Of a stretch of 64,000 nt of DNA, positions 1-64,000 are shown one piece after another. Location: assembly GCA_947247005.1 (NCBI GenBank), contig OX365948.1, forward strand, positions 62,001 through 126,000, written 5' to 3'. The stretch comes from Spisula solida. Taxonomy: Eukaryota; Mollusca; Bivalvia; Venerida; Mactridae. How positions within the stretch are numbered: position 1 is the first letter of the stretch; every line of letters begins with the position of its first letter. A program made the position numbers and the translations under genes. The notes below the pieces were generated by a model. That model was not told where the DNA came from, ran no database searches, and saw nothing but the letters and a program-made list of their open reading frames with translations.

Positions 1-540
1 GTGTTGCCGACTGTTACATTTGTTGTCCACTGTTACATCTGTTGCCCACTGTTACATGTGTTGCCGACTGTTACATGTGTTACCGACTATTACATTTGTT
101 GCCCACTGTTACATATGTTGCCGACTGTTACATGTGTTGCCGACTGTTACATGTGTTGCCGACTGTTACATGTGTTGCCGACTGTTACATTTGTTGTCCA
201 CTGTTACATCTGTTGCCCACTGTTATATGTGTTGCCGACGGTTACATTTGATGCCGACTGTTACATCTGTTGCCCACTGTTACATGTGTTGCCGACTGTT
301 ACATTTGTTGCCCACTGTTACATGTGTTGCCCACTGTTACATGTGTTGCCCACTGTTACATGTATTGCCGACTGTTACTTCTGTTGCCGACATTTACATT
401 TGTTGCCGACTGTTACATTTTTTGCCAAAAGTTACATTTGTAGCCGACTGTTACATCTGTTTCCGATTGTTACCTTTTTGCCGGCTGTTACCTGTGTTGC
501 CCATTGTTACATTCGTTGCCGTTTCTTCTATTTGTTGCCG
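1..540. repeat. 19-bp minisatellite array, about 28 copies
   Basis: Unit gttgccgactgttacatgt repeats with a 19-bp period and interchanges mainly at cc/gc and gt/tt. The array starts before the window edge and decays after about 480. Open frames across it are a by-product of a stop-poor unit and are not a gene: the translations are cysteine/leucine-rich repeats in all frames. Confidence 0.95.
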
Positions 541-549
541 ACTGACCGC

Positions 550-1372
550 CCAATCTTTGAATGTTTTCACGAGAAACTGGCTCCTAATCTTCGGTTTTTC
601 CACAAGACACTGGCCGCCTAATCTACAATTGTTTCCACGAGAACCTGGCCGCATAATCTTGCAATGTTTCCACGAGAACCTGACCGCCTAATCTTACAAT
701 ATTTCCACGGGACACTTGCCGCCTAATCTTGCAATGTTTCCACGAGAACCTGGCCGCCTAATCTTACAATGTTTCCACGAGAACCTGGTCGCCTAATCTT
801 ACAATGTTTCCACGAGAACTTGGCCGCCTAATCTTACAATGTTTCCACGAGAACCTGGTCGCATAATCTTGCAATGCTTCCACGAGAACCTGGCCGCCTA
901 ATCTAGCAATGTTACCACGAGAACCTGGCCGCCTAATATAGCAATGTTTCCACGAGAAACTTGCCGCCTAATCTAGCAATGTTTCCACGAGAGACATGCC
1001 GCCTAATCTAGCAATGTTTCCACGAGAACCTGGCCGCCTAATCTAGCAATGTTTCCACGAGAACCTGGCCGCCTAATCTTACAATGTTTCCACGAGAACC
1101 TGGTCGCATAATCTTGCAATGCTTCCACGAGAACCTGGCCGCCTAATCTAGCAATGTTACCACGAGAACCTGGCCGCCTAATATAGCACTGTTTCCACGA
1201 GAAACTTGCCGCCTAATCTAGCAATGTTTCCACGAGAGACATGCCGCCTAATCTAGCAATGTTTCCACGAGAACCTGGCCGCCTAATCTAGCAATGTTTC
1301 CACGAGAACCTGGCCGCCTAATCTAGTAATGTTTCCACGAGAAACTTGCCGCCTAATCTAGCAATGTTTCCA
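550..1372. repeat. 35-bp satellite array with a 7-unit higher-order repeat
   Basis: About 23 copies of a 35-bp unit of the form gcctaatcttacaatgtttc + cacgagaacctggcc. Diagnostic variants (gcataatctt, gttaccacg, gagacatgcc) recur in the same order 245 bp apart (861 and 1106), so a block of seven units has been duplicated as one. Confidence 0.93.
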
Positions 1373-1849
1373 CTGAAACGTTCTATTATCTCATCCTTTA
1401 AAACAACATTCCACGGAGAATAATGTTCACTCTATGTTTCTTTGTCGACGACTACATAGCGCCATGATGTGTGAATGAAAGAAGCCGTCATTGGGGGTTA
1501 GACATCATTCTAATCCTCGTATTTTGGGGAACAATCGATTCAGTAATAAACATGCACATTGGTCTAACAAAGCTCTATGCAAATCTTCTACCATAACCAG
1601 TCCCACGGGAGTTGATTTTCAGGAAAAGTACTATTGCAGAATGGATAGCTCCATTTATCTGACAGCTATAGAAATTAATGATATATTTTAGTTTTCATAT
1701 ATACCGTTGTACGCCCACAAAACGCCAAGAGAGATTTGGTTGACATGTTTTGTATATAGAAAGGGATGACCATCGTCACAAGATACAAATATGCCTTTTT
1801 CTGAGGCGTTCACAGCTTTTGGTAACCAATAGGTCTGGTTCTTCCTGGG
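1373..1849. other. Non-repetitive spacer, no gene seen
   Basis: Sequence between two satellite arrays. No splice-bounded coding exon, no RNA gene and no terminal inverted repeats recognised. Confidence 0.6.
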
Positions 1850-3575
1850 AGGGCTAACATCATTGCCGTATTAAGGAGTGCTAACAGCATTGCCGCATTG
1901 TGGAGTGCTAACATCATTGTCACATTGTGGAGTGCTAACATCATTGCCTCATTGTGGAGTGCTAACACCATTGCCACACCCAGGAGTGCTAACATCATTG
2001 TCACACCCAGGAGTGCTAACATCATTGCCGCATTGTAGAGTACTAACACCATTGCCGCACTGTGGAGTGCTAACATCATTGCAACATTGTAGAGTGCTAA
2101 CATAATTGCCATATCAAGGAGTGCTAACATCATTACTACTTGTGGAGTGCTAACATCATTGCCGCATTGTGGAGTGCTAACATCATTGCTACATTGGGGA
2201 GTGCTAACATAATTGCCACATTGGGGAGTGCTAATATCATTGCCAAATTGTAGAGTGCTAACATAATCGCCATATCCAGGAGTGCTAATATCATTACTAC
2301 ATTGTCGAGTGCTAACACCATTGCCGCACTGTGGAGTGCTAACATCATTGCAACATTGTAGAGTGCTAACATAATTGCCATATCAAGGAGTGCTAACATC
2401 ATTACTACTTGTGGAGTGCTAACATCATTGCCGCATTGTGGAGTGCTAACATCATTGCTACATTGGGGAGTGCTAACATAATTGCCACATTGGGGAGTGC
2501 TAATATCATTGCCAAATTGTAGAGTGCTAACATAATCGCCATATCCAGGAGTGCTAATATCATTACTACATTGTCGAGTGCTAACACCATTGCTACATTG
2601 GGGAGTGCTAACATCATTGTCACATTCGGGAGTGCTAACATCATTGCCACATTGTAGAGTGCTAACATAATTGCCATATCCAGGAGTGCTAACAGCATTA
2701 CTACATTGTGGAGTGCTAACATCATTGCCGCATTGTGGAGGGCTAACATCATTGCTACATTGGGGAGTGCTAACATCATTGCCACATTGGGGAGTGCTAA
2801 CATCATTGCCACATTGTAGAGTGCTAACATCATTGCCATATCCAGGAGTGCTAATATCATTACTACATTGTGGAGTGCTAACATCATTGCTACATTGGGG
2901 AGTGCTAACATCATTGCCAAATGGTGGAGTGCTAACATCATTGATACACTCAGGAGTGCTAACATCATTGCCACATTGTGGAGTGCTAACACCATTGCCA
3001 CATTGTGGAGTTCTAACATCATTAATACATTGTGGAGTGTTTACATCATTGCCACACCCAGGAGTGCTAACATCAATACCACATTGTGGAGTGCTAACAT
3101 CATTGCCACATTGTGGAGTTCTTACACCATTGCCATATCCAGGAGTGCTAACATCATTGCCACATTGTGGAGTTCTACCATCATTGATACACTCAGGAGT
3201 GCTAACATCATTGCCACATTGTGGAGTGCTAACACCATTGCCACATGGTGGAGTGCTACATCATTGATACACTCAGGAGTGCTAACATCATTGCCACATT
3301 GTGGAGTGCTAACACCATTGCCACATTGTGGAGTTCTAACATCATTGATACATTCAGGAGTGCTAACATCATTGCCACATTGTGGAGTGCTAACACCATT
3401 GCCACATTGTGGAGTTGTAACATCATTGATACATTCAGGAGTGCTAACATCATTGCCACATTGTGGAGTGCTAACATCATTGCCACATTGTGGAGTGCTA
3501 ACATCATTGCCACATTGTGGAGTGCTAACATCATTGCCACATTGTGGAGTGCTAACATCATTGCCACAAAGCGTT
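1850..3575. repeat. 27-bp satellite array, about 64 copies
   Basis: Unit gtgctaacatcattgccaca + ttgtgga (27 bp). Because 27 is a multiple of 3, frames stay open for long distances on both strands, giving nine-residue periodic translations (GVLTSLPHC forward, MMLALHNVA reverse). A block of about ten units (269 bp, one unit lacking 1 bp) is duplicated around 2141 and 2410. The simultaneous openness on both strands argues against a protein. Confidence 0.95.
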
Positions 3576-5205
3576 CCACATATTGGCGATGATTGTCGGT
3601 TATCTCACATTGAGCTTGACATATAAAGTAAGAAGTGGTTTTTGGAAAAGCATTAATAATGAGACCTGAGCGTGAACATAAAATGCTCGGTAAACTTTGA
3701 ATGGTATGATGCCATAGATAGCGCGTTTTACTTATGCCGCAGAACATAGGATGATGTATCAGCATTGAGGTTATATAAGCTCCGTTCGTGGCGTGAAATT
3801 TGCAACGAAATCAACTACTAGTGTTTTATTAACTGATAACTGAAATATTTGAAACAAGAGGTGTCAGTCCAACGTTCACAAAGTAACAATCTTACAATTG
3901 TCCTTTTATCAACATGTACGAAACTTAAAGGTTCTGACTCACAAAGTGTGCTAAAAAATTTGTATGATGTGATTTACCTACCTTACTAAGTATTTATGTA
4001 ATAGAAAGCCACTGACGTTTGCTTTATGAATGACGTGTTGCAAATAAGCAATTAAAACCACTATCGATATCGCGCACTCGCTATTTTTCCTTCAACGTAG
4101 TTTTCCTTTAAAAAATAACGCAGATTTTCTTTCCAACATGCCTTGTACATTACATGTATTTATAAAAGGTTAAAACTATAATACCATGGTCAAGAAATAC
4201 ATCTGCAATGGAAAGCAAAGGTTGAAACTCTGTTAGCCAGATCTGATAGTTATGTGCTAGCCAGATCTGATAGTTATGTGCTAGCCAGATCTGATAGTTA
4301 TGTGCTAGCTAGCATCAATATAAGTATTTAAGCTCCGTGATTGCTTGCATGTTACATGTTCTAACTAGCAAACGTTTGGCTGTATAATTGAATAGTTATA
4401 GGAAGGAGTTTATCAAATACACCGTACTATGAAATCAATGTTGTTATACTATTATGTTATTATCTAGTATTCTCCTCTGTTGAGTAGTGTTACTTTCACC
4501 TATAAGAGTTGATATAATAGGAATAAATTGGATTACTGACAATAACTGATTTCATTATACCTTGTAGGTGACAATATGTAGCTGGAATAATAAGCTGGTA
4601 GTTTTAATGACATATGTTTGTTATACCACTTTCTGGCATGTATTACACAGACATGATGTCCATAATATTGGATGCTCTGTTCTGATTAGACACATTTGTC
4701 ATACTAGTGTCAGTATTAAAGAATTGTGCCATTGTTTACTCTACTCAGAAGAAATATATAATATGACCTTATTTAAACAACCTGTCAATAGACGATCATA
4801 CAAGATAGCTTAAACAGATATTTAATTTCAGGTATATTCAATACAAAATGACCGAAAGCATGTAGTTGCATAAATAAGTAAGTCATCAATTCATCTGAAG
4901 TATATTTCACATAACCGAGAGACTTTCTGATACCACCATGCTTCCAATCGGAAAGTTGATGATTTTAGACTTCAAATGGTATAAAGGGATTCTTACTAAT
5001 GGGCAACAATTGTAAAACAATTGTTTTGAATACGAACATGCAATGAACAGAGTCCCTAATGTGACAAAACATAAATCTCAATTAATAAGTTGTTTCGCAA
5101 ATGATGTAAAATAAATAAATTTGAATTAAATGTACATGTAGAAGTTGTCAGTTGCCTGTGGAAGACTAAGTAAGTTCTGGTATATAAATTAATTCCAAGA
5201 AAACA
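3576..5205. other. Intergenic, no gene seen
   Basis: AT-rich sequence between the 27-bp and 40-bp arrays. The only structure noticed is a 24-bp triplication at 4234-4306. An 81-codon open frame at 4568-4813 has no recognisable domain and no splice context, so I do not call it. Confidence 0.6.
4234..4306. repeat. 24-bp tandem triplication
   Basis: Three adjacent, near-identical copies of tagccagatctgatagttat + gtgc. Identity between copies suggests a recent event. Confidence 0.9.
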
Positions 5206-8200
5206 AGTCATAGTGTGTGGACCTTTTATATGGCTGAACGACAGTGAGCATAGCGTGTGGACTGTTTATATGACTGAACGACAGTGAGCATAGCGTGTGG
5301 ACTGTTTATATGACTGAACGACAGCGAGCATAGCGTGTGGACTGTTTATATGACTGAACGACAGTGAACATAGCGTGTGGACTGTTTATATGACTGAACG
5401 ACAGTGAGCATAGCGTGTGGACTGTTTATATGGCTGAACGACAGTGAGCATAGCGTGTGGACTGTTTATATGACTGAACGACAGTGAGCATAGCGTGTAG
5501 ACTGTTTATATGACTGAACGACAGTGAGCATAGTGTGTGGACTGTTTATATGGCTGAACGACAGTGAGCATAGTGTGTGGACTGTTTATATGACTGAACG
5601 ACAGTGAGCATAGCGTGTTGACTGTTAATATGACTGAACGACAATGAGCATAGCGTGTGGACTGTTAATATGACTGAACGACAGCGAGCATAGCGTGTGG
5701 ACGGTTTATATGACTGAACGACAGTGAGCATAGCGTGTGGACTGTTTATATGGCTGAACGACAGTGAGCATAGCGTGTAGACTGTTTATATGACTGAACG
5801 ACAGCGAGCATAGCGTGTGGACTGTTTATATGACTGAACGACAGTGAGCATAGCGTGTGGACTGTTTATATGGCTGAACGACAGTGAGCATAGCGTGTGG
5901 ACTGTTTATATGACTGAACGACAGTGAGCATAGCGTGTGGACTGTTTATATGGCTGAACGACAGTGAGCATAGCGTGTGGACTGTTTATATGACATAACG
6001 ACAATGAGCATAGTGTGTGGACTGTTTATATGACTGAACGACAGTGAGCATAGTGTGTGGACTGTTTATATGGCTGAACGACAGTGAACATAGCGTGTGG
6101 ACTGTTTGTATGACTGAACGACAGTGAGCATAGCGTGTGGACTGTTTATATGCCTGAACGACAGTGAGCATAGCGTGTGGACTGTTCATATGGCTGAACG
6201 ACAGTGAGCATAGTGTGTTGACTGTTTATATGACTGAACGAGCGTGAGCATAACGTGTTGACTGTTAATATGACTGAACGACAATGAGCATAGCGTGTGG
6301 ACTGTTTATATGACTGAACGACAGTGAGCATAGCGTGTGGACTGTTTATATGACTGAACGACAGTGAGCATAGTGTGTGGACTGTTTATATGACTGAACG
6401 ATAGTGAGCATAGTGTGAGGACTGTTTATATGACTGAACGACAGTGAGCATAGCGTGTGGACTGTTTATATGACTGAACGACAGTGAGCATAGCGTGTAG
6501 ACTGTTTATATGACTGAACGACAGTGAGCATAGCGTGTAGACTGTTTATATGGCTGAACGACAGTGAGCATAGCGTGTAGACTGTTTATATGACTGAACG
6601 ACAGTGAGCATAGCGTGTAGACTGTTTATATGACTGAACGACAGTGAGCATAGCGTGTAGACTGTGTGTATGTCCGAACGACAGTGAGCATAGTGTGTGG
6701 ACTGTTTATATGGCTGAACGACAGTGAGCATAGCGTGTAGACTGTGTGTATGTCCGAACGACAGTGAACATAGCGTGTAGACTGTTTATATGGCTGAACG
6801 ACAGTGAGCATAGCGTGTAGACTGTTTATATGACTGAACGACAGTGAGCATAGCGTGTAGACTGTGTGTATTTCCGAACGACAGTGAGCATAGCGTGTAG
6901 ACTGTGTGTATGTCCGAACGACAGTGAGCATAGCGTGTAGACTGTTTATATGGCTGAACGACAGTGAGCATAGCGTGTAGACTGTTTATATGACTGAACG
7001 ACAATGAGCATAGCGTGTAGACTGTGTGTATGTCCGAACGACAGTGAGCATAGCGTGTAGACTGTTTATATGGCTGAACGACAGTGAGCATAGCGTGTAG
7101 ACTGTTTATATGACTGAACGACAGTGAGCATAGCGTGTAGACTGTGTGTATGTCCGAACGACAATGAACATAGCGTGTAGACTGTTTATATGGCTGAACG
7201 ACAGTGAGCATAGCGTGTAGACTGTTTATATGACTGAACGACTGTGAGCATAGCGTGTGGACTGTTAATATGACTGAACGACAGCGAGCATAGCGTGTGG
7301 ACTGTTTATATGACTGAATGACAGTGAGCATAGCGTGTGGACTGTTTATATGGCTGAACGACAGTGAGCATAACGTGTGGACTGTTTATATGACATAACG
7401 ACAATGAGCATAGTGTGTGGACTGTTTATATGACTGAACGACAGTGAGCATAGTGTGTGGACTGTTTATATGGCTGAACGACAGTGAACATAGCGTGTGG
7501 ACTGTTTGTATGACTGAACGACAGTGAGCATAGCGTGTGGACTGTTTATATGCCTGAACGACAGTGAGCATAGCGTGTGGACTGTTCATATGGCTGAACG
7601 ACAGTGAGCATAGTGTGTTGACTGTTTATATGACTGAACGAGCGTGAGCATAACGTGTTGACTGTTAATATGACTGAACGACAATGAGCATAGCGTGTGG
7701 ACTGTTTATATGACTGAACGACAGTGAGCATAGCGTGTGGACTGTTTATATGACTGAACGACAGTGAGCATAGTGTGTGGACTGTTTATATGACTGAACG
7801 AGAGTGAGCATAGTGTGTGGACTGTTTATATGACTGAACGACAGTGAGCATAGCGTGTGGACTGTTTATATGACTGAACGACAGTGAGCATAGCGTGTAG
7901 ACTGTTTATATGACTGAACGACAGTGAGCATAGCGTGTGGACTGTTTATATGGCTGAACGACAGTGAGCATAGCGTGTAGACTGTGTGTATTTCCGAACG
8001 ACAGTGAGCATAGCGTGTGGACTGTTCATATGGCTGAACGACAGTGAGCATAGTGTGTTGACTGTTTATATGACTGAACGAGCGTGAGCATAACGTGTTG
8101 ACTGTTAATATGACTGAACGACAATGAGCATAGCGTGTGGACTGTTTATATGACTGAACGACAGTGAGCATAGCGTGTGGACTGTTTATATGACTGAACG

Positions 8201-9483
8201 ACAGTGAGCATAGTGTGTGGACTGTTTATATGACTGAACGAGAGTGAGCATAGTGTGTGGACTGTTTATATGACTGAACGACAGTGAGCATAGCGTGTGG
8301 ACTGTTCATATGACTGAACGACAGTGAGCATAGCGTGTAGACTGTTTATATGACTGAACGACAGTGAGCATAGCGTGTGGACTGTTTATATGGCTGAACG
8401 ACAGTGAGCATAGCGTGTAGACTGTGTGTATTTCCGAACGACAGTGAGCATAGCGTGTAGACTGTGTGTATGTCCGAACGACAGTGAGCATAGCGTGTAG
8501 ACTGTTTATATGGCTGAACGACAGTGAGCATAGCGTGTAGACTATTATATGACTGAACGACAGTGAGCATAGCGTGTAGACTGTGTGTATGTCCGAACGA
8601 CAATGAACATAGCGTGTAGACTGTTTATATGGCTGAACGACAGTGAGCATAGCGTGTAGACTGTTTATATGACTGAACGACAGTGATCATAGCGTGTAGA
8701 CTGTTTATATGTCCGAACGACAGTGAGCATTGCGTGTAGACTGTTAATATGGCTGAACGACAGTGAGCATAGCGTGTAGACTGTTTATATGATTGAACGA
8801 CAGTGAGCATAGCGTGTAGACTGTTTATATGACTGAACGACAGTGAGCATAGCGTGTAGACTGTGTGTATGTCCGAACGACAGTGAGCATTGCGTGTAGA
8901 CTGTTTATATGACTGAACGACAGTGAGCATAGTGTGTGGACTGTTTATATGACTGAACGACAGTGAGCATAGCGTGTAGACTGTTTATATGTCCGAACGA
9001 CAGTGAGCATTGCGTGTAGACTGTTAATATGGCTGAACGACAGTGAGCATAGCGTGTAGACTGTTTATATGATTGAACGACAGTGAGCATAGCGAGTAGA
9101 CTGTTTATATGACTGAACGACAGTGAGCATAGCGTGTAGACTGTGTGTATGTCCGAACGACAGTGAGCATAGCGTGTAGACTGTTTATATGACTGAACGA
9201 CAGTGAGCATAGTGTGTGGACTGTTTATATGACTGAACGACAGTGAGCATAGCGTGTAGACTGTGTGTATGTCCGAACGACAGTGAGCATTGCGTGTAGA
9301 CTGTTTACATGGCTGAACGACAGTGAGCATAGCGTGTAGACTGTTTATATGACTGAACGACAGTGAGCATAGCGTGTAGACTGTGTGTATGTCCGAACGA
9401 CAGTGAGCATAGCGTGTAGACTCTGTGTATGTCCGAACGACAGTGAGCATAGCGTGTGGACTGTGTGTATGTCCGAACGACAG
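5206..9483. repeat. 40-bp satellite array, about 107 copies
   Basis: Unit gactgtttatatgactgaac + gacagtgagcatagcgtgtg (40 bp). Two main variant classes occur: tttatatgRctgaacg and gtgtgtatgtccgaacg. Between about 6650 and 7230 the variants alternate with a three-unit (120-bp) period. A run of distinctive variants at 5980-6370 recurs at 7380-7770, exactly 1400 bp (35 units) later, and part of it again at about 8020-8290. A single-base deletion near 8542 shifts the register. Confidence 0.97.
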
Positions 9484-10173
9484 TTGACCATAAGCGTCCT
9501 ATGGATACGAAAGAAAAACAACGTTCGAGATTAAATCAGAGGCAAACGATTTATCTTTTTCTGTGCATGTATAAACAAGACAGCGTTGAGCCGTTCCTGC
9601 ATGAAGTCAATAACTGTCAGAAGTTCGGATGCTAAGATTGTCTGAAATCTCATTAAAGTCTGGTGTAGTCACTGTTAATCAAGAACAATGTTATAGATAA
9701 TGGCCATGTCCGTCGTACTATACGTGTTTCTTGATAAATACATATTGTCAGTTCTGCCAGAGTAAAGTTAATGTCGCTCATGTTATGTTCTCGTGTGAGC
9801 CTATCAGTTACATGCGGAAGAGATATGTGAACTTACTAATTTTAATAAAAAAAGCTTAAATATGACAGACAAATATGGATTTCAACCTTACAAAGAATAC
9901 AACTGAAAAATAGCAATTTGAAAGCCAATGGATGTTGATATTAGAGCATTGGTAAGGGGAGGTCACTGCTCTATAGATTCAAGCTAAGTAGTTTAAGCAG
10001 AATGATCTCCCTTAACAGACGGTATAACATTTCTAAACGGTTTTCCATCATCACTGATATATTTTGATATTAACATGACGAATCATCCAAATATATCCGT
10101 TCTTGTTACTAAAAGCATGTAAGCGGTGTTTACTATTTGCTTTCAATGGATTACGGAGATTTTTCAGTGAAAA

Positions 10174-10223
10174 TAACAGTGAAAATAACAGTGAAATTAC
10201 CACTTTGTTATTTTCACTGTTTT
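10174..10223. repeat. Short inverted repeat
   Basis: Tandem cagtgaaaataa units at 10174-10200 face gttattttcactgtttt at 10206-10223 and would form a stem of about 16 bp. Confidence 0.75.
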
Positions 10224-10404
10224 AGAAGCTGGTTCCAGTATCGTTCAGAAAAAGAAACGTAACGTCAACGACGCCGGGCTTTAAAATGTACGTTACATCA
10301 TCATGAAGTCACAATTGTCACGTCGTGACGTTCCAATTTCGACGTGATTTTTCCAATTAAGCCAATTACAGTACACTTTTAAGAGAAATTAAAGCATATA
10401 ATAA

Positions 10405-10505
10405 ACAGAAAATTTGTTGATTTTTGCTGAAAGATCAATTTTATTTCACTCGTGATCACGTGAACCCTCGATGAAATAAATACGATCTTACACCAAAATC
10501 AACAA
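10405..10505. mobile_element. Foldback element remnant
   Basis: Arms containing tttgttgattttt...tttatttcactcg and gatgaaataaa...aaaatcaacaaat face each other around gatcacgtg. The outer edge caaatatcctct matches the edge of the foldback inserted at 11965, so both may belong to one family. Confidence 0.6.
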
Positions 10506-11140
10506 ATATCCTCTATGTATTTATCAAATAAAACACACACCTTATTTACCTTTTCATAGTAGTTTCTGTTTAAAACTATATTATAAAACCAATACATACA
10601 CTTGAAAATTAATTTGATTTCACTATTTATTGTCCACAATATTGAATATTTTATATAAATTGTATAGATCTAGGACATTTTCTTTCATTTTTATTCATTT
10701 CTACGTATACATGTACGTTGCTAAGTAATTGATAGTCATTTTACAATTAATATAGAGATTGAGTTAAATAAAAATGCATAAACTTTAAATTATCTTTAAT
10801 ATAACGCGTGCATTGAATTAAAACCAAATGAACTCAATATGGCTTAAATAGACATCATATTTAACAAATGTTCGATGTCATTTTAAGTACCTCATAATAT
10901 TATAGTTGCTTTAAGGGGAGTTAAATATTTTCAAGTCATAAACGGCGATCAGATAACCTAACCAGTAATAATTGTACATGTACAGTATAATTATATCAGA
11001 AGTAATTTCCTCTCCCGTTTGCAAACAGACATATTCGTATGGAGAACATGACCATAGCCTGTGACATGGAAGAGCATAATATACACGATTCTTTATTCAA
11101 ACCAGGATATCTTGGAGGACACGTATGTGTCCTATCCTAC

Positions 11141-11966
11141 AGTCATTCCACATGACATATAATATATAGCATCCATATAAACAGCGCGGTGTCCTACCCT
11201 ACAGCCGTTCCACATAACAGATAATATATAGCATCCATATAAATAGCGCGGTGTCCTACCCTACAGCCGTTCCACATGACATATAATATATAACATCCAT
11301 ATAAATAGCGCGGTGTCCTACCCTACAGTCATTCTACATGACAGATAATATATAGCATCCATATAACAGCGCGGTGTCCTATCCTACAGTCATTCCACAT
11401 AACAGATAATATATAGCATCCATATAAACAGCGCGGTGTCCTATCCTACAGTCATTCCACATAACAGATAATATATAGCATCCATATAAACAGCGCGGTG
11501 TCCTATCCTACAGTCATTCCACATGACAGATAATATATAGCATCCATATAAACAGCGCGGTGTCCTACCCTACAGTCATTCCACATAACAGATAATATAT
11601 AGCATCCATATAAACAGCGCGGTGTCCTATCCTACAGTCATTCCACATAACAGATAATATATAGCATCCATATAAACAGCGCGGTGTCCTATCCTACAGT
11701 CATTCCACATGACAGATAATTTATAGCATCCATATAAACAGCGCGGTGTCCTATCCTACAGCCATTCCACATGACATATAATATATAGCATCCATATAAA
11801 CAGCGCGGTGTCCTATCCTACAGTCATTCCACATAACAGATAATATATAGCATCCATATAAACAGCGCGGTGTCCTATCCTACAGTCATTCCACATAACA
11901 GATAATATATAGCATCTATATAAACAGCGCGGTGTCCTATCCTACAGTCATTCCACATGACAGATA
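11141..11966. repeat. 62-bp satellite array, left block
   Basis: About 13 copies of a 62-bp unit containing cagcgcggtgtcctatccta, cagtcattccacataacaga and taatatatagcatccatata. It is continuous in register and composition with 12532-14010; the two blocks are one array split by an insertion. Confidence 0.95.
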
Positions 11967-12531
11967 AATAGAGGATATTTGTTTGTTTTGATTGAATATG
12001 GTTTATATCTCATCGTGTAGTGATAAAATTCAATATTTTCAAGAGCGCGTAGCGCGAGTGAAAATATTAAAATTTTATCACTACAAGATGAGATATTAAC
12101 CATATTCAATCAAAACAAACAAATATTCTATTTATTTAATGCTTATATGGTGTCAAAACTGGTACTATTTATGCCGAATTACCACTGTGGTTAGGTTACG
12201 TATGAATATGTTAGTCCATTCATACTTTTCATTTCAAAATCCGCCATCTTGGATTATGGTGAATAGGTGAAAACGACTTTTTTGAGAATTTTGCATTAAA
12301 TCATACACCAACTTGTCGGAAATGGCCTAACTAAGAATAAAAACCCCCGCATGACATGTTTCCGTTCAGTAATAAAAGAGTTACAGACATTTTAGTGTTG
12401 AGATTTTGGTAAATTAAAGTAGTCCCTGTGAGGGGGCGGAGCTTATATCAGTCACATTGTAGGTGATAACCAGTGACTGATATAGGTTTTATTACACTGA
12501 TAGAACTCCATATCTCATCAGTTAGCATTAA
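11965..12531. mobile_element. Non-autonomous foldback insertion splitting the 62-bp array
   Basis: The first about 170 bp form a long imperfect palindrome: the left arm starts gaggatatttgtttgttttg, the right arm ends caaaacaaacaaatattcta, and the loop is agagcgcgtagcgcgag. A further hairpin (tatatcagtcac ... gtgactgatata) lies near 12447-12485. Array sequence resumes directly at 12532 (taatatatagcatcc). Left flank gataa and right flank taatatatag suggest a short taa target duplication. No coding capacity. Confidence 0.75.
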
Positions 12532-14010
12532 ATAATATATAGCATCCATATAAACAGCGCGGTGTCCTACCCTACAGTCATTCCACATAACAGATAATAT
12601 ATAGCATCCATATAAACAGCGCGGTGTCCTATCCTACAGTCATTCCACATAACAGATAATATATAGCATCCATATAAACAGCGCGGTGTCCTACCCTACA
12701 GTCATTCCACATAACAGATAATATATAGCATCCATATAAACAGCGCGGTGTCCTACCCTACAGTCATTCCACATAACAGATAATATATAGCATCCATATA
12801 AACAGCGCGGTGTCCTACCCTACAGCCGTTCCACATAACAGATAATATATAGCATCCATATAAACAGCGCGGTGTCCTACCCTACAGCCGTTCCACATGA
12901 CATATAATATATAACATCCATATAAATAGCGCGGTGTCCTACCCTACAGTCATTCCACATGACAGATAATATATAGCATCCATATAACAGCGCGGTGTCC
13001 TATCCTACAGTCATTCCACATAACAGATAATATATAGCATCCATATAAACAGCGCGGTGTCCTATCCTACAGTCATTCCACATAACAGATAATATATAGC
13101 ATCCATATAAACAGCGCGGTGTCCTATCCTACAGTCATTCCACATGACAGATAATATATAGCATCCATATAAACAGCGCGGTGTCCTACCCTACAGTCAT
13201 TCCACATAACAGATAATATATAGCATCCATATAAACAGCGCGGTGTCCTATCCTACAGTCATTCCACATAACAGATAATATATAGCATCCATATAAACAG
13301 CGCGGTGTCCTATCCTACAGTCATTCCACATAACAGATAATATATAGCATCCATATAAACAGCGCGGTGTCCTACCCTACAGCCGTTCCACATGACATAT
13401 AATATATAGCATCCATATAAATAGCGCGGTGTCCTACCCTACAGTCATTCCACATGACAGATAATTTATAGCATCCATATAAATAGCGCGGTGTCCTACC
13501 CTACAGTCATTCCACATGACAGATAATTTATAGCATCCATATAAATAGCGCGGTGTCCTACCCTACAGTCATTCCACATGACAGATAATTTATAGCATCC
13601 ATATAAATAGCGCGGTGTCCTACCCTACAGTCATTCCACATAACAGATAATATATAGCATCCATATAAACAGCGCGGTGTCCTACCCTACAGCCGTTCCA
13701 CATGACATATAATATATAGCATGCATATAAATAGCGCGGTGTCCTACCCTACAGTCATTCCACATGACAGATAATTTATAGCATCCATATAAACAGCGCG
13801 GTGTCCTATCCTACAGCCATTCCACATGACATATAATATATAACATCCATATAAACAGCGCGGTGTCCTACCCTACAGCCATTCCACATGACATATAATA
13901 TATAGCATCCATATAAACAGCGCGGTGTCCTACCCTACAGCCATTCCACATGACAGATAATATATAGCATCCATATAAACAGCGTGGTGTCCTACCCTAC
14001 AGCCATATTT
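12532..14010. repeat. 62-bp satellite array, right block
   Basis: About 24 further copies of the 62-bp unit. The order of variants (tacccta/tatccta, gccgttcc/gtcattcc, one unit lacking an a at catataacagc) matches the left block, so the array contained large internal duplications. Confidence 0.95.
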
Positions 14011-15337
14011 ATATATATATAGAATACATAAACCAGAGTTGTTGGCCCTTTAACAAGTTACCTTCCAAAGAGTATACATTAACCAGAGTTGCTGATCCTT
14101 CCAAAAAATATACAAATTTTGAGCTTTTTGCCCTAAGGCTGGTCGCTATGAGGAATTCCACATCGGCGACGTTCTCCCGAATTCTTAAGACATCACCCGA
14201 TTAATCACAATTCCTTCCGATAATACAAACTGTCTAATGACTTCCCCGACGCTTCTCTTAGACCACGAGGAAGGAACCTGTTCCCGATGTCCTGATAACT
14301 CATTAATTTCAATCGGGAGTACATCGCCGAGGCAAAAAAACCTGTTCAGTGGGATCTAGGCTTAAATCAATAAACAAACCTCTTTAAAACACCATCCAAT
14401 ATATTTTGAATGTAGGGTTAACGCATGCTTTTTCGTGCTATAACATCTGCAGAGTCCCGAGGGACGGTTGGTGCCCAAGCCCGTTAGGGACTCCCGAGGG
14501 ACTCTGAAGTGTTATATCACGAAAAAGCATGCGTAAACGCTATTATAGCATACAAAACATCAATTGATGCGTTTGTATTTCAAAATAGTTACATTTTGGC
14601 GGGAACTTTTGTGGTGACGTCGCGTAAACAAACATTACGTCGCGAAAACAAAAGTTACGTCATCACATTTTTTGTTATGAGCGTCGACTTCCGGGATCGG
14701 CAAATACCAAGAAAACATGGACAATGCGGGTTTGTTTAAATTTATTTGTTAAATCTTATTGCAATTATTATTAGTTACAAATAAAATGGGAATTGCAGTT
14801 AATAAGACGCTGTAAAATCGTTTATTTTCGTCGGTGAGGCCCTGGAATGTGCATTCGTAAAACTGGACGTTAACAGCGCGTTCTCGCGTGAATCTTTATG
14901 TTTACGCATGTGTTTCGTCCCGTTAACGTATTGGCAAAATCACCGTTTTTATGCTATAATACATATATAAACATACTTTAAGAATACACAAACTCAATTT
15001 ATATATGATAAAACTATGGCATTTCATTTGACACGTCTGTATAAAATAGTGGGTTCATTATGGCTCAGTGTGTTATATTATATAAGGAGTTAGGTAGATA
15101 ATACGTTTGTATATAGTTTCATTATCCTCTATATTTCAAGATAAAAATATAAATTTATAAAGAGGTTTGGCAATAAAATGTTTACAACTATCCGATACGT
15201 TCATAAAGGATAAACAATATCCAATTATTGATGGGACATAAACCGACCAGTATTGGTCTCCAGCCATATTAAACAACCACTGCTCAAGTTTGATAAGGTT
15301 TATCGAAGTTGAAGATTGTCGGGTAAACGTCGACATT
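14011..15337. other. Intergenic, no gene seen
   Basis: Holds one foldback (14419-14536) and CpG-bearing motifs (cgtcgcgtaaaca, cgtcgcgaaaaca) at 14610-14660. No coding exon recognised. Confidence 0.6.
14419..14536. mobile_element. Foldback with about 45-bp arms
   Basis: acgcatgctttttcgtgcta ... agtcccgagggac at 14421-14465 is mirrored by gactcccgagggactct ... cacgaaaaagcatgcgt at 14489-14534. It probably marks the end of a longer palindromic element. Confidence 0.75.
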
Positions 15338-15459
15338 TATACCCCAATCACACGAGAGTCGGAATGAGCCGGAATGCCGAAGGAATAGCAATTCGTGGTA
15401 CATTCTTGTATGTTCGAAATGTATTCCGACTTAGTCCAGGAGCCAGATTTCAAAAGAGG

Positions 15460-16600
15460 CTTAAAATGGATTTTCATTTACCCCATCTGGTAGAAAAAGT
15501 CTGTTGGTATTTTCGAATAATATAGACATTCAGGCTTTAGAAAAAGGTGGATGCCAGATCTGAAAGTGGTGCAGATTTTTTTAACAGGGGCAACAACTCT
15601 TGCTATCCAAGAAATTTACGAAACTACCCGGTAACCTATTTTCTAGTGTGGAGTTTTTTGTTTATATATGTATTGCCATATATTTGCATGGATATTGTTC
15701 ATTTGATAATGTGCATCAAAAGTACATACAACACGGACCAGTTTGAGGTCAAGGTCAAGGTCAGTGTAAGGTCAAAGTCAGAGAAATAGCTAAAAATGAA
15801 TATTTGCACTATATTTTTCTTTGTATAGCATGTGTTTTCAATTCAATTTGGTTATAAAAATAATAGTTATGTTCGTTAGTACATATTCTGTCATTATAGC
15901 CCATTTGTTTGATTCAAAATATAAAAATATTGTCAAAACAGCCATTTTATGCAAATGCATGTTGGCCGAAATGACAATCTTACGAAGACCCCTGGCATTC
16001 TGTGATCTGGTGTGATTTTTTTGTTTACGTATGTAGTGTCTTATATTTACATTTATATTATTCATATGGTTATATGCATCAAATGGACATACACCTTAGA
16101 CAAATGTGAGGTCAAGGTCAAGGTCATTTCAAGGTCAAAGTGACCAAAATAGCTGAAAAAGGTAAAAAATAAGATTTCCATTCCATTTTTCTTAATATAA
16201 CATGTGTTTTGAATTAAATTTAGGTTATCAAAATGATAGTTGTGTTGTTAAGTAAATATTCTCTAATGATAAGCCATTTGATTAATTTAAAATGTATCAT
16301 TTTTGATAAAAACCTAGTCATTTTATGCTTTCCGAGATGGCATTCATACGAATATTATGACCTTATGTGATTAGTTTGTTTACGTATGTTGTGTCTCATA
16401 TTTGCATGGATATTATTATTTTGATTAAATTCATCAAATGGACATACACCTTAGACATATTTGAGGTCAAGGTCAGTGTCATATCAAGGTCAATGTGAAA
16501 ATATTAGCTAAAAAAGTACAAATTGATATTTCCGCTCTACTTTCCTTATTCTCGCGTATGTTTTAATTCAATTTTGGTTATGAAAGTGATAGTGTAGTGG
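15460..16600 (+). repeat. Left arm of the large inverted repeat
   Basis: Reads inverted at 19980-21065 with high similarity; for example atgccagatctgaaagtggt at about 15550 is found reversed near 20970. The arm consists of three to four degenerate copies of an about 360-bp unit: gaggtcaaggtca recurs at 15744, 16108 and 16463, with a decayed copy near 16846. Small open frames here are mirrored in the other arm and look like shadows. Confidence 0.88.
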
Positions 16601-16989
16601 TTAGCACATATTTTCTCATTATAAGTTATTTGTTTAAAAAATATATGTTAAAAATTGGTAAAACTGCCATTTAACGCAAATGCATGCTGACCGAGATGGC
16701 ATCATTTAATTGCTAGCTGCTTTCAAATATACTTGTATTCAAATATTATTTTTATTTCTGTCAGTATTATTGAACATTAGTATGAACATTGTTACATTAC
16801 TCAATGTCTTACACTTAAGTGAATATAAAATGCTGACCACTTCAATCTCAAGGCCAATGTCATCTCAAGGACAAGTTACAAACGCTTGAACAATTCAAGT
16901 TTTGTCTCATTTTTTCGTTACATGTAATATGAAGCACTTTGTACACTTTATTTTGTTTCTAGTTTGTATATTTAGGTGTGTAATTATTT

Positions 16990-19130
16990 TAGCTGGGAAC
17001 ATTATGTCACCATCTTTGATGAGGGGGTATACTGCTTTACACGTCGGTCGGTCTGTATGTCGGTTATGAAGATCACACGGTTTCTGAGTAATACCCTACC
17101 GATCCTTGGTACTAGGATCCTCGCCCTTGACACTCAGGTTTTTCTGGACCTAAGATCTTCAAATTTTATAGAACAGTAGATGAATTTCATTGGTTATGAG
17201 GTCAGTAAGTCGAAGTGATGGTCTCTGAACCTCTTAAGGTCTGATATGGATGTGTCGGTACTAGATGCTGGTGTGTATCCGATGGGCCTTGGCTGACTGT
17301 ACACGATGGTGTTGAGTATCTCACAGGGCCTGGAATATCTGCATTTAGCGGCGATTGGTAACCCTACTGAGCTGGTATATTTGGCTGCACTGGGTGGTGA
17401 TCCTAGAATAACTGTACAATGTATTAGTGAACACCCAATAGGGCATGGGATAGCTCTACACAATGATAGTGAGTACCCTCATAGGTCATAAGTACCTGTA
17501 CTTTGCCGTGACGCATCTCCAATAAGGCCAGATGTAAGGCTGTACTAATAGGTTGTGAGTATCCCATTTGACATTCTATAGCTGAACCCTGTGGTGGTAC
17601 GTAAAATCCAGATTGACTGTACCAGTGATAGGTAGGTACCCCACTAAGTAAAGTTTTCATTGTGATAGGAGAACATATGGATTTGATAAATAGGTAGAGA
17701 AACTGTTAACTTACTTTTTTACACCCTGTTTATACCAGGCTTTGTTAACTTTCACACAGTATCAAACAATTTTAGTCTCTAATGCGATGAATGGCAATAC
17801 CAGTCCATGTAAAGTACTCAACACGACTTTGAATAGCTGTACTTGCCAATGGTGAGTACCAAACATGACGTGTGAGTGACTCTACTCCGATGTTGGGACC
17901 ACTCCTTACGACCTGGTATGGTCGCAAATGCGGTATCTATTGCGCAGGGCCTTGTGTGTCTACCCTGTGTTGGCAAATACCTTTAAGGGTCTGTGATGGC
18001 TGCACTTGGTTGTGATAAGCATCCTGTAGGACCAGGGACGACATAATTATGTGATGATGTGTACAAGACTTTCGCTGTTTGATGGCTTCTAGAGTATTAT
18101 ATCGTGGTGTATATCAGCGTTGGTACTACTTAGTCTGTGATGACTACATGTATATACAGTGGTTAGTGATGGTTAGGAACTGGGGTTGCACGAGTATATT
18201 CCTTAGGACCCGGTTTGTCAGTACTTGGTGATGATGAGTACCACAAAAACTTGGTGCGTTTCTATTCAGAGGTAGTGAGAACAGTGTAATCTATATGGCT
18301 GTTGCGTGTTGGTGATTTCATTGTATACAGCTATGCATATTTATACTCTGTTCTGTTGGTTACCAAACAGGGACTTATAATTAAAGACGCATTCACTGTC
18401 AAAATTACTGCTTTATGTAGTATGTATCCGATTGACATGTGATAGCTGCAATCAGTGATGGTTACGTGTCCGGTTTGAGATGGATAAATTATATAGTGAT
18501 GGGTATCTCATAGGCATGGAATGGATATACTTTGTTGTTTTGAACATAAGTATCTAACTTTTCCTTCGGTGTCTTTACAATATAGTGATATGGTGTATGT
18601 AACAGATATGGTCTAGGTGTATTCTTAGGTATTATTGAGTACATTACGGTATGGGATGATTATATTCTCATTTGGTAAATACCTTTTTTGTATAGGATGT
18701 CTGTACATTACAGTGGCCGCGAGTGGCCGCGAGTGGCATATGTCCATGAGATGCATATTCCTTGCAGTGATGTGTACCCACATTGTGCTTCTGATACCTG
18801 TACCTTGTAATGAGGCGTACAACATAGTGTCTTTAATGTATGTACCCTGCATTGGTGTTTACCACATAGGCCCTGAGATGTCTGTACCAGCTGGCAGTGA
18901 TTTGTACCGCATAGGGTCTAAGATGCATGTACTTGGCATTGATGCTTACCTCATGGGGCATATGACTTATATACTTACCAGTGATACCATGTAGGGCATG
19001 CATGGCTAAATTATGTTATGGTGAGTATCACATCAGGCCTGATATTTCTGCACGTTGCAGCTGTGAATATAACATTGCCCAACGGGATAGTTGTATTATG
19101 TGCTGGTACGCACGCCATTGGGTCTGCGTG
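16990..19130. repeat. Cryptic 44-bp satellite, highly degenerate
   Basis: A loose motif gtgatgNgtacctcatagggcc + tgNgatgtctgtactNggca repeats about every 44 bp (for example 17431 and 17475; 18861, 18905 and 18948), giving roughly 48 diverged copies. It forms the core between the two inverted arms. A 119-codon open frame at 18635-18994 lies wholly within it and is not a gene. Confidence 0.75.
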
Positions 19131-19367
19131 AATGTTTCTAATAGTAACAGTGTTCTAGATAGCTACGAATAGAAGATGATAATGGGGTTTCTCAAGGGTC
19201 TGGGAATCCTATATATACCTAGGTTTATTGATACATGTAATTTGCATCATTACGTATGAGACCCCCTCTGAGTCAATGGTGTATATAAATGATTAACGGC
19301 TGTTACGAAAACAGATAACTGGTTGTTTTAACATTATGAGTAGTTTATACACGTGGACTTCATCACC

Positions 19368-19612
19368 AGGGTACTGTTTTATCAAAGCACCTACGACAAC
19401 CTTAAACTTACGTTCAAATTTAAATTCTTTATAGCCCTTTAACAGCTACCAATTGTGATAAAGAGTTGTTTAACACAAATTAATATTCAGTGAAGGAACT
19501 CGTACAAACAATACCTGTCACCAATACGTAGGTTTTAAAGAATAATTAAGAATTTAAATTTGGACGTAAGTTTAAGATTTTTGTAAGTGCTTTGATAAAA
19601 CAGTACCCTGTC
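19368..19612. repeat. Inner inverted repeat near the element core
   Basis: agggtactgttttatcaaag at 19377 and its complement ctttgataaaacagtaccct near 19590, plus aaacttacgttcaaatttaa and its reverse, form arms of about 60 bp around a 120-bp spacer. Confidence 0.8.
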
Positions 19613-19979
19613 CGTTTAGTCAGGTTCATGTAAAGCCAATTGCAATTTCATACAAAGTGAGGCAAATCAAAATTGCATGTACAATAAAATGTACTGTTGA
19701 CCTAAGATGACATTGATCATGTCAATACATTAAGGGAACATTCTACAAATAATTTAAAGTCCATACTATCTATACAAATATATGATTACATCATTATAAA
19801 TATATGTCAATTTTGAATGAAAACGACTAGTTCTACGAATGCAACAATGCAAACACCCTGATACGTAAAATAGCTAGTTTAATAACATTTTTAATTAAAC
19901 AAATAACTTAACTTATAATGAAAGGAGACTATGTTCTAACCCACATATTTATTACTTCAATAACCAAACTGTATTCAAA

Positions 19980-21065
19980 ACATATTCCAGAATAAGAACA
20001 ATAGAGAGGAAATATCAATGTTTAGCTATTTTTCACATATTGACCTTGAAATTACCTTGACCTCAAATTGGTCTAAGGTGTATGTCCATTTGATGAATTT
20101 AATCAAATTAATAATATCCATGCAAATATGAGTCACTACATACGTAAACAAACTAATCACATAAGGCCATAATATGCCGGGGATTTTCGTATGAATGCCA
20201 TCTCTGAAAGCATAGAATGACTTTTTTTTCAAAAATGATACATTTTTAATTAATCAAATAGCTCATCATTAGAGAATATTAACTTACCAACACAACTATC
20301 ATTTTAACAACCTAAATTTAATTCAAAACGCATGTTATATTAAGAAAAATAGAGAGGAAATCTCATTTTTTACTTTTTTCAGCTATTTTGTTCACTTTGA
20401 CCTTGAAATGACCTTGACCTTGACCTCAAATTTGTCTTAGGTGTATGTCCATTTGATGCATATAACCATATGAATAATATAAATGTAAATATAAGACACT
20501 ACATACGTAAACAAAAAAATCACACCAGATCACAGAATGCCAGGGGTCTTCGTAAGATTGCCATTTCGGCCAACATGCATTTGCATAAAATGGCTGTTTT
20601 GACAATATTTTTATATTTTGAATCAAACAAATGGTCTATAATGACAGAATATGTACTAACGAACATAACTATCATTTTTATAACCAAATTGAATTGAAAA
20701 CACATGCTATACAAAGAAAAATATAGTGCAAATATTCATTTTTAGCTATTTCTCTGACTTTGACCTTACACTGACCTTGACCTTGACCTCAAACTGGTCC
20801 GTGTTGTATGTACTTTTGATGCACATTATCAAATGAACAATATCCATGCAAATATACGGCAATACATATATAAACAAAAACTCCACACTAGAAAATAGGT
20901 TACCGGGTAGTTTCGTAAATTTCTTGGATAGCAAGAGTTGTTGCCCCTGTTAAAAAAATCTGCACCACTTTCAGATCTGGCATCCACCTTTTTCTAAAGC
21001 CTGAATGTCTATATTATTCGAAAATACCAACAGACTTTTTCTACCAGATGGGGTAAATGAAAATT
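19980..21065 (-). repeat. Right arm of the large inverted repeat
   Basis: Reverse complement of 15460-16600, including the taccagatggggtaaatg boundary and the tgaccttgacctt blocks. Divergence between arms is modest in the outer half and higher toward the core. Confidence 0.88.
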
Positions 21066-21232
21066 GAAATTCTCGTCACCAGCTCCTAGACTAACTGCAT
21101 TTCGAGTACATTCCATATGTTCGGGCCAGTTTGAATGTTTTAACATGCTCTAAACCTATTTCTTTGAAATAAAATACATATGAAAATAAAAATGAATAAA
21201 CTGTTATTCAAAACTCTCTGTATTTATTGATA

Positions 21233-21839
21233 CTGTCCGGATCACACGGCGTCGGATTTAGCCGGAATGTCGTAGGAATAGCAATTCGAGGTGTATTCCT
21301 TCATGATCGAAATGAATTCAAAACATTCTGTCTGCATGCTGAGTCAATTCGTAGTGCATTCGATATATTCCGGCCCATTCCTGTGTCCACTTCGAATGTT
21401 TTGCGCATGTTCAAAACTTTCGAGATACATTCGAAGTCGGGTGGAATATCGAACGGCTACCGAAGTGTATTCTTCCGACATTCTGATTACATTTTAAATA
21501 TTCTTACGGCATTCTGACTATATTCGAAACATTACTTAAAGCCATTATAAGTACTGATATTAAACACACTACCCGTACACAACCCATGCATAATCCCGTG
21601 CAAAACGGTCCGATGCTTGTGTTTACCGTATTTTAAAAACATATGCGTGTACGATCTCCGCTATCATTCCAGGCGGACTCGAAGTGTATTCGAGTTATAC
21701 TCGAGTATATATGAATTGTATTTGAATGGTATTTGAAGTATTCCAACGGCATTTTGACAAAGCTGTAATAATTTTGGTCAATTCGAGTTATCATTCGGAA
21801 TGTGTTCCGGCTGATTCGAGAGTCGTGTGATTGGGGTAT
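21233..21839. mobile_element. Nested about 600-bp TIR element
   Basis: atcacacggcgtcggattta at 21241 resembles the left terminus at 15345 in direct orientation, and the element ends with the inverted terminus at 21839. It is rich in cattcgaa/attccg words. It is probably the short MITE form of the same family, or the original right end of the large element. Confidence 0.6.
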
Positions 21840-21904
21840 TAGATTTGTATTATATCATTATAAGGTCGTATTTTCATGTATAAATGTGAATATTAGTCAT
21901 TTTA

Positions 21905-22522
21905 TTAGGAGTCGTCGGATTGCACAACTTCCGTTTCCGGTAATAATTGATCCACTTCCGGTATCGTTTGAAAAGGTATACCAGTTTGTTCTATTCCAAT
22001 GGTCATTGCTAGAGTCTGTGGCAGAGTGGAAAAACAGTAGAAAACTGCTGGATGTTTAAGTCCATAACAAGCTGGTTTATGTTGAGTCGTTAATTGTCGT
22101 ATAATGGACTTCTCCTCGTGTCGTGATTGTGTGAACTGCCAGGCCTGTCGAAGTGACATTCTACGTTCAGACCTATAACCGGAAGACGAGCTTAACTCGT
22201 GTGCAACACTATCATTGTCGTCTACATTATTTTTCAAACTATTTACTGTACTTTCATTGATTGTACTTTCTCGACGTGAGACCATATTCTCACTTGTTAT
22301 AGTTTTGTTGTTATTTTCTGTTTTATCGCTAGATGATTCCGTCGGCTTACAGATAAGTAACAAAGTTATCATGACATCCTTAAACTTCGTGAACAATTCT
22401 TTCCTAAATAAAATGTAAATCCATGGATCGAGTATTTGATTCAATGATGCCAATCTGAGTACGAGTAGATCTGTCTTCACGTTCACCTGACGTTCATGTA
22501 TCTGATTGATTATTATACGAAT
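21905..22522 (-). CDS. PTGER4-like: GPCR exon 2: ECL3, TM7, C-terminal tail
   Basis: Acceptor tttgcttttcag-type (gctttcag|ATTCGTATA) starts the exon in phase 0. It encodes 205 residues: IRIIINQ (end of TM6), RLASLNQILDPWIYILFR (TM7), a KELFTKF helix-8 region and a long tail. The stop TAA at 21907-21905 overlaps an AATAAA hexamer (21906-21901). Confidence 0.9.
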   Translation of the reverse strand: MRIIINQIHERQVNVKTDLLVLRLASLNQILDPWIYILFRKELFTKFKDVMITLLLICKPTESSSDKTENNNKTITSENMVSRRESTINESTVNSLKNNVDDNDSVAHELSSSSGYRSERRMSLRQAWQFTQSRHEEKSIIRQLTTQHKPACYGLKHPAVFYCFSTLPQTLAMTIGIEQTGIPFQTIPEVDQLLPETEVVQSDDS

Positions 22523-25500
22523 CTGAAAGCAAAAACAAAGATGAAAATATAAGTAAAGGTGTATCATTCATGTAACATGGGTGATCAACAAATACGCAAA
22601 CAATGCTCAGGTTTCTTTATTCCACACTCTCTATGTCTAACAGTTTCAGAACGTATTGGTACATTAATTGAACGAAAGCGGCTTTCCTACGGCAAAGGCT
22701 AATCGACAGGCAGTGGCCCTTTTCTTAATTTCTGTACGTACCATTCAAGCCTTTGTTATTTTGATTGGCTAAAGGTATATTTTCAATTATTAATTATATA
22801 GCGAGTTCTGGAGACCGTTAACATGGGCGAGCGCTACGAGGCGCTTTCCACGGGATGTAATCCATGCCTTCTATATTAAATTGAACGGGAGGTTACTGAA
22901 TAAAGGCGCTCGGAAGCGCTTTGCTTAGGCAACGGACCCCTGTCTAGCCATTCACAAAAACTTACTGAGAATGTAACGTCCTGCATTTTGATTGGCCGAT
23001 AGAAGTTCGCGCCAACATGGTCATGATGTAACGTATGTTAAGGGCAACATTTTAATGATAATTGTAGCATTTAACCGGCACAAATCCGTGTTTTTATTGG
23101 CTCCAAATGTAGTTTATATTCTAAGAATGATTAAATGCACTATATACCATGAATTAGGCACACGGTTAGTATGTAACTATGTTATATATACTGATGATGT
23201 TGGGGCGGGGTAGTCGTAGTATCGTTACGGTGTTTATGGTTTACGACCAAATATTCCCTTACATTAAATATTTTTAACGAAATGTGTAGTGATTAGTAAG
23301 TTTCAGCTATTACTCTATTGGTCATGTAACCAAATTTTCAGAGCATGTTCCTGCCTATTTGTTGATTACCCCTCATATTAATGGTACACGAAGTTCTAAG
23401 AAAATAAAAAAATGTCGTGGTGATATGACGTTTTCACAACAAACTGGCAACATTGTGGAGTCTTCATCGGAAATACATGTTGGCTTGTCAACTCCAAAAC
23501 AGTTTAAACTATGTTGCATGAATCAAATATAGGGTTAGTGATTGTGGGTCTTTTGGTAATCGTTCATTGTTACACTCTAATGGGTTTCCAGCACAATTTG
23601 AAACACAGATCTACAAACGAGTTTACATACTATTGTAATAATCTATATCACCCGGTATGCTAGTATCTATGCAAATGGTGATCTCATCTGAGCATAATAC
23701 TTAAGGACAGTCTTTGTGTTTGGTGAAATAGTATATCTGGCGTCCGCTGAGATAATATTTAGATAACAGGTCGAAATACAATATATTAAATACAAATCAT
23801 TAACTATAGCTCAATGAACACTCGAGTATGTTTTCACTGCCGGTATGTTCTTTAATTGGACAATCAAGCTTTGTAATCCTTTTGTAATACAGAAAGGGAA
23901 AATATTTATGCGAATGTTTAGCCCCAGTCACGAACGCAACTTAAGAGCTTGAACCTAAAGTTTAATCTATATATCAATATTATGATCAAATGCTCACTTT
24001 GTCCGAGTATATTTGTTTGTTATCAAAACTTGAAATATGCTCTTTTATCAGTTAATTTATTGATACACACGTATACGATAAGTGTTTAAGAGTAGTTGGA
24101 ATTAAACCAAAGAAATGAACGAACTATACAATAATATTGGGATCATACATTGTCAAACGATTATATTTTACAATGATTTCTTTTAAATATGATTTAGCCA
24201 ATATCACAACAATTTGGGATGAAACCTATCAACACATTTGGAACTAGATATACGGGTATTTATACAAGAAATTATGCATGTGTGTATTAAACGAACATGA
24301 ACGTTCCTCGTGGTCACGTGGTTAGAACACTAATTCTAAAGCACAGAAGATGCGAGTTCGCCACTTTCCAGACGAAACAACTTAAGTGGATAATGTTGTC
24401 CCTGGCTAGCTGCTCAGTGTATGAGTGTATTACTCTGACTGGTCCGCCTAGTGTTAGATTAATTTGAATTTAGTGTCAATATAAGCAAAATAATGTCGAT
24501 TTGATCAAATTGAGGAAACTGAATAAGAATGCTGACATATCTTACCAGAAATGGACACTAACACGTCGTTAAGATGACTATTATTATACACTAACATGTC
24601 GTGAAGATTGCTATCATTGTAACATGTCTTACCAGAAATGGACACTAACATGTCGTAAAGATGACTATTATTATACACTAAGAGAATTTTCCAATTAGCA
24701 ACCCGAGTAACAAATTTGGGCATGCGCAGTCGGATAACTCGGTAATGATATCAAGAACGTATCGAGTATGTATCGAGTCGAGTTCAAAATGGCGACCAAA
24801 GGTCTAGCAATTATGATGTTAAAAAAATACTTAACAACAACGAGGAGGATGACATTATGACTGAAAACAACTGTATTATGATAAACTGGCTGATATGTGC
24901 AACGAAACAAAAATGTTCCCTAAAATGTTTAGGTTAGAGATTATACGCATGCGCCTCACGCTTTCCGCCATTTTGACTCTAGAGAACCCGCGAAGGACTG
25001 GGGGTTACTTGGGTCGAGTAGGTTAGAGATTATACGCATGCGCACTGCGTTTACCCGACCCATTCCTTTTACAACTCGTGTTACTCGTGTAACCCGAGTT
25101 CGTAATTGGAAAACGCTCTAACATGTCGTGAAGATTGCTATCATTGTAACATATCTTACCAGAAATGGACACTAACATGTCGTAAAGATGACTATTATTA
25201 TACACTAACATGTCGTGAAGATTGCTATCATTGTAACATGTCGTAAAGATGGCTATTTTTTTCCACATATCTTACCAGAAATGGACACTAACATGTCGTA
25301 AAGATGACTATTATTATACACTCACATGTCGTGAAGATTGCTATCAGTGTAACATGTCTTACAAGAAATGGACACCAGCATTACGTAAAGATGCCTTATC
25401 AGAAATGGGCACCAGCATGTCGTAAAGATGGCTATTATTATCATATATCTTACCAGAAATGGACACCAGCATGTTGTAAAGATGGCTATTATTATCATAT

Positions 25501-26641
25501 ATCTTACCAGAAATGGACACCAGCATGTCGTAAAGATGGCTATTATTATCATATATCTTACCAGAAATGGGCACCAGCATGTCGTAAAGATGGCTATTAT
25601 TCCGATCATCAGTACCATCATTTGTACTTCCGTAGAATGTCGGTGGTTACATGAATTGCAATAAGAATCTTTCTTTGATTTCTTCCAAATCTTTATCAAG
25701 TCTTTTATAACAAATGAATTAGATATCACCGTTACTGTAATTGCAGATAAACCTAATAATACAAAGAAAATTGCAAACAACTTATTGTTCAACTTTCCAC
25801 TCGTAAAGGTAAAGAAGCACCAAGTACCGGGAAACTGTAACACCACTTCCCCAAAACCAATGATTGGTAGACATCCCATTATGGCGGCAAATATCCAAAT
25901 ACTTGATATTAAATATTTCACTTTTCCTATTGAAACGTAACGTTCATAGAGAAATGGTCGACATATTGAAAGATATCGTTCGATTGCCATCGAACATATG
26001 ATGGAAATTGTTGAACAAGTAGCGAAGATGAGCATAAATGACACATAATTGCACAATGGGACTCCACCGACCCATTTTAGATTATTTGCATAGACAACTA
26101 ACGTCACTGGTGAAGTAGCACATGTTCCGAATAGATCAGTACATGCTAACGCCCCAACAAGCCGGTAAAACACGGAACGTTTATGTTGACGTGAAGATCT
26201 GATCAGGACAAGGATGGCCAGTAGGTTACCAATGACTCCGGCAGTGAACATCACAGCTGGAACTGTCAATGAAATCAGTGGATCAGAGGGTTGTTCTATA
26301 GAGATGGTTGTAGTGTTGTTGTAACTGAGATCAGAGGGTTGTTCTATAGAGATGGTTGCAGTGTTGTTGTAACTGAGATCAGAGGGTTGTTCTATAGAGA
26401 TGGTTGTAGTGTTGTTGTAACTGAGATCAGAGGGTTGTTCTATAGAGATGGTTGCAGTGTTGTTGTAACTGAGATCAGAGGGTTGTTCTATAGAGATGGT
26501 TGCAGTGTTGTTGTAACTGAGATTGTTGTTTGTCATACTAGAGTAAGTCACGTGGTGAACGGGTTGATTGACATCATCTGTTACACTCCGTAATTCATGG
26601 ACCTCATCATCCAGGCTAGCGTGCGTCATCATCTGAAACAT
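21905..26641 (-). CDS. PTGER4-like: EP4-like prostanoid receptor (class A GPCR), two coding exons
   Basis: Exons 26641-25562 and 22522-21905 join in phase 0 to give 565 residues (human EP4 is 488). Seen: an N-terminal domain with five 16-residue repeats (41-120) carrying NNT sequons; TM1 with GN at 138-139; CysA at 197 and CysB at 275 inside the prostanoid signature GTWCF; ERY at 221-223 in place of DRY; TM6 about 340-360; and TM7 with RLASLNQILDPW, whose Arg383 matches the conserved ligand-carboxylate arginine. A long Ser/Thr-rich tail follows. Prostanoid receptors couple to G proteins at the plasma membrane; EP2/EP4-type raise cAMP. The intron at the end of TM6 is the family's conserved position. 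The start is taken at 26641 (A at -3); Met4/Met5 follow immediately, and a tttcag just before atgatg could instead be an acceptor. Subtype EP4 is inferred from TM2-ECL2 resemblance. Confidence 0.9.
22523..24504 (-). other. GPCR intron, unique part
   Basis: Intron sequence with no additional exon recognised. 24301-24372 resembles a tRNA D-loop and T-loop (tggtcacgtggttagaa ... gcgagttcgccac) without a foldable anticodon arm, probably the head of a tRNA-derived SINE. Confidence 0.6.
24505..25617 (-). repeat. 54-bp array containing the GPCR exon-1 end and its 5' splice site
   Basis: On the minus strand each unit carries gccatctttacgacatgctg, the CCATTTCTG|GTAAG junction and gatatatgataata. The first copy is the functional TM6 exon end. 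Intact GTAAG donors recur at 25507, 25453, 25275, 25159, 24632 and 24545; the copy near 25399 has lost GT (ctgataag). The three copies nearest the exon are almost identical and stay in frame; distal copies are decayed, shortened and interrupted by a MITE at 24682-25122. Shared exon identity shows the array grew from the exon edge outward. Confidence 0.9.
24682..25122. mobile_element. MITE, PIF/Harbinger-like, in the donor array
   Basis: TIRs gagaattttccaattagcaa and (reverse strand) gagcgttttccaattacgaa flank about 440 bp that lacks coding capacity. Both ends abut TAA, consistent with the 3-bp TWA target of PIF/Harbinger transposons. Array sequence resumes on both sides. Confidence 0.7.
25562..26641 (-). 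CDS. PTGER4-like: GPCR exon 1: N-terminus to TM6
   Basis: Encodes residues 1-360, ending ...CWCPFL, followed by a strong donor CTG|GTAAGATATATG. The donor and the last 36 nt are repeated downstream in the intron. The frame remains open past the donor only because those repeats are 54 bp (18 codons) long. Confidence 0.88.
26284..26526 (-). repeat. 48-bp coding minisatellite in the GPCR N-terminus
   Basis: Five tandem copies of a 48-bp unit encode LSYNNTATISIEQPSD, alternating with an A-to-T variant (NNTTTIS). Every copy keeps an NNT N-glycosylation sequon and the reading frame. Alternation of the two variants suggests a 96-bp duplication step. Confidence 0.92.
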
Positions 26642-26712
26642 GGTAACAATCACATATAGTGTATATGATCCGAGTGGTGTTTGATAAGTATAATATATGT
26701 ACATACACGTAT

Positions 26713-26812
26713 AGGATAGAACATGAGTAGCAGTTGTATATGGGATTTATAACTCCGAGTGAAACGAGGATTATAATCCCATATCAACACCTACGAGCCG
26801 TTCTATCTGACT
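26713..26812. mobile_element. Foldback just upstream of the GPCR start
   Basis: ggatagaacatgagtagcag / gttgtatatgggatttataa at the left is mirrored by ttataatcccatatcaacac and gagccgttctatctg at the right, with a central ctccgagtgaaacgag. It lies 72 bp upstream of the chosen ATG, so it sits in the 5' UTR or promoter. Confidence 0.75.
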
Positions 26813-28604
26813 TAGACTATAGATAAATAATCTTTGTTTATCAGCTACACTTTGCCTATAAATCGACCAGTACCCGGTACATAGGGTATGATAAACCATT
26901 TAAGTGCTGGTGTAATGTGTTAAGTGTTGCATGATGCATATAAATATCTAAGTGCCAAAATTAAGCTATATACAGTAAAACCTCAATAATGAAATTCCTT
27001 CTTGGGACTGTAAAAAACTTATCTCAATAATGTTGAGTGATTGCCTCATTCTATCAAAGAGCAAACAGATGAAAACGGAACGAAAAATGGTTAATTCTGA
27101 GCCAATCTTGTTAAAGAGGTGGTCTTCATATAGGTGCAATTTCACTGTGAATTTGAGGTTGAATAATGTGCAAGTCAGTGGACAGAAAGTAGTGGTCTTT
27201 ATTTTGAGGTGGTCTTGGAGGTGAGGTCTTAATTTGTAAACTATGGGTTGTGATAGTATAAAAGTCATTTACTTCAATCACCTGCAGACACCATTGGAAC
27301 CCCTTCAATTTGTTTTAATCGTTTAGTTGGTTTTTAAGTTCTGCTCTGTGAAAATGATGTCTTAGAAGAGAGGGGTAATCTGCACGTAATTATTGAAGAC
27401 ACATTAGTACAGAACGACCTCGGTAGAGTGAGACCCTTTGTGGGCTGCAAATATTGGTCATTGTTTAGAAGTTGTTGCCCTACAGAATTTATAATGTAAT
27501 AACTTCAAGTAACTTTGAAGGTTGTGTTATACAGAGGTTGTTGCACTACATATGTCCCCTAGAGAGATCGTACTGTAGTCATAGAAGCTACCACGGCATA
27601 CACCCTCTACTGATAATGTTGTCAGCACTCAGCAGAGATGTTGGCAATACCTCAATTGGTTAATTATCTATCAAAATTGTTGTCTTAGATTATGACAGTA
27701 ATTATGAACAAATGTAGAAAGGTTTGATATACATGTACATGTATTCTTATAAGTTACTTGTTTAAAATATAGTATTGTTATAATATAGACTAAACTAAGC
27801 TTGGTATCAAAAATGTTTGGCATCCACATTTTCTGTGCTAAATGCATGTATACATTATTATAGCTATGCTCAATTATTTTGCTTGGCCTACTATAGTATA
27901 TAGCAATCTATTGTTATATATACCACAGCAAAGTGTTGTATACGGGATTTATTCAACACTTTTTCTCCATGCTGATTGGCTAGCTACTGAGATCTATAGT
28001 CTAATATATAGTATAGCACAGTCATATATCAAGCATGCAAAGGAATGCTGGTTTCTCTTCTTTCAATATTCCTGTATAATACCGATAGTATGTAGTATCG
28101 TGAATGACAAACGATATGTATAGATACCTTGGTATAAAGGAAAACAATCAAATTAAACAAATCACGCTTAACAATCAAGGGACAATACTCTCTAAAACAC
28201 AATCTTATTTATTGACATTCCTTATTTTACTGGATTAGTACAAACCTAATAAACCCATTGACTTACATCTTAATACTATATAAGTAAGGTTCTATAAGGA
28301 TTATTTACTAACCGATTTAACATATATAGTGTAAACATGTCATAACTGATATATTGTCAACCTATTTGTATTGTTAGTTTGGGACACAAAGTTCAAATTC
28401 CACTTTAGTTCGTATAAACCCAAGTCATATATGTGACATAATTATTGCGATATGTACTTTCCGTATGGTGTGTTTTATATATGCTACATAACCTCAGACT
28501 GTATTTATATTAAGTTTGACTGTTAAAGTAAATGGTATTGTAACAATCAATCTCACCACTAATATTTATTTTGTGAGTATTTAATATGTGTATACATGAG
28601 GGTA
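26813..28604. other. Intergenic, no gene seen
   Basis: AT-rich. Phrases such as cagtaaaacctcaataatga (26975) recur loosely (taaaatctcaatggtaagac at 57248), pointing to an old interspersed repeat. No coding exon recognised. Confidence 0.55.
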
Positions 28605-28745
28605 TGTAGGCGTGTGTGTGCGTGTGTGTGTGTGTGCGGGTATGTGTGTATGCGTGCGTGTGCAAATGTGTGTGTATGCATGTGTGTGCGTATGCGTGTG
28701 TGTCTGTGCGTGTATGCAAGTGTATAGGTGTGTCTGTGTGGATAT
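28605..28745. repeat. (TG)n-rich microsatellite
   Basis: Imperfect tgtgtgtgcg/tatgcgtgtg tract of about 140 bp. Open frames on either strand through it (Cys/Val or His/Thr repeats) are artefacts. Confidence 0.92.
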
Positions 28746-28962
28746 GATTGTTTTGTTTGCGTATTTATATATGTATTTATACATTGTTGTAAACATGATC
28801 CATGGGCATTATGCCTTATTTTCGAAAATAAACTGTAAACTGTAAACTGTATATGTGTGTTTAAGTATGATTTTAGCTTAAACTGTGTATCCATTGAAAC
28901 GGTAGGCATACCAGGCAAATAATTAGAATAAGAGTAAAAAAGTAAACGAGCGTGTACGTACA

Positions 28963-29148
28963 AGTCCAGTTAGGATATTGTGACAATGACGTTGCAGTTT
29001 ATGTGTACTCAAAAAATAACAACCATTGTCTGAACAGGTAGTATGATAGTTTAACATTGTTCGTACAGTATAAGCCTTCATAATTGGTTTTACACCTTTA
29101 TAGTGGACTCGACCGCTGCGTCACTGGATTTTTTATCCTGACTGGACT
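28963..29148 (+). mobile_element. Tc1/mariner-like MITE, copy A
   Basis: 186 bp with TIRs agtccagttaggatat and (reverse) agtccagtcaggat. A second copy lies inverted at 46196-46388, sharing accattgtctgaac, gtcgagttcact/ctcgaccgctgc and ggttttacacc segments. TA next to the termini and a CAGT-like start fit a Tc1/mariner-derived MITE. Confidence 0.8.
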
Positions 29149-29461
29149 ATATTTGTTGAGATTTTAGAATCATGATGTCATGAATGTATACAAACAATTT
29201 AAATAATTCAATTATAAATCAATTACATTCAATCATCAAATACTGAATAAATATAATTAATACTGAAATTAAATGTGCAATTGTAAAGTTTACGACATTA
29301 GACATTCCATTGGTATTAGAGTGTCATTCATGACCGTATTACAGTCCCGGGAATACTAGCGGATAATGATATAAAAATATTTACTACATCAGATAGTAAC
29401 CTATATACACAATTACGAATACACATTATTAGTGTAGTTAGAAAAATGGTCAAATAGTTTC

Positions 29462-29760
29462 GATAGTTTCTGTGTGTCGGTGATATACACCGGGCACATT
29501 AAAGAACCAGACCGTCTATTCGAAATAAGAGCTAGGCGCACTTCTGCAGCGCTGCACATGCCTGTATCTAATGTATCTCTCTCCCCTTAGGGGCTTTCTC
29601 TCAGTCTATCCCTCTGGTCAGACCATGCTGTATCTGCACTGGTAGAGGATGCACCTGCGCCCTTGTGGCTGCAGCACTATAATGTAAAGTGCCTTTGAGA
29701 GCGCGTTAGCATGAAAAAGGCGCTATATAATGGTATATTTATTTTATTTTTTATTTATTT
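29462..29760 (+). repeat. SINE-like interspersed repeat
   Basis: Contains accgggcacattaaagaacc and ends with aaaaaggcgctatataatgg followed by a T/A-rich tail. gggcacRttaaagaacc and ggcgctatataa are phrases I associate with widespread invertebrate SINE 3' regions; the family name is not determined. Confidence 0.55.
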
Positions 29761-30479
29761 GTGAGACTTTCATAAAGGGAAAGGTCATAAGTGCTCAACA
29801 GTCATTTGGTATTGCTACATTTTGGTACAGTCCCTTGATATGAAAACAAACGTTGCTTGTACTGAAATTACAACATGCAATACATTGTTAAGATATTTTA
29901 GAGTGTTTGTTTTCATAAAGATTTTCGCCCATTTCCGAACCAAATGATCATTCAATATGACGGTCAGTGTACCTAACTAGTTTTCCTGGAACTACAAGTA
30001 TTTTGTTAACCAGTATACTTTCATTAATGCTTGGACAATACAACCTTTCCTTGTGTCGGAGATCATGGTTGTAGTCAACATACACACTCACCCTACTGGG
30101 GTTTGAGGCCTCCTCGGTATAACTGACGACTGTCCAGTATTCTAATGATGAGGCCGCACTGGGTGCACTATGTAGTCAACATAACACACTCACCCCGGGG
30201 TTTGTGCACTGGGTGCACTAATATACAACATCATAACATGTTACAAAAAGTGGATCGACTTATATAAATAGTATGAATACTGACTCTCATAAAAAGCAGC
30301 ATGTTAAAATAAGCCTAGGTTAAACAATATTATATAATATTGCTATATTAAAAGGTAAATCGCTTATTAAGGTAATTCGTGCTTAAAAATTCACAAACAA
30401 TTATACTGCTAACAAAAGAGGCGCATTGTGTCCATTCGTCATATTAATAAAAAAACGAAACTTAGATCCACTTACAGGC

Positions 30480-31300
30480 ATTATTGATGATATCAATGAT
30501 GAATAAATGATGAATAAATGATAAATAAATGATGAATATATGATCATATAATTGATGAATAAATGATGAATAAATGATGATATTAATGATGAATAAATGA
30601 TGAATAAATGATGATATTAATGATGAATAAATGATGAATAAATGATGAATAAATGATAAATAAATGATGAATAAATGATGATATAAAAGTTGAATAACTG
30701 ATGAATAAATGATGATATAAATGATGAATAAATGATGAATAAATGATAAATAAATGATGAATATATGATAATATAAATGATGAATAAATGATGATATAAA
30801 AGATAAATAAATGATGAATAAATGATAAATAAATGAAAAATAAATGATGAATAAATGATGATATAAAAGATAAATAAATGATGAATAAATGATGAACATG
30901 ATGAATAAATGATGATATAAAAGATAAATAAATGATGAATAAATGATGTATAAATGATGTTATAAATGATGATATAAATGATAAATAAATGATGAATAAA
31001 TGATGATATAAATGATGAATAAATGATAATATAAATGATTAATAAATGATGATATAAATGATGAATAAATGATGATATAGATGATGAATAAATGATGATA
31101 TAAATGATAAATAAATGATGAATAAATGATGATATAGATGATGAATAAATGATGATATAAATGATGATTTAAATGATAAATAAATGATGAATAAATGATA
31201 AATAAATTATGAGTAAATGATGATATAAAAGATTAATAAATGATGATATAAATGATGATATAACTAATGAATGAATGATGAATGAATGATGAATAAAACT
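30480..31300. repeat. 11/12-bp AT-rich minisatellite
   Basis: gatgaataaat (11 bp) interspersed with gatgatataaat (12 bp) over about 820 bp. The reverse-strand open frame (Ile/Tyr/Phe-rich) is an artefact of the unit. Confidence 0.94.
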
Positions 31301-33797
31301 GCAGCTTGTGATGTTTCTAATTTCAAATAATTAAAATAATTTACCGCACTACTCCGGTAATACCTTTCCTTCGTCACACGTTACAATAAAATGTCCAGTA
31401 TTTCCAGGATTGTTTGCTCAGTCAATAACATTCAATATGACGTTAACGTACTCATGCTAGATTGTACGTACACATGCTACAGTACATGGTCATATAGTAT
31501 TGAACGCAGGCTATTTAGGTATAGTAAGCGAGGGTCAAATCCTAAATCTGATTCGTCAATAGCAGGCTTAGTGCTAGCTTACACCATACTGGGTGAAAGA
31601 TCTATCCGATCAATGTTGTATAACATACAGTGTATTAACTTCTTACAACGTTCTTTCCGTTCTTTATCAAGTTGCAACCTATCATTTTCATATATAAGTA
31701 AAGTACCAAGTTAAGTCTATTTTCAGACATGTACCCGTTCAGCTGACACTCTATTTACACCTCCCCTGGTCATTGTGTCGCAAGTCGGCTGCTTTTGTCT
31801 CGGAGGTTAATTTGTGATATTTTCTACTAATCTCTGTAGAAACGATTTTTCGTAAACAAAACAATGCCGGCAACCAAAGTTGAAGTCACAAAATTTAAAT
31901 GTGAAGGTCATTTTTACTTGGGGGATTTCCTCCCAAGTATTGTTACATACCAACTTTAGAAATCACTACGATTTTACCCATGTAATTTCTCCACAACCAA
32001 TTCATCCGAGCAGAAAACGAGTTCCAGCCAATCTAAACCAAAATCATAATGTTCAATCATTTTTAAGAACATTTGTCCCTAGCAATTGAATTATTTTTTA
32101 TTTCTTTGTATTGCGAGAAATTTTGAAATGTTTCTTCTGTGAGTTAATGTTTTTGTGCGAATAAATTCCTACGCGCTGTAAAATGACTAATGGATTTTGA
32201 GGGTTGATAAAGATGTCGCTGTTACAGTACTTGGTTAAGCAGACGAAATTTACACTGTTTGGTTTCATAACGTTCATATTGCAGTTTAGCAACAAACTCC
32301 TGTTATAATGTATTTATTTATCACTATTTACAAATTTTTGCATTGATAAATAGTATTAATCGACGTTTCATCCATTAAATTTACCCCAGATCTTCGGCTA
32401 AATATTTTGCGTCTATCGTTATAACAACCCTTTTCCAAGCGGTGTTGTTTACACATTTCGCGCCGAGATTCGAGACCATAGTGTTTCGTCCCCTTTATGA
32501 ATCGTTCGCGCTATTCGTACCCTAACCGGTTCGTTTGTAGTTTTGACTTAGTGTAGTTTTAGATGTAATTTTTTTCATTTTTTGCGACAATTCATCACCT
32601 ATCAAATTACTTATATTTTTTTTGTTTACTACCGTAAAACATTATTTATGCAGATGCATGATATTACCATTTACTGTTATTCTTAGCCTATTTAATGCTT
32701 TTTCTCAGCTAAAACTAGGTATTTCAGCCCCCCCCCCTTTATAGTTGAAACTAGTTCATTGAGTTTTTTTATGGGCGCATTGCCTAAATGGGTTCGTTAG
32801 ATGAAATTTGAATGAGTCAGCTGTCATCGATAGTTCTGAAAAGTTTTCACAATAGTCAAACTTATTAATCCAATACCATTTAAGGTAATTTTTAATAGAT
32901 TACCAAGATTTGCGTTATCCCCCAAGTAATAGTACTTCAGTTATTATTATTAATGTTATTAATTGATGACGTAGTCTGCACATGCTTAAAGTAGACCATT
33001 TTACCAAATATTTGACTCCCGGGAGTTCGAATACTTTTGTCCTCCTACTGTACATTGACTCAGTACCGATGGCAGCCACAGCACGGTGGCTTTTCGGCAT
33101 TGTGACGTTTGTATACTTGGGCCGCGTTTTTTTTATGTTCCTTTCTGTGTCTTTGGTGTCGTCTTTTTTCTATTGAATGTTGTTTTCCCTCTCCGATGTT
33201 CCATCATATGTTTCGTTAGTGACGCGTTGTGTGTAATTATTGAACAGAGAAAGTAAGCAGTCATGTCGAACTACATGTATGAGTACCGGAATACTGATTT
33301 CATGTTTGATTATTCAAAGTAACAATACAGTAAGGGGTGTGCTCATTTCTTATATAGATCTACCGGTTTCACATTTAACCGATACGGATTATCTGATAAC
33401 ATGTTTGTTTAAGCATTTAATTTACTAAACGAATGTTATTTTAATATACATGTATGGCAAAATATGATAGAAAATTGACCCATAAATTACAAGTGTTTGA
33501 GGTCATGACAGTTGACCATTAAGTATATGCCATGTAATTGTCCGACAGAAATCTTTAAAGTTGAACTAAACTTAATTTCATGGGACACAAGAACGCAAAC
33601 GTTCCCTTTTAAAGGCAGGTGGGTTTTATTTTGTACTCACGTAAATTAGAAGAAAGTATACTCGCGATTAAGAGTACTAGCATTGTCTTTCGATATCTTA
33701 TTTTTTTAACTAAGGATAACAAGCTAGTGCAGTCGAGGATCGAACCTGGAACTTCTAAACGATCCAAGTACGATCCAAACATACGGGTCCGTCCTCT
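31301..33797. other. Intergenic, no gene seen
   Basis: No splice-bounded exon or domain recognised. 33725-33760 contains gttccaggttcgatcctcga in reverse, a tRNA B-box-like string without a matching A-box arm. Confidence 0.55.
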
Positions 33798-35430
33798 ATT
33801 CTACCGATTTGCACACTACCTATATTCTACCGCTCGGCGATCCAAAAATTCGCACAATACCTATATTCTACCGCTCGGCGATCCAAACATACGCACACTA
33901 CCTATATTCTACCGCTCGGCGATCCAAACATACGCACACTACCTATATTCTACCGCTCGGCGATCCAAAAATTCGCACACTATCTATATTCTACCGCTCG
34001 GCGATCCAAAAATTCGCACACTACCTATATTCTACCGCTCGACGATGCAAAAATACGCTCACTCTCTATAGTCTACCGCTCGGCGATCCAAACATTCGCA
34101 CACTACCTATATTCTACCGCTTGGCGATGCAAAAATACACTCACTCTCTATAGTCTACCGCTCGGCGATCCAAACATTCGCACACTACCTATATTCTACT
34201 GCTCGGCGATCCAAACATACGCACACTACCTATATTCTACCGCTCGGCGATCCAAACATACGCACACTACCTATATTCTACCGCTCGGCGATCCAAAAAT
34301 TCGCACACTATCTATATTCTACCGCTCGGCGATCCAAAAATTCGCACACTACCTATATTCTACCGCTCGGCGATCCAAACATTCGCACACTACCTATATT
34401 CTACCGCTCGGCGATCCAAAAATTCGCAGACTACCTATATTCTACCGCTCGGCGATCCAAAAATTCGCACACTACCTATATTCTACCGCTCGACGATGCA
34501 AAAATACGCTCACTCTCTATAGTCTACCGCTCGGCGATCCAAACATTCGCACACTACCTATATTCTACCGCTCGGCGATGCAAAAATACGCTCACTCTCT
34601 ATAGTCTACCGCTCGGCGATCCAAACATTCGCACACTACCTATATTCTACCGCTCGACGATGCAAAAATACGCACACTCTCTATATTCTACCGCTCGACG
34701 ATGCAAAAATACGCACACTCTCTATATTCTACCGCTCGACGATGCAAAAATACGCTCACTCTCTATAGTCTACCGCTCGGCGATCCAAACATTCGCACAC
34801 TACCTATATTCTACCGCTCGGCGATCCAAAAACTCGCACACTACCTATATTCTACCGCTCGGCGATTCAAAAGTTCGCACACTACCTATATTCTACCGCT
34901 CGGCGATTCAAAAGTTCGCACACTACCTATATTCTACCGCTCGGCGATTCAAAAGTTCGCACACTACCTATATTCTACCGCTCGGCGATTCAAAAGTTCG
35001 CACACTACCTATATTCTACCGCTCGACGATGCAGAAATACGCACACTACCTATATTCTACCGCTCGGCGATTCAAAAGTTCGCACACTACCTATATTCTA
35101 CCGCTCGGCGATTCAAAAGTTCGCACACTACCTATATTCTACCGCTCGACGATGCAGAATTACGCTCACTCTCTATAGTCTACCGCTCGGCGATCCAAAA
35201 ATTCGAACACTCCCTTTCTACCGCTCGACGATGCAAAAATACGCACACTACCTCTTCTTTACCGCTCGACGTTGCAAAAATACGCACGCTACCTCTATTG
35301 TACCGCTCGACGATGCAAAAATACGCACACTACCTCTATTGTACCGCTCGAAGATGCAAAAATACGCACACTACCTGTATTCTACCACTCGACGATGCAA
35401 AAATACGTACACTACCTCTATTGTACCGTG
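33798..35430. repeat. 41-bp satellite array, about 40 copies
   Basis: Unit ctaccgctcggcgatccaaa + cattcgcacactacctatatt (41 bp). Variants cluster in blocks: a gatgcaaaaatacgctcact/tctctatag type alternates with the standard unit at 34490-34790, and a gattcaaaagttcg type dominates 34860-35130. Long frames exist because three units (123 bp) contain no stop in one frame; they are not genes. Confidence 0.95.
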
Positions 35431-36039
35431 TCTTATATATATACATACACTCGGTCTATATACATGGAACATACGAAATGCACAATGTACTTTACGAACA
35501 GCCTAACCAGAGACTATTATATGGCTTGTCTGATTCCAGTCACAATACAGACCTGGTGAATTCTAGCTTATTTAACCAGAATAATGATATTATCTCGTAG
35601 ACTTTTATTAAATGGACAAGCCAACCTATATTAGCATTCGATTACATCATTCCGTTATAATTATGTATGCATGAGGGATACTTATGTCTTAAAACAGTTT
35701 AGAAGGTATTCACTTTATGTTAGGGGTGACTATTGAGTCAAATTTTGACTATTGCAATACTATTGCTATTGCTGAAAGTACTATTGCGATACTATTGTAT
35801 TGCTGGAATCTATTACGATACCTTTATTGCAATAGTTATCGCCAAAATTTGAAAACCAGAGATTAACTTGTAAATGGAAATTTGAACTGTGTAAGATATC
35901 ACTTTGTTGTACAACATGCAAATCTACTATTTGTGGAAATGATTTAAAATGAATTTGACAGAAATAGATTGATAAAATCAAGGCGATATTGGTCCATTGT
36001 GCCAATTTGTGGCTGTTTTAGTGCGAAGCTTGAAATATA
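35431..36039. other. Intergenic, no gene seen
   Basis: Includes a low-complexity tract of ctattgcaatactattg words at 35735-35840. Nothing else recognised. Confidence 0.55.
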
Positions 36040-36329
36040 CAAGATACAAGAAGTTTTATTTAAAGTCGGTTTTGGCAAACAATATAACATTAGCTCGCAG
36101 AGCTATTTTCCGACAAACTATATGTATATGTAACTATACGGTGTAAAGCAGCTATGGAATAAAAGACATGGTTAAATATTATCAAACAATTGTTACAATA
36201 TCAATGTTATGATCAAGGGACATAATCTAAGATGGCTAACAGCTAAAGTTGATCAGAGTTATTCCTCTTGGAAGAAAGTAACTTGAACCAGTAAAAGCGC
36301 CAGACACAGCTTAAGATTAAGATAAATCA

Positions 36330-36610
36330 CAATAAAACTTACACAAAGCAAAATAAAGCTCATCAAAAGAACAATAAAAGCATACACAAAGCAAAATAAA
36401 GCACATCAAAAGAACAATAAAAGCATACATAAAGCAAAATAAAGCACATCAAAAGCACAATAAAAGCATACATAAAGCAAAATAAAGCACATCAAAGGCA
36501 CAATAAAAGCATACAAAAAGCAAAATAAAGCACATCAAAAGCACAATAAGAGCATGCATAAAGGAATATAAAGCACATAAATAAAACACAATAAAAGCAT
36601 ACCTTAAGCA
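36330..36610. repeat. 43-bp repeat in the LINE 3' region
   Basis: About six copies of gcaaaataaagcacatcaaa + agcacaataaaagcatacataaa, starting at 36348, 36391, 36434 and 36477. Low-complexity A-rich units. Confidence 0.85.
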
Positions 36611-36920
36611 AAATAAAGCACACATAAAGCAAGCACAACTATAAATAACTTAGACCAAATGCATTCACATAAAGAATAAAGCACACATGAGAGATAGATA
36701 ATAAGACAAGGTAAAACATGTTTAGTAAACTGTTGAGTTACAGAAAGCAAGCAGTTCATGCAATCTCATGCATAAGTAAGATGAATAAATATAGACCCAC
36801 AAACAACAGTGACATTTACAGACACATGGAACACTTACACCTTGGGCCAGTCCAGGCACGGATCAGTCTGCGGAACTCCTTGTAATATGTAGTTTGTCTA
36901 AGCTCGTTTGGCAGACTGTT

Positions 36921-37436
36921 TCATACTCGGACTGCCTCGAAGCGGAAGGAATAATTACCGTATGTTGTTGTTGTTCTGACTTGTGGTATAACAAGAGTGT
37001 TTTCATACCTAAAATCATATTTAGCAGTATTTAGCTTAACAAGGTCGCGGACATATATAGGTGAAATTTCATGTATACATTTGAAAGTTTCTATGGCAAT
37101 ACATTGGATTCTACTGAGGTGTAACGTAGTCATTTTGACACGTTTTAACAAGTCATCATACGAAGTATTAAAGTCTTGGAAGACAATCCTTAGGGCTCTG
37201 TATTGTAGTTTTTCAAGTTTTTCTGTGTTACCCTTACTACACAAGTGCCATACTATTGGACAGTAGTTGAAGTTAGATCTGATAAAAGTTTTAAAAATTG
37301 TTAACATAGTATTCCGTGATAAAAATTTACTCAGGCGCTGAAGAACATTCAGTTGTCTTGCAGCCTTTTTGCACATGTGGGATATCTGAGTGTCAAAGTC
37401 AAGCATATAATCAAGCTCAACCCACAGAAGCTTCAC
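36921..37436 (-). pseudogene. LINE reverse transcriptase C-terminal fragment
   Basis: About 170 codons including CKKAARQLNVLQRLSKFL, FNYCPIVWHLCSKGN and KLEKLQYRALRIVF, which match the thumb/connection region of non-LTR RTs ('NYCPxVWHxCS...IEKxQERALRxVY'-type). It is separated from the palm by frameshifts. Confidence 0.8.
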
Positions 37437-37790
37437 ATGCTCGTCGCACTTGATAGCAGAGCCGCCGACTGTAAAAGACTCAATAGCACTGTTTGCTCTT
37501 CTACCAACTGCAATGGCCTGAAACTTCTCCAGTCAATCAGGATATTACTTTCCTGTTCAAGTGTTGTTTTTAAAATGTCAATATTTGTGTGAGCATAAGA
37601 TACAGTGTTATCATCTGCATAATTATATAAGGTTGATTTATTTAAGAAGTAAAATATGTCATTAATAAAGATATTAAAAATGAGGGCCCCATTATAGAGC
37701 CTTGGGGGAAACCCTTAATAGTTTGTAGCCAGCTACTTTTAGTATGCGGTCCAAGCTTTACACATTGTTTCCGTTCGGACAGGTAGCTGC

Positions 37791-38612
37791 TTATGAGACA
37801 AATGCGTTGTCTGATAAGCCATAGGCTTTGAGCTTAAGCATTACCAGATTATGGGGGAGACAGTCAAACGCCTTTGACAGATCCATGAGAATGGCGGCAA
37901 CATACTGATTTTTGTCAAGGGCTTGTTTCCAGTCCTCGACTAGCCTCAACAGGGTTGTCTGACATCCAAATTTAACCCTGAATGCAGCCAGAAAGGGGTG
38001 AAAGATGGTGTCAAAATAAGTTGTAAGTTGGTTACTGATGGCCCGTTCATATAGTTTAGACAATGTAGGCAGGACACTGACAGGCCTATAATTTTTCCCT
38101 ATGAAGGGGTCATCTTTTTTAAATATTGGTTTAACTTGGGCAAGTTTCAGACTTTCTGGAAACCTACCCTTGTAAATTATTTGATTAGCCATATCTCGTA
38201 TAGGGGAGGTTTTTGAGCCTGCCTTAATGATTTTGGCGGGGATGGCATCCACTCCTGTGGCCTTTTTAGACTTGGGCTCTTTAATGCTCTTACATATATC
38301 TGAATCGGACACGGGGGTAAAATTGAAGTCTTTTTCAAAGGAGTGACCCGTTTCAATAGAAACTACGCTTGGGTGGGTCGCATCAGCAGGGGTGCCATCC
38401 TCTATACCAGTAGATTTGGCTATATTTACATAGAACATGTTCAATTTTTCGGCAACTTGGTTCTGGTCAGACAGAAGCAATCCTACATCGTCTTTCAGAA
38501 TAATCTGGTCATCAGACTTAGAGGTTGACTTCTGAGTCAGAAAAGGTTTGATGGTAGGCCAGAAATCCTTGAATTTCGGACCTCCATCGCACCTTTCTTT
38601 AAAATATGTCAT
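37791..38612 (-). pseudogene. LINE reverse transcriptase N-terminal/palm fragment
   Basis: About 273 codons ending at an internal stop after NAFVS. Motifs seen in order: KSKKATGVDAIPAKIIK, VKPIFKKDDPFIGKNYRPVS, LSKLYERAISNQL and LMDLSKAFDCLPH. The frame continues upstream (KKLRNLKTKVKRDS) to the solo LTR at 38662-38837 and resumes beyond it (NKTPQNWDAY). Confidence 0.88.
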
Positions 38613-38661
38613 GATTGAGTCGCGTTTAACTTTGGTTTTTAAGTTTCTAAGTTTTTTATAT

Positions 38662-38837
38662 TGTAACGGTTGTTGGGTGCATAAAGGGAGGTAATTGGAT
38701 AATTATGCACAAAGTAAACTCTGTAGGTTGTCATGAGAAAAGAATGGCATATATAAGGCCAACAAATCACCCTTAGTGGTGAGCTAGCTTTTCACTGACG
38801 GGATTTGTTGGTGTCTGTCTGTCCGGTGCACGTTACA
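38662..38837 (+). mobile_element. Solo LTR, 176 bp, inserted in the LINE
   Basis: Starts TGTAACG and ends CGTTACA, a perfect 7-bp terminal inversion with TG...CA ends, and is flanked by ATAT on both sides (38658-38661 and 38838-38841), a 4-bp target duplication. catatataaggcc at about 38750 could be the TATA box of the + orientation. Removing the LTR and one ATAT joins the LINE frame as ...NWDAY|KKLRN..., which supports insertion into a then-intact LINE. No internal retroelement sequence remains. Confidence 0.8.
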
Positions 38838-39069
38838 ATATGCATCCCAGTTCTGTGGGGTTTTATTTTGACAGAACTTATTTTTGAGCGTACGTGCTTT
38901 CTACTTCTACTTCTACCAATTTGTGACCACCGTCATCAGGTTGACTTTTATGTCACTTTGGTGTGCGCGTATATAAAAACACTATTTAAAATTGTCCAAA
39001 AAAAACAAGAACTCGGTTCACTGTATCAACAGTTTGTGCTGTACACTATTTTACACTGTGCGGATAAAA

Positions 39070-39450
39070 TCAAAAGTTCACCAATTGATGGTCCTTTAGG
39101 CGTCCCTTGAATGAATCAAGGCTGGTAGCCGAGGTTACAGTGGTACATGTAGGTAACGCATTCCAGTCTCTGATTGTTCTTGGGTAGAATGACTCTTTCC
39201 GTAAGGTTGTTCTTGAAGATGGTAGTTGGAAAGAATTCAAGTTCATGTTCCGAGTAAGTCTGTCTGATGGTATAAGAATGTGACTAGCATCAATTTTTAC
39301 TTCATATGTTGTGATTTTGTAGAAGAGGGAGAGCCGTGCATGTCTACGTCTTTCTTCCAGTGTTGGCCAGTTTAGGTGTTGTAACATGCCTTGAACAGAT
39401 GCTTTATAAATGATTTTCCTGTATGTAAAAGAGCGCGACTTTTTTCTCAT
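39070..39450 (-). pseudogene. C-terminal fragment of a second LINE ORF
   Basis: 126 codons with EERRRHARLSLFYKI and SFYPRTIRDWNALP, the typical C-terminus of non-LTR retrotransposon ORF2 proteins. No RT domain precedes it upstream (above 39480), so this is a separate 5'-truncated copy in the same orientation as the first LINE. Confidence 0.75.
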
Positions 39451-39480
39451 TTGGGAGCCTTTTCTAGACCTATTAACTAA

Positions 39481-40654
39481 AGTATGTTAGGCTACTAAAC
39501 TCAATTTTATCACATAACCTGTGGTCCAGGAGTGCCGTAAAGCCGTGACGTAAATATCGTTCGGCACTCCCAGACCGTGCAATAAATATTTAAATTAGCT
39601 TGACGTGACGTTAGCCAATCCATGCATTGATCCGTCACTGACGTCAGAATAATATCAACGTCACCATGACGTCGCGCTCATTGTACCGCTAAATTTTGGC
39701 TAAACCATATGCAGCTCACAACATCCTTCTGAACAATATTGAGCGTTTTCTAAGGTTATGTGATAAATAGAATCTTACATTCGTGCTCATTATCCCCTTA
39801 TTTTGAAAAATATAGCCCAAAGAGTGGAAATTTTTACTCCAGTATGTGGATTGCATGAAAAAACAAGGATACACTTCCCAATATTGTTCATGAATCAATT
39901 TTTATGAAATTAAGCCGTTTTAAGTGATTTTGTAACAAAAAAGTAGAAAAAATGTGACTTTTTTGGGGGGCCTCTTGAAAAAACAGGGTGCTTCACTCTC
40001 TGCAGGCATTGGGTGTAAATAAATTTATGTAAAACATTAGTTGACATGTTGATGTACATTACCTAAAAATATTTCACTTTGAATCCTTCAAAAAATACAA
40101 TTTCTTGGACGTTCAACTAGAGTGGCCGAAACCATAGGAAACACTATAAAATTAAGACAAACCTACCCCTGGTCAGTTAAATAGCTATAGTTTTACAAAT
40201 GGACTACCCAGACCAAATAATTTGGTCAATTTGTTAAGATAAAAGACTAACTATAACACTCTAAACATTTTTCAAGCTTGCAAAAACATATTTTGGCAAA
40301 CATAGGATGTTGATTCTTAAGTGGCTGAAACCATAGGAAAAGAGGATACATACGAGTTTTATTAAACTCGTCGACAAAAACAATATGACACCCGGCAAAG
40401 CCTCGTGTCTTATCATTTTGTCCACTCGTTTAATAAAACTCGTATGTAATGAGCACTCATGCAAGATCCTCTATATGCTATATAAAGTTAGGTTTTGTCA
40501 ATTTTGGTCCTTAGTGTTCAGTCTGCGTCTTTCCGTTATTTTTACACACTTTGGGTTAGTAAGTGAATTGCCTCCCCTTTTCCATAGCGACGACCTTGAC
40601 AACATGAAAGCTTGACGGAAGTAAACATTGAAAAGATTGAGATTAGTGTTAATC
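39481..40654. other. Upstream region of CFAP144
   Basis: Contains several TGACGT-type words at 39545-39670 (CRE-like cores) and a foldback (40349-40446) about 210 bp upstream of the ATG. No coding exon seen; the promoter is not resolved. Confidence 0.5.
40349..40446. mobile_element. Foldback upstream of CFAP144
   Basis: catacgagttttattaaact at the left edge is mirrored by agttttattaaacgag read from the other strand at the right edge, with gacaaaa...cattttgtc also paired and a cccggcaaagcctcg loop. Confidence 0.8.
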
Positions 40655-40781
40655 ATGGCAAAATTTGAGAAGGAGCCACATAACTTTGTTCACCAGAATG
40701 CAATACTGTGCGAAACAATACATAAAGAACAGCGAACATCAAAGTTATACACGAATTACAGCGTAAATCCTTTCAAAACCA
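40655..40781 (+). CDS. CFAP144: CFAP144 exon 1
   Basis: 42 codons plus one base, MAKFEKEPHNFVH... to NPFKT, then donor ACCA|GTAAGTTTG. The split codon A|TC gives Ile with exon 2. Confidence 0.9.
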
Positions 40782-43700
40782 GTAAGTTTGATAAAGTTTC
40801 GATTTCATTTTAATGTTCTGATTTCTCATTTCAGTGAGCAGTAGTCACTAATAAACTAGGCTACCGTATTGAACATGTCTAATACAAAGATTCAATGAGA
40901 TCATATTTAATTTCATGGCAGATCCTTCATTACAAATGTACATTATACTGTGACTGTACGCATCCAGTTTTGACTCGCACACAGACAGGCGGTGTGTTAT
41001 TTGGACTGAGCATTTACTTTATATGTGCCTGTAACCAAGTGTTAAGCCGCAGTCCCATAGAGGTTCCTGATGTCATATCAATGTATAGCCACTGTGTATC
41101 TCCACGTCATGTTGGTCTTGGAATGTCTGGGTCCTTGATGCTCGTGCAGTCATGGAGGCCAACATGGCAGTTTCGGGAAGTTCAAAACTAATTTTTTTGT
41201 CTGTTATGGTTTGTGGCGATGACAACATCTGGGCAAGTCTGTCTCTGCATTGATGGTCTGTGTGTGCATCCTTTACAGTCCCGGGAACAATTTTCTGATA
41301 GCTGATGATCAAGGATCATGACACAGAATGGTTGTCCCTGGACCCTTCAAAGCAGTTCTTGTAGTACGTTGTACTGGCTGGCGACCACCAAATCCGGACG
41401 ACCACCAATCCGGACAGACTCAAAAACGCTTTATAGCGGCCATTAATTTTGATCATCGATTGTCAATTAATTAGGCGCTGCATTTTTGTCAACACAACGA
41501 AGTAGCAACGATTAAAGTTAAATATTTTACAAGAAATGTCGCATTTATTTTTGTCTGCACTCGCGAAGCTTGTTTACATAACGGGAAGTTGAAAATCGTA
41601 TAACTGCGCATGCGCAATACTTCTGCGCAGCCCCGAAATGTAAACTACGGTCCTTATGCTAAATATGAGGTAAGCCGATGCAATGTTTTCTAACAGATAA
41701 ACCAGGAAAATATAGCTTTAGTAAAGTATGTGCAGATTCAAAAACATCATACAACGTCATGATACACAAAATGCCCGCTATGAAAAGTGAACGTTTAAAA
41801 TTTTACCGCTAAGTTTCGATCGATTTTTTTCCAATATTCACGGGAGATAATTTGTACAAATTTTGTACAAACCGTTTACTTGTGCTCTCCCTTGATTCAT
41901 TACACAGTTTAATTCAATATTTAACGCATTTTTCGTAAAAAAAACCTCGACAATACGGTGTCCGGATTGATGGTCCTGTTGGACTTAAAAATGAGGTGAT
42001 GTAGTGACCCCTACAATGGCCCTCAAAAATGCACTTGAGCTATTTTTAAAAGTAAACAAATTAGCTCTTCAGTTCTGAGACGAACCTAGCTTCGTTCAGG
42101 TGAAATTTCAATGACTTGATTTACACATTTCTTGAGTTATCGTAAAAAAATATGCCAAAAGTGTCCGGATGTAGGACGCCTGCCAGTACAGCTCTTGTTT
42201 ATTTGTGTCTCTGTTGTGTTGGTCCGTCGATCTGTCGTTACTCTCTGGGACATTAATTCTTGGACAGCCTTCTGGGCAACTTGTGATTGTATGTTGCTGC
42301 CATGTTTGTAGGGGTTTGTCTGTGTGTGGGTACCATGTTACTGCTAGCGTGGGAGCCTTTGGGTGACTTGCCAATACTCAAATACAACAAAAAGACTGTC
42401 AACACTCTTGATCTGGCACCGTTGTGCACATCCATAAATTGTATGGGTCTGGGGCTTTAAGATTGTACAGATATAACATTACATACCGTCATAAAACTGA
42501 TTTGTTCTTTGTTTCAGTCCATGTGATATCTGGTAAACCTAATTCTTCCCATGACACAGAGGAAGGTGAAGAGGACGGTAAGTTATTACTTGTGTTTCTC
42601 ACTTGGCTCAATCATAAATTTAATGCTGGTCTTCACAGCATTGCACCAGTGTATTATTGTTTATGTGTTAATACTGCCTATAGTATATTTAACACCTTGT
42701 TCCAAGTATTACTGGCAGATATCTCACTGTACTGTAACTACTGTTATCATGTTTTCATGTTTACAATGGTCATACATACATTTATATGTTTTACACATCA
42801 ACCATAAAGATCCTATACAGTAAAACTAGTCACTCTCTGTTGCAATAGTGTTTATTTTATACATGCACTGTACGTGTACCTAGATACATAAAAATATGTG
42901 AGCAGAGGTAGAATGTTTCTAGTACAAACTTTATTTTCTAATTACTCTGATATACTGGTTTGATTGCCCATTTATAAGTTGAATGGAAAACCCTGCTGCA
43001 ACAGTTTCATTGCAATCTGTTAGAATATTCCGAGTCTAATGTGATAAAAAGTTGTTTAACATCTTGTATTTTAGAGCATTTCAAGCAAGTTATATCACGA
43101 GCAAATTTAGAACCAGTAAAGAAGTACACACATCCACAAACTGAAGCTCAAGAAGTAGGATGGATAACCCGACCTTTGGTGAGTGGATGGATCTGATACT
43201 CTTTATGTATACTCCACTGATGTCTGCACCCTCCCCTCTATGTCAGTACATACCCTCTATGTCAGTACTCACCCTCTATGTCTGTGCACCCCCTCTATAT
43301 CAGTACTCACACACTATGTCTGTGCACCCCCTCTATGTCTGCACCCTCCCCTCTATGTCAGTACACCCCCTCTATGTCAGTACTCGCCCTCTATGTCTGT
43401 GCACCCCCTCTATGTCAGTACACACCCTCTATGTCTGTGCACCCCCTCTATGTCAGTACTCACCCTCTATGTCTGTGCACCCCCTCTATGTCTGTGCACC
43501 CTCCCCTCTATGTCAGTGCACCCCCTCTATGTCAGTACTCACCCTCTATGTCTGTGCACCCCCTCTATGTCTGCACTCCGTCTCTATGTCTGCACCCTCC
43601 TCTCTATGTCAGTACACCCCCTCTATGTCAGTACACACCCTCTATGTCAGTACACACCCTCTATGTCTGTGCACCCGCTCTATGTCAGTACACCCCCTCT

Positions 43701-45205
43701 TTGTCAGTACACCCCCTCTATGTCAGTTTGCACCCTCTATGTCTGCACTCCCCCTCTATGTCTGCACCCTCCCCTCTATGTCAGTACACACCCTCTATGT
43801 CTGTGCACCCCCTCTATGTCAGTACACACCCTCTATGTCTGCACCCTCCCCTCTATGTCAGTACACACCCTCTATGTCTGTGCACCCCCTCTATGTCAGT
43901 ACTAGTGATGGGACATCGGTTGCAAATCATAATCGCTCATCAGCTAGAATCGACTGACACTTCCGATGCGATTTTTCTGATTAATAATCTGCAGGACAGT
44001 GACTTAATACGCAGTGTGCTGATGCCTGTTTTCCTACTTCCCAAGTCGCGAAAAAGGGTGACAAAGGGAAAATCAATGATTTTCGGTAGACGTTTTACTA
44101 TCTGTGTTTGAAGCAATTGTTAATTGGCAACTGATTGAAACTTCCATGCTTTGAATTTTCCTAGCAAAGATATGATTTAAGAAATATTGTTTAACAATTC
44201 ATTATAATTATCCGATGATTGATTATGGAAGAATGACATCGATCATCGGAATCGGCCGACTTCTGCAAGCCACTAATCGATGTTGTCCGATAATCGGTAC
44301 ATCACTATTCAGTAGCCCCCTCTATGTCAGTACACCCCCTCTATGTCAGTATATACCCTCTATGTCAGTACACCCCCTATATGTCAGTACACCCCCTCTA
44401 TGTCAGTACACCCCCTCTATGTCAGTACACCCCCTCTATGTCAGTACATACCCTCTTTGTCAGTACACCCCCTCTATGTCAGTACACCCCGTCTATGTCA
44501 GTACATTCCCTCTATGTCAGTACACCCCGTCTATGTCAGTACACCCCCTCTATGTCAGTACAACCCCTCTTTGTCAGTACTCCCCCTCTATGTCAGTACA
44601 CCCCCTCTATGTCAGTACATCCCCTCTTTGTCAGTACACCCCGTCTATGTCAGTACATTCCCTCTATGTCAGTACACCCCCTCTATGTCAGTACATTCCC
44701 TCTATGTCAGTACATCCCCTCTATGTCAGTACATTCCCTCTATGTCAGTACACCCCCTCTATGTCAGTACATACCCTCAGTACATACCCTCTATGTAAGT
44801 ACACCCCCTCTATGTCAGTACACCCCCTCTATGTCAGTACATTCTCTCTATGTCAGTACATTCCCTCTATGTCAGTACATCCCCTCTATGTCAGTACACT
44901 TTATCTATGTCAGTACACCCCTCTATGTCAGTATACCCCCTCTATGTCAGTACATCCCCTCTATGTCAGTACATCCCACATATGTCTGTACATTCTCTCT
45001 ATGTCAGTACATTCCCTCTATGTCAGTACATCCCATCTACGTCTGTACACCCCCTCTATCATGTTTTACAAACATCTCTTGTATTTTACAGATTGATATA
45101 GACAGATCTGATAAAAGATTACATCACCCTCGACAGAATTCAGCAATAACAAAATATATGGATGCTGCTTGGAGGATCAAGGAACAGACAGAAAATCTTA
45201 ACTAA
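40655..45205 (+). CDS. CFAP144: CFAP144 (FAM183A) ciliary microtubule inner protein, four exons, complete
   Basis: Exons 40655-40781, 42518-42577, 43075-43178 and 45092-45205 join with matching phases (1, 1, 0) into 134 codons plus TAA, the usual family length. Recognised: KLYTNYSVNPFKT, then HVISGKPNSS, an acidic linker, then HPQTEAQEVGWITRPL and IDRSDKRLHHPRQ...ITKYMDAAWRIKE, which follow the FAM183A order (NPFKT - GKP - ETQTEGQEIGW - DRRLNHFR - ITxYKxxMW). Family members bind inside axonemal doublet microtubules; there is no enzyme motif, signal peptide or TM segment. The ATG at 40655 has A at -3 and G at +4. All introns are GT-AG with GTAAG/GTGAG donors. It converges with EBP2 3.3 kb downstream. 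Intron 3 is mostly minisatellite. Confidence 0.93.
41370..42190. mobile_element. TIR element in CFAP144 intron 1
   Basis: tgtactggctggcgaccacc at the left faces (reverse strand) tgtactggcaggcgtcctac at the right, both running into atccggac. A second inner pair, ccaccaatccggaca at 41402 and tgtccggattgatgg at 41959, is nested inside. No coding domain; an 821-bp non-autonomous DNA transposon is likely. Confidence 0.7.
42518..42577 (+). CDS. CFAP144: CFAP144 exon 2 (60 nt micro-exon)
   Basis: Acceptor tttgtttcag|TCCATG and donor GACG|GTAAGTTA enclose HVISGKPNSSHDTEEGEED. Both splice sites are strong and the phases match the neighbours. Confidence 0.9.
43075..43178 (+). CDS. CFAP144: CFAP144 exon 3
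   Basis: Acceptor tgtattttag|AGCATTTC; encodes (G)AG-HFKQVISRANLEPVKKY then HPQTEAQEVGWITRPL; donor TTG|GTGAGTGG. Contains the diagnostic QTEAQEVGW motif. Confidence 0.92.
43215..43905. repeat. 19-bp minisatellite, CFAP144 intron 3, left block
   Basis: Units of about 18-21 bp around ctctatgtcagtacaccccc, with gtctgtgcacccc and gtctgcaccctcccc variants. Serine/proline/tyrosine-rich open frames in all three frames are shadows, and a coding reading would contradict the exon 3 donor at 43179. Confidence 0.94.
43906..44306. mobile_element. hAT-like MITE splitting the minisatellite
   Basis: tagtgatgggacatcggttg at the left and, in reverse, tagtgatgtaccgattatcg at the right bracket 400 bp of unique sequence. 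TAGTGATG-type termini are typical of hAT elements. tcagta occurs on both sides, but the periodic array prevents a sure target-duplication call. Confidence 0.7.
44307..45055. repeat. 19-bp minisatellite, CFAP144 intron 3, right block
   Basis: acaccccctctatgtcagt repeats with a 19-bp period up to 36 bp before the exon 4 acceptor. The unit type is more uniform than the left block (almost no gtctgtgc variants until the end). Confidence 0.94.
45092..45205 (+). CDS. CFAP144: CFAP144 exon 4 and stop
   Basis: Acceptor gtattttacag|ATTGAT; 37 codons IDIDRSDKRLHHPRQ...KEQTENLN then TAA. A possible ATTAAA poly(A) hexamer lies near 45459 and an AATAAA at about 46935. Confidence 0.92.
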   Translation: MDIDRSDKRLHHPRQNSAITKYMDAAWRIKEQTENLN

Positions 45206-46084
45206 TTCAATCATCATCTTAACAATTTATAAGCTGTTTTATATAAAAGTACTGTGATATTTTCAAATCAATGACCGCAAAATACTTAATATCTGTATAT
45301 GACAGTTTGTTTCATTTGAGCAGGTTAACTAATTATTTTTGTAGCATTTATATTTTTTTGTCAGTAAGTGATACCATGGAAATAACAACTTGTATAAAAT
45401 ACATTTTTTGTCAGTAAGTGATGCTATGAAGCTAAATGAAACAGAAGTTACAACTTGTATTAAATGAAGTTTAACATATATCAATCAAGGTTTATGTTGT
45501 ATAAATGTTCATCTAGATTCATGTTGGATATATATAGGATCTGTCACAAGTTGTCTTGGGAGATCACCATTTCTTAAACAAGTCTAGAAAACAAATGTCA
45601 TTAAGCGAGCTTAATAATTTGTTTTCATGACAAGTTTAAGAAATGTTGATCCAAAGGACAATGAGTAGTGGATTCTTTTTATCACATTACTACAGTTAGT
45701 CTAAACAACGTCAGAAATAACGAATTTAAGCCGGTGACGTGCTGAACAGCTAGTGACGTCAAGCATTTGTTATCTAATATGTTGGAGAACATTGTTCCAT
45801 CATATGTTCTCACATGAAGATCATGTTATTTATGTGATATATTAGTGTATGTAACCATGCTGCACGTCATGTATAGAAACTTCAAATATCACAGATGATG
45901 TAATCTGAGGATGCTTGGCTTATATATCAAAGCTGTAAGAATCAGACACCCTTGATCAAATGTCCAACAACAAGAGTCTAGTTGACTGTTACTGGTATTG
46001 ATTTGTGTTTTTCTGCTGTTGGCAATTTAAAATTTGTTGATCATGTACAGTTTGTGTAGATTTTGTTGTTAGGTCTGTAATCAC

Positions 46085-46163
46085 TACAAGAGAAAGTGAA
46101 TTGTTGTTTTAGCCGACTGTTGTTTTAGCCGACTGTTGTATTAGCCGACTGTTGTATTAGCAT
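46085..46163. repeat. 18-bp tandem repeat, about four copies
   Basis: tgttgttttagccgac repeated with tgttgtattagccgac variants. Confidence 0.85.
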
Positions 46164-46195
46164 TGTTGTTGTTTGCTTGGATACAAAAGAGTTAT

Positions 46196-46388
46196 AGTCC
46201 AGTCAGGGTATGAAGAGTGATGCAGCGGTCGAGTTCACTATTACGGTGTAAAACCAGGCTTATAGAGACATCTACAATTTCAATGGGTAACTAATATACT
46301 ATATTAGCTCTACCAGTTCAGACAATGGTTGTAAATGTTTGTGTACACATAAACGACAACGTCACTCTCACAATATCCTAACTGGACT
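46196..46388 (-). mobile_element. Tc1/mariner-like MITE, copy B
   Basis: 193 bp, inverted relative to 28963-29148. Termini agtccagtcaggg and actggact; shared interior gcagcggtcgagttcact, ggtgtaaaacc, gttcagacaatggttg and caatatcctaactggact. Interior divergence shows the copies are old. Confidence 0.82.
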
Positions 46389-48528
46389 GTAATGTTCATC
46401 ATTACTTCATTAAGCATGATACATATTGTTTAATACCATGCTAAATATTATCATATGTTGTTCAAGTTACACCTGAAATCTTTACTTCCACAGCGTTATT
46501 TTAAATCATGTGTATGGAGACCATCAAGAAATCAAGTACTAGATTTAACTGATAAACTTTAGATCAGTTGTGAATTCGCCTCATTGTAAACTTGTATCTC
46601 CACAAAGCTTGCTTAGTTTTTTATTGATTTCTCTATTCTCATGAATCTTGGAAGCAAAACGAGAAATTTCTTGATTTCTTCAAGACTTTACCTTATTTAA
46701 ATATGTTAATAATGGATAAGAATTATGTCTTTTGAAAATGTGACTTAAATGTGTTGTTAAAACTTTTCCTGTTTTTAACATTGTTACATGAAATTATAGT
46801 GTTGATCCTTGTCTTAGGCTGCGGCTCATACATATAATTATATGTGTGTGTGTACATATGGGAAAACAATGTCCAAGTGTTGTAGTCAGTGACATGACTT
46901 TAGTTGAGAAATGTACAAATATTTCATTATCAAAAATAAACACATATTAAAATAGGATTGTTTCTAGTTTCTTTATTATTGCCATTGATAAAATACATGG
47001 AAACAATAGATGAAACTCATTCATATTAACAAGTGCACAAATAGGTGATAACATCTTTAAATTCAGAAATGTCATTTTAAATGTTTACACAGTAAGAATG
47101 AAATATCCCCTTCACGTCAGGGCTTTTTTCATAAGTAGGGGAAGGGGCCTTTTCTTTGAATAACTCAAGGATAAACTTGATGTAAATTGGATTTTAGGGG
47201 AAAACTGCATGATTTTAAAGCATTTTCCTGGGGAAAGGGGAAGGGGCCTGTAAAAGGCTGCTGCTAATAGCCTATAGTTCTAAGAAAATAAGCTCTGCAC
47301 GTTAAACATGTTCTTCATGTTGTCAATGTTACAATTTCCTAAATTTTCCAAGTGACAAAAAAATGGTTAAAAGTACCAGGAAATGCAAAATACATGAATG
47401 ATATAATGAGATGTGTTGCTAAAATGAATTGCGAGAGGCATTAGATTTACTGTTTACTTGGACGTGGACTTAACACTGGATTTGGCGATCGATTCACCTA
47501 ACCAGTACCGGTACTAACTTACCCTTCAATAAGGAACCAGAAACTTCTCCACATGTGGAAGATAACCGATTGTTATCAAATTTTCAAAGAAGGGTATGAC
47601 CTGCAACGACTATCAACCATTAACCCTGATTTCCAGGTTACAAATCCAACAAATCGTAAAGCAAACCAAAAGTATGATGTAAGATAAAATTCACAATGAT
47701 ACATTTTGTCAAGTCATCCAAATATATCATATTAAATGCTCCAGCAATATCGACAAGTAAACAGTTTATGAATGAACACAATAAATGTATGAATCAGCAA
47801 GTTGTCTACCATTACAGTGCTCAGGTACAATGTAGTCTTTTTCAGCTAAAGTCTTAATAAACAACCCATACCATACTGTACTGTTCAGGAAAAACTCGCA
47901 ACAGTTACATGTAGGCATCCAAATCATAGCAACTTCATATTCACATAGCAACATCATATTCACATAGCATGGAGATACAGAGAGATTGCTCTGTCCATCA
48001 AACAATCAACTCAACTTGGTCCTTACATTAGTTTTCAGCAGCAAATGTTGACTTTATCACCACCTGTGTTGACAGTAAACAGATCCATGTGTCATCATAT
48101 ATTATATTAGAGCTGTCATTGATTCGACCGAGGCATATCGACGATACAATGATACATCGATTTACACATATAGATGAACAAGAAACAGGCCTGTCAGTCA
48201 TGATTCACTTATTTAGCCATTCTACACTGTATATGTAGGGTATAGATTCAGAGTTTGAAAATATCACCTTTGGTTTGAGTTGAGACTAATGACCAGTTTT
48301 GACAATTTGTGGATTTCTATTTTAACAAAGAAAAATGTTTTGTGCAGAAAATGAGGATTTTGGGTGGTTCCATTCGTTTACCCATGTATTGATATTTCAA
48401 AATTTGAATCGATAATCGATCGGCTAAAAAACATTGTCAATACATCAATATGGCTTCAATCAATGACAGCTCTACATTATATACATCACTATAACACCTT
48501 GTCCAGCTTGAACATGCTATCTATTGTC

Positions 48529-48600
48529 TCATTTTCGTTTGTTTTTCATTTTCTGTCTATTTGACTTTCCAGGTCTTTTATTTGCCTTATTCTTATTTCC
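48529..48600 (-). CDS. EBNA1BP2: EBP2 last exon and stop
   Basis: Acceptor ctcatttcag|GGAAAT, 23 codons GNKNKANKRPGKSNRQKMKN KRK then TGA. Matches the lysine/arginine-rich RPGKxxRxKMKN tail of EBP2. Confidence 0.93.
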   Translation of the reverse strand, partial: GNKNKANKRPGKSNRQKMKNKRK

Positions 48601-51600
48601 CTGAAATGAGTCAAAACAGAAAAATATGACATTCTGTAACAGGGAAAATGATTATGGACAACAGACGGCATATTAAGGTATAGCCCAAAATGAACATTTG
48701 GCATTTAATATCAAGCATTTTAATCGACCCACATCAAAGTAGCGTTTTATGATGCAAAATGGCAAGATTTCTATAACATCAAAGTAGGGTTTTATGTCAA
48801 GATTTCTATAACATCAAAGTAGGGTTTTATGATGCAAAATGTCAGGATTTCTATAACATCAAAGTAGGGTTTTATGATGCAAATTGTCAGGATTTCTATA
48901 ACATCAAAGTAGCATTTTATGATGCAAAATGTCAGGATTTCTATATCATATCTTCAGGATAATTAAGGTCACTGGTGCCAGAGAAACACATCAATGTATT
49001 GGTACAATCTTCAAGCAGGTTAACAATAGTTATCAGTGATTTTTTTGCCCGTTTGGGAAAGGGTCCGGTTCCGTTCAGATTGGGAATTTTTGTGTCGTGA
49101 TAACTTGAAATTGGGAAATTTCATGAAGCAGAAAGGCCAAATTAAACAGAAAAAGATATTTCATGTGACTGTTTACTGGTTTCTTTGAACTTTTATGCTT
49201 GATCTCTTGTCAAAAATGTTCATAACTTTATCATTTTACGTCCAATTTTGAATTTTTTTTTCAAATGTTCATTGGGAATTTCTCCATTCAAATTTGGGAA
49301 AATTATGTGTTTTTTGCTACTAATAAAGAAGGGAAAAAATCACTGGTTATCTTTCAACAAACTGATTCATATTCCCTGTCGAAATTGGCCAATGACCTCC
49401 CACTTTGCTGGAAGACAGTTGTGTGATACAAGGAATCTGGGTGCAATACCCTAGCACTTTCGGAATAGACACCTTGGTTCTTGAATTGAATAGATACATC
49501 AATATGTTGTAGTACAGTAGAGGCTTCAAATGATTCGAAATGCATCTGACAGCATGGAGTACAGTAGATACATTAAAATGTGACTGTATGAAGTAGAGGG
49601 TTTAAAGTCCAGTACTGGTAAGTGTTGGATGAGATATACCGGCAGTACAGACCGAACTGTATGACTAATACATGGACAGAGAGGTGGCAACTATATAAAT
49701 ATTATACATCATTGGATTTTACATTAAAATTATGGGCCACAGTAATGAACACATACATGCCAGATCTCCTGCATCATGCGTGAGTCTCACGCATTTGAGA
49801 CTCTACTCACGCACAATTGGAGGCCGATTTATCAAACCTCACATATTTCTTGGACATACTGGAACCTGACATTTTTTGTTTACATTATAAAATGATCACA
49901 AGTATTATTTTAAATTGCTTCATGAAGCATGCATGGTATCGTCATAAAGTAAAATAAGTGAAAATTGTATATAAACTTCATTAATTTGAGTTTTAAAGTT
50001 TGAGCAAGGAAAATCTCCCTCATTTTAATAAAATATCATGCATTTCCATCAACAATCTCATGTTAAGGGGCTTGTGAAACATGGCATGTATGTGAACATC
50101 AGTTGCTGCACACAAATTTAACCCACATTTAAGTAACAGTATAACAGTAAAATTCAGTGACATTGGACTGATCTGCTTTAATCTTGAGTGTAATTCAGAA
50201 GAGCAGCTTACCATTATACACAGTAAGCTGGCTTTGTCATTAGCATGGATGCAGTAAAGTTACAACTACCCAGTATTCCAGAAACTTACTTTTTTATTTT
50301 TATTCATTCCTGGTTTAGCTTGGTTTATTTTGGGATTAAATTCTGACATATCTGATGCTGTGTCCTTGTTATTTTGTTTGCTGCGTTTTTTCTGCCCACC
50401 AAAGCCATACTTATCATTCTTGTATTGACGTTTTCTGTTTGGTCTGAAAATAATATAAATGTTAAAATCACAATGTTTATCTTGGATGTATAGTCCAGAG
50501 AATTTGACATGACTCTTGACCTTTTATAAGCATAATTTAACAGCTGATATATTGTCTATATTTATAATCCCGGTTGTATGTTTTCATAAGCGGAAAGAAT
50601 CACGAAGACGCTCAAGTTGTAATACCAACACAAATCTAAACGACCGATATTGCACGAATTGCTCGCGGAAATTTATATAATCAACACAAGAACCTTGTAA
50701 TATATTCATGCATAAAGGTCAGGATCATGTCAAATTCTCTCAGCTACATTATTTACATACATAACAAGACTAAACACAGACTTGACTTTCGAAGGTTTGC
50801 AAAAATTAAATTTACTGGATAGATCATTTACAATTTGTCAGCATAGTATTGTTGTTAACTTATACTGTGCACTTACTTATTTAAAATAAAATACCACAAG
50901 TTTAAAATTGAATCTATACATTTTCAACAACAACAAGCGAAAAGAACAATTAACCACGTGAGTTTCCAGAGCATGTCCGACAAACAGATTAGACCAATTC
51001 AAATTTAGTCAGAAATGTTTGTCAGATTGTTCAGGTGCAATCTTCTACAGATAAATAGCATTCAGTGGACTGGAGTTACATTAATTCAAAGTCAACAATT
51101 GATTTTAACTGATAAATGGCAAGAATATTATAAGATACAGGCAAACTTCTACTGTATACCGTACTTCAGGATATTTTGGACATGGTTTAATTTTGGCCCT
51201 GCCCAAGTTGCAAAATTATAACTCCAAAATGTAACTGCCAAATTATTTAATATTCAATCCTATTTAAACCAATGCACCACGTCTTATAACTAACCACTAC
51301 AAACAGTCGTCTTACAGGTGGATATATACATATACACTGTCTTACAGATGGATAGATACACTGATAAACTAGCCTGAGTTGAACTTTATTGATTGTTTTT
51401 GCAGTCTGGATATAACCTCTTTAATTACATGTACAATAATGGATATAAATGTTGCTGTGTAGATTAATTGATGAAACGGATTAAACTGTTACTGATAATT
51501 CAACTGTTTAACCTTACGTGATAAATTGGTCGCTATTCTTTTCATTTCAATAGGTTTACAAATTATTTATTTTCAACAGGTAATTTATGATTTAAGTGTC

Positions 51601-54600
51601 ATTGCATTACAATAGTATAAACATGTTGATATGTTGCCGGTAATTAGGGCTTTGGAAAGGTGATTTAGAGCCATCATTATGCGTAACAATATTGACATGA
51701 AGGTTTCTGTCTATATATAATTCCGAAATTCCGAAAATTTTCGCCACCTATGCCAAGTGGCGAAAATTAAACACACAAAAATAAAATCACTACGTTTTGG
51801 GTAAAAATGGCGAACATTTGACCACACCAAAATATCCCAAATAATTGTAGTAGAAGCTTGCTGCTTGACTCGAAATTCCACCAGGTACAGGGGAAGGTAA
51901 GGTAACAGCGTGTCCTAGGTTTTCTGCTGCCGCTGTAGAATGGGATAAGAAACTGTTGTCAGCTTTCTTGTATTACAAGGTATAACAAGGGATTGTGTTT
52001 TAAGCAGATGCTAGGTTGAGAAGAAGAGGAGGGTTATGGTTGATGTACATGTTACACTTACTGTTGTGGTTTATCATGTTTCTGTCCACCGCCTCCACCT
52101 TTACTTTTACCTTTACCCGATGTCTCGTCTAGAAAATCTAACTTGTTCTTCTGACCTGTAATAACAACACAACAATATTACAACAAATCAACACACACCC
52201 GTTCTGGGGAGACTACACACACAGGGGTTCTATTGAGCCATAATGCCCAATCCTGAAAATAAGACGCCTGTCTGCTTTAGGTGCCATTAGGACACCTCCC
52301 TTAACCAAACTCTGCTTCAAACATTGCTCTATTGTTAAATTTCAGCTTATGCAACTTCAAATGGCCATAACTTAGTCAATTCTTTGAATGTTTTCATCAA
52401 ATACTTCTTTGTAAAGCATCAAATACAGAATTATAGAACGCCTGCACACATCCGTGCTGGGGAGACTACACACACCCATGCTGGGGAGACTACACACACC
52501 AGTGCTGGGGAGACTACACACACCCGTGCTGGGGAGACTACACACACCCGTGCTGGGGAGACTACACACACCCGTGCTGGGGAGACTACACACACCCGTG
52601 CTGGGGAGACTACACACACCCCTGCTGGGGAGACTACACACACCCGTGCTGGGGAGACCACACACACCCGTGCTGGAGAGACCACACACACCCATGCTGG
52701 GGAGACTACACACACCCATGCTGGGGAGACTACACACACCCATGCTGGGGAGACTACACACACCAGTGCTGGGGAGACTACACACACCCCTGCTTGGGAG
52801 ACTACACACACCCATGCTGGGGAGACCACACACACCCGTGCTGGAGAGACCACACACACCCATGCTGGGGAGACCACACACACCCATGCTGGGGAGACTA
52901 CGCACACCCGTGCTGGGGAGACTACGCACACCCGTGCTGGGGAGACTACACACACCCGTGCTGGGGAGACTACACACACCCGTGCTGGGGAGACTACACA
53001 CACCCGTGCTGGGGAGACTACACACACCCGTGCTGGGGAGACTACACACACCCCTGCTGGGGAGACCACACACACCCGTGCTGGGGAGACCACACACACC
53101 CGTGCTGGGGAGACCACACACACCCGTGCTGGGGAGACCACACACACCCGTGCTGGGGAGACCACACACACCCGTGCTGGGGAGACCACACACACCCGTG
53201 CTGGGGAGACCACACACACCCGTGCTGGGGAGACCACACACACCCGTGCTGGGGAGACCACACACACCCGTGCTGGGGAGACCACACACACCCGTGCTGG
53301 GGAGACCACACACACCCGTGCTGGGGAGACTACACACACCCGTGCTGGGCAGACTACACACACCCGTGCTGGGCAGACTACACACACCCGTGCTGGGGAG
53401 ACTACACACACCCGTGCTTGGGAGACTACACACACCCGTGCTGGGGAGACTACACACACCCGTGCTGGGGAGACTACAAACACTGGTAGGCTAGTGTTTT
53501 AGCCAGGATTTTTAAGTTAAGTTTGGAGTCCCTGTACGCTGAAGTGCCCCTTTTAGAAAAAAAATCGCCATGCCTCTTAAAAATTCCCTGCTAAAACACT
53601 ACGAGCTGATAGTAAGGCGTAACAGAAATGTTTAAAATAAGTAGAAAAAGTTTATACAAAGCACAAAGTGAGTCTCGAGAACTCAAAACTGAACAGTACA
53701 AAGTCATTCATACATTTGTATATCAAGCTATGAGTGTTTCTATTGTGTTATATATAATATTGTTTCCATGGTATGAAATATCAACCAGTACTAACTTGCT
53801 CTTCCACAATCAACAGACAACTTCTCCACATGTCGAGTACATTAACATGCCCATCGTCACAAACAATATTAACTGTCTAACCAAAGAATCCAACCTGTAT
53901 AGCTCAGATGCTTGCTAGATGGGAAGGCTTAAAATGACAAGTGCCAAGATCTATGGTATTTTGTTACTGCTAAACAGGTTTTAAAGTCAACTTTAAGAAT
54001 AAATTCATGCAAGTTCAACAAGGGATTTTGACACTAAAACATGTCTCCTACAAAGGGCCATAACTCTGGGAATATAAATCTGACCTTAACTTCATGACAA
54101 TATGCACAACTAGGCTTCGCACCAACAATTCATGTGAAGTTTCATTAAAATCAGGCCAGTGATTAATGAGAACAAGCATGGACAAACTTTGTAACAGATA
54201 TCTAGCACAAATAAATGTCTCCCACATAAAAGAACACAATGACCTGAACAAGAACCTGTTCTTAGTGTAGCATAAATAAAGAAGAAGTGAAGCTATCAAA
54301 CAAAGAATGTAATCAAACAATGAATGTAATCACCTTTTCTAAACTTCTTAACAGCATCCATCATTTCTCTCTTTTCTTTTTGTCTCTTTTGTAATACATC
54401 AATTTGTACCTGGTCAGATAGAGAAATCATATAGATAGAGGAAACAATGTAATACATCAATTTGTACCTGGTCAGATAGAGAAATCACATAGCGGTAGAT
54501 AGAGGAAACAATGTAATACATCAATTTGTACCTGGTCAGATAGAGAAATCATATAGATAGAAAAAACAATGTAATACATCAATTTGTACCTGGTCAGATA

Positions 54601-57600
54601 GAGAAATCATATAGATAGAGGAAACAATGTAATACATCAATTTGTACCTGGTCAGATAGAGAAATCATATAGATAGAAAAAACAATGTAATACATCAATT
54701 TGTACCTGGTCAGATAGAGAAATCATATAGCGGTAGATAGAGGAAACAATGTAATACATCAATTTGTACCTGGTCAGATAGAGAAATCATATAGATAGAG
54801 GAAACAATGTAATACATCAATTTGTACCTGGTCAGATAGAGAAATCATATAGATAGAAAAAACAATGTAATACATCAATTTGTACCTGGTCAGATAGAGA
54901 AATCATATAGATAGAGAAAACAATGTAATACATCAATTTGTACCTGGTCAGATAGAGAAATCATATAGATAGAAAAAACAATGTAATACATCAATTTGTA
55001 CCTGGTCAGATAGAGAAATCATATAGATAGAGGAAACAATGTAATACATCAATTTGTACCTGGTCAGATAGAGAAATCATATAGATAGAGGAAACAATGT
55101 AATACATCAATTTGTACCTGGTCAGATAGAGAAATCATATAGATAGAGAAAACAATGTAATACATCAATTTGTACCTGGTCAGATAGAGAAATCATATAG
55201 ATAGAGAAAACAATGTAATACATCAATTTGTACCTGGTCAGATAGAGAAATCATATAGATAGAGGAAAAAATGTAATACATCAATTTGTACCTGGTCAGA
55301 TAGAGAAATCATATAGATAGAGGAAACAATGAAATACATCAATTTGTACCTGGTCAGATAGAGAAATCATATAGATAGAGAAAACAATGTAATACATCAA
55401 TTTGTACCTGGTCAGATAGAGAAATCATATAGATAGAAAAAACAATGTAATACATCAATTTGTACCTGGTCAGATAGAGAAATCATATAGATAGAGGAAA
55501 CAATGTAATACATCAATTTGTACCTGGTCAGATAGAGAAATCATATAGATAGAGGAAACAATGTAATACATCAATTTGTACCTGGTCAGATAATGAAATC
55601 ATATAGATAGAGGAAACAATGTAATACATCAATTTGTACCTGGTCAGATAGAGAAATCATATAGATAGAGGAAACAATGAAATACATCAATTTGTACCTG
55701 GTCAGATAGAGAAATCATATAGATAGAGGAAACAATGTAATACATCAATTTGTACCTGGTCAGATAGAGAAATCATATAGATAGAGGAAACAATGTAATA
55801 CATCAATTTGTACCTGGTCAGATAGAGAAATCATATAGATAGAGGAAACAATGTAATACATCAATTTGTACCTGGTCAGATAGAGAAATCATATAGATTG
55901 AGGAAACAATGTAATACATCAATTTGTACCTGGTCAGATAGAGAAATCATATAGATAGAGGAAACAATGTAATACATCAATTTGTACCTGGTCAGATAGA
56001 GAAATCATATAGATAGAGGAAACAATGTAATACATCAATTTGTACCTGGTCAGATAGAGAAATCATATACCGGTAGATAGAGGAAACAATGTTATACATC
56101 AATTTGTACCTGGTCAGATAGAGAAATCATATACCGGTAGATAGAGGAAACAATGACCAGAAGTTATAACAACTCTATTCCTTGTCTACTATCTCACAGT
56201 TGAAAGTGTAATATTGCCAGTTTTTAGTAAGATGAAAATAAATCATGTAAAGAGATTTTCAATAGGAAACAAGACTGCGTTCAATAAATGATTACACCCC
56301 GGCGGAATTATTATATTATACCATATTTATATAGCACTTTTATCATGTAATTACACGTTCACAAGTGGAAGCCTTGTCCATAAAAACTAAATAAGTCAAT
56401 CAGGGGCTATAATTCTTTTCAAATGTTGGATCGTGTTACATGGCTTTGACAATGTAAAATGTTTACGGCGGTAAACAAGTATGCCAAGTTTGAAAGCAAT
56501 GCCTTATGGACTTTAATATTTGATTTTCAACAACTTGAAAATTTTGGTTAATATTTTCGGACGGACGGACGAACAAACGGACAGGGCAATCACTATATGC
56601 CTCCTGTATCAGTAGATGCAGGGGCATAAAAAATGCCCTTATTAATATCAGATTTTAATTGAACTCCACACAGTGACACATCATTATCAACAACCAGGAT
56701 TTTATTATAAAATCATGTCAAGAAAGACGGAAATTCACCAACCTTTTTCCCGTACTTTCTGAGATCTCTCAGTTTTCTAGCTTTATCACGCTGTTCAATA
56801 TTTTGTTGTTTCTCCAGTAACTTAGCTCGTACCTACCAATCAAATCAAACATCAATGTTAGACATGTGTCATCACAACAAATACATGGTTAGGTCAAAAC
56901 AAATTTGGTTGGGGAAACATGCTATTTATTTGCCTCCAGACAGACACGTCACTTGGCTTTTATGAATCCCTGGGACAGTAGCTATCCATCAAATATTTAT
57001 AAATTGTATATGGACCCTCATTTGGTGGACTCGGTGGGTTCTTTTTTAAAAATTGTCTGTAAATGGCTATTTATTGAAATTTCGAAGTCATTGACAACCT
57101 TTTTCATGTGAAAATCTGATTTGGCCATTTCAGCAAAAAAGTCGTCTGGTCTTCTTGTCTTTACACCAAGTTTATGTAACTTTGGTATTCCCACCAGAAC
57201 TGATGCCTGTGCTTGACGGTAACTGAAATATATATATATAGCATACAGTAAAATCTCAATGGTAAGACTACCGTAGGAACTCTTTAAAACTAGACACACT
57301 TAAAGTTGGGAAAAATTGGGAAATTTTAGCGCGACAATTCGCAAAATCGGAAATTCTTAACAAGAGGGCCCAAAGGGCCATAGGTCGCTCACCTGTCCTA
57401 GTATTTCATGCAGACCCCCTAATGGTAGCCTCTATTGCATGTACAAGGTTTGCATATTGTCTTATAAAGGGACCTTGTAATTTACATCACATAGACCTAA
57501 TGGCATATTCATGGGTGAAAGTTAGATATTCTGAAAAACCTGAAATCCTCAAAAACAGACAATTTATATAGGGAAATTAAAAGAAAACAAGACATTTTGT

Positions 57601-59533
57601 ACATTAAAAAACCTGAAGTTCAGGGATATGCCTGAAAACTTTCACCCATGCATATTGAAGTTTAAGCCAAGTTTTGTCTATGATTTGACCTAATGACCTA
57701 GTTTTTTACCCTAGATGACCCAATATCTAACTTCACCTAGAATATGTTACGATGATCATTGTGACTAAGTTTCATAAAGATTTAGACAAAATTGTGACCT
57801 CTACAGACTACACAAGGTTTTTCTATGATTTGACCTTGTGACCTAGTTTTTGACCCCGGATGACCCAATATCGAACTGGACCTAGATTTTGTTAAGATGA
57901 TCATTGTGACTAAGTTTCATAAAAATTTAGACAAAATTGTGACCTCTACAGACTACACAAGGTTTTTCTATGATTTGACCTTGTGACCTAGTTTTTGACC
58001 CCGGATGACCCAATATCGAACTTGACCTAGATTTTAGTTGAGATGATCATTGTGACCAAGTTTCATAAAGATGAAGTCAAAATTGTGACCTCTGCAGACT
58101 ATACACAAGGTTTTTCTATGATTTGACCTTGTGACCTAGTTTTTGACCCCGGATGACCCAATATCGAACTTGACCTAGATTTTGTTGAGATGATCATTGT
58201 GACTAAGTTTCATAATGATTATGCTAAAACTGTGACCTCTAGTGTCTACACAAGTTAATTGTGGACGGACGACGGACGGACGACGGACGAAGAGTGATCA
58301 CAAAAGCTCACTCTGTCACTTTGTGACAGGTGAGCTAAAAAGGATATTAACTGTTTATATTTTGCTTTTTTTACTGATTATACTTTTAGTCATATGTATT
58401 CACTTGATGAAAATCTATTGTTTTGACTTAAAAACATAAAGTTAGTTGCTTTTAAACAAGCAAGAACACAAGAGGGAAAATATGCATTCTTTTTGGGGAA
58501 AATTATGACTTTTTGGGGAAATTGGAGGTTATTTTGCTAGGGGAAGGTGCCTTTATAATTGGCCCTAAAAATTGCCCCAAAAAATAACTTGCACCATACC
58601 CGGTACCCGGTAACTCTGGCAATATTCATCCAACATATCATACCTGACAATATATAAAACTACAAGTCAAGTTAAATAAGAGCAGTGCATCACATAATTT
58701 ATATCCACATGTAAAAACACAACTTACAATCTTAGTTCTCGTTTGAAGTCATTATTTGCAAGATCATCCCCTTCGTCAATCATCGCTGTGCTTCCCCCGG
58801 GGTCAGGGGCCGGACCATTCGTCAGATCTAGCCGTTCAACCCAATCTAAACTTTTCTGTAGCTCAGCTAATTTCTGTTTCATGCCAGACTAAAAATATTT
58901 AAATTTACAGAAGTTAGACAACTATTGAACAAAATAATAATTTCAATTAATTTTTGACTACACAAAAATAAATTGAAAGCCTTGAGAACTTGGTTAATTG
59001 TTTTCTTTAACAAAAACAGTCCAGCAAAAAAATAATTTACAGTACATTAGTTCATAATGAACAAGTCACTAAGAATTGCAAGCAATACAGAAGTCCCCTA
59101 CCGGTTTAAAGCCATGACCTAAAATTATTTTCAATGTTTCTGTTGCCATAGCAACCACAATTTTTGTCAGAATCAAAAACATATTTAGATGGGCATAATC
59201 TCCTTATTGGCACTTACCAACATACCAAGTTTCATTAACATAGCTAGGAAACTGTTTGAGTTGTGTCAGGATCCAGATTTATGATGGAAAGACAGAGAGA
59301 CTGATGGAGGGCAAACCTATAGTCCCATCCGGTTGAAAACCAGTAGGGGACTAATTACATTCACCAAATAAACTTATTAATTAATGTATGTAAACATTCA
59401 AGTGACATAATAAAACATGCGTGACAAAAAATTAAGTAAATGCATTTACCACATTATTAATGATTTGTTTTGGTGGGGCAGCTTCATAATTCAATCCTGT
59501 CTTCAACTCTCCCCGAGCAAAGGCTCTCTGGAG
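48529..59533 (-). CDS. EBNA1BP2: EBP2 (EBNA1BP2) rRNA-processing factor, eight exons, 5' end missing
   Basis: Exons (transcript order) 59533-59450, 58888-58728, 57222-57099, 56832-56743, 54409-54334, 52155-52062, 50443-50290 and 48600-48529 total 855 nt and join without a frame break into 284 residues plus TGA. Recognised EBP2 blocks: LQRAFARGELKTGLN, LDWVERLDLT, FYRQAQASVLVGIPKLHKL, DFFAEMAKSDFHMKK, LRKYGKKVQ, KNKLDFLDE, QYKNDKYGFGGQKKRSK and NKRPGKSNRQKMKNKRK (basic tail). EBP2 is a nucleolar scaffold needed for 27S pre-rRNA processing and 60S assembly. The human protein is 306 residues, so only the acidic N-terminus (about 20-25 residues) is absent; I found no convincing first exon between 59534 and 64000. 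Introns occupy more than 90 percent of the span and carry three minisatellites and several MITEs. Confidence 0.94.
48735..48948. repeat. 45-bp tandem repeat in the last EBP2 intron
   Basis: About five copies of acatcaaagtagggttttat + gatgcaaaatgtcaggatttctata, one of them lacking the central gatgcaaaat. Confidence 0.9.
49420..49475 (-). mobile_element. Fragment of the tRNA-derived SINE
   Basis: gtgtgatacaaggaatctgg and taccctagc...ttcggaata match the body of the SINE at 62635-62685. No head or tail is recognisable. Confidence 0.65.
50290..50443 (-). CDS. EBNA1BP2: EBP2 exon: KYGFGGQKK block
   Basis: Acceptor attttcag|ACCAAAC, 51 codons with KRQYKNDKYGFGGQKKRSK, donor AAA|GTAAGTTTC, phase 0. 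Corresponds to human YKNQKFGFGGKKKGSKWN. Confidence 0.93.
52062..52155 (-). CDS. EBNA1BP2: EBP2 exon: KLDFLDE and Gly/Lys linker
   Basis: Acceptor tattacag|GTCAGAAG, encodes QKNKLDFLDETSGKGKSKG then GGGGQKHDKPQ, donor CA|GTAAGTGT (phase 2). Confidence 0.92.
52440..53490. repeat. 24-bp minisatellite, about 44 copies, EBP2 intron
   Basis: Unit ggggagactacacacacccg + tgct. Units 53060-53320 share gagaccac and are nearly identical, a recently homogenised block. Stray units at 52190-52225 lie between the array and the exon. 24 bp is a codon multiple, so every frame is open on both strands; none is a gene, because the array sits in an intron of a confirmed gene. Confidence 0.95.
54334..54409 (-). 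CDS. EBNA1BP2: EBP2 exon whose 5' edge seeded a satellite
   Basis: Acceptor ctatctgaccag|GTACAA, 25 codons plus one base VQIDVLQKRQKEKREMMDAV KKFRK(G), donor AAAG|GTGATT. The acceptor and first 19 nt of the exon are repeated about 30 times upstream. Confidence 0.92.
54391..56155 (-). repeat. 58-bp array containing an EBP2 3' splice site, about 30 copies
   Basis: On the minus strand each unit is attgtttcctctatctatat, gatttctctatctgaccag and GTACAAATTGATGTATTAC, that is a pyrimidine tract, an acceptor CAG and the first 19 nt of the exon at 54409-54334. A few units are 62 bp (ccggta/gcggta insert at about 54490, 54730, 56070 and 56130). The functional exon is the promoter-distal copy. Using any other acceptor would read VQIDVLHCFLYLYDFSI and hit TGA in tctgaccag, so those acceptors are decoys or are skipped. 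Confidence 0.93.
56400..56632. mobile_element. Interspersed repeat ending in GGGGCATAAAA
   Basis: Contains ggacggacggacgaacaaac, gcaatcactatatgcctcct and agtagatgcaggggcataaa, a phrase set I associate with an abundant mollusc repeat. It lies in an EBP2 intron. The left boundary is uncertain. Confidence 0.55.
56743..56832 (-). CDS. EBNA1BP2: EBP2 exon: coiled basic segment
   Basis: Acceptor ttggtag|GTACGA, 30 codons VRAKLLEKQQNIEQRDKARK then LRDLRKYGKK, donor AAG|GTTGGTG (weak). The junction reads RKYGKK|VQIDVL, the EBP2 signature. Confidence 0.92.
57099..57222 (-). CDS. EBNA1BP2: EBP2 exon: FYRQAQA block
   Basis: Acceptor atatttcag|TTACCG; the split codon TT|T gives Phe before YRQAQASVLVGIPKLHKLG. 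Ends AEMAKSDFHMKK with donor AAG|GTTGTC, a weak GTTGTC type. Confidence 0.93.
57360..58340 (+). mobile_element. AAGAGGGCCC element with 145-bp internal repeats, full length
   Basis: Starts aacaagagggcccaaagggc then cataggtcgctcacctgtc; ends cactttgtgacaggtgagct. gctcacctgtc/gacaggtgagc are inverted near the two ends. Inside are about four copies of a 145-bp unit (gtgacctct at 57794, 57939, 58085 and 58230) with tgaccttgtgacctag. Before the end come acggacgacggacgg and a cactctgtcactttgtgac hairpin. Architecture (short special ends plus a central tandem block) resembles Pearl/HINE-type bivalve elements; that affiliation is inference. Confidence 0.75.
58728..58888 (-). CDS. EBNA1BP2: EBP2 exon: WVERLDLT block
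   Basis: Acceptor aatatttttag|TCTGGC, donor AGATT|GTAAGTTG (phase 2). Encodes SGMKQKLAELQKSLDWVERL, an acidic stretch, then NNDFKRELR. Confidence 0.92.
59091..59352. mobile_element. 262-bp MITE in an EBP2 intron
   Basis: Termini aagtcccctaccggttt and (reverse) agtcccctactggtttt are inverted repeats. No coding capacity. The interior holds accaagtttcattaacatag and similar phrases common to mollusc repeats. Confidence 0.7.
59450..59533 (-). CDS. EBNA1BP2: EBP2 exon (first seen)
   Basis: Acceptor atatttacag|CTCCAG, 28 codons LQRAFARGELKTGLNYEAAP...NNV, donor GTG|GTAAATGC. Phase 0 at both ends. Human EBP2 has a similar AFSRGxLKPGLN block near residue 25. Confidence 0.9.
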
Positions 59534-61689
59534 CTGTAAATATAAAAACATATAATATTATTATATAAATATCGCTAGAACCCAAAGAGAAAAGATAACT
59601 CATACAGTTTGCACTATCAGGAAGCATTACCAAGTTAACATTTTGATTTTGATATAGACATAATATAGAGTTTTGTGGACTTGTTTATTAATAGAAAATA
59701 ATGTCTGACTCATGAAATTCGCTGGCTTAGAATTAGAAGGTCGTAAGTACAAAATCAATACTTTGAGAAAACAATCTTGAAAAAAACTGACTGAAAACTA
59801 TTCTTTACTTATGGAAAAACAAGCTTTTTAAACTTCAGTTTGGTCAACATGACCATTTCCGATTTTCATGAAAATAGGCTCATAAGAAGTGCCTTGAGAT
59901 GCAGATTTCTAATATGCATTAGCCTTATAATAGGGTTGTTAGTAGTACTTAATTCTAAATCAGCGAATTGTAGATATATTTTACATCTAATCAACGATTT
60001 AATACTAGTACTTAATTGTGATTATGTAGGTTTATCACACAATGGTGCATTAGATAAGCTTGAAATTGCAGCAATTGCCCAAAATTCTAATGCAACAATT
60101 TGAACAAATGGGAGTTTGGTAATTGATTGAATTGTCAGTTTTTATCGTAAGATGGGGTATTTTGTCAAATTGATTAAGTGCTCTGGGTATTTAAGTTAGA
60201 AATTGGTACTAATTATTTAAAGTTGTGATTAAAACCTTTAGTATAATGTCTGCTTAAGTATTGAATTGAAAAACCAAACCGAGTCCCAAAATTTTAAAAC
60301 GTATAATAAACTGTTTTAGGGGCGAACCTTTGCAGCTCTGGTATAAACTAGCGTTTAGTATTGCGGTGCGTTCTGTTTCAAACATGTATTAACATGATCA
60401 CAATTTTGTTATACTCCATTTTTAAATGATGATCGCTAAGGATTGAAGGAAAACAGTCAAATGTATATGAAGTGGTTTGAATGAATCAACAGAATTGATC
60501 GTATTTCTTGTGAAACATTTTATTTTTTTATGTACGCTGGTAGAAAATGGTTCAATTGATAGGGTGTCAATCATTATTTTGTTGAAAAAGTGTATTTTGG
60601 CACGCAACGAACGCGACTCAACTGAGTCGACGAAGTTTCAAAGAAGAAATAGCTTTCATCAAAGACCTTGGACTGCCAGCTACATTGTAGCTCAGCATGC
60701 CCAGTCAGGCAGAATCCTGCATTATTCATGCAGAAAACAAGAATACAATTTTTTCAATGTCCTGTTGTGGTTTAGTCATAATAGCATGTTACTACAAGTG
60801 AGACGTTAAATTGAAACAATATTGCGAGTGTTATCATTATTTAGGATAAAACATTTTGGAAAGTTCGCGCAAATTGGCAGCCATAATTTTAAAGAATGTT
60901 TAAAAACCTGTTTCTGGACCGAAAATACGAGCATGTATAAGATACGATTTACCTGCCTTTGCACATAGCTGAAAATCATAGACTGCGCTGTACCCACTTT
61001 TTTAGGCATGTACCCACTTTTTCCGAAACTAGTGGGTACAGATACCCATTTTTTAAAATTCCAGAGGGCATGCTGTAGCTCATTAGAGCATTCGCCCTGT
61101 AAGCGAAGGGTCCAGGGTTTGAGCCCTAGTCTGGCTGCACATTTTTATAGAATATGTGCAATTGGAAAGTAACTTCATTGATTTCAATTGAATTGCCTAT
61201 ATGACCCGCCATTTTGAAAAGAAATAAGGCAATCGGCGAACTTGTACGAGATTTTCATGTTGACGCTATTACTTCATCAATATAGTCTGTTTTATCAACA
61301 AGATATTTATTTTCAAATTAAGCAACCCTTCCTCAAATTAGCAAAGGTAGGTATTTATTTGTTCCGTTTTGTATCTTGAATGTTTTTGTTTTAATAGTTT
61401 AGACAATTCATATGTCAAATGTGAAATAGACCATATTAAATGATATTTTCTGTGACCTGTCCCGATTGATGATTTTTAATTGACAGGTTTTGGATTGCTT
61501 CCAAGATTTAATGTTTAAGTCCCGATGGAAACTTATTTACGACTGTTTTTCTTATAAATTATTATTTTTTGTGATCTTTGAGGTGTCCTTTATCTGTTTT
61601 AAATGATCAAACCACTTCGTTTTGTGGCTTTGACACGAAAAAATATTTCTTTTGGATACGTCATTTTTAAATTTGTCATGCATTTTAGA
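59534..61689. other. Upstream or first-intron sequence of EBP2, no exon found
   Basis: Searched on the minus strand for an acidic N-terminal exon with a donor in phase 0; none convincing. A gtgcaaaggcag|gtaaatcg donor-like site at about 60953 follows an ATG frame (MPKKVGTAQS...) that does not resemble EBP2. Confidence 0.5.
61066..61140 (+). other. Degenerate tRNA-like sequence (Thr-TGT-like loop)
   Basis: tgtagctcattagagca (D arm, A box), ttcgc-cctgtaa-gcgaa (anticodon arm with TGT, but C instead of U at position 33) and gggtttgagccc (T arm, B box with T56) are present. The acceptor ends do not pair. Either a tRNA pseudogene or a SINE head. Confidence 0.5.
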
Positions 61690-62525
61690 AACAAGAGGGC
61701 CCAAAGGGCCATAGGTCGCTCACCTGTCCTAGTAGTTCATGCAGACCCCTTGATGGTAGCTTCTATTGCATGTACAAGGTTTTCATATTGTCTTATAAAG
61801 TGACATTGCAATTTTAATCACATACATGAAGACCAAATTGCATATTGAAGTTTAAGCCAAATTTTGTCTATGATTTGACCTTGTGACCTAGTTTTTTACC
61901 CAGGATGACCCAATATTGAACTTGACCTAGATTTTGTTGAGATGATCATCATGACTAAGTCTCATAAAGATTAGACCAAAATTGTGACCTCTAGTGACTA
62001 CACAAGGTTTTTCTATGATTTGACCTAGTGGCCTTTTAAGTAGTTTTTGACCCTGGATGACCCAATATCGAACTTGACCTAGATTTTGTTGACATGATCA
62101 TTGTGACTAAGTTTCATAAAGATAAGGCCAAAATTGTGACCTCTAGTGACTACACAAGGTTTTTCTACGATTTGACCTAGTTTTTGACCCTGGATGACCC
62201 AATATCGAACTTGACCTAGATTTTGTTGACACGATCATTGTGACCAAGTTTGATAAAGATTAGGTCAAAATTGTGACCTCTAGTGACTACACAAGGTTTT
62301 CTATGATGTGACCTTGTGACCTAGTTTTTGACCCTGGATGACCCAATATTGAACTTGATCTAGATTTTGTTGAGATGATCAATTTTACCTAGTTTCATAA
62401 AGATTAGGCCAAAATTGTGACCTCTAGAGACTACACAATACACAAGGTTTTTCTATGATTTGACCTTGTGACCTAGTTTTTGACCCCGGATGACCCAATA
62501 TCGAACTTGACCTAGATTTCGTCGA
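61690..62525 (+). mobile_element. AAGAGGGCCC element, 3'-truncated copy
   Basis: Opens acaagagggcccaaagggcc, close to 57360, and keeps about four 138-152-bp internal units. It stops at gtcgaaatgaccatcc, where a SINE tail begins, and lacks the gacaggtgagc terminus. Confidence 0.75.
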
Positions 62526-62870
62526 AATGACCATCCATCCATCCCATCCCATCCCATCCATCTTTCATTACTGTCAAACCCCTTACGGGGACGTAGACAT
62601 TTGTCCAGGCAGACTTAAAATCAAGAGAAAGAGGTGTGATACAAGGAATCCGGAAGCGTTACCCTAGCTCATTTCGAATAACGTGCTCAGTGTATAGCAC
62701 CCATACAAGCGTGACTACCTCTGGGTTCCCAACCAGTTTCGTCTCTAGTTAGGTGGGAAACACTGAAAAGCGTTTCATAAATGACCAAGTGCCCGGCCGA
62801 GATTCTAACCAGGGACCTCTCGATCAGTAGTCAAGCGTGTTACCACTAGACCACTGTGCCACCTATAATT
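62526..62870 (-). mobile_element. tRNA-derived SINE with (GATGG)n tail
   Basis: On the minus strand the head (62868-62795) has a tRNA layout: tggtctagtggtaacacg, an anticodon-like arm cttga-ctactga-tcgag and ctggttagaatctcg (degenerate B box). A body of about 200 bp follows and it ends in gatgggatgggatgggatgg (62560-62530). The body matches the fragment at 49420-49475. Confidence 0.72.
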
Positions 62871-63052
62871 AAATTGCATTTTTACATTTTTCCTAACAGG
62901 CACATTTAGCAAGATAATTAAAAAAAAAATAAGACTGTTTATTAAAATATGTACATATTCAAAGATATGCATCAGACACTTTCTAGTTAAAGAAGTTTTA
63001 AACTATTTATTGCAAAATTTTGCATATTTATGCAATATCCCTATTTGTGTAT

Positions 63053-63123
63053 CCCTTTGGCGCAACAAGGTTGTATCTCACTATATAGTGTACAGAGAGA
63101 TACAACCTTGTTGCGCCAAAGGG
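63053..63123. mobile_element. Perfect foldback, 27-bp arms
   Basis: ccctttggcgcaacaaggtt + gtatctc at 63053-63079 is exactly mirrored at 63097-63123, with a 17-bp spacer. Confidence 0.85.
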
Positions 63124-63654
63124 ACGAATTGATATGATACATACATCTGTATATGATATACAAATCTGTGTATTATACACAGATCAGGCGATATAATAAC
63201 AGACCTATTTAAATCACAATATTTAAGATGCTGGTATACATTTTTTCTTTCGAACTGTATCCCGGAAAGAAACGAAATTAACCGAACGCGATGAAATGGA
63301 AACGGCCAATGAAGATAAGATAAGATAGATAAGATAAAGTTTAATTCCAATCAAGGGTCATATAACATGACATATGAATCACATATAAAACAAAATGGAT
63401 TGAAAATATAAACATAACAACAAAGAACTTTTAAAGTAAATAAGGGTTGATTTTGATTAGGTAACACAAATAAATAAGGCTTTATGTCTAAAGAATCCTA
63501 CCTCCCTTCATGCACTTGAAAGATGATGGGAGATAGGATTAATTTGACGTTTTTAATATTGGTAAAAAAGGAGAGTGAAATTTAACAATACATATTATAA
63601 CTAATATATAACATACGTAAGTAAACGGTCTGTCAAACATTATTTTGAGTGAAA

Positions 63655-63752
63655 CTGTAACTAAAACAGTTAAGATTGATTACACTCGTAATACCCACAA
63701 AAGTATATATGTTGTGGGTATTACGAGTGTAATCAATCGGAAGTTAACTGTT
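63655..63752. mobile_element. Foldback with perfect 27-bp inner arms
   Basis: gattgattacactcgtaata + cccacaa at 63674-63700 is exactly mirrored at 63712-63738 with an 11-bp loop. Outer arms continue imperfectly to gtaac...gttac. Confidence 0.85.
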
Positions 63753-64000
63753 ACATTATACATATATACTGCGACTTAGAAAAAGTTATCTAAATGAACA
63801 TCAATACAATTTTATGTTCATTCCAATGATGAGCGAAGCGCGTGATGCATTAAGGTTGTACAGGTCATAACTCGGCTATTTTTAGACTCGCGTATCTGTC
63901 TAGACTCTAGTGTAAATCGTGATTTTTTCACTCTTGTAGCTCAGTGGTGCTTCCCTTAGTGAAAAAAATCTACATCTTGCAAGAGTGTTATCATTTTCAT

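Follow-up and report, generated by a model that had tools for sequence, protein, structure and literature searches.

A 30-copy array of 3' splice sites in a clam EBP2 gene, probably a mirage-type minisatellite kept nearly silent by splicing

The stretch of Spisula solida DNA analysed here (64,000 nt, hereafter the window) carries on its minus strand the ribosome-assembly gene EBP2, identified by matches to PDB chain 8fkp_SN (E 4.3e-51), which we take to be human, and to Pfam family PF05890 (E 2.9e-51). Seven exons can be joined: exon a, the most 5' exon joined (58728..58888), exon b (57099..57222), exon c (90 nt, 56743..56832; acceptor TAG|GTACGA, donor AAG|GTTGGT), exon d (76 nt, 54334..54409; VQIDVLQKRQKEKREMMDAVKKFRKG; donor AAG|GTGATT), exon e (52062..52155), exon f (50290..50443) and the last exon with its stop codon (48529..48600). 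An additional 5' exon lies, judging by eye, near 59.5 kb. The d–e intron carries a 24-bp array of its own. A homologue search found no transcript from the clam's own species, the best homologue being 76% identical. Searching with the EBP2 exons returned seven exon matches and no second copy, nor did it reveal a retrocopy that could represent a fossil of the spliced mRNA.

Downstream of exon c, the c–d intron ends in an array of 3' splice sites. On the minus strand the acceptor CCAG|GTACAAATTGATG occurs in 30 exact copies, with first exonic bases from 56109 to 54409, in agreement with the earlier note, which had put the tandem amplification at about 30 copies. That note also took the last copy to be functional, and the frame of the seven joined EBP2 exons is indeed intact through 54409, the last of the 30. 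The other 29 acceptors, hereafter the decoys (first exonic bases from 56109 to 54467), lie in 54410..56155 (minus strand), whose 5' edge holds an incomplete unit; the intron measures 2,333 nt with the array and 587 nt without it. TRF reports the repeat at 54390-56133 with a period of 58, 29.8 copies and 95% matches. A unit size of 58 bp, as first proposed, holds for 26 of the 29 inter-acceptor units, the remaining three being 64 bp long and carrying a 6-bp insert. Each unit comprises 38–44 nt of intron end (pyrimidine tract and AG) followed by the 20 nt with which exon d begins (54390..54409, minus strand), rather than the 19 nt counted before; this exonic stretch reads GTACAAATTGATGTATTACA in 27 of the 30 copies. 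The acceptors are near-identical over -18 to +20, with the upstream sequence to -18 identical in 29 of 30 and positions +1 to +16 identical in all 30. The consensus unit contains a pyrimidine tract and a single AG; a TTGAT resembling a branch site precedes the following AG by 47 nt. The units fall into 10 types in irregular order and meet at TTACATTG, a 2-bp CA overlap, and the array is bounded by GGT|CATTGTTT on its left flank and by TTACA|AAAG at its right end.

The repeated 20 nt encode VQIDVL, of which V126, Q127, V130 and L131 are conserved in at least 90% of 22 aligned animal EBP2 proteins, and the aligned part of 8fkp_SN reads VQTEVLQ. Because the shared stretch encodes conserved EBP2 residues, we take exon d to be the source of the repeat; the reverse, an exon derived from the array, is ruled out on the same grounds. 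In a search with the array sequence, all 14 matches fell within C5:116334-118155 (contig coordinates), although very common words are skipped in this search, which leaves rarity unproven. A dispersed repeat or transposon as the origin of the unit is unsupported by this single locus, subject to the same skipping of common words.

The EBP2 array has counterparts nearby. A rhodopsin-like GPCR gene on the minus strand of the window carries a 5' splice-site array (25118..25601) in which the donor CCATTTCTG|GTAAGATAT occurs in exact form five times (first intron bases 25561, 25507, 25453, 25275 and 25159) and once as a variant (25362). The exon before it, encoding TM1-TM6 and running from an assumed ATG to the first array donor (25562..26632, minus strand), joins in frame through that donor to a TM7 exon with the acceptor TTTCAG|ATTCGT (21905..22522, minus strand), giving a frame of 562 aa. 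About 390 kb from EBP2, WDR70 contains a 3' splice-site array of 46-bp units with the junction CAG|AACG, bringing the boundary arrays met to three in the ~264 kb examined. The surroundings are rich in minisatellites, which cover a fraction of 0.307 of the window, near the contig end, 0.298 of 20 samples of 10 kb from the first Mb of the contig, and 0.085 of eight internal samples of 5 kb. We surveyed 200 kb of the contig with 82 merged arrays by scanning ORFs against Pfam, after excluding repeat-rich ORFs and those crossing a 10-kb fetch border. Among ORFs of at least 55 aa (84 of the 129 listed ORFs of at least 45 aa lying no more than 60 bp from an array edge), the scan found the WD40 exon of WDR70, which has the boundary array, and a B-box exon whose repeat lies inside the exon. 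All 84 ORFs of 36–54 aa at an array edge were scanned and gave nothing convincing (best E 0.023), and 98 of the 328 ORFs of at least 60 aa away from array edges gave a forkhead exon; transposon-like and helix-hairpin-helix matches were set aside. This approach misses short exons, exon d itself having 25 codons, and the survey is small; we claim no enrichment of arrays at splice boundaries.

We consider it probable that the EBP2 array is a minisatellite of the 'mirage' type in a bivalve, nearly silent through splicing and without a dedicated function. The tandem repeat spans an exon–intron boundary, with CCAG|GTACAA exact in all 30 units, and the real boundary, leading at 54409 into exon d and the EBP2 frame, stands at one edge while the rest is intronic. 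Its origin would lie in an ancestral tandem duplication of ~58–64 bp, taking in the last 38–44 nt of the c–d intron and 20 nt at the start of exon d. While the sequence shows the anatomy, the direction of copying and the neighbourhood of the array, we infer its mutational mechanism: the array would have grown, through unequal exchange or slippage, where minisatellites are dense near the contig end, and the array edges and the order of unit types are compatible with unequal exchange. The array could then persist because splicing renders it nearly silent. Local sequence would hardly discriminate among the 30 acceptors, since they are near-identical from -18 to +20. Instead, exon definition plausibly selects the true acceptor, as 54409 alone opens a purine-rich 76-nt exon with a donor of its own downstream. 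Positions +21 to +76 of the true exon are 80% purine against 36–38% in five decoys scored of the 29, whose units are near-identical, and over +1 to +76 the true exon contains 22 GAA/AGA/AAG/GAG/GGA triplets against none in the same five decoys. This contrast is weaker at the WDR70 array (purine 0.59 against 0.43–0.52; triplets 9 against 4–7), so exon composition may not be a general discriminator across such arrays. The intact frame and the conservation of the encoded residues point to 54409 as the site used. Counting against silence, 29 near-identical acceptors are transcribed ahead of the true one and could well see appreciable use; transcripts spliced to them would presumably either meet early stops and be degraded, or be spliced again from a regenerated AG|GT donor.

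This second fate leads to a more elaborate proposal, the ratchet raised in the earlier note, in which exon c joins an early decoy, the junction AAG|GTACAA is recreated and serves as a donor, and splicing moves onward to the true exon, so that the ratchet erases itself and the mRNA is constant at any copy number. AG|GT is present at 30 of 30 junctions, and predicted U1 pairing with CAG|GTACAAAT is -7.1 kcal/mol, close to the -7.3 of the intron's own donor and reached by 5.3% of 4226 GTs on the same strand; the regenerated AAG|GTACAAAT pairs at -5.6 kcal/mol, and both energies fall within the -4.1 to -8.0 spanned by the first GPCR donor and six EBP2 donors. In a 5' splice-site weight matrix, however, the array donor scores 4.4–4.6; the intron's own donor scores 5.84, and b|c (0.24) is the one EBP2 donor of six that falls below the array site. 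The AG|GT pair, though found at every junction as first described, is no peculiarity of the array: it occurs at three of the seven EBP2 acceptors examined, those of exons c, d and e, and because exons c and e have it too, it appears to have come with the ancestral junction and not with the array. The WDR70 array has no donor at its junction; recursion is therefore no requirement for arrays of this kind. Nor does intron length create a need for it, the c–d intron being not long at 2,333 nt, of which 587 nt lie outside the array. In addition, the exon junction complex is reported, in excerpts of PMC6224609, to repress re-splicing of RS-exons. We therefore regard a self-erasing ratchet as unlikely. 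The same low standing goes to its extension into a splice-neutral satellite, whose AG|GT-bounded units would turn each wrong choice into a new donor that is spliced again, leaving the protein unchanged at 30 or more copies. If that extension were true, the splice-boundary minisatellites that recur in the clam genome would offer natural tests of spliceosomal choice between near-identical sites.

Still less probable is a decoy bank or length-dependent brake, in which a selected share of transcripts would use the decoys and be destroyed, with copy number tuning EBP2 output. The units do hold a pyrimidine tract, one AG and the branch-like TTGAT, and all 29 decoys run into a stop: at codon 18 in 26, at codon 6 in one and at codon 20 in two, the last pair exceeding the limit of 18 codons given previously, which the other 27 respect. 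These early stops are unremarkable, however, because 218 of the 290 other EBP2 intronic AGs outside the array (with the d–e intron counted only outside its 24-bp array) also lead to a stop within 19 codons, and the decoy stops are therefore no evidence of a designed poison switch. The similar arrays at unrelated genes and the minisatellite-rich neighbourhood make gene-specific selection unneeded, and a dedicated regulatory function of the EBP2 array is unsupported. Least credible of all is an assembly artefact or a collapsed or expanded repeat: tandem arrays are error-prone and, in excerpts of PMC3087553, the amphioxus BflGb6 mirage is reported as apparently misassembled in a draft genome, but here the units are of 10 types in irregular order, sister arrays occur at the GPCR and WDR70 genes, and long reads, if they underlie the assembly, would span 1.7 kb easily; the copy number itself may be imprecise.

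The mirage reading places the EBP2 array among several known phenomena. As with recursive splice sites and RS-exons (excerpts of PMC6224609 and PMC10156609), a 3' splice site is followed by a GT that could act as a donor once joined upstream, and at all 30 array junctions GT directly follows AG; the EBP2 array differs in its short intron, its many near-identical tandem sites and a donor weaker than consensus, and its recursive use is putative. With Rogers-type intron gain and internal tandem repeats at exon–intron boundaries in human (excerpts of PMC4974935 and PMC2812944), it shares a tandem duplication involving AG|GT with the potential for new introns, but the EBP2 intron starts from an unrelated donor of its own, its 5' part is unique, and the array lengthens an existing intron. 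Creation of this intron by an AGGT tandem duplication does not fit, as TRF and inspection by eye place both the donor AAG|GTTGGT and the 587 nt that open the intron outside the array. Among the matches listed in open-licence PMC literature on repeats and splice boundaries, none concerned a boundary array in a mollusc, and among those listed for mirages under that name, only amphioxus appeared. The array offers a natural experiment within one conserved gene, with 30 acceptors near-identical from the pyrimidine tract to 16–20 nt into the exon and splice-site strength almost constant, such that what determines choice of the last site (exon definition, distance, branch point, re-splicing or error decay) could be read from RNA. 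Three arrays in ~264 kb suggest that mirages may accompany minisatellite-rich genomes more generally and supply new splice variants and introns. The closest relatives are the amphioxus mirages of Adh3, the globins BflGb6 and BflGb9, troponin C and PGBD5, which, in excerpts of PMC3087553 and PMC3902484, are built like the clam arrays at both 5' and 3' boundaries and are reported to leave splicing undisturbed, as examined there by RT-PCR. With a bivalve host, 30 acceptors against 3–6 units in BflGb6, and a 58-bp unit against 150–160 bp in BflGb6 and 10–72 bp in Adh3 (as given in the same excerpts), the EBP2 array represents an extreme case of a repeat type known from lancelets.

The EBP2 gene of Spisula solida carries, in the intron between exons c (56743-56832) and d (54334-54409; both on the minus strand), an array of 58-bp units that takes up 1,746 of the intron's 2,333 nt. 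A script located CCAG|GTACAAATTGATG in 30 exact copies, with first exonic bases running from 56109 to 54409, the last belonging to the true exon d. Tandem Repeats Finder (TRF) placed the array at 54390-56133 (29.8 copies, 95% matches), and a partial unit extends it to 56155, the end given in the earlier note. These 30 exact acceptors bear out the amplified 3' splice site of about 30 copies described there, but the copied exon piece is 20 nt rather than 19: the first 20 exon bases are common to 27 of the 30 acceptors, and the last 18 intron bases to 29. Of the 29 inter-acceptor units, 26 measure 58 bp and three 64 bp; sequence differences among the former are confined to seven of 58 columns and leave the junction CTGACCAG|GTACAAATTGATGTAT untouched. 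At the 5' edge, both the partial and the first unit contain a 6-bp ACCGGT, which is absent from most units; near the 3' end, two units have ACCGCT.

Joining the seven EBP2 exons yields one open frame with a terminal stop codon, with GT-AG at all six introns between. An earlier 180-aa version matched PF05890 (Pfam, E 2.9e-51) and PDB chain 8fkp_SN ("probable rRNA-processing protein EBP2", presumably human; E 4.3e-51), and the closest named homologues among the best 120 of 1147 matches are clams: Mactra and Ruditapes (76%), Mya (71%) and Dreissena (70%). A search of the genome (932 Mb, 36 contigs) returned seven matches; since each is an exon of the gene in the window, no second copy or retrocopy was found at the sensitivity that detects these exons. 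The intron after exon d holds a 24-bp array (52445-53483, 43 copies, 96% matches) that is open in several frames on both strands (THTRAGET and others). A stretch of 28 residues that begins with exon d and ends within exon e is missing from a predicted "EBP2-like protein" of Mya arenaria (P0017) but present in the homologue P0005; perhaps this reflects skipping of the GT-starting exon d, or a model error.

Translated, the repeated 20 nt give VQIDVL with two bases left over; at least 90% of 22 aligned EBP2 sequences conserve its V, Q, V and L, P0017 being without the stretch. This conservation shows that exon d is the source of the repeat. A 2-bp CA overlap is seen in the left flank (GGTCATTG), on the exon side (TTACAAAAG) and at the unit junction (TTACATTG), and the first duplication may have been joined there. 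The order of the ten unit types (ABBCBBBDEBBFGDHGGBBFGFBIFBFJB) is one that local duplications and homogenisation of units would be expected to produce.

The 29 upstream acceptors, hereafter decoys, resemble the true acceptor in sequence, and random choice among the 30 would use the true site once in 30; the difference lies downstream. Positions +21 to +76 of true exon d are 80% purine, against 36-38% in the five decoys scored, and GAA/AGA-type purine triplets over +1 to +76 number 22 and 0, respectively. The true acceptor is, in addition, followed at 76 nt by a donor belonging to exon d (AAG|GTGATT, U1 duplex -6.7 kcal/mol). We infer that exon definition is the simplest selector of the true acceptor, and through it the array may be silent. 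The copied exon piece of the consensus unit contains a branch-like TTGAT, which precedes the next AG by 47 nt. The claim that decoy use brings a stop within 18 codons holds for 27 of 29 decoys (codon 18 in 26, codon 6 in one) and fails for two, which stop at codon 20. As a sign of design these stops can be ruled out, because most other intronic AGs of EBP2 (218 of 290) likewise reach a stop within 19 codons.

It is physically possible that decoy choice is corrected by re-splicing at a regenerated AG|GT donor. AG|GT is indeed present at every array junction, as had been claimed, and duplexes with the U1 5' end reach -7.1 kcal/mol for CAG|GTACAAAT and -5.6 for the regenerated AAG|GTACAAAT, compared with -4.1 to -7.5 for the six EBP2 donors and -8.0 for the first donor of a GPCR array described below. 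However, a 5' splice-site weight matrix scores the junction as a donor at 4.4-4.6, lower than five of the six EBP2 donors, and the exon junction complex is reported to keep hundreds of annotated exons like these from being re-spliced (PMC6224609). Re-splicing is not required, since AG|GT is found at three of the seven EBP2 acceptors and the array at WDR70 has CAG|AACG at its junction.

The EBP2 array is not isolated, having at least two companions nearby. At 25118-25601 (minus strand), a rhodopsin-like GPCR (PF00001, E 7.4e-40 for the joined, trimmed version) has a 54-bp unit repeated across its TM6 donor, a mirror image of the EBP2 case. The strong donor CCATTTCTG|GTAAGATAT occurs in five exact copies and one variant; the first joins the TM7 exon in frame (562-aa frame), use of the second or third would lengthen the protein by 18 or 36 residues without breaking the frame, and the remaining three, which lie farther away, would bring earlier stops (432-436 codons). 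Elsewhere in the genome this array has one match (82%), at 24535-24679 of the window (86535-86679 of contig OX365948.1, C5). The N-terminal part of the GPCR exon with TM1-TM6 contains a 48-bp coding repeat (26281-26523, minus strand; 16 residues x5, DLSYNNTATISIEQPS and variants).

The other companion came from a 200-kb survey of C5: a 46-bp 3' splice-site array at C5:506353-506746 (L034:6353-6746 in the sampled 10-kb piece; TRF, 8.4 copies). The WD40 exon at C5:506726 (L034:6726) is best explained over its whole length as WDR70, since residues 1-57 of 60 match PDB 6zym_p at 75.9 bits; the two chains that outrank this one consist of many WD40 repeats, and none of their single stretches passes the threshold. 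Seven acceptors were found by script and an eighth (CTTTTAG) by eye. The units carry 21 nt of exon with a few substitutions, their junctions are without AG|GT, the six decoys translated stop at codons 9-12, and the purine contrast is smaller than at EBP2 (0.59 vs 0.43-0.52). A B-box zinc-finger exon in another sampled piece (L033:9391-10000) has an in-exon tandem repeat near its start.

Minisatellites (period at least 10, at least three copies) cover 0.307 of the window and 0.298 of 20 x 10 kb sampled from the first Mb of C5, vs 0.085 (range 0 to 0.287) in internal samples of five contigs (8 x 5 kb); the EBP2 array therefore sits where tandem repeats are frequent, and the start of C5 is likely a chromosome end. 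Open frames at 36921-38702 (minus strand) resemble, by eye, pieces of retrotransposon reverse transcriptase.

No mollusc case of splice-boundary repeats or recursion appeared among the open-licence papers listed, and as far as could be seen the EBP2 array is the first of its kind for the phylum. In amphioxus, minisatellites called mirages arise where an exon-intron boundary, at either side, has been duplicated in tandem (PMC3087553), with PGBD5 and troponin C as further mirage genes (PMC3902484), and in human genes internal tandem repeats at such boundaries can create new introns (PMC2812944). The BflGb6 mirage has six or three units depending on haplotype, the Adh3 mirage is somatically unstable in length, and Adh3 data and globin RT-PCR suggested undisturbed splicing (PMC3087553). 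By its anatomy the EBP2 array can be filed as a mirage, and it is a real, striking and large example of a known but little-known kind.
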